A program made the position numbers and the translations under genes. From Aquimarina longa SW024 (GTDB taxonomy: Bacteria; Bacteroidota; Bacteroidia; Flavobacteriales; Flavobacteriaceae), in the NCBI RefSeq assembly GCF_001401755.1, contig NZ_KQ474099.1:615692-679691 (forward strand): a DNA stretch of 64,000 nucleotides. The letters run 5' to 3'. Below the pieces are notes generated by a model that worked only from the letters and a program-made list of their open reading frames with translations, was not told the origin of the DNA and did not search any database. Positions 1 through 64,000 of this stretch are shown here, in pieces; position 1 is the first letter of the stretch, and the number at the start of each line of letters is the position of its first letter.

Positions 1-405
1 TAATCTGGCAACACTATCTATTTCTGGGGTTACAGAATGAGAAAGCAGTAGTACTTCTTGATCATCTTGTAATCTATCCTGAATTTCTTTCATATGCCCA
101 GTCATAATAGGACAAATCGTTTGGCAAGTAGTAAAGAAAAAATCCGCTACATAAATTTTGTCTTTATAGTTCTGTTGGGTTATCTCTTCGCCATTTTGAT
201 TCGTCAACTTAAAATCCGAAATTTTGTGATATTTACGCACATCTTGCACAGTAGTATCAACCAACTCTGTATTAACCATATCCGGTTCATATACAGGCAG
301 AATTCGGTTAGGTTTAAGAATAGAATATATTATAGAAATGATAATAGCGGATAATACAAAAAGTACTACTGCAAAAAATTTATATTTAGAAAAAAATTGA
401 AGCAT
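1..405 (-). CDS. SCO1/SenC family copper chaperone, C-terminus outside window
   Basis: The 135 visible residues begin with one N-terminal membrane anchor (about residues 9-27), followed by a thioredoxin-like domain carrying FFFTTCQTICPIM, the CxxxC copper-binding motif of SCO/SenC proteins. The family delivers copper to, or reduces, the CuA site of cytochrome c oxidase on the periplasmic side of the membrane. The start ATG at 405 precedes a Lys-containing, then hydrophobic segment. The gene runs off the left edge, so the conserved distal His is not visible. It is divergent from rseP, and a TAATTTTG promoter box lies 19 bases upstream of the start. The family assignment is firm; the exact role (oxidase assembly or redox) is inferred from the family. 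Confidence 0.88.
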   Translation of the reverse strand, partial: MLQFFSKYKFFAVVLFVLSAIIISIIYSILKPNRILPVYEPDMVNTELVDTTVQDVRKYHKISDFKLTNQNGEEITQQNYKDKIYVADFFFTTCQTICPIMTGHMKEIQDRLQDDQEVLLLSHSVTPEIDSVARL

Positions 406-423
406 ACTAAATTATTGTGTTCG

Positions 424-431
424 CAAAATTA
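424..431 (-). promoter_or_regulatory. Putative -7 box of the SCO gene
   Basis: Read on the minus strand this is TAATTTTG, a match to the Bacteroidota -7 consensus TAnnTTTG. It lies 19 bases before the start codon at 405. No clear -33 TTTG is seen at the usual distance. Confidence 0.4.
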
Positions 432-528
432 CAAGTATTATCAATATCTAAGCCTTATATTTTCATTAAAAAAATCCTAAATCCTAGAACTGTATAGCAG
501 ATTTTTTTCATATACTCTTCTAAAAGGT

Positions 529-536
529 TACTTTTG
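529..536 (+). promoter_or_regulatory. Putative -7 box of rseP
   Basis: TACTTTTG matches TAnnTTTG and lies 28 bases before the rseP start, leaving a short leader. The -33 region is only T-rich (501-508). Confidence 0.4.
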
Positions 537-564
537 CGTGATTTAATTTTGAATATACGACTAT

Positions 565-1917
565 ATGAGTCCATTTTTTATAAAAGCGATACAATTACTA
601 TTAAGTTTATCTCTTCTGATAGTATTACATGAATTAGGGCATTTTATTCCTGCTAAACTATTTAAAACAAGAGTAGAGAAATTCTATTTGTTTTTTGATG
701 TAAAATTCTCATTATTCAAGAAAAAAATAGGTGAAACTGTATATGGTATTGGTTGGCTACCATTAGGAGGATATGTAAAAATTGCTGGAATGATTGATGA
801 AAGCATGGATAAAGAGCAAATGGCTGGACCACCACAACCATGGGAATTTAGATCTAAACCTGCTTGGCAACGATTGATTATAATGTTAGGTGGAGTAACT
901 GTCAATTTTATTCTGGCAATACTAATTTATGCAGGAATTGCATATACTTATGGTGATAAATTTATCAAAGCAGATAGCCTAAAAGATGGGTTCCATGTTT
1001 CTAACACCGAGATAGGAGATAAACTAGGTATACAAACAGGTGATAATATAATTACAGTAGATGGTAATCCTGTAAAAGAATTTAGCAAATTACCTTTAGA
1101 AATTATCAATGGTAGCCAGTTTACTATAAAAAGAGATGGAGCTACTATTACAAAAGAGATTCCTGTTGATTTCATAGCTAAATTATTAGATATGGAAGAA
1201 AAAACTTCTTTTATAGAACCTCGGGTACCTTTTATTATCGCTGATGTCCCTAAAGAATCTCATAACACAGGAATTGATTTAAACAAAGGGGATGAAATTA
1301 TAGCAATCAACAACCAAAAGGTAACCTATCTTGATCAGATACTTCCTACCATTAATCAAAACAAAGGAGGCTCTGTATTGCTATTAGTAAAAAGCACTAC
1401 TGGACAAGAAAAAACGATTACTGCCAAAATAAATGAAAATGGTAAGATCGGAGTAGTCAGAAATATCGATTATACAGAATTAGAAAAAAGAGGATTACTT
1501 ACTATAGAAACAATTGAATATTCTTTTTTACAGTCTATCCCAGCAGGTATTCATAAGGGTGTATCTATTCTTAGCAGTTATGTTAAGCAAATGAAAAAGA
1601 TATTTAACCCTAAAACAGGAGCATATAAAGGTGTAGGAGGATTTGGTGCTATAGGAGGTCTTTTTCCTGATCAATGGAACTGGGGAGCTTTTTGGAGTAC
1701 TACTGCTTTCATATCAATTATTTTAGCTTTTATGAACATATTACCTATACCTGCATTAGATGGTGGACATGTAATGTTTTTATTATATGAAATTATTACT
1801 GGTAAAAAACCAAATGATAAATTCATGGAATATGCACAACTAGCTGGCTTTATAATACTAATTACTCTATTACTGTTTGCAAACGGTAATGATGTCTATA
1901 AAGCTATTTTTGAGTAG
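565..1917 (+). CDS. rseP: RIP metalloprotease RseP (site-2 protease)
   Basis: This is an inner-membrane zinc protease that cuts transmembrane segments, typically of anti-sigma factors, during envelope stress. HELGH at residues 22-26 in the first membrane segment supplies two zinc ligands and the catalytic Glu. The C-terminal membrane part has NILPIPALDGGH with D399 as the third ligand. Between them lie two PDZ-like regions (about 130-210 and 220-300), as expected for RseP. The length of 450 residues is normal. The gene stands alone, preceded by a TAnnTTTG box and followed by a strong terminator at 1958-1997. No sigma or anti-sigma gene adjoins it, so its substrate cannot be read from context. 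Confidence 0.95.
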   Translation: MSPFFIKAIQLLLSLSLLIVLHELGHFIPAKLFKTRVEKFYLFFDVKFSLFKKKIGETVYGIGWLPLGGYVKIAGMIDESMDKEQMAGPPQPWEFRSKPAWQRLIIMLGGVTVNFILAILIYAGIAYTYGDKFIKADSLKDGFHVSNTEIGDKLGIQTGDNIITVDGNPVKEFSKLPLEIINGSQFTIKRDGATITKEIPVDFIAKLLDMEEKTSFIEPRVPFIIADVPKESHNTGIDLNKGDEIIAINNQKVTYLDQILPTINQNKGGSVLLLVKSTTGQEKTITAKINENGKIGVVRNIDYTELEKRGLLTIETIEYSFLQSIPAGIHKGVSILSSYVKQMKKIFNPKTGAYKGVGGFGAIGGLFPDQWNWGAFWSTTAFISIILAFMNILPIPALDGGHVMFLLYEIITGKKPNDKFMEYAQLAGFIILITLLLFANGNDVYKAIFE

Positions 1918-1957
1918 GCTTACTCTTGCTAGAATATTTAGCAAATAATATATATCG

Positions 1958-1997
1958 AAACAGCGATTAAAAATATTTTTAATCGCTGTTTTTTTAT
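1958..1997 (+). terminator. Rho-independent terminator of rseP
   Basis: A perfect inverted repeat with 16-base arms (1958-1973 and 1976-1991) starts with AAACAGCGATT and is followed by a T-run. Confidence 0.85.
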
Positions 1998-2210
1998 TTT
2001 TATAAAGCGAGTCTTATAATTTAAAACTAGCTCGCATTGATTTTATTATGGTATTAGTTATATAAAAAAAGACATCCTATTCAACTATATTCAAAAAAAA
2101 CAACTCATATTCAGCTATATATACATTTTCTTTTAATGAATCATAATTATAAGCAATATCGTATCCATAAAATAAGAACGTAAATAATATGAAAAAAGTA
2201 AAAAAAAGTT

Positions 2211-2240
2211 TTTGAGATCTAAAATAATAGTATATATTTG
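2211..2240 (+). promoter_or_regulatory. Promoter of tRNA-Asn
   Basis: TTTG (2211-2214), an 18-base spacer and TATATTTG (2233-2240) match the Bacteroidota sigma-A consensus exactly. Transcription would begin around 2247, some 38 bases ahead of the tRNA. Confidence 0.8.
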
Positions 2241-2284
2241 CACTCGCAAAACGAGAAAACTAATCTCTATTTGCAGAGGCAAAT

Positions 2285-2358
2285 TCCTCCTTAGCTCAGT
2301 TGGTTAGAGCATCTGACTGTTAATCAGAGGGTCCTTGGTTCGAGCCCAAGAGGAGGAG
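2285..2358 (+). tRNA. tRNA-Asn (anticodon GTT)
   Basis: The 74-base cloverleaf has acceptor arms TCCTCCT and AGGAGGA, a D arm GCTC/GAGC, anticodon stem TCTGA/TCAGA around CTGTTAA, and a T arm CTTGG/CCAAG with TTCGAGC. CCA is not encoded. A strong promoter precedes it and a terminator hairpin follows at once. Confidence 0.97.
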
Positions 2359-2360
2359 CA

Positions 2361-2390
2361 AAAGTTCAGCAGAAATGTTGAACTTTTTTG
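2361..2390 (+). terminator. Terminator of tRNA-Asn
   Basis: AAAGTTCA (2361-2368) pairs with TGAACTTT (2379-2386) and is followed by more T residues, directly behind the tRNA. Confidence 0.75.
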
Positions 2391-2532
2391 TGTTTATAGG
2401 CGTATCTCAGTAACACAGGATCAAGGAATGATCCTGAAAAACACTCTGGCTTATTTTCTAATGCTCTTATTTAAGAACGATTCATGGGAGCTATCTATTA
2501 AAATTTCAAAAAAAATAGGTAGACTGTAAAAC

Positions 2533-2598
2533 CTACCTATTTCTTATAAACGTAACCCTACTTAGAGCTTTTCCTAAGCTTAACAGTATTTTTTTCAT
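2533..2598 (-). pseudogene. Truncated remnant of a double-glycine leader peptide gene
   Basis: The 21 residues start MKKILLSLGKALSRV, clearly related to the leaders of the two peptide genes upstream (MKKSILNVGKALSRI and MKKSILNLGEVLSKV). The frame ends before any Gly-Gly site or mature peptide. The DNA before the ATG, including a hairpin at 2624-2650, also matches the regions before the intact copies. It is best read as a decayed third member of the tandem array. Confidence 0.7.
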
Positions 2599-2623
2599 GA
2601 TTATAAAATTAATACTTGTTTAG

Positions 2624-2650
2624 CCTTGAACATTTTAAAAACATTCAAGA
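2624..2650 (-). promoter_or_regulatory. Leader hairpin, copy before the remnant
   Basis: On the minus strand CTTGAA and TTCAAG pair around a T/A-rich loop, 26 bases before the ATG of the remnant. It is the first of three related hairpins, one before each peptide gene. Confidence 0.5.
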
Positions 2651-2683
2651 TTTGTATCTCTTCTTCATAAAAGGATACTTTCC

Positions 2684-2786
2684 TTAATCAACAACCTCAG
2701 AACAAACTCACAAGGTTATATTTCTGAAATGATTTTTTACTACCGGAACTTACCTCTAGGAATTAAGCTGTTTATGAGGGTTAAAA
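2684..2786. repeat. Interspersed repeat, family A, copy 1
   Basis: The block begins AATCAACAACCTCAGAACAA and ends near TTTATGAGGGTTAAA. The same ends and several internal stretches recur at 60274-60376, more weakly at 25938-25996, and as joined ends at 19026-19075. No open reading frame is visible. It is probably a small non-coding dispersed repeat of this genome. Confidence 0.55.
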
Positions 2787-2790
2787 AAAG

Positions 2791-2994
2791 TTATCTGCAG
2801 CTAGCACAACAATATCCTGTAACAGTACTATCATTTCCTCCATCATAAAGGAATTGTGCATCTTCTACTGAATAGTTCTTAATCCACCCTGTACCTTTTA
2901 CATAAACACTACAAGGTCCATCTCCTCCTCCATTAATTTGTTTTTGCTCTATTCTACTTAAAGCTTTCCCTACGTTTAAAATTGATTTTTTCAT
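2791..2994 (-). CDS. Double-glycine leader peptide (bacteriocin-like precursor)
   Basis: The 67-residue precursor has a Lys-rich start, a leader MKKSILNVGKALSRIEQ and a Gly-Gly region (NGGG) at about 22-25, the pattern cut by C39 peptidases. The remaining core of about 43 residues has four Cys (one near the start, then CC and C in GYCCASCR), so disulfides are likely. It lies in tandem with a related peptide (3158-3328), downstream of a gene for a C39-like/VKOR/thioredoxin protein that could form those disulfides. The function (antimicrobial or signal) is inferred only from this architecture. No exporter is present nearby. Confidence 0.72.
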   Translation of the reverse strand: MKKSILNVGKALSRIEQKQINGGGDGPCSVYVKGTGWIKNYSVEDAQFLYDGGNDSTVTGYCCASCR

Positions 2995-3019
2995 GATTAT
3001 AAAATTAATATTTATTTAG

Positions 3020-3046
3020 CCTTGAACATTTTTAAGACACTCAAGG
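3020..3046 (-). promoter_or_regulatory. Leader hairpin, copy before peptide 2791-2994
   Basis: On the minus strand CCTTGA pairs with TCAAGG around GTGTCTTAAAAATGT, 26 bases before the start codon. The loop sequence is shared with the hairpin at 3356-3377 although the stem bases differ. Confidence 0.55.
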
Positions 3047-3157
3047 TTTATGTCTGTGACTATACAAAAAATTGATACTTTTTAACTGATAAAAAATAGC
3101 CTTATCAATAGTAAATCCTCTACAATGATAACCTAACCCCCTCTTTTATATCAATCA

Positions 3158-3328
3158 TTATGAAATATAAAAGCGCGTTCCTACACATTGATCTTTATGA
3201 TTACAATATCCGCCATCTTTTTCGCATAAGCTTACATTACATGGATCCTGTTTCATTGAACCACCATTAATACTTTTTTGCGCTACTTTACTTAAAACTT
3301 CTCCTAGATTTAAAATTGATTTTTTCAT
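3158..3328 (-). CDS. Second double-glycine leader peptide, Cys-rich
   Basis: The 56-residue precursor starts MKKSILNLGEVLSKVAQ and has NGG at 21-23, then a core of about 33 residues with four Cys (PCNVSLCEKDGGYCNHKDQC). The leader is closely related to the neighbouring peptide while the core is different, as is usual for tandem bacteriocin-like precursors. The ATG at 3328 and TAA at 3158 were read by hand because the gene is very short. It lies 121 bases behind the C39-like/VKOR/thioredoxin gene on the same strand. Confidence 0.7.
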   Translation of the reverse strand: MKKSILNLGEVLSKVAQKSINGGSMKQDPCNVSLCEKDGGYCNHKDQCVGTRFYIS

Positions 3329-3355
3329 GACTACGTTTTATAAATTACTTTTATA

Positions 3356-3377
3356 GTGAACAATTAAAGACACTCAC
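3356..3377 (-). promoter_or_regulatory. Leader hairpin, copy before peptide 3158-3328
   Basis: On the minus strand GTGA and TCAC pair around GTGTCTTTAATTGT, 28 bases before the start codon. Compared with the copy at 3020-3046 the stem has changed with its pairing kept. Confidence 0.5.
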
Positions 3378-3449
3378 CAATATGTCTATTCTTCGCTAGA
3401 GAATATTGTTATACAAATCTTTTTTATAAGTTTTGTTTTTTTATATTAT

Positions 3450-5039
3450 TTACTGAGCTATGGCAACTGCTCCGTAATTTTCTTCTAGATCTTCTATAAA
3501 AAAGATAAGGTCTGATCGCTTGTATTCTTTGGGGTAGAATTTGCCATTAATTAAGATTTCTGGGGTAAAATTGATAGCATTATTTTTACACCAAGTATTT
3601 TCTTTTTCTAATACCGATATAAACCTTTCTTTATCAGTGCATTCTCTCCATGTCTTTAACCAATGATCAGGCTTACCGTTCTCATAGATTTCTGTCATAG
3701 CTTGTAGACATTCTTTTGCTCCTTTTTGAGAATAGATTTCTAACATTCTACAGGTTATTTTTACCACATTACTATCTTCATCTTCTGTATTTATATTAAA
3801 TCGTATGATAATCTTCACTTTGCCCTTGTATTTATGTAGAATTTCATCTACCTGCTGATGCACCGGTTTACAGTGTCCGCAAAATGGGTTAGTCACTATC
3901 ACGATTTCTAAATTCGATACTGGATTACCAAAAACAATCTCTTGGTTTTCATCAATTATAGTATCTATCTGATGCGATTTATTTAACATCCCTTCGAACA
4001 AGACAAAGTTTCTTTTAAATTTAATTGCTTCTATTTTATCTTTACGTAATGTTGTTATCTCTAAGATAAGTGGTTTAATAAAGCTCCATAATAGCCATAT
4101 ACTGACTACTATTATTCCTAAAACCACAAAATCAACAAGTACAAAATTGGTAATATACATATCTGTTATTACAGAAATCAATGCTTGTAACCATAAGACT
4201 CCTATAATACTTAAACATAATAAGCACCATTTTTTCACTACGATATATTGATAGTATAACGAGTATAGTGTTATTGGGATAGTCAGTAAACTTATTGAGT
4301 AAGACAATACTGGATTAAGTATCTGGATAAAAGTTAGGGTTACTAATACCGAAAAATATAGCATACTAAAATCGCTTAACTTATATCCTTTAATAATTTC
4401 TGCTCCTTTTGAGCTTAACACAGCATCACAATCTTTCTGATCATCTGTTTCTGAGCAAAACGCATCTCCAATTGAGGTTTGCAATCCTAACTCTTGTTTT
4501 ACAATAGCAATACTTACTACAACTCCTATTATAGATAATACGAGATGACAAATACTAAAAACAGAATCTGTAGTTTTAAAAAGTAAGAAAGCAACAAACA
4601 ATCCTAATATTCCAAAAGCAATATATTTCCTTTTTGAATTTGATTCTAATAAGGATTGGTTATTTCCTTGTTTCTCTACAGCAACGATGATTCCTGTAAA
4701 TTTTTTCAAAAACTCATCCTCAGACAGTATCTGTTTTTTATCTGTTGTAGTATAAACAAGATAAGCGCTCTGCTTTTTTTCAACCACCACTAAGTCTTGT
4801 TTTTCTGACTCTTGTATCTGCGCAATAAAGTGATTTGGTAATTGCTGTAGTGTTGCCGAATCTATAGAAACTTTGGCTGCCACATTTTCTATACTAAAAT
4901 GGTCTAACACCCCCGTTATTGCATGTAGACTAGGGTAAGATGGATGGCTTTGAATTTGAAATTCGAGCTCTGTTCTATCAAAGTAAATTTTATTTCTTTT
5001 GAGTAATTTCTGTACTAAGTCTGTTAATGAAGGCTTCAA
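3450..5039 (-). CDS. C39-like / VKOR / thioredoxin-fold membrane protein
   Basis: The 529-residue protein has three parts. Residues 1-125 resemble a C39 peptidase domain (HPSYPSLHAITGVLDHF, then LPNHFIAQI), but no catalytic Cys is seen near the start and the usual His is not recognisable, so it may bind rather than cut leaders. Residues 135-330 form a multi-span membrane VKOR-like region with FCSETDDQKDC and the redox pair C272-LL-C275. Residues 350-529 are a thioredoxin-fold domain with C387-GH-C390. VKOR-thioredoxin fusions make disulfides outside the cytoplasm. Sitting just upstream of two Cys-rich leader peptides, it probably oxidises them during maturation. The domains are confident; the substrate is inferred from context. 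Confidence 0.85.
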   Translation of the reverse strand: MKPSLTDLVQKLLKRNKIYFDRTELEFQIQSHPSYPSLHAITGVLDHFSIENVAAKVSIDSATLQQLPNHFIAQIQESEKQDLVVVEKKQSAYLVYTTTDKKQILSEDEFLKKFTGIIVAVEKQGNNQSLLESNSKRKYIAFGILGLFVAFLLFKTTDSVFSICHLVLSIIGVVVSIAIVKQELGLQTSIGDAFCSETDDQKDCDAVLSSKGAEIIKGYKLSDFSMLYFSVLVTLTFIQILNPVLSYSISLLTIPITLYSLYYQYIVVKKWCLLCLSIIGVLWLQALISVITDMYITNFVLVDFVVLGIIVVSIWLLWSFIKPLILEITTLRKDKIEAIKFKRNFVLFEGMLNKSHQIDTIIDENQEIVFGNPVSNLEIVIVTNPFCGHCKPVHQQVDEILHKYKGKVKIIIRFNINTEDEDSNVVKITCRMLEIYSQKGAKECLQAMTEIYENGKPDHWLKTWRECTDKERFISVLEKENTWCKNNAINFTPEILINGKFYPKEYKRSDLIFFIEDLEENYGAVAIAQ

Positions 5040-5556
5040 TAGAATCTAATTTTATTTACTAATTACTATCTCATTGCATAGCATTTTACCCTAACAACAT
5101 CTCCTTATTATATGACTACATTTTTAACAAACACTTTCTAAATCAAGTGTAGATGTTCAGTAAAAAATCTAAAAAATAATACTGATAAAAATCGTCTTAA
5201 TAGTTTAAAATATATTTTATGCTATTCTTTTCTGATTGCAAATAAAGATAGAAGTAAAAGCCTTGTTATAGCAAGGAGAAGAACTAATGATTTATAAATT
5301 TTGATATATGTATTTATAAATTTTAACTACTTTTTTTAAACCATAAAACAATTATTGTTGCTTAGTTAGAAATCACATATTTTATATCTACTCTAAAACT
5401 TCGTATAATTGATGTTACACAATTTTATGCTCTAAAAACCTGTACATTCATTTTCTATCCTACTGTGATATTCCATTATTTGTATATGATCGAGCACTTA
5501 CCTCATCAAAATACCCCTTTTACTCATTCTTATTTTTATAAACCTACCAATATATC
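5040..5556. other. Divergent intergenic region
   Basis: This AT-rich stretch lies between the VKOR fusion gene (minus) and the receptor operon (plus). No reading frame, strong hairpin or repeat was seen apart from the candidate promoter box at its right edge. Confidence 0.5.
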
Positions 5557-5564
5557 TAGATTTG
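5557..5564 (+). promoter_or_regulatory. Putative -7 box of the receptor/A2M operon
   Basis: TAGATTTG matches TAnnTTTG and lies 16 bases before the start at 5581. That leaves a very short leader and no good -33 box, so it is tentative. Confidence 0.3.
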
Positions 5565-5580
5565 AGCAAAGATTCAATCT

Positions 5581-8400
5581 ATGCTATTCATCAAACAGTA
5601 CTTTATTTCTTTTATCATTTTACTCTTTACCAACATAGTAGGGTATACCCAAAATGGTATCATTTCTGGAGTTTTAGAATATGAAGACGGACCATTACCT
5701 GGTGCTAACATTATCGTTAAAGGAACATCTAATGGTGTTACTACTGATTTTGATGGTAAGTATAGTATAGAATGCAAGGTAGGCGATACACTACAGTTTA
5801 TATCCATAGGTATGACTCCCAAAGAAATTAAAGTAACAACAGAAATGTTTGGTAATCAAAAGCTAACTCCTTTTCATCAAACAAAACCAGTACATAAAAT
5901 CATAAGTAATGACTATCTACAAGCATTAAAAACAGTTATTGATTCTCTATCAACAACTCCAGAAATATCCAAAAATGGAGTATCATACAACAGTGATAAT
6001 GGCTATCTTGATATTGATAGAATTAAATACATTAAAGAAGATCATCAAAAAATTAAGATAACCTATTTCAATCCTGATATATATTATCGAATTAGATTTA
6101 ATAGTAGTGTTGGACTACAATTTGTAGATCGGCAAAAAACTCCCAAAACACAAAACACATATGCCCAAGGAAGACCTTTTAATGGCACAAATCAGTGGTT
6201 TGGCGCAGATAACAACGAGCTGTTTTCATATGGCCCTACAATTAATTCCCTAACCTTTGATGGCTCTAACTACTCATATGACACTAATGGAAGGTTAATC
6301 AATGGAGTTTCTAGGGATCGTACATTACCGTATAACAACCAACTATTCGAGCCTAGCTTAATCCTATCCAATACGTTAAACTTAGCTGCTTTTAATTCTA
6401 AACACTCAATTGACTTAGATGCCAAAAGAAAAACTCAGGAGGACATATTTCAGACCACAAAAAACAATACCACTAAGCTTGGCATTACTTACAAGTTTAA
6501 GAAAAAAATCACAGCCTTCTTTACATCTAATTTCAAAACTAACAATCAACCAAATACAAACGGTTTTCTTACTAATGTTTTACTTGCATCTTATGTAACT
6601 CCTGTTACATTTCAGAATAATCAAGGGTATATAACAAACAACACTGCACAACGTAGTTTTAGCCCTACTCGATTTAACAACCCCTTTTGGCTATTACACC
6701 TTAATCAAAACAAAAACTCTTCGACATCAACTACCATAGGCGCTAAAAGCAAATTTAAAACCGATAAACACTTAAATATTCACTCTTTTTTAAGCTTCAA
6801 CAAACAAAAAAACAAGCTTAATTTTGCACTACCAATACATACTGTTGGTTTTGAAAATGGCTATGTTAGTAGAAAATACTTCTCTGAGTACACTCTCCAC
6901 ACTGATATCGGAGTAAACTATCAATTTTGGAGTGATAATTTCTCGTTAATTAAGGTCAACTCATCTCTAAAAAACAAAAACACATCACTTAATTACAGCT
7001 TATCAGAATATGGCAATTTCTCAGATCTTAGTTTTAATCGTGCTATTGACAACACTTTAAATGATCATCATTTAAGAAACAATACTTTACGCATGTTAAA
7101 TGAAATAACATTTGACTTTGATGTAGGTTTTGATGCAGATCTAACACTTAGAAACAACTCAGTTACATCCTCTTTACAAGGTAATCAATTCTTCCTACCA
7201 TCAATATTAGCATATATGAACATATCACAACTATTAAGACATTCTGACTGGCTAGACAGGCTTTCAATTGCAATAGGTGTTTCTAAGGAAGCTAAAGGAA
7301 TTCCCTTATACTACAATAACTTAAGCCATAATAGCCTTACCATTACTCCTCTAGAGTCTCAATCATTATTAGCTAATAATGATTTGTTCAATTCTAAAGA
7401 GTTAGAATTTGAAAAGAGCACCACATTTGACATCGAAAATGCTATTGGTTTGTTTAATAATCGTATAGAAATAGGCTTAAATTATTATTATTCAAAAACA
7501 AAAGGGAGTATTTTTCCTATTCTTACCAATGGAACATTTAAACTTCAGAATAGTGCAACTATAAAAAACGAAGGAATAGAAGGTAGCTTAGAATTTCGTC
7601 TAAATGATGAGTGGAGAAACTTCCAATATCAACCTACTTTTCTTTTTTCTAAAAACAGATCAAAAGTTATAGAGCTCTCAGACAATAAAACTTCAATCCC
7701 CATTGCTGGATTCAAAACCATATCAAAAAACCTAATTGTTGGTGAACAAACAGGAGCAATTGTAGGTTCCGCATTCCTAAGAGATCCTAATGGCTCAATT
7801 GTAATTGATGACGACGGATATCCAATGGTAGATCCTGAACAGAAAATTATAGGAAATACAACTCCTGATTTTAATATCAGTATAAATAATAGCTTTAGGT
7901 TCGGAAAACTGAAATGCAATTTTTTGATCGATTATCAACAGGGTGGCGATGTATGGAATGGAACCAAAAATGTTTTAAATTACATGGGTAGATCACAAGA
8001 ATCTGCTCACCTAAGAAATACTAGGAATTTTATTTTCACTGGCGTCAATCAATCAGGAACACCAAACACCAAACGCGTTGATTTTGCAAATACAAGCCAA
8101 GATGTATCACTTAATAGATGGGTAAGATATGGTTATACCGGAGTAGACGAAGAGGCAATAGTCGATGGAACTTTTATAAATCTTAAATCTATTAGTATCT
8201 CATATGATACTAAAGGTAAAAATACATTTTTTAGACAATTAGAACTAAGTCTATACGCTAATAACCTATTCTCTTACACAAAAGAGAAAGGCATCTCTCC
8301 ATATTCTTCATTATTTGATTATTCTGCAGGTAAGGGGTTAGACTACTTCAATACTCCATTGATAAAAGAAATCGGTTTTAAGGTTAATATAAAAATATAA
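5581..8400 (+). CDS. SusC-like outer-membrane barrel lacking a plug domain
   Basis: The 939-residue protein has a signal peptide (1-22, ending GYTQ) and then a carboxypeptidase-regulatory-like domain (ISGVLEYEDGPLPGANIIVKGT, to about residue 85) as in SusC proteins. In place of the roughly 130-residue plug there is only a short linker (about 90-155) with none of the plug motifs (IRG, PLxxIDGxP, YGSxxxNGVxxITTK). From about 160 on it looks like a SusC barrel, ending in QGGDVWNGT and an aromatic-poor final strand GFKVNIKI. The next gene starts 5 bases later and encodes a protein with exactly such a plug, so the two probably act as one receptor. The substrate is unknown and no SusD partner is present. 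Confidence 0.8.
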   Translation: MLFIKQYFISFIILLFTNIVGYTQNGIISGVLEYEDGPLPGANIIVKGTSNGVTTDFDGKYSIECKVGDTLQFISIGMTPKEIKVTTEMFGNQKLTPFHQTKPVHKIISNDYLQALKTVIDSLSTTPEISKNGVSYNSDNGYLDIDRIKYIKEDHQKIKITYFNPDIYYRIRFNSSVGLQFVDRQKTPKTQNTYAQGRPFNGTNQWFGADNNELFSYGPTINSLTFDGSNYSYDTNGRLINGVSRDRTLPYNNQLFEPSLILSNTLNLAAFNSKHSIDLDAKRKTQEDIFQTTKNNTTKLGITYKFKKKITAFFTSNFKTNNQPNTNGFLTNVLLASYVTPVTFQNNQGYITNNTAQRSFSPTRFNNPFWLLHLNQNKNSSTSTTIGAKSKFKTDKHLNIHSFLSFNKQKNKLNFALPIHTVGFENGYVSRKYFSEYTLHTDIGVNYQFWSDNFSLIKVNSSLKNKNTSLNYSLSEYGNFSDLSFNRAIDNTLNDHHLRNNTLRMLNEITFDFDVGFDADLTLRNNSVTSSLQGNQFFLPSILAYMNISQLLRHSDWLDRLSIAIGVSKEAKGIPLYYNNLSHNSLTITPLESQSLLANNDLFNSKELEFEKSTTFDIENAIGLFNNRIEIGLNYYYSKTKGSIFPILTNGTFKLQNSATIKNEGIEGSLEFRLNDEWRNFQYQPTFLFSKNRSKVIELSDNKTSIPIAGFKTISKNLIVGEQTGAIVGSAFLRDPNGSIVIDDDGYPMVDPEQKIIGNTTPDFNISINNSFRFGKLKCNFLIDYQQGGDVWNGTKNVLNYMGRSQESAHLRNTRNFIFTGVNQSGTPNTKRVDFANTSQDVSLNRWVRYGYTGVDEEAIVDGTFINLKSISISYDTKGKNTFFRQLELSLYANNLFSYTKEKGISPYSSLFDYSAGKGLDYFNTPLIKEIGFKVNIKI

Positions 8401-8404
8401 GACT

Positions 8405-11400
8405 ATGCATATTAGAACAATCATATTATCTATTCTAACGCTACTATCACTATCATTCAATAGCATAGAATTTAGATCTAATAATCATATTGAAAAAATA
8501 TACACCCAGACAGATAGATCTTTATATTTTCCTGGAGAAACAATTTGGTTTAAATCATACATTACCAATACCGAAAACAAAATTTCTACACTGAGTGAGG
8601 TAATGCATGCGGAGCTACTATCTCCAAAAGGTACTGTTGTCAATGCCATAAAGCTATCCATTAATCAAGGATACGCTTACGGAGATTTTGAAATTGATAA
8701 TGATTGGGTTGGTGGTATCTATAAGGTAAGAATGTATACCCATTGGATGAAAAACTTTAGCACCGATTGTTATTTCGAAAAAGAAATTGTAGTTCAGAAA
8801 GTAATTAGTCCTAACCTATTAATGAAACTAGAGTTCGAAAAGAAAGCATATGGAAGTGGATCAGAAGTCACTGCTCATTTTGAAGCTAAAAACTTAAAAA
8901 ACATTCCTTTATCAAATCAAGAAATTAAATACGAAGTTAATATCAAAGGAGAAAAGTTTCTCTCAGAAACCATCAACACTAATGCTAAAGGAAAGCAAGA
9001 CATCACATTTAAACTGCCTGATCATCTTACAACAACCGATGTGATTCTAAACGTATTAGTGCCGCATAAAGGCTCTAGAGAATCAATTTCTAGAAGTGTT
9101 CCTATAACATTAAATACTATCGACTTGCAGTTTTTTCCAGAAAGCGGTACTGCTATTATCGGAACCGAGAATACAATTGCTTTTAAAGCAGTCAACAAAT
9201 TTGGAAAACCTGCTGATATTAGTGGAGAGATTGTAAATGAAAAAGGAGAAATCATCAAAACCTTCGACAGTTATCACGATGGCATGGGAAGTTTTATCTT
9301 TACCCCTACTTCAGAAAAATATTCTGCTCGGATCACAGCACCCTTTAAATCTGATTCATTAATTCCCTTACCTTCAATTGATAAAATTGGGACAAAATTT
9401 AGCCTTAAAAAGAAAAAAAACACCTATCTGATTGATATTTTTTCCTCCAATACTAATATCACAAAACTATCTGTATCCAATTCGTATAACGAAATATTTA
9501 CTAAGAAAGTAACATTATCTAATCATAAAGCCACAATCAGACTCAATAAAAAAGTTTTACCTACAGGAATTATCAAAATTGCATTGCATGATGTACATAA
9601 TACCATAATAGCAGAACGATTAGCCTTTGTAAATAAATCAAATCAACTGAATATTGATATTTCACTCGATAAAGAGCAGTATGAAACTCGCGAAAAAGTT
9701 ACTGTAAAAATCAAAACTACAGATCAATCCAACACTCCTATTCCTTCAAATATATCTCTTAGTATTGTTGACAATAAACTGGTCTCATTTGCAGATGACA
9801 AACAAGACAATATATCCTCATACCTTCTAATGTCATCTGAATTAAAAGGTAAAATTCATAAACCATCGTTTTACTTTGATCCAAACGAGAATAAAGCAGA
9901 AATTGCTTTAGACTACGTAATGTTAACTCATGGTTGGAGAAAATACATAAAGAATACCATAACACTACAGAACGCTATTTTTCCACCCGATACACAAGCA
10001 ACTCAATACGGAAAAATTGTTGACAAAAACAACATCCCAACACAATCTCATATCCTGATTTTTGATCAAAACTCAGAGAAGGTTACAAAATTTGAGACTA
10101 ATGATAAAGGAGAGTTTTCTTTTAAAATAAACCGTAATGGTAACCTAGTAGTACTTGCTTATACTGATACTGGTAAAAAGCTATACATTCAGAAAACAAA
10201 GTTTATACATAGCACATCAAATAAAGATGAACAAAAAGCCTATGACCAAACAAAAAAGCTAGATTTTAAACAATTAGACATAAAAAAACCACTACAAAAA
10301 ACAGTTAAAGAAAAAGCAATAATATCTGACGAAATAGAAATCCAACTAAGTGATGATGATGCTAATCTAGAGGAGGTAATCATCACCAGTTATGGATTAC
10401 AAAAAAGAAAAATTCTTTCAGGAGCAGTGGCTACTTTGGTCAATAATACTACTATCTCCACAATGCGTATTGATAATATTGCGCAATTACTACAAGGAAG
10501 AGTTTCTGGCATCACCACTACCAATACTCCCAATCTATACGGAAACAGCTCTAATATAGCTATCAGAGGAGCAAATTCTATAACTGGGAGTTCTCAACCT
10601 CTACTTATAATAGACGGTATTCCACTTGATCTAAACGAAAAAAATGGAGCCACTTTGCACAATATAGAATCCTCTGAAGTCGAAAAAATTCATGTATTAA
10701 AAGGTGCAGCAGCAGCTTCTTTATACGGCTCTAATGGCATTAATGGAGTTGTACTCATTACCACAAAAAACCAAAATTTCAATCATTTTTATGATAGTAA
10801 ATCATTGAACAACAAAAAATATAAAAACTATACCGCACAAACATTCTATTATCATAATAAGATCAACACCCACACTAGCAAAAAGTTTTATATCCCCATA
10901 TACAATAGCAAAGAATTACCTTTAGATAGAAATGATTTTAGACAAACTATCTATTGGAATCCTGTAATCCAAACAGATAAAAACGGAGAAGCCTCTTTCG
11001 AATATTATAACTCCGATGCAATAACCTCATTTATTATTACCGCTGAAGGTACTGGTTATAATGGATTAGTTGGAAGAAAAGAACTGAAATATGCTACAAA
11101 AAAATTACTCCATATTGATTTAAAAACACCAAACTATATGGCTCTTAATGACACTATACAATTATCAATTGTAGCCTCTAACGAATCTAACACTCTAATA
11201 AGCACAGCACTTAACATAGACCTCCCAGAGGAATTAAAATTAATCAGTAATTTTAAAAATGATAGCCTACATATAGCACCTAATTCTAATCAAACCAAAA
11301 CAATTACAGTAGTTCCCATAAAAAAATCTCAAAACACTACCATAAAAATCAGTGCACATAGTAATAACTATACTGACTACATTGATAAAAACACTATCAT

Positions 11401-12991
11401 TATTAGTCCTTACTTCCCTACTCAAACCTCTATCTCTGGGCACACCAACAATTCTTATCGATTACATATCAACAATCTAGTTGATGGAAGTTTAAAAGCT
11501 GATTTCTCTATCTATACAGATATTGTTGGAGATGTGATGGATGGTATTGAATCGTTACTAAGACAACCATCCGGATGTTTTGAGCAAGTTTCATCAAGTA
11601 CCTATCCCAATATTTTGGTTCTAAAATACCTTAAAGAAACAGGAAAAAGCAATCCTGATATAGAAAATAGAGCTATGGATTTTATCAAAACAGGATACAA
11701 AAAACTTGCTGCTTATGAAACCTCTGAAGATGGTTTTGAATGGTACGGGCACACCCCCCCGCATGAAGCTCTATCAGCATATGGACTTATGGAATTTATA
11801 GAAATGAAAGAGGTCTACAACAAAGTAAGTGAACCGATGATCAACAGAACGATTAACTACCTCCTAAGTAGAAAAGATGGAAAAGGGGGATTTAAACAAA
11901 ATAAAGGAAAATATGGATTCTCTGCCGCTCCCGAACATATCAACAACGCCTATATAGTATACGCCATTACAGAATCCGGCACAAAAGTAGCTATTGAAGA
12001 AGAGTACAACCACTCTTATAATGAAGCTCTAGAAAGCAAAGACTCTTATAGAATGGCATTGATGGCATGTGCCAGTTGGAACTTAAACAAAACCGAGAAT
12101 GCTCGCAAGCTAATGGATGAAATCAAAAAGAATATTGAAGAATATGGATTCCAAAAACTACCTACTGAACATACCATTACGCGTTCATATGGTAATGCTA
12201 AAGAAATTGAAACTACTGCTTTTACCATTTTAGCATTACTAAAACAAGGTAATTCTGAATACATCATTAGCCAAGGAATAGAATTTATGTTATCCAAAAG
12301 AAAATACAATCGTTTTGGTTCTACTCAATCTACCTCTATGGCTCTAAAAGCATTAATTGAATATACCAAAACTCAAAAACAAAAAACAATACCTCCTAAT
12401 AGCATTATTGAATTAGACATAAATGGTAAAACAATACAAACTGAGCTAAAGGTAAATAACGAAGGAAAAATAGTTCTCAAAAATATAGAACAATATATCT
12501 CAGAAGGACAACAACATATAGAAGTGCGTTTTTCTAATGCTGATACTACATTTCCATATCTATTAAATATAACATGGGATAGCACTATTCCTAGTTCTTC
12601 TGCCAAATGCAAGCTAGAATTAAAAACCGAAATCACAGATGCGGTTCATAGTGTAGGCGAAAATTTTAGAATGAACATTAGCGTACACAACAAAACCAAT
12701 CAACCCCTACCAATGACTACAGCCATTATAGGAATTCCATCAGGAACTGCTGCTCAGCCATGGCAATTAAAAGAAATCTTAGAACAATATAAGGCAGATT
12801 ATTTTGAAGTTTTTGACAACTACCTAGTCTTCTACTGGAAAGAATTTGGAGCATCCGAAGTAAAACAAATTCAATTAGATCTAAAAGCAGAAATCTCAGG
12901 GAGCTATCAAGCACCTGCAAGCACTGTTTATTTATATTACACTGATGAAAACAAACATTGGATAACAGGAAACAAAGTGATTATTAATTAA
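8405..12991 (+). CDS. Alpha-2-macroglobulin-like protein with inserted TonB plug domain
   Basis: The 1528-residue exported protein has a signal peptide without lipobox, an MG2-type domain (KIYTQTDRSLYFPGETIWF) and further MG-like domains to about 520. A carboxypeptidase-regulatory-like region (about 530-595) is followed by a complete SusC-type plug (about 656-788: EEVIITSYG, LLQGRVSGI, IAIRGANS, PLLIIDGIPLD, ASLYGSNGINGVVLITTK). The A2M part then resumes with an intact thioester motif GCFEQ (C1058, E1060, Q1061) in a helical thioester domain and a C-terminal receptor-like domain. A2M proteins trap proteases by covalent thioester capture. The plug probably seats in the plugless barrel encoded 4 bases upstream, tying a protease trap or substrate catcher to TonB-driven uptake. 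The domains are clear; the joint function is inference. Confidence 0.85.
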   Translation: MHIRTIILSILTLLSLSFNSIEFRSNNHIEKIYTQTDRSLYFPGETIWFKSYITNTENKISTLSEVMHAELLSPKGTVVNAIKLSINQGYAYGDFEIDNDWVGGIYKVRMYTHWMKNFSTDCYFEKEIVVQKVISPNLLMKLEFEKKAYGSGSEVTAHFEAKNLKNIPLSNQEIKYEVNIKGEKFLSETINTNAKGKQDITFKLPDHLTTTDVILNVLVPHKGSRESISRSVPITLNTIDLQFFPESGTAIIGTENTIAFKAVNKFGKPADISGEIVNEKGEIIKTFDSYHDGMGSFIFTPTSEKYSARITAPFKSDSLIPLPSIDKIGTKFSLKKKKNTYLIDIFSSNTNITKLSVSNSYNEIFTKKVTLSNHKATIRLNKKVLPTGIIKIALHDVHNTIIAERLAFVNKSNQLNIDISLDKEQYETREKVTVKIKTTDQSNTPIPSNISLSIVDNKLVSFADDKQDNISSYLLMSSELKGKIHKPSFYFDPNENKAEIALDYVMLTHGWRKYIKNTITLQNAIFPPDTQATQYGKIVDKNNIPTQSHILIFDQNSEKVTKFETNDKGEFSFKINRNGNLVVLAYTDTGKKLYIQKTKFIHSTSNKDEQKAYDQTKKLDFKQLDIKKPLQKTVKEKAIISDEIEIQLSDDDANLEEVIITSYGLQKRKILSGAVATLVNNTTISTMRIDNIAQLLQGRVSGITTTNTPNLYGNSSNIAIRGANSITGSSQPLLIIDGIPLDLNEKNGATLHNIESSEVEKIHVLKGAAAASLYGSNGINGVVLITTKNQNFNHFYDSKSLNNKKYKNYTAQTFYYHNKINTHTSKKFYIPIYNSKELPLDRNDFRQTIYWNPVIQTDKNGEASFEYYNSDAITSFIITAEGTGYNGLVGRKELKYATKKLLHIDLKTPNYMALNDTIQLSIVASNESNTLISTALNIDLPEELKLISNFKNDSLHIAPNSNQTKTITVVPIKKSQNTTIKISAHSNNYTDYIDKNTIIISPYFPTQTSISGHTNNSYRLHINNLVDGSLKADFSIYTDIVGDVMDGIESLLRQPSGCFEQVSSSTYPNILVLKYLKETGKSNPDIENRAMDFIKTGYKKLAAYETSEDGFEWYGHTPPHEALSAYGLMEFIEMKEVYNKVSEPMINRTINYLLSRKDGKGGFKQNKGKYGFSAAPEHINNAYIVYAITESGTKVAIEEEYNHSYNEALESKDSYRMALMACASWNLNKTENARKLMDEIKKNIEEYGFQKLPTEHTITRSYGNAKEIETTAFTILALLKQGNSEYIISQGIEFMLSKRKYNRFGSTQSTSMALKALIEYTKTQKQKTIPPNSIIELDINGKTIQTELKVNNEGKIVLKNIEQYISEGQQHIEVRFSNADTTFPYLLNITWDSTIPSSSAKCKLELKTEITDAVHSVGENFRMNISVHNKTNQPLPMTTAIIGIPSGTAAQPWQLKEILEQYKADYFEVFDNYLVFYWKEFGASEVKQIQLDLKAEISGSYQAPASTVYLYYTDENKHWITGNKVIIN

Positions 12992-13315
12992 ACCACATTG
13001 TCAGAAACAAGCCCCTAAATAAAGAAACGTTATTCGCAGAAAAGCAATTTAACCCATGTAGGCATTGGGATTATGCTGAGACAGATTATGCTGCTTTATC
13101 CGAACTCAATTATTATACAAAAAAAGAAAGGCAATATTATTTCTATAAAAAAACAACGGGTTTGTATAAGAGTAGTAACGGGTAAAATGCATTTGCTTTT
13201 CGGATAACAATATACTAAATTAAAAGAAAATAGTAGTTTGAGTTAAGCCCTAAACCGCTATTACTTTTATACGTTGTTGGGCATTCATTTTTTATCCGAA
13301 TATCTTAATCAAATA
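12992..13315. other. Intergenic region with an open stretch but no start
   Basis: A frame of 64 codons is open from 12988 to the stop at 13180-13182 (it contains NPCRHWDYAETDYAAL), but it has no ATG, GTG or TTG start, and I do not recognise it. It may be a gene fragment or chance. Nothing else was seen. Confidence 0.3.
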
Positions 13316-13786
13316 TTACTTTACTACAGTAACCTCTAATTCTACTTTTAATGTTTCAAAAAGACTTTTTACTTCTAATAAGGTACTTGTCTGCTTTATA
13401 TTATGTTTAGTTATCCAATTTTGGAAAATATCAAAACAAGAAAAAAGCTCATCTGTCGAAGTGGTATATACGTTTAATCTAACTATATTTTCACATTTGT
13501 ATCCAGCTTCCTTAATAACTTTTTCTAAATTAGTCAAAGATTCGATTAGTTGAGTTTTCATATCTTCAGTACTTGATTTTCCATCAGCATTTGTAGCTGT
13601 TTGTCCTGAGATATATAAAGTTCCTTCAGGTTTCGTTACTTCTATTGCCTGTACATAGCTTCTTTCGTTCTGCCATTTCCAAGGATTAATTATTCGTTTT
13701 TCCATTTGTTCCTTTTTTTTGTTTTGTGCATATGTTGACACAGTAGTTAATAATATAATTGCTAATAATTTTACTTTATTTTTCAT
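13316..13786 (-). CDS. RidA/YjgF family protein with signal peptide
   Basis: The 156-residue protein has a signal peptide (about 1-20, ending STYAQ), then a complete Rid domain with LYISGQTATNADG, NLEKVIKEAGYKCENIVRLNVYTT and a C-terminal VELEVTVVK. Classical RidA hydrolyses reactive enamine/imine intermediates in the cytoplasm; this copy appears to be exported, so its substrate is uncertain. A Crp/Fnr-type regulator gene lies 89 bases upstream on the same strand and may control it. Confidence 0.85.
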   Translation of the reverse strand: MKNKVKLLAIILLTTVSTYAQNKKKEQMEKRIINPWKWQNERSYVQAIEVTKPEGTLYISGQTATNADGKSSTEDMKTQLIESLTNLEKVIKEAGYKCENIVRLNVYTTSTDELFSCFDIFQNWITKHNIKQTSTLLEVKSLFETLKVELEVTVVK

Positions 13787-13875
13787 AACTATAATTTTGT
13801 ATTTACACTACAAATATTTCAATAATAATATTGTTCGGGCGTGACAAATATCACAATTATAAAGAGATGAAAAAT

Positions 13876-14439
13876 TTAAGAAGAAAGTCGACTCAGTGTC
13901 TCACGTGAAACCCCTAAATAAGAAGCTAAAAGGCTTTTTGGAACTCGTTGAAATAATATAGGATGTAGTTTAAGTAATTGTTCATATCTCTCCTTAGCAT
14001 TTGAAGTTAGAAAAGATAAAATTCTATTTTGTGAAGCAATATGTCCTGAGTTGGATTTTTCAAGAAAGAAACGCTCCATTTTGGAGAATTCAGTTGATAG
14101 TTTTTTGTAGTTTTTAAGGCTTATGGAAAATGATATAGTATCTTCAATACATTGTAATGACATTTTAGCTTTAGTTTGTGTAAAATAAGCTGAAAAATCA
14201 CTTTCCCACCAGTCTTCCATTGCAAATGAGACAACATGTTGTTTCCCTTCTTTATCATTATAAATTAATTTTAATAGTCCACAAACAACAAAATAACAGT
14301 GTTTTACATTTTCTCCTTCTCGAATTAGGAAATCATTTTTTTTGTGTTTTTCAAATGAGAAATGTGATAAAACAAAGGAAAATTCATCATCTGTAAGAGG
14401 TACTAAATTTTCAATATGTTCTTTTAATTTTTCTTTCAT
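13876..14439 (-). CDS. Crp/Fnr family transcriptional regulator
   Basis: The 187-residue protein has an N-terminal cyclic-nucleotide-binding-type beta-roll (FLIREGENVKHCYFVVCGLLKLIY) and a C-terminal winged-helix region (VPKSLLASYLGVSRETLSRL). The arrangement is typical of the many Bacteroidota Crp-like regulators. The conserved Arg and Glu that bind cAMP are not evident, so another ligand or none is possible. It precedes the ridA-like gene on the same strand, and a second, different Crp-like gene lies just upstream. Confidence 0.85.
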   Translation of the reverse strand: MKEKLKEHIENLVPLTDDEFSFVLSHFSFEKHKKNDFLIREGENVKHCYFVVCGLLKLIYNDKEGKQHVVSFAMEDWWESDFSAYFTQTKAKMSLQCIEDTISFSISLKNYKKLSTEFSKMERFFLEKSNSGHIASQNRILSFLTSNAKERYEQLLKLHPILFQRVPKSLLASYLGVSRETLSRLSS

Positions 14440-14550
14440 TATGCAAGAATACTAATTTGGGATATTACCCTTAAAATGATGCCCAACTCCTGTCTATGAG
14501 CAATTCAAAATTTCTAAACGATTGTGTTTTTTTAGCAAAACAGAATCTTA

Positions 14551-15120
14551 TCAAAGATTTGCTTTAACCTTACTGACAAATTCTGGTGATAATCCTAAAT
14601 AAGAAGCCACCATATACTGAGGTACTCGTTGCATAAATTTAGGATTTGCCTGTATAAATTTCTTATACATATCTTCTCCCGAAAGACTATGCATGTATTT
14701 TATTCTATTGAGATATGCAATATGGGTCTTTTCCATAATAAGTCTGAATAACCGATCAATCTTAGGGAGTTTTTCTAACAACTCATCAAAACAATCTCGA
14801 TGTAATTGTAGCACTTCTAAATTTTCAATAGCCTGAATAAAATTTTCTGATGGCTTATTATTAATTAGACTCACATAATTAGTAAACCACCATTTATCAA
14901 TTCCAAAATCCAAAATTCGTTCTACCCCTTTTTCATCTATATAATAAGAACGTATACATCCTTTTATAATAAAATATCTTGCCTTACAAATTTCCCCTTC
15001 TCGTAGGAGATACTCTTTCTTTTTAAATTTTCTTACCGTAAGATATTTATAAAATAGTTTCATCTCCTCGTCAGAGATATCAATATAATTTCTAACATAT
15101 TCAGCTAATCCTGTATCCAT
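14551..15120 (-). CDS. Crp/Fnr family transcriptional regulator
   Basis: The 189-residue protein has the same architecture as its neighbour: beta-roll domain (KKEYLLREGEICKARYFIIKGCIRSYY) and C-terminal helix-turn-helix (VPQYMVASYLGLSPEFVSKVKA). The two proteins are only distantly similar, so this is not a recent duplication. Its target genes cannot be told from the sequence. Confidence 0.85.
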   Translation of the reverse strand: MDTGLAEYVRNYIDISDEEMKLFYKYLTVRKFKKKEYLLREGEICKARYFIIKGCIRSYYIDEKGVERILDFGIDKWWFTNYVSLINNKPSENFIQAIENLEVLQLHRDCFDELLEKLPKIDRLFRLIMEKTHIAYLNRIKYMHSLSGEDMYKKFIQANPKFMQRVPQYMVASYLGLSPEFVSKVKANL

Positions 15121-15231
15121 AATTTAGTACATAAAGTGCCATAAAAGAAGTATTCCAAACATTCATTCTTTCACTACATAAATATAAGTACCTCTCATAG
15201 AACTACCCAAGTAAAAAATGATAAAGAAATC

Positions 15232-15588
15232 TTATTTTTTCTTACTTCGCTTTGCTAGAGGGTTAAAATCTAAACATAATTGAACCCAATATTCTAGATC
15301 TTTATCTAGATCAAAACCATCTGGAGTAACAAATACAAACCCCCTCATAGGTCTACCAGTAAAATCCATCGGTTGGCAACCTTCTCTTTTCATAGCTTCT
15401 TCAGTAGCCTCTATTCCAATACGAGCCATCAATAAATCCATCTCCTTTTTCTTACTATAATGAATGCCACAACACATCTTATCATCAACCATAAAGCATA
15501 ATCCTCCCATCATTTTTTTTTCATAAAAATCTGCCTTTCGTTCTCTAAAAATCTGCCGAATACGATCGGCTATAAACTCATTATATGC
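15232..15588 (-). CDS. TfoX N-terminal domain protein
   Basis: The 118-residue protein MAYNEFIADRIRQIF... carries the TfoX/Sxy N-terminal domain signature (KKMMGGLCFMVDDKMCCGI and MDFTGRPMRGFVFV). The ATG at 15588 is chosen because it follows the stop of the upstream DUF2461 gene by 4 bases; a longer reading from 15621 would overlap that gene's end. Stand-alone TfoX_N proteins of this type have no proven role in competence. It is probably cotranscribed with the upstream gene. Confidence 0.8.
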   Translation of the reverse strand, partial: AYNEFIADRIRQIFRERKADFYEKKMMGGLCFMVDDKMCCGIHYSKKKEMDLLMARIGIEATEEAMKREGCQPMDFTGRPMRGFVFVTPDGFDLDKDLEYWVQLCLDFNPLAKRSKKK

Positions 15589-15592
15589 CATA

Positions 15593-16258
15593 TTATTGAA
15601 TTGCTTCTGATAAATACTCATTTACAGGACGCATCGTTTTCCAATATGCTAGTAGCACTTCAATCAAAGTAGTACTAGTAATCAAACTTGCATCTTCTTC
15701 TCCTACAAAATAAAACTGTTTATTAGCTATTAAAGGTTCATTACTATAAGCATCCTTCCACTCTTTAGGAATACGCTTAATGGTTTCCCCTTTAATCTCC
15801 CCAAACTTTTGTATAAAATCTTTATGCTCTATAAGTCGTCTAAATTCTTTTGGATCCTTACTAATTACTGTTCTTATTTTTTGTAATTGTTCTTTTGATG
15901 GACTAAAACACCCTCCCATAATTCCTATCGATTCTGATGAGAAACGTAGAAATATCCCAGGAATACTTTTATCCTTGCGCCCTCCACTAGAAACAAAAGC
16001 CGTGTAATGAAGATTATAGGGTGATTTATCTTTAGAAAAACGGATATCTCTATGAATCCTAAGCACGCAATCCTTAGGTTCAATCTGTAGATCCGGATCT
16101 AGTACCTGTAGTTCTTGTATAAGTTTACTCAAAAACGCTTCAAAAGGTTTCTTTACACTAGTTTCATATCGTTTTTTGTTTTCATCAAACCAATCCCTTT
16201 GATTATATGTGGCTAGTTCTTTAAAAAAAACTAAAAAATCTTCTGTAAAATAATTCAT
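15593..16258 (-). CDS. DUF2461 family protein
   Basis: The 221-residue protein matches the DUF2461 family: FFKELATYNQRDWFDENKKRYE at the start, CVLRIHRDIRFSKDKSPYN in the middle and GGGCF-like SIGIMGGCFSPS. The function is unknown throughout the family. It is followed 4 bases later by the TfoX-domain gene, a pairing consistent with cotranscription. Confidence 0.82.
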   Translation of the reverse strand: MNYFTEDFLVFFKELATYNQRDWFDENKKRYETSVKKPFEAFLSKLIQELQVLDPDLQIEPKDCVLRIHRDIRFSKDKSPYNLHYTAFVSSGGRKDKSIPGIFLRFSSESIGIMGGCFSPSKEQLQKIRTVISKDPKEFRRLIEHKDFIQKFGEIKGETIKRIPKEWKDAYSNEPLIANKQFYFVGEEDASLITSTTLIEVLLAYWKTMRPVNEYLSEAIQ

Positions 16259-16340
16259 TCTTCTTTAATTCAGAAAAGGCTTGATAGTCATCTCCAGTAT
16301 TCACTATAGAGGTAACTATCAAACCTAGCAGTTATACATC

Positions 16341-16703
16341 TTATTTCATAGAATGAAATGCCACTCTATTTCCCTCTGTATCAAGAAAAGTGGCCATATA
16401 CCCATTTTCTCCTAATGAGGTTTTAGGCATTAGAATCTTTCCTCCTGCTTTTTCTACACGAGCCAAAGGAATAGAAAGATCATCACCACCATTAAGATAT
16501 GCAAAGGTTCCTTCTTGCGATGGCTTATTACCATTACCATGAGTAATACACCCTCCTACTCCTCCATCCTTGTATGGAAAAAAGGCCATTTTAAAATCCA
16601 TCTCCATAGGTTGTAGTTGAACATCCAACAATTCATTATAAAATTGTATAGCTCTTTCAAAATTAGTACTTGGTATTTCAAACCAACTGATTGCATTAGA
16701 CAT
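16341..16703 (-). CDS. VOC family protein (glyoxalase/bleomycin-resistance fold)
   Basis: The 120-residue protein begins AISWFEIPSTNFERAIQFYNELL and ends FLDTEGNRVAFHSMK, the typical single VOC domain with conserved metal-site positions. Substrates vary widely in this family. It lies 82 bases from the DUF2461 gene on the same strand. Confidence 0.82.
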   Translation of the reverse strand: MSNAISWFEIPSTNFERAIQFYNELLDVQLQPMEMDFKMAFFPYKDGGVGGCITHGNGNKPSQEGTFAYLNGGDDLSIPLARVEKAGGKILMPKTSLGENGYMATFLDTEGNRVAFHSMK

Positions 16704-16798
16704 AATAATATAAGTTATTGATTAGTATTATTTTCCAAAGATAATATGATCATATGTGTCAAAAAAAATATATTTTTGAAAAAACATAGGATTCTAAC

Positions 16799-18190
16799 AT
16801 GAAAAAAAACGAAGAATTATTCTATTTGATCAAGTCGTTATCAAAAAGCGAAAAACGATATTTTAAACTAAGTTCGCAAGCAAATGATAACACAGAATAC
16901 CTGCATCTTTTTGACGCCATAGAAATGCAAAAACAATATGACGAACCTAAAATAAAAGAGCTTTTCAAAGACAAAGCATTCATCATACAACTAACCACTA
17001 TTAAGAACTACCTAAAACAGCGTATCTTACAATCCCTACGCAACTATCACTCTAGAGTTTCTAAAAATGCAGAACTCATGGATATCATCCGTAATGTAGA
17101 AATTCTATATCACAAGGGACTGTATACTATCTGCTTAAGTGAATTAAGTCGAGCAGAAAAGAAAGCTACCAATTTTCAACAAGATGTCCTATTATTCCAC
17201 ATCTATGACTGGAAAAGAAAAGTACATCAAGCTGTACGCCCTCAGGATTTTGAAACTCTAAAAACAATCACCCTCCAGCAAAAAAACACCTTAGAATCCA
17301 CCAATGAATATATCGAATTATTACTAGCCAATATTGATCCAGATAAATTCTCATTATCCCATAAGAAAAATCTTTCTCTACAAAATAAAACCCTTAAAAC
17401 ACTGCATAAATACAGAAAACAAATACTTATAAAGCATACCGAAAAAGCAAAACAAACCTTAGAAGATCTTATCAAAGAATGGGATCAAAACCCAGAATTA
17501 TTAAAAGAGTATTTCTCCATGTATTTCTCTATAAACAATAATCTTCTTGGTTTTCTTGTATTCAAAAAACAATACAAAGAAGCTTTTGTAAGAATTTTAC
17601 TTCTAAAGCAAAAATCTCTTACCATTGACAATACCTCTGCAGCGCTAATTAAAGAGAAACTAAGACTCTACAACATAGAATTAGAAATCCACAGAAATCT
17701 AAAAGGATTACATACTACTCATGAAATAATTGATGAAATCCAAAGCTTCATATCACAACATAAATCTGTTGCTCCTAATAATTACTGGCTATCTTTTAAG
17801 TTTCAATTCGCAACTATTTATTTCCTAAAAAAAGATTTTAAAAAGGCACTACATTGGGTAAATGAAATCCTTAATCACCAAACCAAAAAAGACCGAAAAG
17901 ACTTAATCACTTACACCTTGTGGCTTAATCTATTGATCCATTATGAACTAAGTAATGGGTTTACAATACGCTATTTAATAGATGCTTTAAAAAAACAACT
18001 TAAAAAACAAAAAAACATAGCTCCCTATGAAAAATTAATACTAAAATTTCTATCAAAAACTGTAGAATATACCACCTTAGATAAAAGGAAAGAATTTATA
18101 ATACTAAGAAAGTTACTAGAAGAAGACCCTATCCCTAATCATATATTAGGATATCTTGATTTTACAGAATGGATCAATAAGAATTGTTAA
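16799..18190 (+). CDS. Hypothetical all-helical protein
   Basis: The 463-residue protein is rich in Lys, Leu and Glu and is predicted by eye to be helical throughout, with TPR-like pairs of helices (for example FQFATIYFLKKDFKKALHWVNEIL near 345). There is no signal peptide or membrane segment, so it is probably cytoplasmic. I do not recognise a named family. It stands alone, with the molybdate operon starting 70 bases downstream. Confidence 0.7.
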   Translation: MKKNEELFYLIKSLSKSEKRYFKLSSQANDNTEYLHLFDAIEMQKQYDEPKIKELFKDKAFIIQLTTIKNYLKQRILQSLRNYHSRVSKNAELMDIIRNVEILYHKGLYTICLSELSRAEKKATNFQQDVLLFHIYDWKRKVHQAVRPQDFETLKTITLQQKNTLESTNEYIELLLANIDPDKFSLSHKKNLSLQNKTLKTLHKYRKQILIKHTEKAKQTLEDLIKEWDQNPELLKEYFSMYFSINNNLLGFLVFKKQYKEAFVRILLLKQKSLTIDNTSAALIKEKLRLYNIELEIHRNLKGLHTTHEIIDEIQSFISQHKSVAPNNYWLSFKFQFATIYFLKKDFKKALHWVNEILNHQTKKDRKDLITYTLWLNLLIHYELSNGFTIRYLIDALKKQLKKQKNIAPYEKLILKFLSKTVEYTTLDKRKEFIILRKLLEEDPIPNHILGYLDFTEWINKNC

Positions 18191-18224
18191 CCTCCTATAA
18201 AACAAGAAACCTTTCTTTTTTAGT

Positions 18225-18232
18225 TATTTTTG
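18225..18232 (+). promoter_or_regulatory. Putative -7 box of the mod operon
   Basis: TATTTTTG matches TAnnTTTG, 28 bases before modA. An unusual Shine-Dalgarno-like AAGGAG (18243-18248) lies before the ATG. No Moco riboswitch-like structure fits in the short leader. Confidence 0.4.
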
Positions 18233-18260
18233 TAGCTATAGCAAAGGAGTTCCAAAAATA

Positions 18261-19064
18261 ATGAAACGCATTAAAAATAAATATATAAAAACAACATTCA
18301 TAATCCTTGTCGGTCTACTATTAACTACCTCGTGCACACAAAAACAAGATAAAAGAATAACTATTGCTGTAGCAGCAAATATGCAGTTTGCTATCAAAGA
18401 ATTATCAAAAAAATTCACAGATCGAACAGGTATAAAATGTGATCTAATCATCAGTTCATCTGGTAAATTAACTGCACAAATCAAAGAAGGCGCTCCGTTT
18501 AATATATTTATTTCTGCAGACATGAAATACCCTACAGAGTTATTTACTACTGGTTTTACTACTAGAGATCCAAAGATATATGCCTACGGAAAACTAGTAC
18601 TCTGGTCTATGATTGACAGCCTACACCCGTCGATTAACACTTTAAACAGTTCTAATGTATATCACATTGCAATAGCAAATCCTAAAACAGCTCCATACGG
18701 AAGTGCTGCTCTAACAGTATTAAAGAAACAGGATCTTTATAAATCTATAAAAGATAAGTTAGTTTATGGAGAGAGCATATCTCAGACTAATCAGTTTATC
18801 GTTTCTAAATCTGCACAAATTGGTTTTACCGCTAAATCTGTAGTTTTATCTCCTAAGATGAAGAACAAAGGAAACTGGATCGATATCGATGAAGATAACT
18901 ACGCTGCAATAGCACAAGGAATCGTGATTTTAAACAAGCACACAACTATACAAAATGGTGCAGAAAAATTTTATAATTTTATGTTCTCCACAGAAGCAAA
19001 AAAAATTCTAACGGATTTTGGTTATTCAATCAACAACCTCGAGGGGACATTAAACCCTCTATGA
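18261..19064 (+). CDS. modA: Molybdate ABC transporter substrate-binding lipoprotein ModA
   Basis: The 267-residue protein has a lipoprotein signal peptide (LLTTSC, Cys about 22) and the ModA pattern: ITIAVAANMQFAIKELSKKF, IISSSGKLTAQIKEGAPFNIFISADMKYP and IAIANPKTAPYG. It binds molybdate or tungstate outside the inner membrane and hands it to ModB. The last 12 or so residues (INNLEGTLNPL) are encoded inside a copy of a dispersed repeat (19026-19075), so the C-terminus looks acquired. It is the first gene of modA-TOBE-modB-modC. Confidence 0.92.
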   Translation: MKRIKNKYIKTTFIILVGLLLTTSCTQKQDKRITIAVAANMQFAIKELSKKFTDRTGIKCDLIISSSGKLTAQIKEGAPFNIFISADMKYPTELFTTGFTTRDPKIYAYGKLVLWSMIDSLHPSINTLNSSNVYHIAIANPKTAPYGSAALTVLKKQDLYKSIKDKLVYGESISQTNQFIVSKSAQIGFTAKSVVLSPKMKNKGNWIDIDEDNYAAIAQGIVILNKHTTIQNGAEKFYNFMFSTEAKKILTDFGYSINNLEGTLNPL

Positions 19065-19075
19065 GGGAGTAAAAA
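19026..19075. repeat. Family A repeat ends within and behind modA
   Basis: TCAATCAACAACCTCGAGG followed by TAAACCCTCTATGAGGGAGT joins the two ends of the repeat seen in full at 60274-60376. The stop codon of modA lies in its CCCTC/GAGGG hairpin, which may also act as a weak transcript end. Confidence 0.5.
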
Positions 19076-19086
19076 CGCAGTACTCT

Positions 19087-19485
19087 ATGAATAGTATAAA
19101 AGGAGAAATAGTTACTATACAAACCAACGGAAGCTTATCGCTGGTTACTATAGACAGCAATGGGATTTTTTTTAGCGCTATCATAATAGAAACCCCCAAC
19201 ACAGCTTCTTATTTAAAAATCGGCAACCAAATTAAAATGATTTTTAAAGAAACCGAAGTTATCATAGATAAAAACCCAAAACCTACAATTAGCATACAAA
19301 ACAGGGTTCTTGGTAAGATCCTTACTATTACAAAAGGAGAACTCCTCAGCAAACTAACTATCGATACAATGGTAGGACAACTAACTGCGATCATTACCTC
19401 CGACGCTCTTTATAAGCTTCAATTAGAAGTTGGAAATACTGTTACTACTATGATTAAAACTACCGAAATAATGCTATCAGAATGA
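19087..19485 (+). CDS. TOBE-domain (Mop-like) molybdate-binding protein
   Basis: The 132-residue protein consists of two TOBE/Mop repeats of about 65 residues (IKGEIVTIQTNGSLSLVTID and VLGKILTITKGELLSKLTID), each ending in a KATEI-like strand (FKETEVII, IKTTEIML). Such di-Mop proteins bind molybdate in the cytoplasm for storage or sensing. The end overlaps modB by ATGA, so translation is probably coupled. Its place between modA and modB supports a role in molybdate handling. Confidence 0.82.
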   Translation: MNSIKGEIVTIQTNGSLSLVTIDSNGIFFSAIIIETPNTASYLKIGNQIKMIFKETEVIIDKNPKPTISIQNRVLGKILTITKGELLSKLTIDTMVGQLTAIITSDALYKLQLEVGNTVTTMIKTTEIMLSE

Positions 19486-20156
19486 TGGATTGGGAACCTT
19501 TAGTATTAACATTTAAGCTAGCAGTAGTAACCACTATAGTGCTATTCTTTATCTCGATTCCTATTGCATATTGGTTAGCCTATACAACATCTCGGATAAA
19601 ACCAGTATTAGAAACACTAGTAAGCATGCCGCTCGTATTACCCCCTACCGTGTTAGGGTTTTACCTATTAGTAGCATTTAGCCCTGCCAACACGATAGGA
19701 AGTTGGCTAAATCATCATCTGGGATTACAGCTTATTTTTTCGTTCGAAGGGCTGGTTGTAGCATCCGTTCTCTATAGCTTACCGTTTATGGTACATCCCA
19801 TACAGGCAGGATTTTCTAATCTACCCCCTACCATTGCAGAAGCCTCCTACGTATTAGGAAAATCAAAAATTACAACACTTTTTAAAGTACTACTTCCTAA
19901 TATAAAACCATCACTACTCACAGGAGTTGTACTCGCTTTTGCCCATACTATTGGTGAGTTTGGGGTCGTATTAATGATTGGAGGCAATATCCCCGGAAAA
20001 ACAAAAGTAGCCTCTATTGCTATATATGATGAGGTCGAAGCTCTTAATTATAGTACTGCTAATTGGTATTCTTTTATCCTATTTATAAGTACATTTAGCA
20101 TCTTATTACTAGTATATCTAATCAACGGAGGGCATCTAAAAAGATTTTGGAAATGA
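19482..20156 (+). CDS. modB: Molybdate ABC transporter permease ModB
   Basis: The 224-residue membrane protein has about five to six spans and the ModB/CysT signatures LVSMPLVLPPTVLGFYLL, ASYVLGKSKITTLFKVLLPN (the EAA loop that contacts ModC) and HTIGEFGVVLMIGGNIPGKT. It overlaps both neighbours by four bases (ATGA), as in a coupled operon. Confidence 0.93.
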   Translation: MMDWEPLVLTFKLAVVTTIVLFFISIPIAYWLAYTTSRIKPVLETLVSMPLVLPPTVLGFYLLVAFSPANTIGSWLNHHLGLQLIFSFEGLVVASVLYSLPFMVHPIQAGFSNLPPTIAEASYVLGKSKITTLFKVLLPNIKPSLLTGVVLAFAHTIGEFGVVLMIGGNIPGKTKVASIAIYDEVEALNYSTANWYSFILFISTFSILLLVYLINGGHLKRFWK

Positions 20157-21028
20157 TACATATAGCGTTGCAAAAAAAATTAATAGCTGCTAATGGAGAA
20201 ATGCTACTTGATATTGATATCAGTATTGAGCAAGGAAAAGTAGTTACATTATACGGAGACTCTGGAGCAGGAAAAACCTCTATCCTTAGAATGATTGCTG
20301 GGCTATTGCAGGCAGACAAAGGAAGTATCACAATCGATAAACATATATGGCTTGATACTGATCAAAGAATTTGCCTAAAACCTCAACAACGAAAAATAGG
20401 ATTTGTATTCCAAGAATATGCACTATTTCCTAATATGACCGTAAAAGAGAATCTACTTTTTGCCTTAGAAAAAGGACAAGATAAACACATTGTAGAGGAG
20501 CTAATAGATATCGTAGAACTCGGTAACCTGCAACATAGAAAACCTGAATACCTCTCTGGAGGGCAAAAACAAAGAGTTGCACTAGCAAGGGCAATGGTAA
20601 GAAAACCTAAAATTTTAATGCTCGATGAACCGCTCTCTGCATTAGATTCTAAAATGCGAGCAAAACTACAAGATTATATTCTTAGAATTCATAAACAATA
20701 TAATCTAACAACACTACTAATAAGCCATGAAATAGGCGAAGTCATCAAAATGTCTGATACGGTATATGTTATCGATCATGGAAGAATATCAAAACAAGGA
20801 AACCCTATTGATGTATTTACCACGAAACACATTAGTGGAAAATTTCAGTTTTCAGGAGAAATAGTGCAGATTATAAAAGAAGATGTAATCTATATTGTGA
20901 CTATTCTAATAGGTACAAATTTTGTGAAAATAATTGCCCAAGAATCCGAAATAGAAACCATGACTATTGGCGATAACGTAATTGTTGCATCAAAGGCATT
21001 TAATCCTTTACTTCAAAAAATAAATTAG
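20153..21028 (+). CDS. modC: Molybdate ABC transporter ATP-binding protein ModC
   Basis: The start is the ATG in the ATGA overlap with modB; an in-frame TTG at 20147 is less likely. The 291-residue protein has Walker A (GDSGAGKTS), a Q-loop (FVFQEYALFP), signature LSGGQKQRVALARA, Walker B (ILMLDEPLSALD) and the switch His in LLISHE. A C-terminal TOBE-like segment (FSGEIVQIIKED) is shorter than in E. coli ModC, perhaps because a separate TOBE protein is encoded in the same operon. Confidence 0.93.
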   Translation: MIHIALQKKLIAANGEMLLDIDISIEQGKVVTLYGDSGAGKTSILRMIAGLLQADKGSITIDKHIWLDTDQRICLKPQQRKIGFVFQEYALFPNMTVKENLLFALEKGQDKHIVEELIDIVELGNLQHRKPEYLSGGQKQRVALARAMVRKPKILMLDEPLSALDSKMRAKLQDYILRIHKQYNLTTLLISHEIGEVIKMSDTVYVIDHGRISKQGNPIDVFTTKHISGKFQFSGEIVQIIKEDVIYIVTILIGTNFVKIIAQESEIETMTIGDNVIVASKAFNPLLQKIN

Positions 21029-21205
21029 ACAAAAACACCTAACCATTTAGCACTATCCCACTAAATCTTTATATCGAATTCAAGTATACCATAAAAAGGT
21101 TTCATCGACTTCATGAATTGATACAGAACCACCTTTCCATAGTTTCTACTAATGACTCTATATACATTTTCACCTATAAACCTGAGTTTGATATAACAAA
21201 ATTCA

Positions 21206-21313
21206 CGTCAGTCAGAGTGATTTTCGATAGAAAATAGTATCGAAGACAAGTGAATTTTCCATCAAAAGCCTTGTCATCTTGAGCTTGTCAAAAGGTCGAT
21301 ACAATTTGATGGC
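21206..21313. repeat. Interspersed repeat, family B, copy 1 (mod operon 3' region)
   Basis: CGTCAGTCAGAGTGATTTTCGA and about 80 further bases recur in degenerate form at 24310-24406 in the same orientation. The stretch 21029-21396 holds no gene. Within it CCATCAAA and TTTGATGG can pair and are followed by CTTTTT (21240-21320), a possible terminator for the mod operon. Confidence 0.55.
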
Positions 21314-21396
21314 TTTTTAAAATCAAGCCCTTACATCGAATTCACGTTATAAGATCTGCAATAAAACAAATTATTACTCCTAGATTAAGGATAGTT

Positions 21397-23427
21397 CTAT
21401 CTTTTAATTATTTTATAACGAAATATTTCGTTTTCGCTGAGTAATTCTAGAATATATATTCCTGTTTTCAAAAACTCGAGATTAATATCCTTATTGATTA
21501 TTTGTTTTGATACTATTAATGCTATTCCATTTGAACCCTTGATATTATAACTAATTATGCCTTCTGATGATTTCAAGTGAATGATATTAGAAAAGGGGTT
21601 TGGATATATAATAGGCTTTCCTTCTTTTTTTGAAGAATCGTTTAGAGTTTTAATCTTTTTTAGATTAGATGACTTGCCTATTATTAAATCTTTTTTAAAG
21701 GTTGATGGATTTCCTACTTTTTTCCCAAAATGATTTAAAACTGGTTGAAGATTATCATTTATTATTAATTCATCATAATACACCGTATTAGTGATATTAA
21801 TAGGGACTCTATTTCCTGCGAATATGGTGCCATCTTTTACAACTTGTCCATTGGGAGCTGTAGCACCATTTACTATCGGTCTGAATTCTTTTTTCAGTTC
21901 TCGGTATTGTGTTAACCCAAAATATAAAGGTATACTATTATCCATATTAGGACCGTAAACAATTGTTTTATCTAAACTTAAAGATGGTCCATATCTCAGA
22001 TCATTATCATTAGGATCTGGAGTTGCATGATAACCTCCTACTGCATTATCGAATTTCACTTTATGGAAATTGTCATCTAGTCCATTACTTATCCACATTT
22101 CCATTACTCCATCAGTTTTATTGAAATTTGAATGAGGGAACTCGAAAGGAGTTAAAGTATTTACATCTGACACATGATTTTTATTTACGTTCTGCCATTT
22201 AAATCTAAATATCACATCTATCCAACGACCACTTATTGAATTCTCTAAATAGAACTCTTTTGAAAATCTAGATATTTCTGAAAGACCATAACCAAATGAG
22301 AAAGTATTGTCATCTACATAACTCAAATGCAAGATAGCAGAATTACTTTCTCTTACTACACTAGGGTATTTCTCTTGATGAATGTTAAGTAGAATAGTGT
22401 AATCTAAAGAATCAGTTTTAAACTTAGAATCGATATAAAAACTAATGCCATAATAATAGTCAGTATCTTTTCTGTTATGAGTATAATATGTAAATGGGTT
22501 TCTAGTAGATCTACTATAGAAGTAATCTTTAATGACGTTACCTGAATTATCTATATATAAATCACCTAGACTATTAATATGATCAGAATGAAGATCATTA
22601 CTGGATGGAATGGTATTGTTCATCATACCTGATCCCTTCCTAGGAGACGGAGAATTTCTTCCTAAGTTTCCATCATCATAAAACCAACCAAAATGTTTTT
22701 TCCCATCTGTATGAAGAATCTCAACAGCTCCAAAGCCACCTACTTGGGGATATCTATACTCTTTGAAAGACTTATGACCAACTCCATCTGTACCCTGACT
22801 AGGAATTTCAGGATTAGGAATATAAGGGTTATCAAAATCAATTATTTTATTCCTCTCCTCTTTATATATAATAAAAACATACATATAATCAATATAATTC
22901 CCGTTTTCATACAGGTTTATAATATATGTATCATAGATATCATGTTTAAAGCTAATGCATGTAATAGGATCGTTTAATTTATTAAACCTTAACCTTAATT
23001 TATTTAAACTGGTTTCTAATGTTTTTATATATTTCTTTTCGGAAGAATTATTTTCACAATTTTGGGTAATGACAATATTTAAATCGGCATTAGTAATTTG
23101 TTGAGTTGTCTTATAGTCTTCTGCATTTGTACATCTAAATATTTTCCAAGTATACATTTTGTTAGAATCAATATTTTCAACTTCTAATTCGATAGGTGTA
23201 TCTATTCTATGGAGAACTGTAGTTCTTACAATGTCATTTGATATATTATCACCATCAAAATCGGTAGACCACTCCACTGTTGAATTATTACTCTTTATAA
23301 AAATATCTTGAAATATTGTTTGATTAGACGTTATATATGGTGTAGAAGTATTGTCTATTTTTTGTCCAAAAAAATTCTGAAAAATCAGAAAACAAAATAA
23401 GAATAGCATTAAATGTATTTTATTCAT
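21397..23427 (-). CDS. T9SS-exported protein, possible jelly-roll polysaccharide lyase
   Basis: The 676-residue protein has a signal peptide (ending FFGQ) and a type A T9SS sorting domain (from about 600: IYPNPFSNIIHLKS, ending YKIIKR). The middle part (about 220-560) has GRWIDVIFRFKWQ followed by DGVMEMWISNGL and, further on, YFGLTQYR, the strand pattern of heparinase-like polysaccharide lyases of the PF14099 type. That assignment is tentative. Its start overlaps the end of the upstream gene by eight bases, so the two are probably translated together. Confidence 0.65.
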   Translation of the reverse strand: MNKIHLMLFLFCFLIFQNFFGQKIDNTSTPYITSNQTIFQDIFIKSNNSTVEWSTDFDGDNISNDIVRTTVLHRIDTPIELEVENIDSNKMYTWKIFRCTNAEDYKTTQQITNADLNIVITQNCENNSSEKKYIKTLETSLNKLRLRFNKLNDPITCISFKHDIYDTYIINLYENGNYIDYMYVFIIYKEERNKIIDFDNPYIPNPEIPSQGTDGVGHKSFKEYRYPQVGGFGAVEILHTDGKKHFGWFYDDGNLGRNSPSPRKGSGMMNNTIPSSNDLHSDHINSLGDLYIDNSGNVIKDYFYSRSTRNPFTYYTHNRKDTDYYYGISFYIDSKFKTDSLDYTILLNIHQEKYPSVVRESNSAILHLSYVDDNTFSFGYGLSEISRFSKEFYLENSISGRWIDVIFRFKWQNVNKNHVSDVNTLTPFEFPHSNFNKTDGVMEMWISNGLDDNFHKVKFDNAVGGYHATPDPNDNDLRYGPSLSLDKTIVYGPNMDNSIPLYFGLTQYRELKKEFRPIVNGATAPNGQVVKDGTIFAGNRVPINITNTVYYDELIINDNLQPVLNHFGKKVGNPSTFKKDLIIGKSSNLKKIKTLNDSSKKEGKPIIYPNPFSNIIHLKSSEGIISYNIKGSNGIALIVSKQIINKDINLEFLKTGIYILELLSENEIFRYKIIKR

Positions 23428-24136
23428 TTTCTAGCGCTTTTAGTCTGTTTTCAAGTTCTTTGTTCTTTTTGTTTAATTCTATAACATAAAGAGTTAGTTC
23501 TTCATTTTTTTTAATTAATTGAGGCGTTATTTCAGTTAGATTCATTCCTTCCTTTAATATAGTCTCTTCTGTACTAATTTCTGGAAGACGCTTGTTTTGT
23601 GATATATACTTCTCAAGGTTTTCTATGGTCATTAGCCTATAATTATCATTAAAAACACTATCCCACCATATATTAGTATTTACAAATAATCCTCTAGGGT
23701 TTATTCTGCAAATTTCTTTGGCAACTGTTTTTCTTGAAGTAGCATTCCAGTCAGCTACTGTAAAAAGAATTTCCCCTTCATTCTCCCAATGATATGAATC
23801 ATCTGTTGAATTGTTTTCTGTAAAATATCGTCTAAAATGCATAGCAGCAATTTCAGTTTGTTCCCAATCTCCCCAATATGAAAAATATTTAATAGCACTT
23901 CCTAAACCATTAGTAACTCCTGCACTAGACTCACTTATAGGCTTAGTAGTCATTTTTCTTACTAATTTTATTTGTGTCACAGATTCACCATCATCTCCAG
24001 GATGAATCAGCTCTATTTGATTTGCAGGCATTACATTTTTAATAGGTCTTTTTTCAGGATTATTGCTATTAGTGATTTTTCCTGTTATTTCTAAAATTGT
24101 TGCATCCGATGGCAAAGATGTTGTTTGGGCTAACAA
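23420..24136 (-). CDS. Exported protein with S74/tail-fibre-like C-terminus, signal peptide out of frame
   Basis: The in-frame part gives 238 residues from an unlikely TTG. It ends in the pattern seen in many flavobacterial surface proteins with a tail-fibre-like C-terminus (LMTIENLEKYISQNKRLPEI, GMNLTEITPQLIKKNEELTLY) and a coiled coil (about 205-238). The proper start is the ATG at 24195. From there MKNKK is in frame, but the A6 run (24181-24186) is one base too short to join an excellent signal peptide (INILLSILCLITSF, LLAQ). Either the tract varies, slips in expression, was misread, or the gene is broken. The downstream lyase-like gene overlaps by eight bases. Confidence 0.7.
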   Translation of the reverse strand: MLAQTTSLPSDATILEITGKITNSNNPEKRPIKNVMPANQIELIHPGDDGESVTQIKLVRKMTTKPISESSAGVTNGLGSAIKYFSYWGDWEQTEIAAMHFRRYFTENNSTDDSYHWENEGEILFTVADWNATSRKTVAKEICRINPRGLFVNTNIWWDSVFNDNYRLMTIENLEKYISQNKRLPEISTEETILKEGMNLTEITPQLIKKNEELTLYVIELNKKNKELENRLKALENE

Positions 24137-24309
24137 ATTAAAACTAGTAATTAAGCACAGAATACTGAGTAAAATGTTGATTTTTTGTTTTTCATGATTT
24201 TTTATTTTTAATCTTTACTAACACTACTATCTCCAAAAGCCTACTAAACATATAAAATCGCATCAAACATCCTTTATCACTTCCATAAATTGAATACATG
24301 TAAAAAAAA

Positions 24310-24406
24310 CGTCAGTCAGATTAATTTTCGACAGAAAACAACATCAAAGACAAACAACTTTTCAATCAAAAACCTTATTATTTTCAGCCTATCAAAAGAT
24401 TGACAC
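24310..24406. repeat. Interspersed repeat, family B, copy 2
   Basis: CGTCAGTCAGATTAATTTTCGA and the following bases are a diverged direct copy of 21206-21313. The two copies bracket the two-gene unit 21397-24195. The rest of 24196-24585 shows no gene. Confidence 0.5.
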
Positions 24407-24585
24407 AACTTTCATTCATTTCATTATAAAAAAATCATTCTATCTGAAAGATTTTTTTAATCAATTCCTATCATCCAACTAAGATCACAACTACAGATTC
24501 CAAAAACGATATTACCTATACTTTGAGCTAATCATAATAAAAACACTCTTTTTTCTTTCATAACAATTTCAAAGTACAACTGGTA

Positions 24586-25740
24586 TTACTTCACAATTTT
24601 AGCAGTTACATTTAGTTTGGCTGGTTGTAATACATCATCTACTTTTTCATTATATTTTAATCTAGGGTAGAATACAGCAGTTGTTTTATAAGTTCCTTCT
24701 GGATAATCTTTTGCAATAACAGTAGCACTTATAGCAGCACTTTCTCCAGGTATTAACCCGGCAGGGGGCAGTGTTCTTCTTACTCTAATCACTTGTGTTG
24801 GAGTACTTGGATTTTGATTTTCTTGAGTATCAGCTTTCCCATAAACAAGCATATGATTTCCTTGATTTATCCATTTCGTAACTACGAATGTTTTAGAATT
24901 TCCTTCTATCACATCCGGGGTTGTAACAGATATTGTTTCCACTTTAAGAGGGTTTACCACATCTACTATAACAGTAGTTGTTTTAGATTTTTTATTATTC
25001 CTATCTTTAACTGACAAAATAAAAGGATTGGGGTATTTAAAATTTATACTTTTACCCGTTGCCGGATATTCTGTAATAGCAGTATTTGGCGCTTGCGAAG
25101 AATCTTGCGAATAGTACAGTTTTGCACCATCATAAGTAATTGTAGGGACTAAATCTGTAAAATCTGTTCCTAATGGTACAAATACGTATATTTTATCTAA
25201 TCCTGTATCTTCAATAACCTTAGTAATCCCTATATCATTAGGTAAACTTGGGTTTTTACTTTTTTCGAATGTAAATTTTGTTATTTTTAAAGTTTCTGGC
25301 TGAACAACTACCTCTTTTACAATACTAACATTATAATGCAAGAGTTCTTCTTTACTACCTAAAGCTTTAGTTATGGTATAAACATTTATTTTCTCATCAG
25401 TATAAGACAGTTGTACATCATTACTAGGAGAAATACTAAACTTACTCAGATTAAGTTCTGAAGATGTAATTGATGCACTTATTTTATCTAAATCCGTAGT
25501 ACTAGGCACTGTAATTTTAATTTCGCCATATTTTACTTCTTTATTATCTACAATCTTAGGATCAACAATAGCTACTGTTGTAGATTGTATACTAAATAAT
25601 GGAAAACTCAAAAGTTTCCCTTCTTTTATAAGCAAAACATCTGGGGTTTCATTACCTGAAGACTCATCATTAGAACTACATCCAATCATAATACCAATAG
25701 CAATAACTCCAACACTTAACACTATAAAAATATTTTTCAT
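24586..25740 (-). CDS. Surface lipoprotein with Ig-like/DUF5018-like repeats
   Basis: The 384-residue protein has a lipoprotein signal peptide (IGIMIGCSSND, Cys 21) and beta-rich repeats with DLDKISASITSSELNLSKFSISP and DFTDLVPTITYDGAKLYYSQD, similar to the DUF5018-type repeat. A CARDB-like C-terminal domain (about 270-384) has PGESAAISATVIAKDYPEGTYKTT. The pattern fits cell-surface lipoproteins of Bacteroidota that bind glycans or other proteins. The function is unknown. It lies upstream of, and on the same strand as, the two T9SS-region genes but is separated by 390 bases. Confidence 0.6.
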   Translation of the reverse strand: MKNIFIVLSVGVIAIGIMIGCSSNDESSGNETPDVLLIKEGKLLSFPLFSIQSTTVAIVDPKIVDNKEVKYGEIKITVPSTTDLDKISASITSSELNLSKFSISPSNDVQLSYTDEKINVYTITKALGSKEELLHYNVSIVKEVVVQPETLKITKFTFEKSKNPSLPNDIGITKVIEDTGLDKIYVFVPLGTDFTDLVPTITYDGAKLYYSQDSSQAPNTAITEYPATGKSINFKYPNPFILSVKDRNNKKSKTTTVIVDVVNPLKVETISVTTPDVIEGNSKTFVVTKWINQGNHMLVYGKADTQENQNPSTPTQVIRVRRTLPPAGLIPGESAAISATVIAKDYPEGTYKTTAVFYPRLKYNEKVDDVLQPAKLNVTAKIVK

Positions 25741-25937
25741 CCTTTATTTTTCCCAAATTAGTTTAACGGACAAACCTATATTATTTTAGTATTATTTCTA
25801 CTACAATCTACGTTATAATAGAGTTAATAAATTATGCTATCAGTAATCTGATATGCTATAACTCATTATTAGTACATCATTTAAATCGTTAGTTCTTACA
25901 ATGTAAGAAACAATCTACCCAAGCCAAGGGCGTAAAA

Positions 25938-25996
25938 TATGCATCCAAAAAGATGTTCTAATTTCGAAACAAGCCTAAGATAAGAGAATTAAAATT
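25938..25996. repeat. Family A repeat, degenerate fragment
   Basis: TATGCATCC, then TTCTAATTTCGAAACAAGCC correspond to TATGCTTCC and TTTTAATATCGAGGCAAGCC in the full copy at 60274-60376. Confidence 0.35.
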
Positions 25997-26024
25997 AATA
26001 ATCTATCGATTAAACACACACGTT

Positions 26025-26429
26025 CTATGTTTTCTTAGCTTGCTCTATTTTACTATTATACTCCTTCTGAAGATTTGATCTCTTAATCTGATAACTTCGT
26101 CTATCAATAGTTTTCCAATAATAATCTCTGTTTAAAGTCTTTAATTTCTCTTTAAACTCCTTTACTATAGATCTACATTTTACTTCTTCAGGATCAAAGT
26201 TATAATCAAGCTTTGACAGAATCACAAGACCCCAAAAGGGGGTTATAAATGTAACTAAAACCCAAAATAAAGCATTTCTATTCATTTCTCTTGAGTTTAT
26301 AAAAGCATAACCTGCTGGAATAACCCTAATTAACAAACTAAATAGCAATACCACATTAAAAACTACACCTTTGGGCAAGTACCAAGTTCCGTTTGTATAT
26401 AATATATTCCAAACCAGTAAGTAGTACAT
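26025..26429 (-). CDS. Hypothetical small membrane protein, start uncertain
   Basis: The 134 residues include at least two membrane segments (about 22-42 and 54-74, FWVLVTFITPFWGLVIL) and a charged C-terminal tail of about 55 residues. The frame stays open for about 24 codons upstream (IKKYIKNREDLIGLGALFL, more hydrophobic sequence) without an ATG, GTG or TTG, so the true N-terminus may start at a rare codon or have been lost. The family is not recognised and there is no operon partner. Confidence 0.5.
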   Translation of the reverse strand: MYYLLVWNILYTNGTWYLPKGVVFNVVLLFSLLIRVIPAGYAFINSREMNRNALFWVLVTFITPFWGLVILSKLDYNFDPEEVKCRSIVKEFKEKLKTLNRDYYWKTIDRRSYQIKRSNLQKEYNSKIEQAKKT

Positions 26430-26821
26430 TAAGAATAAAGCTCCAAGGCCTATTAAATCTTCCCTATTTTTTATATACTTTTTAATTTTTCAAGATTTTA
26501 TTAATTTATCATTGAGCTCTATTTTAGCCACATACGCCCAATTAGACACCTATCCACTATTATGTAGTTACAAATATATAATTTTAATATCTCTTAAATT
26601 ATGTGTGGTTACTATCCCTAATTGAAGTATTTACAACCAGTATAGGTATGCTATAGAGATATTACAAGACTACTCCAAAATACTTTAGGAATATTTATAA
26701 CTACCTCTCTAAGGCATCTAACCCCTATATACTAGGATTTAATTATTAATTTGTAAACTTTTATATCAATACCTTATATCTACACTCTAATGATAAGGGA
26801 GGTACACCATCTCGATACCGG
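26430..26821. other. Gene-free AT-rich stretch
   Basis: Apart from the possible upstream extension of the membrane protein gene, no reading frame, RNA or repeat was recognised here. It leads into the 21-bp periodic repeat. Confidence 0.5.
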
Positions 26822-27137
26822 CTCCGAGCCAGTCAGAGGTAGTTAGAGCTGATAAATTGCCGCTTCGAAGTGATCAATTATCAAATCGAGCTGATCAGTT
26901 GACCCTTTTTTTTGATAAGTTAATGCCTCGAGCTCATCTCCTCACCCTTTTTTTTGATCCTATAAGGGCTGCTGACCCTAAAGAAGGTGGTTCGAACTAC
27001 CTTTGTATCACTTCGAACTACCTCAGCAACCCTTCGAACTATCTCAATACCCCTTCGAAGTACCTCAATACCCCTTCGAAGTACCTCAGTGACCCTTCGA
27101 ACCCTTCTTAGCAACCTTCGAACCCTCATAAACACTG
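26822..27137. repeat. 21-bp periodic repeat with TTCGAA at each unit start
   Basis: Units begin exactly 21 bases apart at 26991, 27012, 27033, 27054, 27075, 27096 and 27117, each with TTCGAA (for example TTCGAAGTACCTCAATACCC). Degenerate units continue the same period to the left (TTAGAG 26843, TTCGAA 26864, ATCGAG 26885, CTCGAG 26927), with two positions (26906, 26948) holding a T-run instead. The period is two helical turns, or seven codons, and both strands stay open across part of it. Neither frame has gene-like context, so I treat it as non-coding. Confidence 0.75.
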
Positions 27138-27565
27138 GGTAGTATAGAAACTCTTCAGTAAAGTGTGTCACCAAGTATAAACATTTAACTTTGTGATATT
27201 ATGGAAGAAAAAAAGAATGGGAGTGTTCATTAAAATATAATTTAGATCATTTTTGTTGTATTATTTTATACCGGGTAGTGTTCAGATAGTTCTGAATACA
27301 ATTTTAATCCTGTTATTATGCGAAACATCTACCTGTAAATCATATCAAAGAATAAACCACTATAGATTTAAAATCCATTCTTATAACGAGTATTATCGAT
27401 TCTGCATCAGGTGCGGAAAGACAAACCTGTAAAAATGTGTATCGCAACTAAAGTAACTGTAATAAAATTGAAGGATTTTAACCTTTAACTAAATACGTAG
27501 CTTTTAATATCATAAAAGAGAAACAAAATTTTAAAAAAAAGGGTCTTTTTCCCCTCATTAATGTA
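27138..27565. other. Gene-free stretch between the 21-bp repeat and the PAAR locus
   Basis: No convincing gene, RNA hairpin or repeat was seen. It ends at the candidate promoter 27566-27596. Confidence 0.5.
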
Positions 27566-27596
27566 TTGTTCCCTTGCTTATATAGCATTACTTTTG
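27566..27596 (+). promoter_or_regulatory. Putative promoter of the PAAR/effector locus
   Basis: TTG (27566-27568), a 20-base spacer and TACTTTTG (27589-27596) fit the Bacteroidota consensus. Transcription would start about 200 bases before the PAAR gene. Confidence 0.5.
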
Positions 27597-27679
27597 GGAA
27601 TAATATATCGAATACACTAAATATACTAGTATACCAACAAAAAAACACATTCGATAAAAACTCATTAAACCGATACAAC

Positions 27680-27799
27680 ATGTCATTACAAACCACTACT
27701 ACTGTTTACCTATCAATAGCTAAAGTAGCCCCCTACCTTAGTAACCTCACTACCACACCACAGCACATCACTACACAAGTAACTGCAAAAATCAACTAA
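27680..27799 (+). CDS. Possible small protein before the PAAR gene
   Basis: MSLQTTTTVYLSIAKVAPYL begins a 39-residue frame that ends two bases before the PAAR start. The tight spacing suggests coupling, but the composition is Thr-rich and no family is recognised. It may be only a leader region. Confidence 0.25.
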   Translation: MSLQTTTTVYLSIAKVAPYLSNLTTTPQHITTQVTAKIN

Positions 27800-27801
27800 C
27801 T

Positions 27802-28263
27802 ATGCCAGGACCAGCAACCACAGTAGGCAGTATGCACCTATGTCCCATGTGTACAGGTACCGTACCCCATGTAGGAGGCCCCGTAATAGGCCCAGGAGTA
27901 CCCACCGTATTAATCGGCAATAAACCCGCCGCCATTATAGGAGATCTATGTACCTGCGTAGGACCACCAGATACTATTGTTACAGGAGTATCCTCTGTAC
28001 TAATCGGTGGTAAACCTGCCAGTACCCTAGGCGATACCACAGCACACGGCGGTAGTATTACAGAAGGCAACCCTACCGTACTAATCGGTACAGGATGTAG
28101 CCAACCAAGAGCAGTGATGCCCATTGCAGAAATACCGTTCCCCACCATCTCTATTGTTAATAGAATACTCGGCAATACCAGAGAAGCACAAGCCAATCAA
28201 CAAGAGTTACGAGAACAGGCAAAAAAACATGGATATCTTAGTTTAGTAGATTTTAGTATATAA
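27802..28263 (+). CDS. PAAR-domain spike-tip protein
   Basis: The 153-residue protein has the Gly/Pro-rich PAAR repeats (GGPVIGPGVPTVLIGNKPAAIIGD, GVSSVLIGGKPASTLGD, GNPTVLIG) that fold into the sharp cone capping a VgrG spike, with conserved His/Cys candidates for the metal site (HLCPMC). A short helical tail follows (about 115-153), which may dock the effector encoded 12 bases downstream. PAAR proteins load effectors on type VI or related contractile systems. No tube, sheath or VgrG gene lies in this window, so the machine itself must be elsewhere. Confidence 0.88.
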   Translation: MPGPATTVGSMHLCPMCTGTVPHVGGPVIGPGVPTVLIGNKPAAIIGDLCTCVGPPDTIVTGVSSVLIGGKPASTLGDTTAHGGSITEGNPTVLIGTGCSQPRAVMPIAEIPFPTISIVNRILGNTREAQANQQELREQAKKHGYLSLVDFSI

Positions 28264-28275
28264 AGAAAAGTAACT

Positions 28276-31257
28276 ATGAAAATTGACTATCCTATACTCC
28301 CATCAGACCATATTGACTCAGATGAGTTTACAAAAGAAGAGTTAATCGCTAAGTATTATGGGCATAAAAATCGTTTTGGATTTTTTCCTATAGGTAGACT
28401 AAACTCTTGGCATGGTGGTATTCATATAGAAGGATCTAGTACCGTAAGAGCCATTGCTGATGGTAGGATTATTGCTTATCGAATACCCAAAGATTATCTC
28501 ACAGAAAAAGATACAGACAGACAATATACCAACAGTTTTATCCTGATACAACACCATTTTGAAACCCCAAAAAAACAAAAAATACGCTTTTATAGCCTGT
28601 ATATGCACCTGTTACCAAAAAAACAAATGGAACAAACGGGTAATGTTCCTGATTTATATGCACAATATAGTATCAATGTAAAAACAGACAAAGTCCCACT
28701 GGGAACTATAGTGAGAAGGTATAGTCCAAAAGTAAAAGATACTTATCCAGATAATGGACGAACAGCAGAATACATGTTCATACCCAGAGGAAGTGTAATA
28801 AAAGAAGAAAAAAATGTGCCTGATACACATTGGACTAAAACTGTCGAAAAATACAAAAAGGTATATAAAGTATGTGTTTACAAAACAAAAAAAATATGCA
28901 TAAATAAAAATTACCTGATTAATAAAGGCGATAACAACTGGATGGTAAAGCATACCGCTAAAGAAAAAGATCGTTTTACTACTTCGACTACAAAAGGAGC
29001 CATGATATTTGATAGTATCGAAGGTACATATATTGGGATGGAATGCAAGGATACCGAGCTAAAAATAGAACAAACAAAAAATAAAAACTGGTATAAAATC
29101 AAAAAGACAGAACAATACATTCTGGTAAAAGACTGCACTCCTCTAAGCAAAAAAACAAAAGACGATGTCGTATTTGATACGACACAAAATGTAGATACAT
29201 CTATCAAAGCAGGGCAAGTTATCGGTATCCCTGGCAAATATGAGTTCGAAAAACAAAAATATTACAACACCCTGCATTTAGAGGTATTTACAGATGATAC
29301 AGAAATAGAAAACCTGATCAATAATGTAAAAAAAGACAATAGCCGTACAACTTATATCGCAACAAGCGGTCAAACACTACAATTGGCAAAACCCTGCAAT
29401 TTTTTAAAAGCCAATACCAAAGTAAAAATTTACCAGACTAAGGGTGATTATACACAAATCGGATTTGAAGACGTTTTTTATGAAATAGCCAATAAAACAA
29501 CCCACCTTCACTGGACCAAAAAAAGATCAATATATGTTAACGGAAAGAAAAAAACGAAATCAACCTATACCATTATAAAAGAACATTTTGATACTGTTAA
29601 TAACGAACTCGAAAACCTTTTGCCAAATGAAAACACTAAAGTATATCTAAAAAAACAACTTGCAGGTAGCAAAAGAATAATTGGGTATGGCACTGTACAA
29701 TCAGGTCAAAAATATTGGGTACCTTCTAGTGAAGTCACAGGAGAAATTGAGCAATGGGTATCTCTAACCGCAGATATAACCACGTTTTATGAAAAAGAAC
29801 CCGCCGACACCGATACCGACACTACACTTACTCAGGATATTGGTATACGTAAAACTGCCAATATCAAAGACAACGATGCTATAGAATGGTGGAAAGTAAA
29901 AGGTAAAAAAACACATACAGACAAACAAGGGTGGATCAAAAAAAGTGAGCTTACCGAAATAAACCCTTTTGACTGGACTAGCGAGCATTTTGGATGGGAG
30001 CTATTGCAAGACCCAGACAACATATATTTTTATCAATTTGGAAATACCGTAACAAGCAAAAACCCAAAAGATTTGGTAAAAAAAGTATGGCAAAAATTAA
30101 CTACCTTTGATACAGATAGAGACAAAGTACTCTCTGTATACGAACTACAAAAAGCCATGACCTCACAATCTGCTATATACAATCTAAGCAAGCTAATTTG
30201 TCAGCATGCCAGTGAGTGGAATACTGCCAGCAATATGGCTGATTTTAAAGACGAAGTACTTGCAATTTACCAAAAAGGTATCGATCAAGAAGAAGTAACC
30301 GCAGAGAAACAGGCAATGACAGAAGCCCGTGATGCCAAAATAGTCTTACTAGAAGATAAGATCAAAAATCTATGCTTTTGGGATCAAATCACAAGTGGTG
30401 ATATTATAGCAATGCCACAACGTAGAGAAGCCTATATAGATAGTAAATACAACCCAAAAAAGAGAATATTCCCTAAAGGAACAAGTGCAAAAGAGATCCT
30501 ATTAGGTAAAGAATTTGACGAATTAGAAAAAGAACGAATCCCAAGACAGTTTCCTAGCGATAGTAACAATATTTATCACCTACATCCGATTGCTTTCGTG
30601 GAACATATGAAATTGATATCTGCACCAACTACACCCCCGTGGTTAGAGGTAGCACTGGCAGAGGCTAAAAAGGCTAATTATATAGAAGAAAAACACAGCC
30701 CTCTAAGCAGTATGATCAAGTCATATCATACCTATGCTAATTATCCACAAGGAACTCATTCTACAGCATGGTGTTCTTCATTTGTAAATTGGTGCTTAAA
30801 TGAGTCAGGAAATAAAAATATTAAGTCAGCAGGTTCTCAAAGTGTATTATGGAATGAAGGCAAGTTATTTAAACGTATTGAAGAACCCGAATTTGGTTGT
30901 ATTGTACTATTTACAAACTATGTACAAAGTAATGGTAAGCAAACATCTTTTGGTCATGTAAGCTTTTTGTATGGAAAGGATAAGAAAGGAGATTTGATCT
31001 GTTTAGGAGGTAATCAGGGTAATAGAATTAAGTATTCTAGATATTATACTGATAAAGTCTGTAGTACTTTTAAACAATTCATCAAATCTGAAGGAAAATC
31101 AGTAATGGTAGAGCAGAAGTTTAATGGTTTCTTTTTACCGATAGGTTATCCTGCAGGAAATAATACAGAATTAAAAGAAGTGGACATAACCAGATTAAAT
31201 AACGAACTGGCTGGCAAAGCCGTAAAATCAGATAACAAAAATGAAAGTACTCGTTAG
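28276..31257 (+). CDS. Modular antibacterial effector with CHAP amidase tip
   Basis: The 993-residue protein directly follows PAAR. Residues 35-365 resemble an M23/LytM fold (WHGGIHIEGSSTVRAIADGRI, YSLYMHLLP, TLHLEVF), but the usual Asp ligand is His and the first His of HxH is Thr, so it may be inactive. SH3-like segments follow (to about 565). An exact EF-hand loop DTDRDKVLSVYE lies at 612-623. A core of about 170 residues (615-784) is repeated in the two downstream cassettes. The tip (785-993) is a TIGR02594/CHAP-type amidase with WC833SSFVNWC, GH894VSF and LGGNQGN. It probably cuts peptidoglycan in target cells. The downstream lipoprotein gene overlaps its end by 17 bases. Confidence 0.82.
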   Translation: MKIDYPILPSDHIDSDEFTKEELIAKYYGHKNRFGFFPIGRLNSWHGGIHIEGSSTVRAIADGRIIAYRIPKDYLTEKDTDRQYTNSFILIQHHFETPKKQKIRFYSLYMHLLPKKQMEQTGNVPDLYAQYSINVKTDKVPLGTIVRRYSPKVKDTYPDNGRTAEYMFIPRGSVIKEEKNVPDTHWTKTVEKYKKVYKVCVYKTKKICINKNYLINKGDNNWMVKHTAKEKDRFTTSTTKGAMIFDSIEGTYIGMECKDTELKIEQTKNKNWYKIKKTEQYILVKDCTPLSKKTKDDVVFDTTQNVDTSIKAGQVIGIPGKYEFEKQKYYNTLHLEVFTDDTEIENLINNVKKDNSRTTYIATSGQTLQLAKPCNFLKANTKVKIYQTKGDYTQIGFEDVFYEIANKTTHLHWTKKRSIYVNGKKKTKSTYTIIKEHFDTVNNELENLLPNENTKVYLKKQLAGSKRIIGYGTVQSGQKYWVPSSEVTGEIEQWVSLTADITTFYEKEPADTDTDTTLTQDIGIRKTANIKDNDAIEWWKVKGKKTHTDKQGWIKKSELTEINPFDWTSEHFGWELLQDPDNIYFYQFGNTVTSKNPKDLVKKVWQKLTTFDTDRDKVLSVYELQKAMTSQSAIYNLSKLICQHASEWNTASNMADFKDEVLAIYQKGIDQEEVTAEKQAMTEARDAKIVLLEDKIKNLCFWDQITSGDIIAMPQRREAYIDSKYNPKKRIFPKGTSAKEILLGKEFDELEKERIPRQFPSDSNNIYHLHPIAFVEHMKLISAPTTPPWLEVALAEAKKANYIEEKHSPLSSMIKSYHTYANYPQGTHSTAWCSSFVNWCLNESGNKNIKSAGSQSVLWNEGKLFKRIEEPEFGCIVLFTNYVQSNGKQTSFGHVSFLYGKDKKGDLICLGGNQGNRIKYSRYYTDKVCSTFKQFIKSEGKSVMVEQKFNGFFLPIGYPAGNNTELKEVDITRLNNELAGKAVKSDNKNESTR
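30119..30627 (+). repeat. Effector core, copy 1 (in the full-length gene)
   Basis: This 509-base segment aligns without gaps to 31884-32392 and, from offset 32, to 33924-34388. Most differences are single third-position changes. It begins inside the EF-hand loop and stops at the codons for MKLI, where the three tips diverge completely. Confidence 0.9.
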
Positions 31258-31732
31258 ATTATTATACTTATTATTTTTTCTTTTTACTTTAACATCTTGT
31301 AAAAAAGGGATAAATAAACCACCTATTGATTTAGTTGAAGTAGAAAAAACTCAAAAAGAAGTTTCTAAACTAGATTCTAAATCAGAGCAAAAATATAATT
31401 TTTCAAATTTCCTTGATGATTTTAAAAAGGCGGTAAAAAATAAAGATGATGAGTTCATTGAATCTAACATTAAGTTACCTTTAGAATATACAATGACAGG
31501 AGAATCAGAAATTATTAAAACTTACAATGATTTTAAAAAAAGCATATCCATAGAATACATTTTAGAAAGCGAACCTTATAACAAAACAGATAATGATTCA
31601 TACGATGTAACATATAGTAGGTCTACAGATATTGGAAATGGAGTTGAAGCTTATTATGGTATAACTTTTTTATTTAGAAAAGAAGATAATAAGTTTTATT
31701 TATTTAAAATTGATGAAGTTGAAGCAATATAA
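31241..31732 (+). CDS. Lipoprotein, probable immunity to the CHAP tip
   Basis: The 163-residue protein has a lipoprotein signal peptide (LFFLFTLTSCKKG, Cys about 20) and a small mixed alpha/beta domain (NFLDDFKKAVKNKDDEF to the end). No family is recognised. It overlaps the effector's stop by 17 bases. Immunity against a peptidoglycan-cutting toxin must act in the periplasm, which fits an exported lipoprotein. The role is inferred from position and export signal. Confidence 0.7.
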   Translation: MKVLVRLLYLLFFLFTLTSCKKGINKPPIDLVEVEKTQKEVSKLDSKSEQKYNFSNFLDDFKKAVKNKDDEFIESNIKLPLEYTMTGESEIIKTYNDFKKSISIEYILESEPYNKTDNDSYDVTYSRSTDIGNGVEAYYGITFLFRKEDNKFYLFKIDEVEAI

Positions 31733-31754
31733 GTATCTAGCTCTGCAAAGTTAG

Positions 31755-31795
31755 CAACTTGGTAGCGGTATGAGGTAAGCGGTAACAAATATAAG
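31755..31795 (+). repeat. Cassette boundary repeat, copy 1
   Basis: CAACTTGGTAGCGGTATGAG and TAAGCGGTAACAAATATAAG recur as TAACTTGGTAGCGATCTGAG and TAAGCGATAACGATATAAG at 33884-33922, and more weakly at 35610-35642. Each copy follows an immunity gene. Confidence 0.65.
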
Positions 31796-31800
31796 GTTAA

Positions 31801-31857
31801 GCCACGGCAATGTTTTGTTGTGGATTTTTGAAATTTTGCATTGCAAAATTTCAAAAA
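31801..31857 (+). terminator. Double hairpin between cassettes 1 and 2
   Basis: CCACGGCAA pairs with TTGTTGTGG (with G-U pairs) and is followed by ATTTTT, terminator-like. Next, TTTTTGAAATTTTGCA (31825-31840) and its exact complement (31842-31857) form a second hairpin. Both recur at 35644-35701 with paired changes in the stems. Confidence 0.65.
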
Positions 31858-31861
31858 ACAG

Positions 31862-33190
31862 ATGTTTAAGAACAATAACTATCGAGACAAAGTACTCTCT
31901 GTATACGAACTACAAAAAGCCATGACCTCACAATCTGCTATATACAATCTAAGCAAACTAATTTGTCAGCATGCCAGTGAGTGGAATACTGCCAGCAATA
32001 TGGCTGATTTTAAAAACGAAGTACTTGCGATTTACCAAAAAGGTATCGATCAAGAAGAAGTAACCGCAGAGAAACAGGCAATGACAGAAGCTCGTGATGC
32101 CAAAATAGCCTTGCTAGAAGATAAGATCAAAAAATTATGCTTTTGGGATCAAATTACCAGTAGCGATATAGTACCTATGCCACAGCGTAGAGAAGCCTAT
32201 ATAGACAGTAAGTACAACCCAACACATAGGATATTCCCCAAAGGAACAAGTGCAAAAGAGATCCTATTAAGCAAAGAGTTTGACGAATTAGAAAAAGAAC
32301 GAATCCCAAGGCAGTTCCCTCAGGATAGTAACAATATTTATCACTTACATCCTATTGCTTTTGTAGAACATATGAAACTCATTACCGCGCCTAGATATGA
32401 ACCTGATCATGGGGATTGGTATGACCCTATCGTGAATCCACAGGTTAGAGGACATTATCCGGGAGGACATTTAGGTATACATAGTGAACATAAAGGATGG
32501 GACACAGATCGTAGTAGGGCAATTAAACGAAGAAAAACAAGCTCTGGAAGCACTAGAATGCATCACGGTTTAGATATTTATGCACCTATTGGCACACCTA
32601 TTTATGCTTGTCAGGATACTACTTACATTGGGAGGCATACTTTTCAAACGAAAGCGGGAGGTTTTAATCTTAATTTCCAAGTTAAATTTAAGGAGAAGAA
32701 GTATATAATTGGGTATTGTCATATGATTCATTTTGAAGAAACTGAATTTTGTTTAGGAGGTTCAGCAAAAGAAGGGGATTATTATCCAAGAGAATACCAT
32801 ACTTATGAATCATGTTTAAATACTAGAACCATCCATTTTAAAGATAAAAATGGTAAGAATGTAAGTGGTAAGGGGTATAAGGTAACCTATAACCCTACAG
32901 CTAATACCCTGACTATTGATAAAATGGTCGTGGATTTAGATATTGCTAAAAAAACCTTTAAAAAAGGGACATCTACATTATTTAAAAAAGGTGATGTTGT
33001 CGGTTATGTTGGCATGACGGGTAATGCCGTACAACACCGAAATACAGCACACCTCCATTTGTTTATGTATGATATAGCTGAAGGCAAAGAAAAAGAACCT
33101 ATGAAATTATTGAAAGACTATATCAATAATGAAGAAGAAGGCGATACGATGAGTAAACAAGATGGGTATACCCCAAGTTCAGAATGGTAG
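31862..33190 (+). CDS. Headless effector cassette with M23 endopeptidase tip
   Basis: The frame from the ATG at 31862 encodes about 442 residues: a few extra residues (MFKNNNY), then the core seen in the full-length effector (RDKVLSVYELQ to MKLI), then a new tip. The tip is a lysostaphin-like M23 peptidase with MHHGLDIYAPIGTPIYA and HLHLFMYD, here with all zinc ligands present. No PAAR-docking or N-terminal region is present, so it is probably not delivered as it stands and serves as a donor for recombination. A TTG start at 31841 inside the hairpin is less likely. A lipoprotein gene follows. Confidence 0.8.
   Translation: MFKNNNYRDKVLSVYELQKAMTSQSAIYNLSKLICQHASEWNTASNMADFKNEVLAIYQKGIDQEEVTAEKQAMTEARDAKIALLEDKIKKLCFWDQITSSDIVPMPQRREAYIDSKYNPTHRIFPKGTSAKEILLSKEFDELEKERIPRQFPQDSNNIYHLHPIAFVEHMKLITAPRYEPDHGDWYDPIVNPQVRGHYPGGHLGIHSEHKGWDTDRSRAIKRRKTSSGSTRMHHGLDIYAPIGTPIYACQDTTYIGRHTFQTKAGGFNLNFQVKFKEKKYIIGYCHMIHFEETEFCLGGSAKEGDYYPREYHTYESCLNTRTIHFKDKNGKNVSGKGYKVTYNPTANTLTIDKMVVDLDIAKKTFKKGTSTLFKKGDVVGYVGMTGNAVQHRNTAHLHLFMYDIAEGKEKEPMKLLKDYINNEEEGDTMSKQDGYTPSSEW
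31884..32392 (+). repeat. Effector core, copy 2
   Basis: Gap-free copy of 30119-30627 at high identity, joined to an M23 tip in place of the CHAP tip. Confidence 0.9.
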
Positions 33191-33207
33191 TTAAAAATTT
33201 ACAGCTT

Positions 33208-33828
33208 ATGAAAAATACGTTTTTAAATATTGTATTGATAATTTTATTAATTGCCTGTAAGAATACCCCTGACACAACCGTTTCTAAGGTTGTAACACCC
33301 AAGGAAAAAAGCACACCTGTTAATCATCAACAGACAAAGGATACTGCTAAACAAAAAACAGCTATTGAGAAAACCTTTGACAATAAATTGTCTCAACTTG
33401 AGGAATTTAAAAAATATTCAGATGTCGGTTGGCATACTATTATAGATCAGACTAATGAAAAAGAACTTAATAATAAATATTCGAATTTTGCTTTACATAC
33501 TCTAGAAACTATTGAGAAAATTAGAGAAGGGGTTAGTAGGCGTAAAGGAGTAAAATACATAGTAATGGTAAATGGGAATAAAATAGTCAACTATACAGAA
33601 ATAGATTATACTAATATTCCTAAAGGTTCACAGTACTATATTGATGGTATCCAATACAAGGGTAAAATAGATAAGGAGTTAGTAGCTTTTGCTAAATCAT
33701 GGGATGAAGACGAAGAAGAGATCATTACAGAGATTTATAAAGTTTATAGAGCAGACAAGGAAACTGGTAAGATATTAGAAATTCCTACAGATGGTGTTAC
33801 GATTATAGCAGATTATTGGAGACCTTAA
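33208..33828 (+). CDS. Lipoprotein, probable immunity to the M23 tip
   Basis: The start at 33208 gives a clean lipoprotein signal (NIVLIILLIACKN, Cys about 17); the upstream ATG at 33184 would add eight residues before it. The 206-residue protein has a low-complexity linker (about 20-60) and a globular domain (GWHTIIDQTNEKELNNKYSN onward) of no recognised family. It sits directly behind the M23 tip, as expected for its immunity protein. Confidence 0.68.
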   Translation: MKNTFLNIVLIILLIACKNTPDTTVSKVVTPKEKSTPVNHQQTKDTAKQKTAIEKTFDNKLSQLEEFKKYSDVGWHTIIDQTNEKELNNKYSNFALHTLETIEKIREGVSRRKGVKYIVMVNGNKIVNYTEIDYTNIPKGSQYYIDGIQYKGKIDKELVAFAKSWDEDEEEIITEIYKVYRADKETGKILEIPTDGVTIIADYWRP

Positions 33829-33883
33829 AGTTTTATTCCCCAGCTGCAAAGTCTCCCGACTTAGCGTCCCATCGTAAAGTTTG

Positions 33884-33922
33884 TAACTTGGTAGCGATCT
33901 GAGTAAGCGATAACGATATAAG
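33884..33922 (+). repeat. Cassette boundary repeat, copy 2
   Basis: Second copy of the boundary motif, directly joined to core copy 3. The double hairpin and the first 32 bases of the core are missing here. Confidence 0.6.
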
Positions 33923-33923
33923 A

Positions 33924-34388
33924 AAAGCCATGACCTCACAATCCGCTATATACAATCTAAGCAAGCTAATTTGTTTGCATGCCAGTGAGTGGGATACTGC
34001 CAACAATATGGCTGATTTTAAAGACGAAGTACTTGCAATTTACCAAAAAGGTATCGATCAGGAAGAAGTAGCAGAAGAAAAGCAGGCAATGACAGAAGCC
34101 CGTGATGCCAAAATAGTCTTACTAGAAGATAAGATCAAAAATCTATGCTTTTGGGATCAAATCACAAGTGGTGATATTATAGCAATGCCACAACGTAGAG
34201 AAGCCTATATAGATAGTAAATACAACCCAAAAAAGAGAATATTCCCTAAAGGAACAAGTGCAGAAGAAATACTATTAGGCAATGAGTTCGACGAATTAGA
34301 GAAAGAACGAATCCCAAGACAGTTTCCTAGCGATAGTAACAATATTTATCATCTACACCCTATTGCTTTTGTAGAGCATATGAAACTG
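33924..34388 (+). repeat. Effector core, copy 3
   Basis: Gap-free with copies 1 and 2 from offset 32 to the MKLI codons. It is nearly identical to copy 1 over most of its length. Confidence 0.9.
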
Positions 34389-34886
34389 ATTTGTGGAAAT
34401 GAAGGAGTAATTGAAATTACGAGAAAATGGGAGCATTGGACTGGCAGCAATTATAATAGTACAACAATTAGTAGTTTTGAAGTAGGCGGAACTAAAATTA
34501 AGGGGTATATAGCAGAACCATATGGTGCTGAAACTATAAAAAGTGGTAAAGACAAAAGAATACCTGTTGGTACTTATAACCTTACATGGCATACTTCTGA
34601 TAATTTTCCTAAGAATAAATATGTTAAAAAGGGAAGGCCCATTCTTGAAAATGGATTTCCAAAATTATATAATGATAAAGTATCTGAAGATAGAGGTATT
34701 TTAATTCATGTGGGTAATGATGGCGAAGATTCAGAAGGTTGTCTTTTGCCAGGTAAAGGGTTAAAGAAAAAAGATGAAAAAGTGGTAGGCATCAAAAGTA
34801 GTACTGATATGTTCTATGAATTAATCTCTTATATTGAGAAAAATGGTATCAACAATGTCAAAGTAATGATTAAAGATGAAATATAA
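33930..34886 (+). CDS. Headless effector cassette with DUF5675 (YkuD-like) tip
   Basis: The 318-residue frame begins at MTSQSAIYNLSK within the core, lacks the EF-hand half, and ends in a tip of about 165 residues. The tip contains GTYNLTWHTS and GILIHVGNDGEDSEGCLLPG, matching DUF5675 proteins and resembling the His/Ser-x-Gly-Cys centre of L,D-transpeptidases. That suggests it acts on peptidoglycan. Like the previous cassette it has no delivery region and is followed by an exported small protein, whose start overlaps it by 11 bases. Confidence 0.75.
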   Translation: MTSQSAIYNLSKLICLHASEWDTANNMADFKDEVLAIYQKGIDQEEVAEEKQAMTEARDAKIVLLEDKIKNLCFWDQITSGDIIAMPQRREAYIDSKYNPKKRIFPKGTSAEEILLGNEFDELEKERIPRQFPSDSNNIYHLHPIAFVEHMKLICGNEGVIEITRKWEHWTGSNYNSTTISSFEVGGTKIKGYIAEPYGAETIKSGKDKRIPVGTYNLTWHTSDNFPKNKYVKKGRPILENGFPKLYNDKVSEDRGILIHVGNDGEDSEGCLLPGKGLKKKDEKVVGIKSSTDMFYELISYIEKNGINNVKVMIKDEI

Positions 34887-35613
34887 AATCATAAGAATAC
34901 TAGTTTTATTTACAACTTTATTTTCTACGTTCAATACTTTTTCTCAAGATTGCAGTGCAGAATTATGGTATAATACTTTTGTAAATAGATTAGGCACAGA
35001 ATTAAAAGAATGCATTATATCAGAAGATGGAAAAAATGATTTTAGTGGTATATTGTTACAAGATAAAACTTTGTATATCGGTTATATAGGTAAATCTAAA
35101 AAAAGACTAAGAATAAACTTTAATTCTATTAAAAAAGATAAGTCTGTAGATGACAAATATAATGTTATAGGAGAAACGACTGTTGGAGAAAACAAAAGAA
35201 GTTTTGAAGGCTATATTTTATTAGATAACATTTGTTGTTTTAAGGATTTTTCATACGGGGTAGATGACTGGATGGAAGGAAAAGTTAAAAATCAAGGTAT
35301 AGTAAAAGGTAAATTTTACTTTTCTGAAAATTCTAAATATAGTGCGACAGGTTTTTTCGATGGAATACTGGTTTTAAAATGGTTTGTAGATAATAATGGC
35401 TTACTAAAATATGATGATATCGAAAGTGATAGAGACTCTTATGCAAATAACGAATTTTTAGGTACATGGACAAGCTATAAGACAGGTAAGTCATCCCCTG
35501 TAGCTTGGGGGCAATATCGTATACCTTGTGCTGGCGATCTAGATATAGGAGCAGCAGAATTTATGCCTAATGAAAAATATCATAAATATGGTTGGGCAGA
35601 TTATAAACCGTAG
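34876..35613 (+). CDS. Exported protein, probable immunity to the DUF5675 tip
   Basis: The 245-residue protein has a signal peptide (ending NTFSQDC) and a Gly/Phe-rich beta domain with GKSKKRLRINF and GKFYFSENSKYSATGFFDG. No family is recognised. Its start lies inside the end of the tip gene, so translation is probably coupled. Periplasmic location fits immunity to a cell-wall-active toxin. Confidence 0.62.
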   Translation: MKYKIIRILVLFTTLFSTFNTFSQDCSAELWYNTFVNRLGTELKECIISEDGKNDFSGILLQDKTLYIGYIGKSKKRLRINFNSIKKDKSVDDKYNVIGETTVGENKRSFEGYILLDNICCFKDFSYGVDDWMEGKVKNQGIVKGKFYFSENSKYSATGFFDGILVLKWFVDNNGLLKYDDIESDRDSYANNEFLGTWTSYKTGKSSPVAWGQYRIPCAGDLDIGAAEFMPNEKYHKYGWADYKP

Positions 35614-35642
35614 CAGTATGAGTAAGCAATACAATATATAAG
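35610..35642 (+). repeat. Cassette boundary repeat, copy 3
   Basis: GTAGCAGTATGAGTAAGCAA and ACAATATATAAG match the other two boundary copies and include the stop codon of the preceding gene. Confidence 0.45.
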
Positions 35643-35643
35643 T

Positions 35644-35701
35644 AATCCACAGCAGTAATGTTGTGGTTTTTTGAAATTTTACAATGTAAAATTTCAAAAA
35701 A
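35644..35701 (+). terminator. Double hairpin after cassette 3
   Basis: CCACAGCA/TGTTGTGG followed by TTTTTT forms a terminator, and TTTTTTGAAATTTTACA (35667-35683) with its exact complement (35685-35701) forms a second hairpin. Relative to 31825-31857 the loop-proximal pairs changed from GC to AT on both sides. Confidence 0.65.
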
Positions 35702-35737
35702 CAGATGTTTAAGAATAATAACCATCGAGATAAAGTA
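35702..35737 (+). pseudogene. Truncated start of a fourth cassette
   Basis: CAGATGTTTAAGAATAATAA followed by CCATCGAGATAAAGTA matches the start of cassette 2 (31859-31895) and then breaks off. What follows (to 35784) shows no toxin or immunity gene. Confidence 0.7.
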
Positions 35738-35784
35738 TGCTCTGCCCGAATAAAGGTAGCAACTCCAGAGTATAAACAAATTAA

Positions 35785-35822
35785 AAAACAGCTATAGTTA
35801 AACGAATAACTATAACTGTTTT
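35785..35822. terminator. Terminator hairpin at the right end of the effector locus
   Basis: AACAGCTATAGTTA and TAACTATAACTGTT form a stem with one mismatch, followed by T residues. It lies between convergent transcription units and may serve both. Confidence 0.6.
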
Positions 35823-35871
35823 CACATCCTTTAAACTTAATCTAAAAAATTATTTGTATTTCACGACTCAC

Positions 35872-38463
35872 TTATTGTTTTATAAACCGAGTAATATGAT
35901 GTGTTTCACCAGAAGTAACTTTTAAGATATACGTCCCTTTTGGTAAATGATCTACCTCTATTGAAGAGGTAAAAGAATCACTAGCTACTGTTTTTCCTAA
36001 TATGTTTATAATACTATATGTTGCTGCCTGAGAGGGGCTAAAAGAAATATTTAGAACGTTATCACGTACTGGATTAGGGTATACACTAATTTTTTCTGAT
36101 GGTCCCACCAAATCAGACTTACCAGATTGCGCATCACCACAAGAGATAATAAATGTCCATCTTGTTTCATTTTTCTCCCATAAACCACCTCTGTATACTA
36201 CTCGATCTCCTGAGTTATAACGAACTCTTGATGCCCACTCATCAACTCCGGTACATGAATTACTATTACATTTTCCAAGGTTTTTCCACCCACTTGCTGT
36301 TCTTTCATACGCACTATTTTTATAAACTACTCGATCTCCAATTGCATAACGTATTCCTGATGCCCATTCTTGTAATCCATCGCAAATATTTGATGGCCTC
36401 TCTTCCTTGGTCACAACAGATACTATAGTACTAAAACCAGAAATATTCCCCGCCGCATCTTTGGCCTGTACTTTAAACTCATATTTAGTATTAGCAGTTA
36501 ATCCTGCTACATCATATGATGTACCACTAACACTAGTAATTAAAACATCATCTTGATAAACATCATACCCTGTTACACCAATGTTATCTGTAGAAGCGTT
36601 CCACGATAGAGACAAAGAGGTTTCCTGAACATTCGAAACTACCAAATTACTAGGAACACTTGGTGCCTCAGTATCTTTGGACTCTAATGTAGTTACAGAT
36701 ACTATAGTACTAAAACCAGAAACATTCTCCGCCGCATCTTTAGCCTGTACCTTAAACTCATACTTAGTATTAGCAGTTAATCCGGTTACCCCATATGATG
36801 TACCACTAACACTAGTAATCAATACATCACCTTGGTAAACATCATACCCTGTTACACCAACGTTATCTGTAGAAGCGTTCCACGATAGAGATAAAGAAGT
36901 TTCCTGAACATTAGAGGCTACTAAATTACTAGGAACACTCGGTGCTTCAGTATCCGTAACATTTTCTTTAGGGTATTTACCTGAAATCGAAAATAATCCT
37001 AAAGAAGAGTAATCAGAATATCCTGTAGATAGATTTCCTTCCCCTACTCCATCTATTTCGATATAATAGGTTCCTCTCTGTAGATTCGTATTGATAGATG
37101 CTTTTAATCCTTGCGGATCTGAAGATGTAATTTCATCTCCATTACTATTTAATAATCTTGCTTTTATATTTAAGTTTGGGTGGTATGGATTAGGGTCAAA
37201 AGAAAAACTCACTTCTCCTCCCGAAGTTCGAAAAGAGAATACATCTTTATCAGAAGTTTTTTCTATAATCCCCTCATTATCTGATTTAGGTACATTACCA
37301 TTACCATCAGATACTAATTCTGTAGCACCGCTTATTGTATTACTATGATCATCTTTTCTATAACCAAAACCATTTCTAGAATTAGAAATGATAGCTAAAT
37401 CATTCTGAGTATTATTGGCATTATTATATTCTCCTTTACTCCAATGTCCTAATGTTTTATTAGCACTCCACCCCATTATTGGACTCCACTGCCCATGACC
37501 AGAATAATATTCTGTTCCAGACTTTGTGCCATCATGCTTTAAACCGAGGGTATGACCTACCTCATGAGATCCTGTTTCTCCTGCAGATCTTGTTCCTAAG
37601 TTATATACCCAGCATGGATCATCAGAGTTCCAACTAAAAGAATTTAGATATGCTACTCCTCCTGCTCCTGGAGCAGCATCATTTGTTGGTGTAAATATCG
37701 CCATCATTCTTCTATTTTTTGGAGTCGCATCAAATACATCTCTTCTGGTAGTAACATTTATATTAAAAGGATTAAAGTCATCAACCATAATTCTCCATAC
37801 TGCAAGAATTTTTTCATCACTAAAGCCTGCTGGTTGTGCATTAATTGTTTTACCACCAGCCCATCGAGTACCAGAAACTACCTCTCCATCAAAATCAAGA
37901 TAAATCACATGAGACGCTCCAGGAAGACTCTCTAATTGTACTTGCGCTTTCTGTACTGATCCTGAATCAGAATCATCATTAATTGCGCTTTTTTGTTGCT
38001 CAAAATCTACACATAATATACTATGGATATCTTGTTCACTAGCCAATACTTGTCCATTATTGTTAGATGAGATCTTATATGCTCTTTTCTGATCGTAAAA
38101 TATAATCTCTCCAGATACTTTACCATCCTTTTCTATAAAACTAAAAACAGGTTCAGTAGTTTTACCTGCTTTAGCTGTCTTAGCTTTATTGCCCAAGACA
38201 TTACCCGTCACAAAGTATCCTTGTTCATCGTTTTTCCTAAGATTAATCTTAAGGCTATATACCTGATTATCTGGAAGCTTAATATTAAGTCCTGTTGATT
38301 TACTATAAATTGAAGATTGTGAGAAGTTATTTACAGTTCCTATAACAACTTCTTTTTTCTCCTGAGCAAAAGAAGAAAAAGAGATAATCACTAAAAAAGC
38401 TGTACAAATTACTTTTTTTAAGATACTCGAAAATATATTTTTTCCTGAGTTTAAATTTTTCAT
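35872..38463 (-). CDS. T9SS-secreted metzincin metalloprotease with FN3 and chitin-binding-like modules
   Basis: The 863-residue protein has a signal peptide (to SSFAQ), a propeptide-like region (about 30-160), then a zinc protease domain with H300EVGHTLGLKH310 (HExxHxxGxxH, the metzincin signature). A bacterial pre-peptidase-like beta domain (about 390-475) follows, then two nearly identical fibronectin III domains (about 490-680). Two CBM5/12-like modules come next (WASGIRYAIGDRVVYKNSAYER and WASRVRYNSGDRVVYRGGLWEK), and a T9SS type A sorting domain (VYPNPVRDNVLN) ends it. It is probably released or attached at the surface to degrade protein associated with chitin-like material. Confidence 0.88.
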   Translation of the reverse strand: MKNLNSGKNIFSSILKKVICTAFLVIISFSSFAQEKKEVVIGTVNNFSQSSIYSKSTGLNIKLPDNQVYSLKINLRKNDEQGYFVTGNVLGNKAKTAKAGKTTEPVFSFIEKDGKVSGEIIFYDQKRAYKISSNNNGQVLASEQDIHSILCVDFEQQKSAINDDSDSGSVQKAQVQLESLPGASHVIYLDFDGEVVSGTRWAGGKTINAQPAGFSDEKILAVWRIMVDDFNPFNINVTTRRDVFDATPKNRRMMAIFTPTNDAAPGAGGVAYLNSFSWNSDDPCWVYNLGTRSAGETGSHEVGHTLGLKHDGTKSGTEYYSGHGQWSPIMGWSANKTLGHWSKGEYNNANNTQNDLAIISNSRNGFGYRKDDHSNTISGATELVSDGNGNVPKSDNEGIIEKTSDKDVFSFRTSGGEVSFSFDPNPYHPNLNIKARLLNSNGDEITSSDPQGLKASINTNLQRGTYYIEIDGVGEGNLSTGYSDYSSLGLFSISGKYPKENVTDTEAPSVPSNLVASNVQETSLSLSWNASTDNVGVTGYDVYQGDVLITSVSGTSYGVTGLTANTKYEFKVQAKDAAENVSGFSTIVSVTTLESKDTEAPSVPSNLVVSNVQETSLSLSWNASTDNIGVTGYDVYQDDVLITSVSGTSYDVAGLTANTKYEFKVQAKDAAGNISGFSTIVSVVTKEERPSNICDGLQEWASGIRYAIGDRVVYKNSAYERTASGWKNLGKCNSNSCTGVDEWASRVRYNSGDRVVYRGGLWEKNETRWTFIISCGDAQSGKSDLVGPSEKISVYPNPVRDNVLNISFSPSQAATYSIINILGKTVASDSFTSSIEVDHLPKGTYILKVTSGETHHITRFIKQ

Positions 38464-38810
38464 ACTATTGAGTTTGTGTTAATGTAATTTTAACCATTAT
38501 AAAAGGTTAATTGTTTATAAAAATAAGTTGAGTATTTAAGGCTAAAAGTACTATCTCCTCTTTTCTAAATCAGGTCTATTTTAGAATTCATCGGCATCTA
38601 ATTAGAATTCGTTATACTTCAGTAAATAAATGATTATTCAAAAAATAATAGACTTCATAGAAACCATAAAAATCATAACACATAAAAAGTTTTAAATGAT
38701 TCTCATCATTTATCATAGCTTGTATACAGGTATGTTTATTTTTTGATTGTTATAGTATTATCATTTTGATATAAATATGCTATTTTTGAGTCTTTACTAA
38801 AAAACACAAA
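38464..38810. other. Divergent intergenic region with a plus-strand -7 box
   Basis: TATTTTTG at 38781-38788 lies 22 bases before the lipoprotein gene at 38811 and matches TAnnTTTG. No reading frame or repeat was seen in the rest. Confidence 0.4.
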
Positions 38811-39347
38811 ATGCGAATAGTTCTTTTTTTAGGAATCTTACTAATTTGTTTTAGTTGTCAAAAAAGCAATACTACTAATACAAATGAAAAAATACCTATT
38901 GCTAAACTTGATAGTCTTTCTAAAGAAAAAATTAAATTAGAACTCCTTAAACTTTCTCCAGAAGCTGCTAAAAGTCTTGAAAATTTTGAAGATTTTCAGA
39001 ATATGAAAAATATGATTGCATCACTACGCAATGCAAATCCGTTTTATGTCAATAAACATGCAGATAGTATTGATTTATTGATTAATATATTCAAAGAGAA
39101 CCTTGACAAAACATTAGATGTAAATACGATTAACTCTCGTATTAGCGTATTGTCTACAGAAACAGGTTTATTAAAACTGATTGCAAAAACAAAGAATCCT
39201 GATTCAAAAAAAATCATGACAGCTAATAGTAAACTAATCAAAGCATATAATAGCTTAATCATACAATTAAATGAACTATCGTTAGCAATACCAGATGCTA
39301 TTGAAAAAGAACTTTTAAGAACTGAAGGAGATCCTAAAAAACAATAA
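38811..39347 (+). CDS. Hypothetical helical lipoprotein
   Basis: The 178-residue protein has a lipoprotein signal (LGILLICFSCQKS, Cys about 16) and a helical body (KLDSLSKEKIKLELLKLSPEAAKSLENF). No family is recognised. The NTF2-like gene follows after 6 bases, so the two are probably one operon. Confidence 0.6.
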   Translation: MRIVLFLGILLICFSCQKSNTTNTNEKIPIAKLDSLSKEKIKLELLKLSPEAAKSLENFEDFQNMKNMIASLRNANPFYVNKHADSIDLLINIFKENLDKTLDVNTINSRISVLSTETGLLKLIAKTKNPDSKKIMTANSKLIKAYNSLIIQLNELSLAIPDAIEKELLRTEGDPKKQ

Positions 39348-39353
39348 TGAGTT

Positions 39354-39848
39354 ATGCTAAAACAGCTTTTATTTACACTACTATTAACATCTAGCTATTG
39401 TTTTTCGCAACAAAATAATGAAATTAATACAATCATAGAACAATGGCATAAAGCTGCTGCCGATGCTAATTACAAGAGCTATTTTAGCTTAATGACCAAA
39501 GATGCGATCTTTATTGGAACTGATCCTACAGAAAACTGGGATAATACTGAATTTAAAGCATTCTCTAAACCCTATTTTGATAAAGGAAAAGCGTGGAGTT
39601 TCTCTACTCTAGAAAGAAACATTTTTTTAGACAATACATCTAATCTAGCGTGGTTTGACGAATTACTAGATACACAAATGGGTGTTTGTCGCGGTAGTGG
39701 TGTACTACAAAAAACAGCTAACGGATGGAAAATAAAGCACTATGTGTTATCAATAACCATCCCCAACGAAAATGTAAAGCAAATTACCGAGATTAAAAGA
39801 AGTTTTGATACTAATTTGATAAAAAAATTAAGACCCGAAAAGAACTAG
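39354..39848 (+). CDS. Exported SnoaL/NTF2-like domain protein
   Basis: The 164-residue protein has a signal peptide (ending SYCFSQQ) and one SnoaL_3-type domain: IIEQWHKAAADANYKSYFSLMTKDAIFIGTD, then LAWFDELLDTQMGVCRGSGVLQKTANGWKIKHYVLSITIP. Members of this fold serve as enzymes or binding proteins with no shared reaction. Its end overlaps the convergent HAD gene by four bases. Confidence 0.78.
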   Translation: MLKQLLFTLLLTSSYCFSQQNNEINTIIEQWHKAAADANYKSYFSLMTKDAIFIGTDPTENWDNTEFKAFSKPYFDKGKAWSFSTLERNIFLDNTSNLAWFDELLDTQMGVCRGSGVLQKTANGWKIKHYVLSITIPNENVKQITEIKRSFDTNLIKKLRPEKN

Positions 39849-40498
39849 AACAATGAATTTTTAAATTCTAATAGGTTAGAAAAACAATTCTCTGCTCCAT
39901 TTTCTAAAAGTAATGTTCTATTTTTATCACCTATACCTACAAAGTCGAGTGATAAGTTCTGAGCCGTTTTTAAATCCCAAAGACCATCACCTACTGATAT
40001 GATTTTATCAAAATTTTTATGATCATAAAATTTTTTTGCCCTCTCTATAGCATCCTTTACAAAACCCTCTCTTGATTCATGTGTTTTTGAAGTTGCTAAT
40101 ACTTTCTCATCATACCATAGCGCACACTGATCTAGTTTAATCATCGCTGGTTTTGGTAATGCTCCTGTCGCAAAACAAAAAGGAATGCTCCGGTTTCTTA
40201 GTTCCTGAAGTAATGATGCAGCTCCTTCGATTTCTTTTACAGGATTAAATACACTCATTTGATGCACTAAATCAGTTTCAAAATCTTCTAATAACCTATC
40301 AGGAGGTGTTTCTTTAAAATTAAGTTCATAATTATATCGCAGTGCATAGCTGTCGCTATGGTGTTTATAATTATTATAATCTGTATCGATATCAGAAATA
40401 CCCATAGCTGATAATGATCTTGTAACTGACATCAAATACATAGGTACACTATCAGTAAGCGTACCATCAATATCAAATATAAATAATGTGTTTTTCAA
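39845..40498 (-). CDS. HAD family hydrolase (phosphoglycolate-phosphatase-like)
   Basis: The 217-residue protein has motif I FIFDIDGTLTDS, a helical cap, a Thr/Ser motif II region (PFCFATGAL), a Lys before motif IV and SVGDGLWDLKTAQNLSL. It probably removes phosphate from a small metabolite in the cytoplasm. The substrate is not predictable. Confidence 0.82.
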   Translation of the reverse strand: MKNTLFIFDIDGTLTDSVPMYLMSVTRSLSAMGISDIDTDYNNYKHHSDSYALRYNYELNFKETPPDRLLEDFETDLVHQMSVFNPVKEIEGAASLLQELRNRSIPFCFATGALPKPAMIKLDQCALWYDEKVLATSKTHESREGFVKDAIERAKKFYDHKNFDKIISVGDGLWDLKTAQNLSLDFVGIGDKNRTLLLENGAENCFSNLLEFKNSLF

Positions 40499-40575
40499 AA
40501 AAATAGCTTTTTTATAACGTTTTCACTTAATTTTTAAATTATCATACTCAGTCATTAAATAATACATAATTTCTA

Positions 40576-42984
40576 TTATAATGTGTACTTTAGCGATACA
40601 ATGAAGTTTCTTCCTGCTCCTGTAATACCAGAAGAGTATGATCTATATCTCTGATCTGTAATATTTTCTATAGATACTATTGCTTTTAAACTTTTAGCAA
40701 ATTGATACTGTGTTCTTAGATTAAACGTATACCAAGATGGAGAGTATGGATTACCTTTTTTATCTGTTGCATATAAAAAACTCTTATTTTGCTCTGATGA
40801 AGAAAGATTCTCATAATCTAGTTTTCCATTATAAACAGCAAATGCATCTACAGTAAGTTTAGGCAATATATAGCTAACTTTTGTTGTTCCAAATTGCGGA
40901 GATACATGTCTTGATGGCTCTAGATTACCCTTATCATCTTCTTCTTTTCCTCCAACAAAAGTATATTGAGAATTTACCTTAAAATTTTTAGCGAATTTAT
41001 ACTGTAACCCTACTTCTAATCCATATATTTTAGCATTTGCGGCATTCTGAATTGCTTGTACATTACTTAATTCTCCTCCAAATTCAATTTCTGTCACACC
41101 ATCTAAATTAAAATCTCTACGGATTAAAGCATCATTAAGATATGTATAATATGTCGATAGATCCAAAGATAGATTCGTATCTAAATTTAATTGCACCCCT
41201 AATTCTCCATTATAGGCATATTCAGATTTTATATCTGGATTAGGCACCACTACCGAACCTGGCTCAGAGTCAAAAATTTTACCTACATCATCAATATTAG
41301 GAGCTCTAAAAGCTGTAGAGAAGTTCAATTTCCACTGTATCATCGTATTAGGAAACCAACTTAATCCAGCTGTACCAGTAACTGACTCGGTATCAATATT
41401 TGCTTCTGTAAAAGGAAAATCAAAAAACTTGGTATCAAATGTTGAGTATAAAATAACTCTATTATATCGTAATCCTCCCTGAAATCTTAGTTTTTCATTT
41501 AGTTTACGCTTTAAACTCGTATATACAGCGATAGATTGCCAAGTAGATTCATTTGGATATCTAGATGGAGCATCCTCAATACTGTTAGTATCAATATTAA
41601 GCTCAGATCCATTAGAGTATACTTGATTTAACACATATTCTAACCCATAGTATAGAGTTGTTTTATCATTGAGTTTTTTTTCAAAATCCCAATTAAAAGA
41701 ATATGCATCTACTTGTTCCTTAGTTTTTGACAAGATAGCACTTCCAAAACCTCTATCATTCCTACTCTCTTCAAAATACTGATATGCTGCTGTAATTTTC
41801 ATTTCATCATATAATATACTTCTAGATTTTTGGGATACCTGAAAATTTCCCATTAACCAACGTTGTGGTCCATAAAACCATTCCGCAGATCTTAAGTTTC
41901 CTTTTTTTCTTCGTATCAAACGATCATAACGAGGATAATCAGAAGTTTCTGTATAAATAAGACTTACATTAAAATCCCAATTTCCATTAGGCTTAAAATA
42001 TATTTTTTGTAATGCATTAATTTGGTTATACCCTGTAAAAACTTGTTTCTTGGGATCATCATTTTGTACTATAACATCTTCGCCATTAACGGTTCTTACA
42101 TATTCATTTCTTAAATAATTATCGGGACCGTGACTTCCCATTTTTAAATCATCAAAATCTGTATAACTCACACTCGTTAAAAATGCCCATTTTTTTGATC
42201 CAAAATTAAAATCTATATGCCCTGTTTTCTCATTACTAGCACTAGCATATCTTACAAGAGCGTTACTATTGTACACATGTTTTTCCTTTTCACTTGATAA
42301 TTTAGGTTGCACTGTATAAAAATTCATCACCCCTCCTATAGCATCACTACCATATACCACAGAACCTGGCCCTAAGATCACTTCGGTTCTATCTATAGTA
42401 AACGGATCTACTGATAGTACATTTTGAACATTACCTCCCCTAAAGATTGCTGTATTCATACGTACTCCATCTACAGTTAACAGCAATCGATTTGTAGAAA
42501 AACCTCTGATAATAGGACTACCTCCTCCTAGTTGGCTTTTCTGAACAAATACTTGTCCACTATTTTGTAGTAAATCCGCAGAAGTCTGAGGTGTAGACAA
42601 TGCTATTTCATTAGAAGAAATACTCACAATTTTTTGAGTAATCTCCTTCTGTTCTTGCTTCCATTTAGAAACTGAGATAATAACTTCTGATAGCTGATTT
42701 TCATCTGGTTCTAAATACAAAAAATGTGATTTTATCACTTTAGATTTGAGTCTCTGCAACCCCATATGTGAAACATGGGCAAAGTATAACATCTCTGTAT
42801 CAGAAAATGCAGAAATATCTACAACTCCATCAAAATCTGTTATCGCACTCCTAGACTTATCTTTGTTATGAACTGCTACATTAGGAATAGGCATATTACT
42901 TGATGCACTATATATCGTAATTTTTTGAGCATTACCAAATAATGGAAGTAATATGACTAGCAAAAAAAGAGTAAGCAATCGCAT
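40576..42984 (-). CDS. TonB-dependent receptor, hemoglobin/heme-receptor-like
   Basis: The 802-residue outer-membrane protein has a signal peptide, a short carboxypeptidase-regulatory-like domain (about 20-100) and a plug (about 110-230: LLQNSGQVFVQKSQLGGGSPIIRGFSTNRLLLTVDGVRMNTAIFRGGN, then GPGSVVYGSDAIGGVMNFYT). The barrel ends in NFIVSLKYTL. The plug resembles heme/hemoglobin receptors, but siderophore or other substrates are possible. It starts 2 bases after the recO stop on the same strand. Confidence 0.87.
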   Translation of the reverse strand: MRLLTLFLLVILLPLFGNAQKITIYSASSNMPIPNVAVHNKDKSRSAITDFDGVVDISAFSDTEMLYFAHVSHMGLQRLKSKVIKSHFLYLEPDENQLSEVIISVSKWKQEQKEITQKIVSISSNEIALSTPQTSADLLQNSGQVFVQKSQLGGGSPIIRGFSTNRLLLTVDGVRMNTAIFRGGNVQNVLSVDPFTIDRTEVILGPGSVVYGSDAIGGVMNFYTVQPKLSSEKEKHVYNSNALVRYASASNEKTGHIDFNFGSKKWAFLTSVSYTDFDDLKMGSHGPDNYLRNEYVRTVNGEDVIVQNDDPKKQVFTGYNQINALQKIYFKPNGNWDFNVSLIYTETSDYPRYDRLIRRKKGNLRSAEWFYGPQRWLMGNFQVSQKSRSILYDEMKITAAYQYFEESRNDRGFGSAILSKTKEQVDAYSFNWDFEKKLNDKTTLYYGLEYVLNQVYSNGSELNIDTNSIEDAPSRYPNESTWQSIAVYTSLKRKLNEKLRFQGGLRYNRVILYSTFDTKFFDFPFTEANIDTESVTGTAGLSWFPNTMIQWKLNFSTAFRAPNIDDVGKIFDSEPGSVVVPNPDIKSEYAYNGELGVQLNLDTNLSLDLSTYYTYLNDALIRRDFNLDGVTEIEFGGELSNVQAIQNAANAKIYGLEVGLQYKFAKNFKVNSQYTFVGGKEEDDKGNLEPSRHVSPQFGTTKVSYILPKLTVDAFAVYNGKLDYENLSSSEQNKSFLYATDKKGNPYSPSWYTFNLRTQYQFAKSLKAIVSIENITDQRYRSYSSGITGAGRNFIVSLKYTL

Positions 42985-42986
42985 TT

Positions 42987-43706
42987 TTAATTAAAAATTT
43001 CGTGTAAAACAGATAGTGATTTTGGTTTCTTAAAACTGTACAAATGTAGCTCAAAATATACTAATAGCATAGTAAGAAGCTCACTTCGTATACCCTTAGA
43101 TAGTTTAACACTCATACTATCCTCAAAAGTTGTTCCTAAAAATTTCTTAAAATAGGTTACCTGATCTCCTGATACACAATACATAGTACTACTGCTGAAC
43201 TGAAAAACACCTTCTTCAAGATTAAAATATGCTCCTTCTATATGAGATACATCTGGATAGAAACCTAAATATTGAGTTAATTTAATTAAAAATGTAATAT
43301 GAAAGTTACCTATAGTATTGTGTGTATCTAGCCATATCAAAGCAGTTTCGAGATACTCAAACAAATCGATATTCGCTTCTTCTTCTTGTATCGAATTTTT
43401 AAGTACTTCTGCTATAAAGAAGACTAACGAGTTTTTTATAAGATCAGTATGTAATGTAGTGTATACTGATTTAATCTTAGCATCTTTAATTCGCTCTAAT
43501 GATCCCTTATTTTTATGAAATGCTTCTATTTCTAATAGCGTAAGTGGCTGAAATAATGATGCTCTAATTTTTCCTCGTTTAGATTTTAAAACACCTCTTA
43601 TCAAATAAGATCTTAATCCACTAGTTTTTGTAAATAAAGAAACGATTAAGTCTGCTTCGCTGTAGCGTAAAGAATGGATTACTATTGCTGGTGAGTTGAT
43701 CATCAT
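42987..43706 (-). CDS. recO: DNA repair protein RecO
   Basis: The 239-residue protein fits RecO: an N-terminal OB fold (SPAIVIHSLRYSEADLIVSLFTKTSGLRSYLIRGVLKSK, LFQPLTLLEIE) and a helical C-terminal part. RecO helps load RecA onto single-stranded DNA in the RecFOR pathway. The zinc-finger Cys of some RecO proteins are absent. The start is MM at 43706; the second Met is an alternative. A strong terminator (43731-43762) lies upstream, and the receptor gene follows after 2 bases. Confidence 0.9.
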   Translation of the reverse strand: MMINSPAIVIHSLRYSEADLIVSLFTKTSGLRSYLIRGVLKSKRGKIRASLFQPLTLLEIEAFHKNKGSLERIKDAKIKSVYTTLHTDLIKNSLVFFIAEVLKNSIQEEEANIDLFEYLETALIWLDTHNTIGNFHITFLIKLTQYLGFYPDVSHIEGAYFNLEEGVFQFSSSTMYCVSGDQVTYFKKFLGTTFEDSMSVKLSKGIRSELLTMLLVYFELHLYSFKKPKSLSVLHEIFN

Positions 43707-43730
43707 AACTAAGCTAAAATAAATTAAAAA

Positions 43731-43762
43731 AAACCGTTTAAGAAGATTCTTAAACGGTTTTT
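43731..43762. terminator. Terminator between recO and the lipoprotein gene
   Basis: AAACCGTTTAAGAA (43731-43744) and its exact complement (43747-43760) form a long stem with T-runs on both sides. It ends the lipoprotein transcript on the minus strand. Confidence 0.8.
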
Positions 43763-43785
43763 GGAAGTAGTATTGTATATTTAAG

Positions 43786-44922
43786 TTATTGCTTACCCTC
43801 TAGTCTAAAATTGAAATGCCAAGGATGATCATACCAAACATCCCAATCCTCAAGAGAAGTCTTAAGTTTTTCTTTAGACGTTCCACTCCAGCCAGTAGCT
43901 CCACAAAGACCAGAATCAACATTATTATTACCAGATGTACCACTAGAGATACCTAGTTCCTCTCCTTTTACCAAATACCAAGTAAAATTATAACTTTCTC
44001 CTCCTTTAAGAAATACATTCGCAGAAGATAGATCAAAATCTATCCAACCTCCATTAAATGGGCCAGACACATTCTTCTTCAACGTTTTTTCAATAACACC
44101 ATCTACATTTCTAATATCCAATCTTAATTCTAAATTTTTAGAATAAAGAGCTCCAGTTTGAGAACTTCTAAATGGATCCGTTAAGAAAAAACCAAATTTT
44201 ATCGGATAAGTATCTTTCTTTACTTTTATAGTTTGACCAGTACCGACATTTCTGGGACCTATTTCAGGGTATTCAGGCACAACTCTATCATCACCGCCAA
44301 ACCATTTCGAAGCATTTCTAATATCACATTGTACGGAAAAATCTTTATCCATCAATTGAAGATCAACTTTATATTCTTTACTTTCTCCATTTTCTGCTGT
44401 AACTGTAAATACAACTGGGTTTGTATAATCAGAAATCGTTTTTGGATCTGGGCTTATTGTTGCTTTGTCTGAAATTGTTATCATTGGAGTTAATGAAGTT
44501 AAAGAAATCTTCGGTAACACTCTTTTTTTAATTATTCCACTCTCTTGATCAATATCTACATTCGTTTCAAAAAAAGATGTTTTTATTTGAAAAGATGTTA
44601 CCGCCTTTTCTGGGCTTAGCTCCCTTTTTATATCTATCACATAATTACTCTTCTCTCCATTCTCAGCAGTAACAGTAAAATTAATAGGGTCTTTAATAGA
44701 GCTAATAGTGCTTGGATCTGGCGTTATAGTGGCTTTGTCAGAAATAGTAATTGCTAATGCAACCTCCAAATCATTAACCGTATAAGGAACTACACCACTT
44801 ACTTTCTTATCTTTAATTTTAAAATCTTTCGAAAAATCTCCGCTTGTTAGTTTAACTAATGTAATAAAATTATCATCACTTAAAATCACTTCTTCATCCT
44901 TATTACAAGAAGTTGTAATCAT
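43786..44922 (-). CDS. DUF5018-repeat lipoprotein, signal peptide broken by an A10 tract
   Basis: The visible frame gives 378 residues starting MITTSCNKDEE, a lipobox without a signal peptide. Two tandem DUF5018-like repeats follow (KATITPDPSTISSIKDPINFTV and KATISPDPKTISDYTNPVVFTV) and then a C-terminal beta domain (about 200-378). The real start is the ATG at 44974: with nine A after it, the frame would read MKKKLITFGKVCILSIL and join this lipobox, but the tract (44962-44971) has ten. The gene may therefore be switched off, phase-variable, slippage-rescued or misread. The role is probably a surface lipoprotein of unknown ligand. Confidence 0.7.
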   Translation of the reverse strand: MITTSCNKDEEVILSDDNFITLVKLTSGDFSKDFKIKDKKVSGVVPYTVNDLEVALAITISDKATITPDPSTISSIKDPINFTVTAENGEKSNYVIDIKRELSPEKAVTSFQIKTSFFETNVDIDQESGIIKKRVLPKISLTSLTPMITISDKATISPDPKTISDYTNPVVFTVTAENGESKEYKVDLQLMDKDFSVQCDIRNASKWFGGDDRVVPEYPEIGPRNVGTGQTIKVKKDTYPIKFGFFLTDPFRSSQTGALYSKNLELRLDIRNVDGVIEKTLKKNVSGPFNGGWIDFDLSSANVFLKGGESYNFTWYLVKGEELGISSGTSGNNNVDSGLCGATGWSGTSKEKLKTSLEDWDVWYDHPWHFNFRLEGKQ

Positions 44923-45059
44923 TAAAATCGAGAGTATACATACTTTCCCAAATGTAATCAGTTTTTTTTTTCATCTGTAAATTAATAGTTTAAATTGATT
45001 AGTATAGAACTGGGTAGGACTTTATATAAAAGTTGCGAATATATATATAATTTATAGAT

Positions 45060-45096
45060 AAAGCCGTTTAGATGGTTATCTAAACGGCTTTATTTT
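45060..45096. terminator. Terminator of gdhA
   Basis: AAAGCCGTTTAGAT (45060-45073) pairs exactly with 45078-45091, flanked by T-rich sequence on the plus side and A-rich on the other. It lies just behind the gdhA stop. Confidence 0.78.
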
Positions 45097-45117
45097 TATT
45101 TTAAGGACGTCGTATAC

Positions 45118-46464
<1,347 letters not shown>

Positions 46465-46563
46465 TTAATTGAATTAATAGATTCTTATCTATAGGTTGAA
46501 ATATCATGTCAAATATATGATATTCCTAAAAAAACAAGTTTATTTTTTTAATTTAATAATACT

Positions 46564-47703
46564 CTAACCAATGGCTTGTTCTAAATCTGCTATTAAATCA
46601 TCGATATCTTCTATCCCGACGCTTAACCTAATTAGTGAATCAACCACTCCTGTTTTTTCACGTTCTTCTTTTGGTATCGATGCATGTGTCATACTTGCAG
46701 GATGCCCTGCAAGGCTTTCTACTCCACCAAGAGATTCTGCCAAAGTGAAAATTTTAAGATTCTCTATAATCTGAATTGCTTTATCATAATCACTTCCTTT
46801 GGTAACAAAAGAAATCATACCTCCAAAACTATCCATTTGTTCTACAGCAACATGATGATTAGGGTGATCTTCAAAGCCTGGCCAATATACTTTTTCTATT
46901 TTAGGGTGATTTTTTAAATATTTCGCAATAGCTTCACCATTTTCACAATGCCGTTGCATACGTATATGCAACGTTTTAATCCCTCTTAACACCAAAAAAC
47001 TATCTTGTGGTCCACAGACAGCTCCACTAGCATTTTGAATAAAATAAAGCTGCTCTGCTAATGTTTCATCTTTTACAACTAACGCCCCCATTACCACATC
47101 GCTATGTCCTCCTAGATACTTGGTAGCACTATGCATCACAATATCAGCACCAAGATCCAAAGGTCTTTGTAAATATGGAGTAGCAAAAGTATTATCTACA
47201 GCCAATAACAAGTTATGCTCTTTTGACACTGTAGCTATCGCTTTAATATCAACAATATTCATCATAGGGTTCGTTGGAGTTTCAACCCATATTAATTTAG
47301 TATTATCAGTTATATAATCGGCTACTTTATCAGCATTCTCCATACCGATAAAATGAAATTTAATCCCAAAACCTTCAAAAATCTTAGTAAATAAACGATA
47401 AGTACCTCCATACAAATCATTTGTAGAAATTACCTCATCCCCAGGTTTTAATAGTTTAATTACCGCATCTATCGCAGCAAGACCTGACCCAAAAGCTAAT
47501 CCATATTTTCCGTTTTCTATACTAGCAAAAGAATCTTCTAATGCTTTTCTGGTTGGATTATGTGTTCTACTATATTCAAATCCTTTATGCCCTCCTGGAG
47601 TAGTCTGCGCGTATGTTGATGTTTGATATATCGGAGGCATTACAGCTCCATATGCCGGATCATGTTGCTGTCCTCCATGAATTGTTTTAGTGTTAAATTT
47701 CAT
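46564..47703 (-). CDS. metB: Cystathionine gamma-synthase (PLP enzyme of trans-sulfuration)
   Basis: The 379-residue protein is a Cys/Met-metabolism PLP enzyme: FEYSRTHNPTRKALE, LAFGSGLAAIDAVIKLL, VETPTNPMMNIVDI, VDNTFATPYLQRPL and SATKYLGGHSD with the PLP Lys. The closing segment ESLGGVESLAGHPASMTHASIP is typical of both gamma-synthase and gamma-lyase, so the direction of the reaction (methionine or cysteine synthesis) is not certain from sequence. Confidence 0.88.
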   Translation of the reverse strand: MKFNTKTIHGGQQHDPAYGAVMPPIYQTSTYAQTTPGGHKGFEYSRTHNPTRKALEDSFASIENGKYGLAFGSGLAAIDAVIKLLKPGDEVISTNDLYGGTYRLFTKIFEGFGIKFHFIGMENADKVADYITDNTKLIWVETPTNPMMNIVDIKAIATVSKEHNLLLAVDNTFATPYLQRPLDLGADIVMHSATKYLGGHSDVVMGALVVKDETLAEQLYFIQNASGAVCGPQDSFLVLRGIKTLHIRMQRHCENGEAIAKYLKNHPKIEKVYWPGFEDHPNHHVAVEQMDSFGGMISFVTKGSDYDKAIQIIENLKIFTLAESLGGVESLAGHPASMTHASIPKEEREKTGVVDSLIRLSVGIEDIDDLIADLEQAIG

Positions 47704-47817
47704 CTATATATTAGTTTTTAACAAGAATAAATTAACTTGCTGATTTTATCATAAAAAAACAGAACAAATGTATGATTTAATTCATTCTAATCATATTTCA
47801 TTGAATACCTTTAGTAG

Positions 47818-48597
47818 ATGATTAACACAAAAACTAACATCAATCCAAAATTCATTTTTTTAGCTGTTATTTTGATAGGGATATATAGCTGTAGTAACAA
47901 AGAATTTTTCACTTTTGAAAAACAAGTCTTTACAGCAGATACTTTTTTGGATTGTAAAAGCACAAACTGTGCAACTATAGTAGTAAATTTAGTAAAGACT
48001 ATCGAAAAAGATCAAACAACTACTAGGGTAAATAAAGAAATAGAGAATACTGCCATTGCTATTTTAAATAGCAATGATAATGCATCTAAATCAACTCTCA
48101 GAGAAGCTATTACTGAATTTAATACTTCATATCAAAATGACAGTAAAAAGTTTCCTGATGAAATCATTCCTTATGAAGTTACTATTGATTCTAAACTTAC
48201 TTTTCAATCACATAGTCTAATTTCGGTTGTATTAGACTCTTATATATTTACTGGTGGTGCCCATGGAAACTCTAGCATTACTTATCTTAATATTGACCCC
48301 AAGAATGGAAAACAGATTTCTAATGCTTCACTATTCAAAAATTATGATGCGTTTAAAAGTTATGCTGAAAAAATATTTAGAATAAAAAATAAGATCTCAG
48401 AAAGTGAACCTATTAATAGTACTGGTTTCTTTTTTGAAAATGATGTTTTTAGCCTACCAACTACAATAGGTTTTTCTGATACAGAAGTTATACTCTATTA
48501 TAATCATTACGAAATTAGCTCCTATGCAGAAGGAGGTATTGAATTAAAATTAAAAAAAGAAGACGTTGCCTCTTTTTTTAATTTTAAGATTCTCTAA
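47818..48597 (+). CDS. Lipoprotein with DUF4163 and DUF3298 domains
   Basis: The 259-residue protein has a lipoprotein signal (LIGIYSCSNKEF, Cys about 25), a DUF4163-like part (about 60-150) and a DUF3298-like C-terminus (TGGAHGNSSITYLNIDPKNGKQISNASLFK). The pair of domains is found in the PdaC/RsiV type of extracellular proteins. No catalytic domain follows, so binding to lysozyme-like or wall components is only a guess. The end overlaps the convergent DinB gene by four bases. Confidence 0.78.
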   Translation: MINTKTNINPKFIFLAVILIGIYSCSNKEFFTFEKQVFTADTFLDCKSTNCATIVVNLVKTIEKDQTTTRVNKEIENTAIAILNSNDNASKSTLREAITEFNTSYQNDSKKFPDEIIPYEVTIDSKLTFQSHSLISVVLDSYIFTGGAHGNSSITYLNIDPKNGKQISNASLFKNYDAFKSYAEKIFRIKNKISESEPINSTGFFFENDVFSLPTTIGFSDTEVILYYNHYEISSYAEGGIELKLKKEDVASFFNFKIL

Positions 48598-49049
48598 ATA
48601 GATTTTTTAAGTGCCAAAATATATCCTAGATGAATCCCTTCATGAAAATTATTAAAATTTAACGCGTCTTGTACTGATTTTAATACAAATCCAGTACTCG
48701 TCTCGTAGTCATTAAATGTTTTAAAAATTTTATTGTTTACATCTTTTTCTGTCTGATCTAATGTTGTAAACAAAAGCTCTTTTATTATTGAAACTTCTTC
48801 CGCAGTAGCCAGTTTCTCTGTCTTGGTCCCCTTTTTATATAAACCTACTAATTCGTCATCAATCATCATAGGCAATCCACTCATTTTATACACCAATAAT
48901 TGCTGAGTCACAACGACATGAGCGATATTCCAAATCAGGTTATTCTTAAATCCTTCAGGCACTTTATTAAGTTGTTCTAAAGAATGGTTATCCAGTATCT
49001 TTTCTAATAATTTTCTATTAACACGAGTTATTGTTATAGGATCTTGCAT
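48594..49049 (-). CDS. DinB family protein
   Basis: The 151-residue protein has the four-helix DinB fold with its three metal-site His in VLDNHSLEQLNKVPEGFKNNLIWNIAHVVVTQQLL and NFHEGIHLGYILALK. The family includes thiol-dependent enzymes and stress proteins; the exact function is unknown. Confidence 0.8.
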   Translation of the reverse strand: MQDPITITRVNRKLLEKILDNHSLEQLNKVPEGFKNNLIWNIAHVVVTQQLLVYKMSGLPMMIDDELVGLYKKGTKTEKLATAEEVSIIKELLFTTLDQTEKDVNNKIFKTFNDYETSTGFVLKSVQDALNFNNFHEGIHLGYILALKKSI

Positions 49050-49138
49050 AAGACTCTTAATTTTTAGCCAAAAATATGAGTTTTAATTGTGAAATGAATT
49101 TTCTTTGTGATGATTTTGACACTTAAAAATAGTCTGCT

Positions 49139-49486
49139 TTGAAAAAAATATATCACTTATCTACCTGCGATACATGTAAACGCATTATAACTGAATTAGC
49201 TCCATCTTCAGAATTCACCTTACAAGACATTAAAAGTGAATCAATTACCCTAGATCAAATTGAAGAAATGCATGCTCTATCAGGAAGCTACGAAGCTTTA
49301 TTTAGCAAAAGAGCTAGATTATATAAAGAGCGTGATCTCAAAAACAAGAGCCTTTCTGAAAAAGAATATAAAGCATTAATTCTAGAACATTATACATTTC
49401 TGAAGCGCCCTGTTATTATAGTTGAAAACCAGATTTTTATTGGAAATGCTAAAAAAACAGTAGAAGCGGCTAAATCAGCAATATAA
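49139..49486 (+). CDS. ArsC/Spx-like thioredoxin-fold reductase
   Basis: The 115-residue protein MKKIYHLSTCDTCKRII has the N-terminal Cys-x-x-Cys of the ArsC/Spx family and LKRPVIIVENQIFIGN with the cis-Pro. A TTG at 49139 is the only plausible start, which is unusual for this window. No arsenic genes are nearby, so it is more likely a YffB-type or general reductase. The EamA transporter gene follows after 3 bases. Confidence 0.78.
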   Translation: MKKIYHLSTCDTCKRIITELAPSSEFTLQDIKSESITLDQIEEMHALSGSYEALFSKRARLYKERDLKNKSLSEKEYKALILEHYTFLKRPVIIVENQIFIGNAKKTVEAAKSAI

Positions 49487-49489
49487 TCA

Positions 49490-50383
49490 ATGAGCAAAAG
49501 AACTTTAGCACTCATTGCAGCCAGTTTTGTAGCTTTATTTTACGGAGCTAATTATACAATTGCCAAAGACGTAATGCCTAATTATGTGCAACCCTTTGGG
49601 TTTATTGTTATTCGGGTTTTTGGAGCAGCTATACTCTTTTGGGCTATTAGTTTCTTGGGACCAAAAGAAAAAATAGACCGTAAAGATTATTCCAGAATTG
49701 TAGTTGCATCTTTATTTGGGGTAGGTATAAATATGCTAGCCTTTTTTGAAGGTTTAAACCTTACCACTCCTATTAATGCGTCTGTTTTAATGGTTACCAC
49801 TCCTATCATAGTGTTGCTATTAGCGATAATTTTTCTAAAAGAAAAAATAAGAGTATTGAAAATAGTAGGAGTTTTAGTAGGTTTATCAGGAACACTACTC
49901 ATTATTCTCTATGGTACAGGAGGAGCTAGTTCAGCATCAAATCCAAATTTAGGAAATTTTCTAGTGTTTGTCAATGCTACTTCCTACGCATGCTATATTA
50001 TTATAGTAAAAAAAATCACTCAAAAATATCATCCATTTACTTTTATGAAATGGATGTATAGTATCGGATTTCTGTTTGTATTGCCTTTTGGATTTTCACA
50101 ACTATTAGAAATGCAACCCGACATGATCCCGATTGAGGGATATCTAAAAATTGGATATGTTATCCTTTTTGCTACTTTTGGCACTTATATCCTTAACATT
50201 TTTGCAATTAGAGAACTAAAACCCACCACTGTAGCTGTTTTTATATATCTACAACCTTTACTAGCATCAATATTTGCTATAGGGTTAGGAAAAGACACAT
50301 TAGATAGCATTAAAATTGCTGCAACAGTGCTCATTTTTATAGGAGTTTATTTAGTAACTAAAAAACCTAAAAAATCAATCTAA
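49490..50383 (+). CDS. EamA (DMT) family transporter
   Basis: The 297-residue membrane protein has ten predicted spans in two EamA halves (FYGANYTIAKDVMPNYVQPFGFIVIRVFG and SYACYIIIVKKITQKYHPFTFMKWMY). It probably exports or imports a small metabolite. It forms a likely operon with the reductase gene upstream. Its end overlaps the convergent thioesterase gene by nine bases. Confidence 0.87.
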   Translation: MSKRTLALIAASFVALFYGANYTIAKDVMPNYVQPFGFIVIRVFGAAILFWAISFLGPKEKIDRKDYSRIVVASLFGVGINMLAFFEGLNLTTPINASVLMVTTPIIVLLLAIIFLKEKIRVLKIVGVLVGLSGTLLIILYGTGGASSASNPNLGNFLVFVNATSYACYIIIVKKITQKYHPFTFMKWMYSIGFLFVLPFGFSQLLEMQPDMIPIEGYLKIGYVILFATFGTYILNIFAIRELKPTTVAVFIYLQPLLASIFAIGLGKDTLDSIKIAATVLIFIGVYLVTKKPKKSI

Positions 50384-50851
50384 ATCTACCGGAGTTTTTG
50401 CAAACTTTCTAGTATCTTTTTTAGTAAGAACTCTAAAATTTTCTGGATGCTCTATTGTATTTAAAAACTGATGCATTTCTTCGGGCAACGGAATTAGTTT
50501 TCGTGTCTCTAAATCTATCCAAGCTCCCATCACTTCACATCGTGCAAAATTTCGTCCTTTATGATCGTAATAATTATGTGTAAATTCAAAAAACATTCCA
50601 TCTTCACTTAATCCAGAAATTTCGACAGATACGTTTACTGGATTACCATAAAAAACTTCTTTAAAATAATAAACATGCTCATAGAATACTACCGGACCAA
50701 TATTAAGTTTAGCTAATGAACGTTGATCAAAGCCTTTTTCCATAAGAAAAGCCATTCTTGTATGCGCTCCATATTCTATATATGCCTTATTAGCTAAATG
50801 ACGATTTGCATCAATATCGTTCCATCTAATTTCAAATTTTTTTAAATACAT
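50375..50851 (-). CDS. Acyl-CoA thioesterase, hot-dog fold
   Basis: The start at 50851 (MYLKKFEIRWNDIDANRHLANKAYIEYGAHTR) gives the typical 158-residue 4-hydroxybenzoyl-CoA-thioesterase-like protein with the Asp in WNDIDANRH. An upstream Met at 50887 adds an atypical tail. It hydrolyses an unknown acyl-CoA in the cytoplasm. Confidence 0.85.
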   Translation of the reverse strand: MYLKKFEIRWNDIDANRHLANKAYIEYGAHTRMAFLMEKGFDQRSLAKLNIGPVVFYEHVYYFKEVFYGNPVNVSVEISGLSEDGMFFEFTHNYYDHKGRNFARCEVMGAWIDLETRKLIPLPEEMHQFLNTIEHPENFRVLTKKDTRKFAKTPVDLD

Positions 50852-51042
50852 CACTTCTATTTTATGAATACCAAAAATACAAAACATTTGCTATGCACGC
50901 ATAACAGAAGCACTTTAATAAAAGGTTTATATTTTTTAGTGAATAATCAACCATTTAATCCATACCTCCTCGTTTAGAAATTTTACGATCTATAAACTTT
51001 GAAAAGCTAATGAGTATTCATTATTTTTAACAAAAAAAATTT

Positions 51043-52044
51043 ATGTATATTAAACGGAATATAGGTTGGGGGCTTATCCTGAGATATGTATGGAAAAATG
51101 TTATTTTCTTCACTCTATATTCTATAAGTATTTTTTCAATATATCATTTTTTAGAATGGAAATTTATAAGCATTCCTTTTCAGCCACTTTCTGTAATAGG
51201 TATAGCTGTTGCTTTTTATATTGGTTTTAAAAATAGCCAAAGTTATGATCGGTTTTGGGAAGCACGCAAAATCTGGGGTGGTATTATCAATTACTCTCGT
51301 ACATGGGGAAACCAAGTACTATGCTTAGTGGAAGATGATAAAAAAACAAAACAAGTTCTTATATACAGGCACATTGCTTGGATTAATGCCTTAAGAATAC
51401 AACTCAGACAACCCAACTCTTTTAGCCTAAAAGAAAATGCCACACTAGAAAAACTGTTTGAAAAGCATGGTGAACAAAAGCCACCATGCGATGCCACAAA
51501 ACATTTCATTTCTGAAAAAGAATACACAGATCTTACTCAAAGAAAAAATCCTGCAACCCATATAATTAAAAATCAAGGATTACATCTTAAACAACTTCTA
51601 GAAGAAGGTAAAATCACTGAATTTGACAAACAATTATTTCATAATATATTAGAAGAGTTTTATAACCTTCAGGGCAAATGTGAACGTATCAAAAACACTC
51701 CTTTTCCAAGACAATATGCCTATTTTAGCACTCTTTTTACTTGGATATTTATTCTTTTACTCCCTTTTGGATTATTAAATATTTTTGAAAATGAATTAAA
51801 CGAAATGAATCACGATATAAAACAATGGTTTATCCTTTTAATGGTACCGCTATCTGTATTAATCAGTTGGTTTTTTTCTACCATGGAAAAAATCGGAAGC
51901 AATAGTGAAGACCCTTTTGAAGGAAGAGCTAATGACGTACCTATGACAGCATTATGTAAAACCATAGAAATTGACCTCCGAGATATGCTAGATGAAACAA
52001 ATTTACCCGAAAAAGAAAAACCAAAAGATAACATCTTATACTAA
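51043..52044 (+). CDS. Bestrophin family chloride-channel-like protein
   Basis: The 333-residue membrane protein has the bestrophin/UPF0187 signatures FKNSQSYDRFWEARKIWGGIINYSRTWGNQV, PFPRQYAYFSTLFTWIFILLLPFGLL and SEDPFEGRANDVPMTALCKTIEIDL. Bacterial members form pentameric ion channels. It overlaps the next gene by one base (TAATG), so the two are probably cotranslated. Confidence 0.88.
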   Translation: MYIKRNIGWGLILRYVWKNVIFFTLYSISIFSIYHFLEWKFISIPFQPLSVIGIAVAFYIGFKNSQSYDRFWEARKIWGGIINYSRTWGNQVLCLVEDDKKTKQVLIYRHIAWINALRIQLRQPNSFSLKENATLEKLFEKHGEQKPPCDATKHFISEKEYTDLTQRKNPATHIIKNQGLHLKQLLEEGKITEFDKQLFHNILEEFYNLQGKCERIKNTPFPRQYAYFSTLFTWIFILLLPFGLLNIFENELNEMNHDIKQWFILLMVPLSVLISWFFSTMEKIGSNSEDPFEGRANDVPMTALCKTIEIDLRDMLDETNLPEKEKPKDNILY

Positions 52045-53009
52045 TGCCAATAATAGAATCTCAGTACACCCCTTCTATGTTATTTAAAAATGGACATATA
52101 TCTACTATTTACCCTAATTTATTGAGAACAATAAAAGGGATACATCAAAAAAGAGAACGTGTTGAATTGGATGATGGAGATTTTATTGATCTAGACTGGA
52201 GTTATACCTCCTCTCAAAACTCAAAAAAACTGGTAGTACTAATTCATGGACTTGAAGGCAATGGACAACGACAGTATATTCTTGGAGTAGCTAAATTATT
52301 AAACCATAATGACTGGGATTCTGTAGCAATTAATCTCAGAAATTGTAGTGGAGAAGTAAACCGCCTTTACCAATCATACAATGCAGGATCAAGTGAAGAT
52401 TTAGATCAGATTATTACACATATTATTGCAAAATATAGCTATACAAATATAGCTATATGCGGATTTAGTTTAGGAGCTAATATCACATTAAAATATCTAG
52501 GTGAAGGTCGGGTAATACCATCAGAAATAAAGAGTGCAATGGCTGTTTCTGTACCTTGTGATCTTTATAATTCACTTACAGAAATAAATAAACCCCAAAA
52601 TTATATCTATCAAAAACGATTCATTCGTCATCTAAAAAAGAAGTTATATGACCGACAAGTACAATTTCCTGATGCTATCACTATAGCTGATATCAAGAAA
52701 TGTAAATCCCTTCTCGATATAGATAGTTTATATACTAGTAAAGCTCACGGTTATATAAACGCAATGGATTATTATTCTAAATGTAGCTCTAAACAATTTC
52801 TTAAAAACATACAGATCCCTACTCTTATACTTAATGCCAAAAATGACTCATTTCTAGGAAATCTTTGTTATCCAATTGATGATGCTAAAAAAAATAAAAA
52901 TCTATTTCTAGAAATGCCTGATTATGGTGGACACGTAGGATTTTATCTCGCAGGAAAGGTATATTATAATGAATTAAGAGCTTTTGAGTTTTTTGAAAAA
53001 CAACACTAA
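52044..53009 (+). CDS. Alpha/beta hydrolase, YheT family
   Basis: The 321-residue protein has the YheT/ABHD1-type pattern VVLIHGLEGNGQRQYILGVAKLL, nucleophile elbow CGFSLGANITLKYLGE (Ser), an Asp in LNAKNDSFLG and the final His in PDYGGHVGFY. It is an esterase of unknown substrate. The one-base overlap with the bestrophin gene marks a two-gene operon. Confidence 0.87.
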   Translation: MPIIESQYTPSMLFKNGHISTIYPNLLRTIKGIHQKRERVELDDGDFIDLDWSYTSSQNSKKLVVLIHGLEGNGQRQYILGVAKLLNHNDWDSVAINLRNCSGEVNRLYQSYNAGSSEDLDQIITHIIAKYSYTNIAICGFSLGANITLKYLGEGRVIPSEIKSAMAVSVPCDLYNSLTEINKPQNYIYQKRFIRHLKKKLYDRQVQFPDAITIADIKKCKSLLDIDSLYTSKAHGYINAMDYYSKCSSKQFLKNIQIPTLILNAKNDSFLGNLCYPIDDAKKNKNLFLEMPDYGGHVGFYLAGKVYYNELRAFEFFEKQH

Positions 53010-53190
53010 TGTAACCCTAGTTATAACACCTAAAAACAAAGCATTACTTAAGATTCAATTAACAAAAACAAGTCTCCTTTATTTTTAAAATAAATTCCAA
53101 TTACACTATCTTCTATTTACAGATAAAAGGCACTTTTTTTATAGAAAAACTAAAGTATTTAGGTAGTCTTTAGATGAAAAAACATTAAAA

Positions 53191-53212
53191 AATGTAAGAT
53201 TTGACTTACATT
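53191..53212. promoter_or_regulatory. Inverted repeat upstream of the M4 protease gene
   Basis: AATGTAAG and CTTACATT form a perfect inverted repeat around six bases, a possible operator. The region 53010-53364 contains no gene. Confidence 0.4.
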
Positions 53213-53274
53213 ACGTTGTATGAAAAAGAGTATATTTATAGCGAACTGTTATACAAAGGCATTTTTATTACTTT

Positions 53275-53323
53275 CATCGAAAAAAATTTTATTACTGATA
53301 ATAATTTAAGATTTTTGAGTGTT
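53275..53323 (+). promoter_or_regulatory. Upstream block shared by the M4 and S8 protease genes, copy 1
   Basis: TCGAAAAAAATTTTATTACT and GATAATAATTTAAG recur almost unchanged at 56391-56441, at a similar distance (about 50 bases) from the start codon. Both leaders also share AAACTCAACAAA at or near the ATG. Confidence 0.6.
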
Positions 53324-53364
53324 TATTATGAATTTCATAATAAAATAACTCAAACTCAACAAAA

Positions 53365-56058
53365 ATGAAAAATTTTAAAAGAAAGCCTATGCTAGCAATA
53401 GCATTAGGGCTCACTTTTTCTTGCTTAACTGCGCAAGAAAAACAAGAAAGCTTTAGTCAACCACCTACATTTATTGAAATAAATGACAATGAAGCAAAGC
53501 AACTCAAAAGTTCAAAAACTATTTTTAACAATTACCTTGGTTTAGATGAAAGTAATACTTACTTAAAAATAAAACAAGAAACTGATGAACTAGGATTAAC
53601 TCATGATAAATATCGGCAAATTTACAAAGGTATTCCTGTAGAATTTGGTACTACAACAATTGATCTTAAAAATGGAAAAGCAAAATCATTACATGGCGAA
53701 TATTACAATGTAACAAACCTAGACATAACACCAAAAATATCTCAAAACCAAGTATTACAAAAAGCGATTGCTTACGTAGGTGCTAAAGAATATTTCTGGG
53801 AAGATGTAGAAGCTGCTAAAACAGCAGATTATACTAAACCTACTGGAAAATTGGTGGTTCTACCAAATCTAGATTCTAAAAATAAGGACGGAGCAGTAAC
53901 TAAATATCATTTAGCATACAAAATTGATATTTATGCAAAACAGCCTCTAAGCAGAGGTTATGTATTTATTGATGCCCATACAGGAGAACAGCTAGATTAT
54001 CAAACAACTATATATCATACAGGAGAGCATAGTAATTCTTCTAAAAATCTAAAAATTATTCCATCAAGTAAAAGTGTTCTCGAGCATTTTGATGAAGATG
54101 TATTTGCAGACGGAAATGCTGCAACACGATATTCTGGAAATCGCACAATAACTACTCGTCAAATTAGTGGTTCTTATGTCTTAAGAGATAATACAAGAGG
54201 TGGAGGGGTCAATACATATAATAGTGGAAAACAGAGAAGTTACCCAACCACAAATTTTACAGATAGTGATAATAATTGGACCGCTACAGAATATAATAAT
54301 GCTGCAAAAGATAATGCTGCATTAGATGCACATTGGGGATCTATACAAACCTACAACTATTGGAAAGATAAGCATAATAGGAATAGTTATGATGGAAACG
54401 GCGCTGCTATAAATAGCTGGGTACATTACGGTACAGATTATGATAATGCTTTTTGGTTAAATGGACGAATGACCTATGGGGATGGAACATCTAATGGTCA
54501 AGAAGGAAACGGAGTTTTTGATGCACTAACATCTATTGATGTAGCTGCTCACGAAATTGGTCATGCTGTAACAGAACATACTGCAAATTTAAGATACCAA
54601 AGAGAGTCAGGTGCTCTTAACGAAGGGTACTCTGATATTTGGGGAGCAGCTGTAGAGCATTTTGCTAAAGGAAATGGAAATGATTCTGCTCCTTCCGAAA
54701 ACACATGGCTTATTGGTGATGAAATTGATAGACGTAATGGAAGCGTAGGATTACGTTCTATGAAAAATCCAAAAGATACTAAGGGTCCTGATACTTATAG
54801 AGGGACAAACTGGAAAGCAGCTACTGTAGGTGAGGGATGTCAGACTCCTATTAAAGAAACCAATGACTATTGTGGGGTACATACCAATAGTAGTGTATTA
54901 AATTTTTGGTTTTATCTAACAGTAGCAGGTAGTTCTGCTACCGATGGAGTAAATGATAATGGAGATACCTATAATGTAGCAGGTATTGGTATGGATAAAG
55001 CTGCAAAAATAGCATATCGTGCTGTAAATCTATATTTATCTGCGAATTCTACATTTGCTAACGCTCGAACAGCTACAATTAGAGCTGCTAAAGAACTATA
55101 TACTGCAGGGGGAGCAGAAGAGAAAGGCGTAACAAATGCATGGCATGCTGTAGGAGTCGGAGCAGCTTTTTCTGGAGGAGGTAATCCAACGGATTATTGT
55201 GCTTCAAATGGTAAAAGTACATCTGATGAGTATATTAGTAAAGTTGCACTGGGAACCATCAGTAAAACATCTGCAGCAGGAAGCGGAGGATATAGTGATT
55301 TTACAGCAGAATCTACAAAGCTAACTAAAGGTAATTCCAATACCATTACTGTTACACCAAAATGGACTGGAACAACTTATGATGAAGGATATGCGGTATG
55401 GATCGATTATAATCAAGATGGTGATTTTGCAGATACCGGAGAATTAGTATGGAGTAAAGCTGCCTCTAAAACAACACCTATTAGCGGTAGTTTTACAGTA
55501 CCTTCTAGTGCTAAAAATGGAAAAACAAGAATGCGTGTTTCTATGAAGTACAATGGTATTCCTACTTCTTGTGAATCTTTTAGCTATGGAGAAGTAGAGG
55601 ACTATAGTGTTGATATTGATGAGACAAATGGCGGAGGAGATACTGATCCTTGTACTGGGGTAGCTCCTTATGATGGTAGTACAACATATCAGGTAGGTGA
55701 TCGTGTAACGTATCGAGGTCAATTATATGAAAGAATAAGTGGTGATTGGAAAGTAATCGGATCTTGTGGAACTCCTGTAATAAGTTATAGTGCTACTTCA
55801 TTAATGAACGATAATTTATTAACAGACAGTACTTCACTATTTAAGTTTTATCCTAATCCTGCAAAAGGTTTTATTATGATTCAAATAAATGGTCTTGCTG
55901 ATGCAAACTATAGAATTATCAACCAAATCGGGCAAACCGTAAAAAATGGAAAAGCATCCCAAAACAAAGTAGAATTAAATGACTTACCATCAGGTTTATA
56001 TTTTATTTCTGTTACATCAAACAATGAAACTTTAACAAAAAGATTCATCAAACAATAA
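53365..56058 (+). CDS. T9SS-secreted M4 (thermolysin-like) metalloprotease
   Basis: The 897-residue protein has a signal peptide (to TAQEK), an FTP/PepSY-type propeptide (about 30-230), then the M4 catalytic domain with H396EIGHAVTEH, E420 in NEGYSDIWG and the proton donor H506 in CGVHTNSSVLN. A GEVED domain (about 610-755, IDYNQDGDFADTGELVW, GEVEDYSVDI) and a CBM5/12-like module (YDGSTTYQVGDRVTYRGQLYE) follow. A T9SS type A sorting domain (FYPNPAKGFIMIQ) ends the protein. It is a secreted endopeptidase. It shares its upstream block and C-terminal modules with the S8 protease next door. Confidence 0.93.
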   Translation: MKNFKRKPMLAIALGLTFSCLTAQEKQESFSQPPTFIEINDNEAKQLKSSKTIFNNYLGLDESNTYLKIKQETDELGLTHDKYRQIYKGIPVEFGTTTIDLKNGKAKSLHGEYYNVTNLDITPKISQNQVLQKAIAYVGAKEYFWEDVEAAKTADYTKPTGKLVVLPNLDSKNKDGAVTKYHLAYKIDIYAKQPLSRGYVFIDAHTGEQLDYQTTIYHTGEHSNSSKNLKIIPSSKSVLEHFDEDVFADGNAATRYSGNRTITTRQISGSYVLRDNTRGGGVNTYNSGKQRSYPTTNFTDSDNNWTATEYNNAAKDNAALDAHWGSIQTYNYWKDKHNRNSYDGNGAAINSWVHYGTDYDNAFWLNGRMTYGDGTSNGQEGNGVFDALTSIDVAAHEIGHAVTEHTANLRYQRESGALNEGYSDIWGAAVEHFAKGNGNDSAPSENTWLIGDEIDRRNGSVGLRSMKNPKDTKGPDTYRGTNWKAATVGEGCQTPIKETNDYCGVHTNSSVLNFWFYLTVAGSSATDGVNDNGDTYNVAGIGMDKAAKIAYRAVNLYLSANSTFANARTATIRAAKELYTAGGAEEKGVTNAWHAVGVGAAFSGGGNPTDYCASNGKSTSDEYISKVALGTISKTSAAGSGGYSDFTAESTKLTKGNSNTITVTPKWTGTTYDEGYAVWIDYNQDGDFADTGELVWSKAASKTTPISGSFTVPSSAKNGKTRMRVSMKYNGIPTSCESFSYGEVEDYSVDIDETNGGGDTDPCTGVAPYDGSTTYQVGDRVTYRGQLYERISGDWKVIGSCGTPVISYSATSLMNDNLLTDSTSLFKFYPNPAKGFIMIQINGLADANYRIINQIGQTVKNGKASQNKVELNDLPSGLYFISVTSNNETLTKRFIKQ

Positions 56059-56074
56059 AATAATTTATTCCAAA

Positions 56075-56113
56075 AATTCCCTGAAACAAAATAAATTGTT
56101 TCAGGGAATTTTT
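56075..56113 (+). terminator. Terminator of the M4 protease gene
   Basis: AATTCCCTGAAACAA (56075-56089) and its exact complement (56096-56110) flank AATAAA and are followed by TTT. Confidence 0.85.
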
Positions 56114-56333
56114 ATTATATTATAACTCCTAAACCTCAATATCACAACTACGATATTAAAAACAAAACCCTTAATTCTCTCATATACAACATAAAGAGAT
56201 CACAAGTACTATAACAATGATATCTATAATTACTTCTTAAAGCGTCCTTCAATTAGGTTTCATTTTAAAATTTTATACACATTTTTTTTAAAATATCAAA
56301 ATTTTAAACAAAGTAAATTCGAAAGGTTTTTCT

Positions 56334-56348
56334 TGCAACAATGTTGCA
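56334..56348. promoter_or_regulatory. Palindrome overlapping the -33 region of the S8 protease gene
   Basis: TGCAACA-A-TGTTGCA is a perfect inverted repeat. Its TTG (56344-56346) would serve as the -33 box of the promoter with TAGTTTTG at 56363. Confidence 0.45.
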
Positions 56349-56362
56349 TTAATTTCATATTC

Positions 56363-56382
56363 TAGTTTTGTAAAGCGCTTTA
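56363..56382 (+). promoter_or_regulatory. -7 box and start-site palindrome of the S8 protease gene
   Basis: TAGTTTTG (56363-56370) matches TAnnTTTG and is followed directly by the 12-base palindrome TAAAGCGCTTTA (56371-56382), placed about where transcription would begin. Confidence 0.5.
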
Positions 56383-56390
56383 ACTTCACT

Positions 56391-56441
56391 TGATCGAAAA
56401 AAATTTTATTAGTGATAATAATTTAAGAATTTTAGATGTTT
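56391..56441 (+). promoter_or_regulatory. Upstream block shared by the M4 and S8 protease genes, copy 2
   Basis: TCGAAAAAAATTTTATTAGT and GATAATAATTTAAG repeat the block at 53275-53323. Confidence 0.6.
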
Positions 56442-56492
56442 TCAATGAATTACATAAAAAAATAACACATTTATCAACTTAAACTCAACAAA

Positions 56493-59327
56493 ATGAAAAA
56501 AATCAACAAAAGCCTAATTAACATGTCAGGCTTAAAAAAGTTAGAAAATTTAAGATGGAGTATCCTTCTTATGTATGTAATGGTTTTTATATCCGGAGGA
56601 TTATTTGCACAAACTCCAGTACAAAGAACGCAAATTATGCAAGAAAGTAATCTTGTAAAATTAAATCAATTGCAAGAGACTTTAGAGAAAAAGATTAATT
56701 TTCAAAAAGAAACAGCCATGCAAGCTGCAAAAGAAAATGGTTGGGAAGTTATAATCGAAACTGCAAATGGAGGTTTTGGAGAACTTCAAAAACTAGGTCC
56801 AAATGGAGAGCCTATTTATTATGTACCTTATAATGTAAGTGCTGCCAAATCGACTAGAGCAGATCATCTTAACTCTGGAGGGTCCTTAGGCTTAAATTTA
56901 GATGGTCAGAATATGACTGTCCATGTATGGGATGGAGGTCCTACAAGACCCACTCATCAAGAGTTTGATGGTGCTGGTGGCAATAATAGAATTACTATTA
57001 GTGATGGGGTTACCACACTCGTAGGAAATAGTGCCCATGCACAACATGTAACAGGAACTATCGTAGCTTCTGGAGCGCAGGCCAATGCAAAAGGTATGGC
57101 ACCACAAGCAAAGGCTAAAACATACGAGTGGAATAATGACAAAACAGAAGCAACTAGTGCTGCTGCCAATGGGATGTTACTATCTAATCACTCCTATGGT
57201 TATGGTGCTAGCAGAATCCCTGATCAATATTTTGGTGCCTATATTGATGAATCAAGAGATTGGGATCAGATTATGCATAATGCTCCTTTCTATTTAATGG
57301 TTGTGGCTGCTGGTAATGATGGTAGAGATAACTCTTCTAATGGAGCTCCCTTAAATGGAAACTCTGCATATGATAAATTATCCGGGCATGGTACTTCTAA
57401 AAATAACTTGGTTGTGGCTAACGCGCAAGATGCCAACATCAATACGGATGGTAGCCTAATAAATGTTACCATAAATAGCGGAAGTAGTGAAGGACCAACT
57501 GATGATTTAAGAATCAAACCAGATATTACGGGTAATGGAACTCAGGTATATTCTAGTGTTACACAGAGTGATAGTGCATATGAAAGCTATACAGGAACAT
57601 CTATGGCATCACCTAACGTAACTGGTACACTATTACTATTACAACAACATTATAATAATAAAGAAGGGAATTTCATGAAAGCTGCTACCTTAAAAGGTTT
57701 AGCGCTTCATACTGCCGATGATATTGGTCCTTCTGGTCCTGATGCTGTGCATGGATGGGGATTATTAAACGCAAAAGTTGCTGCAAAAGCAATAAGCGAT
57801 AAAGGTAGTAGCTCTAAAGTTGAAGAATTAAACTTAACTAATGGTCAATCATATACTATAACTGTAGAATCTGATGGCAGCAGTCCATTATTAGCTTCTA
57901 TCTCTTGGACTGACTTACCAGGTGCAATAGTTTCTGCGACAAATTCTAGTACTCCTGTATTAGTAAATGATTTAGATATTAGAGTATCCAAAGGCTCTAC
58001 CACATACACTCCTTATAAATTAACAAGTATTACTACTAGTGCTAATGGAGACAATACCGTAGATCCTTATGAAAGAATTGATATAGCTAATGCATCAGGA
58101 ACATATACCATCACGGTTACAAATAAAGGGTCATTAAGTGGAGGTAGTCAAAATTTTTCTCTTATCGTTACTGGATTAAAAGAAACGTCTACAGTATGTA
58201 CTGCTACCATACCTAAAGAAGTTACAGCTGCTACCATAGGAACAACAACTGCTACAATTAACTGGACTGCTATCCCTTCTGCAACATATGATGTAAGGTA
58301 TCGCCAAACAGGAGCTTCTTCGTGGAAAACTGAAACCGCAAGCGCATCTTCTAAAGCACTTTCTGGACTTACAAAATCAACATCTTATGAAGTGCAGGTA
58401 AGAAGTAAATGTGCTAATGGTACTACTTCTGAGTATAGTGCTTCTACAACTTTTACTACAAAAGGCGATCAATTAGCCTATTGCGCTTCTAACGGTAAGA
58501 ATTCATCAGACGAATACATCAGTAAAGTTGTCTTAGGAACAATTAACAAAACATCTGCAGCAGGAAATAAAGGATACAGTGATTTTACATCAGAATCTAC
58601 AAAGCTATCTAAAGGTAGTTCTAGCACTATTACTATTACACCAAAATGGACTGGAACAATTTATAATGAAGCCTACGCTGTATGGATCGATTATAACCAA
58701 GATGGTGATTTTGCAGATACCGGAGAATTAGTATGGAGTATAGCTGCTTCCAAAACAACTCCTGTTAGCGGTAGTTTTACACCTCCTTCTAGTGCTAAAA
58801 ATGGAAATACAAGAATGCGTGTTTCTATGAAATATAATGGTATTCCAACCTCTTGTGAATCTTTTAATTTTGGTGAAGTAGAAGATTATAGTGTTATTAT
58901 TAGTGAGGCAAATGGTGGAGGAGATACTAATGTTTGTGCTGGTGTAGCTGCATATGACAATTCCAAAACATACCAACCAGGTGATCGTGTAACTTCTCGA
59001 GGATACCTTTATGAAAAAACGAGTACTGGCTGGAAACTTATCGGACCTTGTAACTCGTCCTTCAATAAAATTTCACAATCATCTCTAAGTTTAACAGATA
59101 ATTCGTTATTTAAATTATATCCTAATCCTGCAAAAGATTATCTTATGATTCAAATGAATGCTTTTAATGATTCTAGCTTTAGAATTATTAATCAAGTTGG
59201 GCAAACCGTAAGAGAAGGAAAAACTTCTGAGAATAAAATAGAATTAAAAGACTTACCGTCTGGATTCTACTTTATTTCAGTTACATCTGGTAATAAATCT
59301 CTAACAAAAAGATTTATTAAACAGTAA
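56493..59327 (+). CDS. T9SS-secreted S8 (subtilisin-like) serine protease
   Basis: The 944-residue protein has a long signal peptide (to LFAQ, about residue 40) and an S8 catalytic domain with D147 in VHVWDGG, H185 in AQHVTGT, the oxyanion Asn in VVAAGNDG and S370 in TGTSMASPNVTG. A P-domain-like beta region (about 430-560), a fibronectin III domain (about 575-660), a GEVED domain (about 663-805), a CBM5/12-like module and a T9SS type A sorting domain (LYPNPAKDYLMIQ) follow. There is no obvious separate propeptide beyond residues 40-100. It is a secreted protease of the same modular family as its neighbours. Confidence 0.93.
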   Translation: MKKINKSLINMSGLKKLENLRWSILLMYVMVFISGGLFAQTPVQRTQIMQESNLVKLNQLQETLEKKINFQKETAMQAAKENGWEVIIETANGGFGELQKLGPNGEPIYYVPYNVSAAKSTRADHLNSGGSLGLNLDGQNMTVHVWDGGPTRPTHQEFDGAGGNNRITISDGVTTLVGNSAHAQHVTGTIVASGAQANAKGMAPQAKAKTYEWNNDKTEATSAAANGMLLSNHSYGYGASRIPDQYFGAYIDESRDWDQIMHNAPFYLMVVAAGNDGRDNSSNGAPLNGNSAYDKLSGHGTSKNNLVVANAQDANINTDGSLINVTINSGSSEGPTDDLRIKPDITGNGTQVYSSVTQSDSAYESYTGTSMASPNVTGTLLLLQQHYNNKEGNFMKAATLKGLALHTADDIGPSGPDAVHGWGLLNAKVAAKAISDKGSSSKVEELNLTNGQSYTITVESDGSSPLLASISWTDLPGAIVSATNSSTPVLVNDLDIRVSKGSTTYTPYKLTSITTSANGDNTVDPYERIDIANASGTYTITVTNKGSLSGGSQNFSLIVTGLKETSTVCTATIPKEVTAATIGTTTATINWTAIPSATYDVRYRQTGASSWKTETASASSKALSGLTKSTSYEVQVRSKCANGTTSEYSASTTFTTKGDQLAYCASNGKNSSDEYISKVVLGTINKTSAAGNKGYSDFTSESTKLSKGSSSTITITPKWTGTIYNEAYAVWIDYNQDGDFADTGELVWSIAASKTTPVSGSFTPPSSAKNGNTRMRVSMKYNGIPTSCESFNFGEVEDYSVIISEANGGGDTNVCAGVAAYDNSKTYQPGDRVTSRGYLYEKTSTGWKLIGPCNSSFNKISQSSLSLTDNSLFKLYPNPAKDYLMIQMNAFNDSSFRIINQVGQTVREGKTSENKIELKDLPSGFYFISVTSGNKSLTKRFIKQ

Positions 59328-59345
59328 CATCATAACAATTCAAAA

Positions 59346-59386
59346 AAAAAGCTCTGGAACAAATAGTTTCAGAGCTTTTTCTTTTG
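59346..59386 (+). terminator. Terminator of the S8 protease gene
   Basis: AAAAAGCTCTGGAAC pairs with GTTTCAGAGCTTTTT (one G-U) around AAATA, followed by further T residues. Confidence 0.8.
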
Positions 59387-59542
59387 TATGAATTGAAGCG
59401 TTCTTAATTACTTATAAAATAAACTATTCTAAGTATTATTTTATAAGTAATTCATTTTTAAGATTTATTAGTGAAAAATATTTTTTATAATAAATCTTAA
59501 AAAAAAGTTAACAACAAAGTGTGATTTGTTAAATTAAACCTT

Positions 59543-59550
59543 TATATTTG
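59543..59550 (+). promoter_or_regulatory. -7 box in the long intergenic region
   Basis: TATATTTG matches TAnnTTTG perfectly, and TTTG lies at 59525-59528, somewhat closer than usual. A transcript from about 59557 would run into the structured RNA and stop at its terminator. Confidence 0.4.
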
Positions 59551-59712
59551 ATTTTATTAACGTCTTCACACAATCAATTAATTTGGCTTATCATCCGTAC
59601 TATTATTTAGTACTGTTTTGCTACTCTACTGTTTTTATCTATTAATTTTGTTAAAAAATAAAATTAAAGAGATAGTAATCATATTAGGCAGTATAAATTT
59701 TATACTAGCTGG

Positions 59713-59849
59713 TTAGTAATTATATAATAGGAAATCGTCGGGTTCACCTATCTTATATTGATATATGAGTCCGGATGTGTTGGGGGACACAATTGAGTGT
59801 ATAATTACTAAATCCTTTCCTTATAGCAATATGGGAAAGGATTTTTTTT
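59713..59849 (+). ncRNA. Candidate structured RNA with its own terminator
   Basis: A 12-base-pair closing stem (59713-59724 with 59800-59811, exact complement) encloses two hairpins. One has TCGGGTTCA with TGAGTCCGG (59738-59746 with 59766-59774, G-U pairs allowed) capped by TATC/GATA. The other is TGTGT/ACACA around TGGGGG (59776-59791). A strong terminator follows (59810-59820 with 59834-59844, then T-run). There is no reading frame. It is not tmRNA, RNase P or SRP RNA. A known flavobacterial RNA motif such as Flavo-1 is possible, but I cannot check it. Confidence 0.65.
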
Positions 59850-60009
59850 GTAGAATTACGAATCATCATATAGTAATTCTATAAAAAAGACAATAAATAA
59901 TCCCTCTAAATATCACTTTCTTCAAAACACTTATATAGCTTAAAGTGATTCATTTACAATGATTTTTCTTATTTTTATAGTAACTAAACTCAAACAAAAC
60001 TCAATTAAA

Positions 60010-60102
60010 ATGACAAAACATAACAAAAATGCCATTGCTATTTTGGCATTGAGCTTAATTGCACAGAAAAAAAAGAAATCTCCAAAGAATATTAAAACCT
60101 AG
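60010..60102 (+). pseudogene. Signal-peptide remnant
   Basis: MTKHNKNAIAILALSLIAQK followed by a Lys-rich tail and a stop after 30 residues looks like the start of a secreted protein cut off just after its signal peptide. The leader AAACAAAACTCAATTAAA resembles those of the neighbouring T9SS genes. It may also be a tiny real gene. Confidence 0.45.
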
Positions 60103-60273
60103 TTATTCTTTTATTTCGGAAGAGGTAAACTTTAAATTCCTTCAGACATATTTTCAGGATCACCTTTATCAATAGTAAAGGTAATCCTTAATTTGGATAT
60201 TATTAATCTTCATAAAAAATTAATGATACTTTTCTACACCCTATAAGTACACTATTAGGATAGTGTCTATACC

Positions 60274-60376
60274 TTCTAATCAACAACCTCGGAGCAAGCT
60301 CACTAGGTATGCTTCCGAAAAAAATATTTTAATATCGAGGCAAGCCGGGGAAATAAACCCTCAATGAGGGATTAAA
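60274..60376. repeat. Interspersed repeat, family A, fullest copy
   Basis: It starts CTAATCAACAACCTCGGAGC and ends AACCCTCAATGAGGGATTAA, with a CCCTC/GAGGG hairpin at its end. Related copies lie at 2684-2786, 25938-25996 and 19026-19075. Confidence 0.6.
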
Positions 60377-60443
60377 CTTATCATTTTTCACTTATAATCA
60401 TGTAGAAAATAAATACTATTACTTAACTCTTAAAACACAAATC

Positions 60444-63400
60444 ATGAAAAAAAATGGAATTACTAAAAAATCGCACATCATTTGGACATGTGTTATTTTT
60501 TTATTGTGCAACATTTGCACAATACAGGCACAAGAAAAATATTACAGGGTTGTTTTTGATATTAATAAAGAACAACTAAAATCTTTGTATGAAAAAGGTC
60601 TTGATGTAGATCATTATCATTATAAAGACGGTAAAGTTACTGCTGAAATTTCTGCTACAGATCTTAAATTACTCAAAAAAAATAATATAAAGTGCAACAT
60701 AAAAATTCGAAATCTGGCTAAACGCAATCCTAGAATAAATAAAAGAATTGACAGACGTAATGTTCGTAAAAATAATAAGATTAATGCTGCTGTAGTACCC
60801 TCTCCTAGCAATTTTTCTTTAGGTAGTATGGCAGGATTTCATACTAATGAAGAAGCCATTGCTGCTTTAGATAAAATGCGACAACTCTACCCTCAACTTA
60901 TCACTACCAAGTCTTCAATAGGAACTACTGTAGAAGGGAGATCTATTTATATGGTAAAAATAAGTGATAATGCAGATACAGATGAAAATGAAGATGAGAT
61001 TCTTTTTACATCCATACACCATGCTAGAGAACCCATAGGGCTCTCTCAAAATATTTTTTATATGTGGTACCTGCTAGAAAATTATAATTCTAATTCAGAA
61101 ATCAAAACATTAGTGGATAATACTGAATTATACTTTATTCCTATTATAAATCCTGACGGATATGTGCATAATCAAAAAACGAATCCTAATGGATCTGGAT
61201 ATTGGAGAAAAAACAGACGTAATAATGGTAATGGTACATATGGCGTTGACCTAAATCGTAATTATGGTTATCAATGGGCAGCACCAGGGGGGTCTTCATC
61301 AGATTCTAGTCAGGATAGTTATCATGGCCCTAGTAAATTCTCTGAACCTGAGACAAAAGCAATGAGAGATTTTGTAAATAAACACAAATTCATTGCTGCT
61401 CTTAATTATCATTCTTTTAGTGATCTTTTGATTCACCCTTGGGGATATAAAGCTAATACATTTACCCCAGATCAAAGTACATTTGTAAAAATGTGTAAAT
61501 ATATGACCGAAGAAAATTCTTACACATATGGAACTCCTAATCAAACCGTTAATTATACTGCCGGAGGAAATTCTGATGATTGGATGTATGATACTACACA
61601 AAACTCTAAGCCTAAAATTTTTGCAATGACTCCCGAAGTAGGGTCCAGTAATGATGGAGGGTTCTGGCCACCCTCTAGCAAGATAATCCCATTATGTAAT
61701 GAGGTAACTCCTTTTAATATAAAAATTATGCGAATGGCTGCCAAGTATGCAAAAGTAACTCCTACTAACGCAAATCAAACTATCACAACTACAACTGGCA
61801 ATATTGGATATTCTATCAAACGTTTTAGTGTTAAACAAGCGAGCTGGAAAGTTAGCCTATCTTCTAATTCTACGTATATAACTAGTATAGGGCAGCCAAA
61901 AGAATACAACAATATAACTTTTTTAGAAAGTGAAAATGGTAGTATTGATTTTCAATTAAAAACGACGACTCCTAAAGGAACTGAAATCCCTATAATCATC
62001 ACCATCAATAATGGTTCATGGGCATATACTACCAATGTTACAGTTACCTATAATGGCGATTCTACTACTTGTACAGCAAGTGTTCCTACTGGAGGTAAAG
62101 TTACAAACCTAACAAATACTACAGCTACTATTAGCTGGAATGCTATTGCTAATACAAAGTATGATTTACGATATCGTAAAAAAGGAACTGCTACATGGAC
62201 AACATTAGCAGTAGATGAAACTTCTAAGGTTATTTCTGGTTTAATAGCTTCTACAGCTTATGACGTTCAGGTAAGAAGTAAATGTGCAGATGGCACTATT
62301 TCTGAATACAGTACAGTTATTAGTTTTACTACTAATAATAGTGGTGGTACTTACTGCGATTCTAATGGTCAAAAGACAACAGATGAGTATATTAGTAAAG
62401 TGACCTTAGGAACTATTAGTAAAATATCTACAGCAGGAACTGGAGGGTATAGTGATTTTACAACCGAATCTACTAATCTATCTACAGGAAGTTCTAATAC
62501 AATTACTATTACACCAAAATGGACAGGAACGACTTATAATGAGGGGTATGCTGTATGGATTGATTATAATCAAGATAATGATTTTGCAGATTCGGGAGAA
62601 TTGGTGTGGAGTAAAGCGGCTTCTAAAACAACGCCTGTGAGTGGTAGTTTTACAGTACCTTCTGGTGCTAAATCCGGAAAAACAAGAATGCGTGTTTCTA
62701 TGAAATATAATGGTATTCCTACTGCTTGCGAGTCTTTTGAATATGGAGAGGTAGAAGATTATAGTGTTGTTATTGGTGGTGGAAATGGAGGAGATACTCA
62801 GTCACCTTCTGTCCCAACAGGAGTATCAGCTTCTAATATTACACCAACAACATTAACAGTATCATGGATAGCAGCTACAGATAATGTAGGAGTAACTGAA
62901 TATGATGTATATCGAGGCACTACCAAGATTACTTCTGTAACAAGAACTACAGCGAATGTTACTGGATTAACAGCCAATACAACATATCAGTTTAGTGTTA
63001 GAGCTAAAGATGCTGCAGGGAATGTATCTGATGCTAGCGCCATTTTAAGTGCTACGACTACAGGAAGTTCTGACCCTTGTGCCGGTGTAGCTCCTTATAA
63101 TGGTTCTACGACATATCAACCAGGAGATCGTGTAACGTATCGAGGTAGATTATATGAAAAAACAAATACTAGTTGGAAACAGATTGGAACGTGTAGCTTT
63201 TTTGCAAGAAGTGCTTCTAGTACCGATACTTTAGTAGATGATAATTCATTATTCGAATTTTATCCTAATCCTGTCGCTGGAGAGTATGTAAATATTACTG
63301 TAAATAATAACTTATGGAAAATAGGTAGCATGTTAATTATAGATGTTAAAGGAAATATAATACAAGAGATTAAACTTAAGAATAAAGAAACTCAGATAAA

Positions 63401-63485
63401 TACATCGAAGTTCCCTACAGGCACATACTTCTTGACGCTTTTTAATGGATCAAAAAGTTATGCAAAACAGATGATTATCAAATAA
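60444..63485 (+). CDS. T9SS-secreted M14 zinc carboxypeptidase
   Basis: The 1013-residue protein has a signal peptide (to IQAQEK), a propeptide-like region (about 30-110) and an M14 domain with H193AREP (H193 and E196), the third ligand H323 in ALNYHSFSD, and the catalytic E398 in MTPEVGSS; NPDGYVHN is also typical. Fibronectin III (about 545-630), GEVED (about 635-780), a second fibronectin III (about 790-870), a CBM5/12-like module (YNGSTTYQPGDRVTYRGRLYE) and a T9SS type A domain (FYPNPVAGEYVNI) follow. It trims C-terminal residues from peptides outside the cell and would complement the M4 and S8 endopeptidases. Confidence 0.93.
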   Translation: MKKNGITKKSHIIWTCVIFLLCNICTIQAQEKYYRVVFDINKEQLKSLYEKGLDVDHYHYKDGKVTAEISATDLKLLKKNNIKCNIKIRNLAKRNPRINKRIDRRNVRKNNKINAAVVPSPSNFSLGSMAGFHTNEEAIAALDKMRQLYPQLITTKSSIGTTVEGRSIYMVKISDNADTDENEDEILFTSIHHAREPIGLSQNIFYMWYLLENYNSNSEIKTLVDNTELYFIPIINPDGYVHNQKTNPNGSGYWRKNRRNNGNGTYGVDLNRNYGYQWAAPGGSSSDSSQDSYHGPSKFSEPETKAMRDFVNKHKFIAALNYHSFSDLLIHPWGYKANTFTPDQSTFVKMCKYMTEENSYTYGTPNQTVNYTAGGNSDDWMYDTTQNSKPKIFAMTPEVGSSNDGGFWPPSSKIIPLCNEVTPFNIKIMRMAAKYAKVTPTNANQTITTTTGNIGYSIKRFSVKQASWKVSLSSNSTYITSIGQPKEYNNITFLESENGSIDFQLKTTTPKGTEIPIIITINNGSWAYTTNVTVTYNGDSTTCTASVPTGGKVTNLTNTTATISWNAIANTKYDLRYRKKGTATWTTLAVDETSKVISGLIASTAYDVQVRSKCADGTISEYSTVISFTTNNSGGTYCDSNGQKTTDEYISKVTLGTISKISTAGTGGYSDFTTESTNLSTGSSNTITITPKWTGTTYNEGYAVWIDYNQDNDFADSGELVWSKAASKTTPVSGSFTVPSGAKSGKTRMRVSMKYNGIPTACESFEYGEVEDYSVVIGGGNGGDTQSPSVPTGVSASNITPTTLTVSWIAATDNVGVTEYDVYRGTTKITSVTRTTANVTGLTANTTYQFSVRAKDAAGNVSDASAILSATTTGSSDPCAGVAPYNGSTTYQPGDRVTYRGRLYEKTNTSWKQIGTCSFFARSASSTDTLVDDNSLFEFYPNPVAGEYVNITVNNNLWKIGSMLIIDVKGNIIQEIKLKNKETQINTSKFPTGTYFLTLFNGSKSYAKQMIIK

Positions 63486-63505
63486 ATAGTCCTTAGAAAA
63501 TAGTA

Positions 63506-63553
63506 TAAGCATAGTTGATACGTATTTACTTATGACTATGCTTATATTTTTTT
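63506..63553 (+). terminator. Terminator of the M14 gene
   Basis: ATAAGCATAGT (63506-63516) and its exact complement (63536-63546) are followed by ATTTTTTT. Confidence 0.75.
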
Positions 63554-63733
63554 ACATGCTTAAATGTTTCATTAAAAAAGTGTATCTATATCAATAAAAA
63601 ATGTAACTTAGATGTACTACTTCATAAACAATAATTTCCCTATATTTTATTGATTAATAATAAAAATAGAACTATTTATTTCTCATATATACTATTAAAC
63701 CTATTAAATTAAATCTAAAAAAAACGGAAACCA

Positions 63734-64000
63734 ATGATTACACCTCCTATAGAGAAATTATTAACAGTAATGAATCAAAAAGGATATAGAGTTTATAATA
63801 CTCCATCCATAGACTGGAACATCAATATTGTGGGAATACGAAATAAAAATCTCATTCCAGACAAGTTCGATGACACTTTAATCGTTTTTAACAACTTCCT
63901 AGATCATTGGCATATTTCTTATTACCCCATTACCACAGATCCTAGCGTATTTTACTTAAAAAATCCTGTAAATTCTAAAGGGACTGCTATTTTATTAGAG
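63734..64000 (+). CDS. Hypothetical protein, C-terminus outside window
   Basis: The 89 visible residues start MITPPIEKLLTVMNQKGYRV and contain WNINIVGIRNKNLIPDKFDDTL and WHISYYPITTDPSVFYLKNP. This resembles small proteins of unknown function often found near phage-type or contractile-tail genes in flavobacteria, but I cannot confirm it. No signal peptide. The gene runs off the right edge. Confidence 0.6.
   Translation, partial: MITPPIEKLLTVMNQKGYRVYNTPSIDWNINIVGIRNKNLIPDKFDDTLIVFNNFLDHWHISYYPITTDPSVFYLKNPVNSKGTAILLE

What the first reader, a model, noticed from the sequence alone, without database searches (positions are those of the whole stretch)
5581..12991. Split receptor: plugless SusC-like barrel and a plug carried by an A2M thioester protein
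The barrel gene has the SusC N-terminal domain and barrel but no plug motifs. The next gene, 4 bases on, inserts a full SusC-type plug (about residues 656-788) between the MG domains and the thioester domain (GCFEQ) of an A2M-like protein. Plug domains in A2M-type proteins are known from annotations; pairing with a barrel that has lost its own plug suggests a two-protein receptor in which a protease-trapping molecule is the gate.
Basis: partly seen in the sequence, partly recalled or inferred. Interest (0 to 1): 0.8.

Follow-up and report, generated by a model that had tools for sequence, protein, structure and literature searches.

The report
Split TonB receptor with macroglobulin gate
Two neighbouring genes of a bacterium of the family Flavobacteriaceae encode the empty barrel of an outer-membrane transporter and, on a separate complement-like (alpha-2-macroglobulin) protein, the plug that such barrels normally carry themselves; the pairing recurs in dozens of Bacteroidota genomes and suggests a two-protein pore whose gate sits on a reactive thioester protein.

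Summary
The protein at 5581-8400 has a CarboxypepD_reg domain and a SusC-type barrel but no detectable plug or Ton box. The protein at 8405-12991 is an A2M-type thioester protein (GCFEQ) carrying a CarboxypepD-like domain, Ton box and SusC plug inserted in MG6, where relatives have bait region or anaphylatoxin.

Related loci support a functional pair. Of about 88 plug-bearing A2M loci with readable upstream sequence, 86 have a plugless barrel upstream, usually 2-6 bp away; of 22 readable relatives without the SusC plug, none does. In 299 family genomes, plugless barrels (E<=1e-80) occur only in the 13 genomes with plug-A2M. Both exceptions branch with the barrel-less A2Ms.

At the same MG6 site, relatives without the SusC plug carry other TonB-system parts: a TonB C-terminal domain in eight, a Ton-box-like motif in three.

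Best reading: a split TonB-dependent transporter whose gate and Ton box belong to a periplasmic A2M. Docking of plug in barrel, and any link between TonB pulling and thioester activation, are inferred. No co-fold could be run; residue-level coevolution was uninformative. Ten searches of open-access papers listed no report of it.

The parts
5581..8400 (+). plugless SusC-type barrel gene (939 aa)
5665..5847 (+). CarboxypepD_reg-like domain of the barrel protein (residues 29-89)
   Evidence: Pfam PF13715, E 2e-12
5851..6021 (+). predicted disordered segment (residues 91-147) where a SusC would have Ton box and plug
   Evidence: pLDDT under 50; Ton-box pattern in 0 of 84 homologous barrels
6079..8397 (+). 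beta-barrel domain (residues 167-939)
   Evidence: VIA-align to SusC 5t3r: Z 24.4, rmsd 5.2, 631 aligned, model 169-939
8405..12991 (+). A2M-type thioester protein carrying the plug (1528 aa)
8495..8740 (+). MG2 domain (residues 31-112)
   Evidence: Pfam PF01835
9506..9781 (+). A2M bait-region-domain match (residues 368-459), upstream of the insert
   Evidence: Pfam PF07703
10010..10189 (+). second CarboxypepD_reg-like domain (residues 536-595), start of the insert
   Evidence: weak Pfam match below cut-off, E 0.0095; ten-residue blocks with pLDDT 76-91 in the model
10202..10366 (+). variable, predicted disordered linker before the Ton box
   Evidence: alignment A1; pLDDT about 25-41
10367..10396 (+). 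Ton box (LEEVIITSYG, residues 655-664)
   Evidence: sequence; pattern in 73 of 90 plug-A2Ms, 0 of 84 barrels, 14 of 20 ordinary SusCs
10430..10768 (+). SusC-type plug, including the TIGR04057 signature (residues 676-788)
10946..11206 (+). A2M-family domain after the insert (residues 848-934)
   Evidence: Pfam PF00207; aligns with complement C3 from MG6 alpha on
11504..12364 (+). thioester domain (residues 1034-1320)
   Evidence: Pfam PF07678, E 3.5e-30
11573..11587 (+). thioester motif GCFEQ (residues 1057-1061)
   Evidence: invariant in 12 of 12 and 71 of 71 aligned sequences

Best explanation
The two genes encode one split TonB-dependent transporter. The first product is a SusC-type outer-membrane barrel without plug and Ton box. 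The second is a periplasmic A2M-type thioester protein whose MG6 bait-loop position holds what looks like a whole SusC N-terminal cassette (CarboxypepD-like domain, linker, Ton box, plug). The plug sits in the barrel from below, so the A2M body hangs under the pore; both ends of a TonB-receptor plug lie on the periplasmic side. TonB pulls the Ton box and moves or extracts the plug, which is not tied to the barrel wall. The A2M then meets what enters and captures it through its thioester, as a guard against incoming proteases or other proteins. Shown: domain composition, no detectable plug in the barrel, recurrent pairing, insertion site, invariant thioester motif. Inferred: docking, TonB drive, periplasmic side. 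Least certain: that the job is trapping.
For: Plugless barrel next upstream in 13 of 13 family-sample loci (and the window), in 75 of 76 readable loci of the genome contigs set and in 2 of 3 further readable loci: about 86 of 88 after removing 4 duplicates. Same A2M family without the SusC plug: no barrel match in 22 of 22 loci with 0.9 kb or more of upstream sequence, nor in 3 more with 412-686 bases. G758 holds a plug-A2M with barrel about 0.36 kb upstream (L225) and a plugless A2M with none in the 412 bases seen (L228). A barrel search of the same 299 family genomes (E<=1e-80) finds plugless barrels only in the 13 plug-A2M genomes; in the 395-genome class sample (E<=1e-95) only in G000, G127 and G651, all plug-A2M genomes. 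Ton-box pattern in 73 of 90 A2Ms, 0 of 84 barrels, 14 of 20 SusC controls. Plug divergence follows the barrel more than its own polypeptide: partial rank correlation 0.40 with barrel (0 of 500 permutations as high), 0.12 with TED, -0.22 with MG. Other TonB-system modules at the same site in relatives. The own genome has four TonB_C matches over cut-off.
Against: L132 and L243 carry a SusC plug without an adjacent barrel, and genome G658 of L243 shows no plugless barrel at E<=1e-95 (draft of 1670 contigs). The top plug-barrel covariation scores were not above shuffles. The mirror-tree signal is absent in the Chitinophaga cluster (21 pairs, -0.04). Distances of split plugs and split barrels to 20 SusCs agree only weakly (rho 0.44, p 0.053), and split plugs are not one group on their tree. 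The plug is modelled with low confidence without a barrel. No complex could be predicted. No neighbour family recurs in more than 16 of 81 loci, so nothing points to a substrate.
Confidence: 0.74

Rival explanations
1. Split transporter, but a nutrient importer: the barrel takes up peptides or proteins, and the A2M body is a periplasmic receptor or covalent handler of cargo rather than a defence trap.
For: The closest structures are SusC and RagA nutrient importers; no neighbour family is conserved that would point to defence.
Against: An invariant thioester is unusual for a reusable importer (general knowledge). A SusD-type partner was not searched for specifically; none was seen among the window's Pfam-scanned neighbours.
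Confidence: 0.25
2. The plug of the A2M serves other receptors too, or docks under ordinary SusC barrels, and the neighbouring barrel is a porin of its own.
For: Plug-A2M without the barrel exists (L132, L243); short MG proteins, 6 of 15 loci with a plug match, have no adjacent barrel. TonB_C-bearing A2Ms suggest docking under receptors.
Against: 86 of about 88 adjacency against 0 of 22 in relatives without the SusC plug; no orphan plugless barrel at E<=1e-80 in 299 genomes.
Confidence: 0.08
3. The barrel exports or displays the A2M, and the plug closes the pore behind it.
For: A two-gene unit with a barrel partner resembles two-partner secretion (general knowledge, not tested).
Against: The A2M keeps a Ton box, which TonB reaches in the periplasm, and both plug ends face the periplasm (general knowledge); the barrel is SusC-like, not a known exporter.
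Confidence: 0.07
4. TonB engagement, not proteolysis, triggers the thioester: pulling the Ton box in the bait position retracts the segment that holds the native A2M fold. (An addition to the best explanation rather than an alternative to it.)
For: The insert lies at the bait/anaphylatoxin position; relatives carry TonB_C or a Ton-box-like motif there. Harwood et al. [quoted passage not shown]
Against: No mechanical or biochemical test; the same paper's passages report that lengthening the bait region alone does not trigger human A2M.
Confidence: 0.3
5. Chance neighbours or decaying remnants of a receptor.
For: None found.
Against: Open frames, tight spacing (59 of 84 pairs 2-6 bases apart) and recurrence across Flavobacteriaceae, Chitinophagaceae and other Bacteroidota.
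Confidence: 0.01

Closest known systems
SusC/RagA TonB-dependent transporters (BT1763, BT2264, RagA)
   Same: barrel fold over model residues 167-939; plug, Ton box and SusC signature present, but on the partner protein
   Different: barrel and plug are separate polypeptides; no neighbour family, so no SusD-like partner, was found to recur beside the pair in more than 16 of 81 loci (SusD itself not searched for)
Bacterial alpha-2-macroglobulins (E. coli ECAM/YfhM, Salmonella SaA2M)
   Same: MG array, TED with CxEQ, A2M fold; periplasmic by inference
   Different: plug cassette at the bait position; profile scores higher against human A2M, CD109, TEP1 and C3 than against ECAM; no lipobox match in the window protein
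Complement C3 / insect TEP1 / human A2M
   Same: an extra domain or bait segment inserted in MG6 before the thioester half
   Different: the insert is a TonB-receptor plug, not anaphylatoxin or bait
Short MG2 proteins without thioester domain (820-975 aa, Bacteroidota)
   Same: MG domains; Pfam Plug in L194 and L195, not in L056
   Different: no TED, no adjacent plugless barrel (15 of 15 loci)
FhuA with cork and barrel expressed apart (laboratory construct; recalled, paper not held)
   Same: plug supplied in trans to a TonB-receptor barrel
   Different: artificial split of one receptor

Membership tests
TonB-dependent transporter (SusC/RagA) | 22-strand barrel of the family | tested here: met
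   TIGR04056 from model position 212, below its whole-protein cut-off; VIA-align Z 24.4, rmsd 5.2, 631 aligned to SusC 5t3r. The strands were not counted one by one.
TonB-dependent transporter (SusC/RagA) | plug in the same polypeptide as the barrel | tested here: not met
   no plug match in the barrel protein by Pfam or own HMM; plug on the next gene's product
TonB-dependent transporter (SusC/RagA) | Ton box N-terminal to the plug | tested here: met
   on the A2M, residues 655-664; 73 of 90 homologues match the pattern
TonB-dependent transporter (SusC/RagA) | TonB-dependent uptake of a ligand | not testable with these tools
   needs experiment
Alpha-2-macroglobulin family | MG domains plus thioester domain with CxEQ | tested here: met
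   Pfam MG2, A2M, TED; GCFEQ invariant
Alpha-2-macroglobulin family | protease-cleavable bait region in MG6 that triggers trapping | tested here: inconclusive
   that position is occupied by the plug cassette with a variable disordered linker; cleavage not testable
Alpha-2-macroglobulin family | native-like resting conformation | tested here: inconclusive
   the model of residues 345-1528 resembles native more than activated structures (for example TMq 0.45 to 7q5z, 0.22 to 7q60), but it is a prediction

The most novel reading that the evidence does not exclude
A branch of Bacteroidota A2M proteins has put TonB-system parts (Ton box with plug, or a TonB C-terminal domain) at the bait position, so that a thioester trap is armed or fired by TonB-receptor activity instead of, or as well as, proteolysis; the window's pair is the version in which the trap is also the gate of its own pore.
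Probability: 0.3. Interest if true: 0.93.

Novelty: new variant of a known kind. Interest (0 to 1): 0.8.

Why it matters
TonB-dependent transporters are known to me as single chains in which the plug is tied to the barrel; whether the plug rearranges inside or leaves the barrel is a long-standing question (own knowledge). A natural split form would let plug and barrel be purified, mutated and tracked apart. It would also tie a complement-like thioester protein to outer-membrane transport, and offers a natural test of whether A2M proteins can be triggered by something other than proteolysis or reduction, which Harwood et al. 2022 name as a question to be tested (PMC9352918, abstract and passages read).

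Tried and rejected
Tried without result: residue-level covariation of plug with barrel, TED and MG on 77 pairs. The top plug-barrel scores were reached by about half of 20 within-clade shuffles; mean covariation was above all 20 shuffles for barrel, TED and MG alike, so it is not specific. Fission from one SusC: split barrels form one side of a branch against 20 SusCs, split plugs do not, and distances agree only weakly. Conserved third gene: the commonest neighbour family occurs in 16 of 81 loci at varying places. A co-fold was not possible: a contiguous stretch from barrel to plug exceeds the 1200-residue limit.

Considered and rejected: a plug hidden in another frame; a sequencing frameshift splitting one gene (the same order recurs in dozens of genomes); a natural fusion at G651:C58 (L209), which proved to be a SusC with VIT and VWA domains.

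Rows dropped: in the adjacency count of plug-A2Ms, L078, L087, L098 and L134 (contig begins inside the A2M gene), L224 and L227 (205 and 75 bases upstream), and duplicates L070, L084, L077, L093 and L226 (= L125). L114 (barrel 1.2 kb upstream), L107 (only the barrel C-terminus at the contig edge) and L028 (both genes cut by contig ends) were counted as having the barrel. In the count of A2Ms without the SusC plug, L228, L234 and L237 (412, 686 and 444 bases upstream) are told apart from the 22; L229 (partial plug, 33 bits), L233 and L238 (no upstream sequence) were left out; none of these six showed a barrel match. L190, one of the 22, carries a non-SusC Plug plus TonB_C. My first count of this set was 24 and mixed these criteria; one search mended it. 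For the mirror tree, rows without a barrel as next ORF and 8 near-duplicates were dropped.

Literature: searches matched 114, 4,367 and 241 papers, of which only 20, 15 and 15 were listed; 'susc' mostly caught 'susceptibility'.

Full report
Check of the observation. Two forward genes lie 4 bases apart. The first (939 aa) has a CarboxypepD_reg-like domain at 29-89 and matches the SusC/RagA model only from its barrel part on. It has no Pfam Plug hit, a plug-HMM score within that of shuffles (0.1 bits against a maximum of 5.9 in 200 shuffles), and the only plug match in six frames of the window is the one in the A2M. AlphaFold2 on 12 sequences (mean pLDDT 69.6, pTM 0.60) leaves residues 91-147 disordered. 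Structural alignment to the 50 listed entries, all TonB-dependent transporters, starts at residue 164-171 in every row; for BtuB that is its residue 134, just after the plug (the plug boundary is recalled). The second protein (1528 aa) has MG2, a bait-region-domain match, Plug, A2M and TED domains and GCFEQ.

Where the plug sits. Profile positions from 833 align with TEP1 from 602, and from 852 with C3 from about 760. The predicted model of residues 345-1528 (mean pLDDT 77.8) aligns with human C3 from model residue 499, which is residue 843 of the protein, against C3 743. From general knowledge of C3, that is just after anaphylatoxin and alpha-prime N-terminus, at the second part of MG6. The insert is therefore at the position of the bait region or anaphylatoxin. 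It begins with a weak CarboxypepD-like domain, followed by a variable disordered linker, the Ton box LEEVIITSYG and the plug; it looks like a complete SusC N-terminal cassette. Foldseek gives the model higher TM-scores to native than to activated A2M-family structures.

Survey. In 299 genomes of the family, the A2M query at E<=1e-60 hit 25. Thirteen, own included, carry the long plug form, one of them (G079) cut by a contig end before its thioester domain; the other 12 carry shorter MG proteins without TED. In all 13 the plugless barrel is the next gene upstream (and the window). A barrel search of the same 299 genomes at E<=1e-80 finds barrels matched from residue 1-7 on in eleven of these, and partial matches in the other two (G079, G206). 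The eight other hits start at residue 154 or later, in frames of 1060-1172 aa, and look like ordinary SusCs. The genome-contig scan kept the 80 best of 574 relatives, so it is biased to close ones; 76 are readable upstream and 75 have the barrel. A class-wide sample of 395 genomes and two order samples of 22 and 198 genomes added distant members. Of three new readable plug-A2Ms, L193 and L225 have the barrel (about 0.36 kb away in L225) and L243 has not. After removing duplicates, about 86 of 88 have the barrel.

The natural control. In the class sample, 87 of 395 genomes have a match at E<=1e-100. By my count of the listed rows about 60 of these are long A2Ms whose match leaves a gap at the plug, 4 bear the plug and the rest are short MG proteins. 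The long plugless ones whose sequence I looked at all have GCFEQ. None of 22 readable loci (17, 5) has a barrel match, nor do 3 more with only 412-686 bases upstream. Genome G758 holds one of each kind: plug with barrel (L225), and no plug with no barrel in the 412 bases seen (L228). On a tree of the thioester half (120 rows) the plug label needs 3 changes against 27.7 in shuffles. The two plug members without a barrel (L132, and L149, which is the gene of L243) fall with 30 of the 31 rows that lack the SusC plug in one group (support 94); the thirty-first, L191, is a long branch outside.

A wider pattern. At the same site many of these relatives carry a CarboxypepD domain and a low-complexity linker, and some carry other TonB-system parts. 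Pfam finds TonB_C above cut-off in L178, L188, L189 and L190, the last with a non-SusC Plug as well; an HMM built from these four finds it in L235, L236, L237 and L238. L177, L179 and L185 show a Ton-box-like LDEVVIVGNAQG or close variant. The A2M branch thus appears tied to the TonB system at its trigger position, in several ways. This is my reading of the domain layout, not a shown function.

Ton box and coevolution. The Ton-box pattern occurs in 73 of 90 A2Ms (residues 560-760; duplicates included), 0 of 84 barrels (residues 20-220) and 14 of 20 ordinary SusCs used as control. On 77 pairs, plug distances follow barrel distances beyond what TED and MG explain (0.40; 0 of 500 permutations as high), more than they follow the rest of their own chain (TED 0.12, MG -0.22); barrel exceeds TED in 296 of 300 subsamples. 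In the Flavobacteriaceae-dominated cluster (44) the value is 0.30; in the Chitinophaga-dominated cluster (21) it is -0.04. Residue-level covariation gave nothing specific.

Mechanism. Both ends of a TonB-receptor plug face the periplasm and TonB acts there (general knowledge), so the A2M body should hang below the pore. Shown: composition, recurrent pairing, site, invariant motif. Inferred: docking, TonB-driven opening, capture of entering protein. [quoted passage not shown] a TonB-pulled plug in that position would be one. PMC4498604 (abstract and passages) describes E. [quoted passage not shown] PMC12611786 (passages) did not bear on the pair.

Known or new. Ten text searches of open-access PubMed Central papers listed no report of a plug-bearing A2M, a plugless SusC or their pairing; three of them matched more papers than were listed, and preprints and most subscription papers were not covered. 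I rate it a new variant of a known kind. The TonB-triggered thioester would be categorically new but is unproven.

Noticed in passing
L178, L188, L189, L190, L235-L238 (A2M genes): TonB C-terminal domain inserted at the bait position of thioester A2M proteins; L190 also has a non-SusC plug there.
   Followed up: partly
L209:2408-7279 (-): A 1623-aa SusC with VIT and VWA domains inserted between the CarboxypepD domain and the plug, in a genome that also has the split pair.
   Followed up: partly
L044:3623-4093 (+): A 156-aa protein made of two repeats resembling the second half of a SusC plug, just upstream of the split barrel and two genes after one that looks by eye like a sigma factor.
   Followed up: partly
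L053, 6996-14717 (-): Three tandem MG proteins without a thioester domain (897, 825 and 845 aa), 6 bases apart, two with weak plug matches.
   Followed up: no
[quoted passage not shown]
   Followed up: no
window 3450-5039 (-): Protein combining peptidase C39-like, VKOR and thioredoxin domains, divergent from the split-receptor genes.
   Followed up: no
L119: A record titled Limnohabitans (Pseudomonadota) groups with Flavobacterium rows in the tree, probably a mis-binned contig.
   Followed up: no
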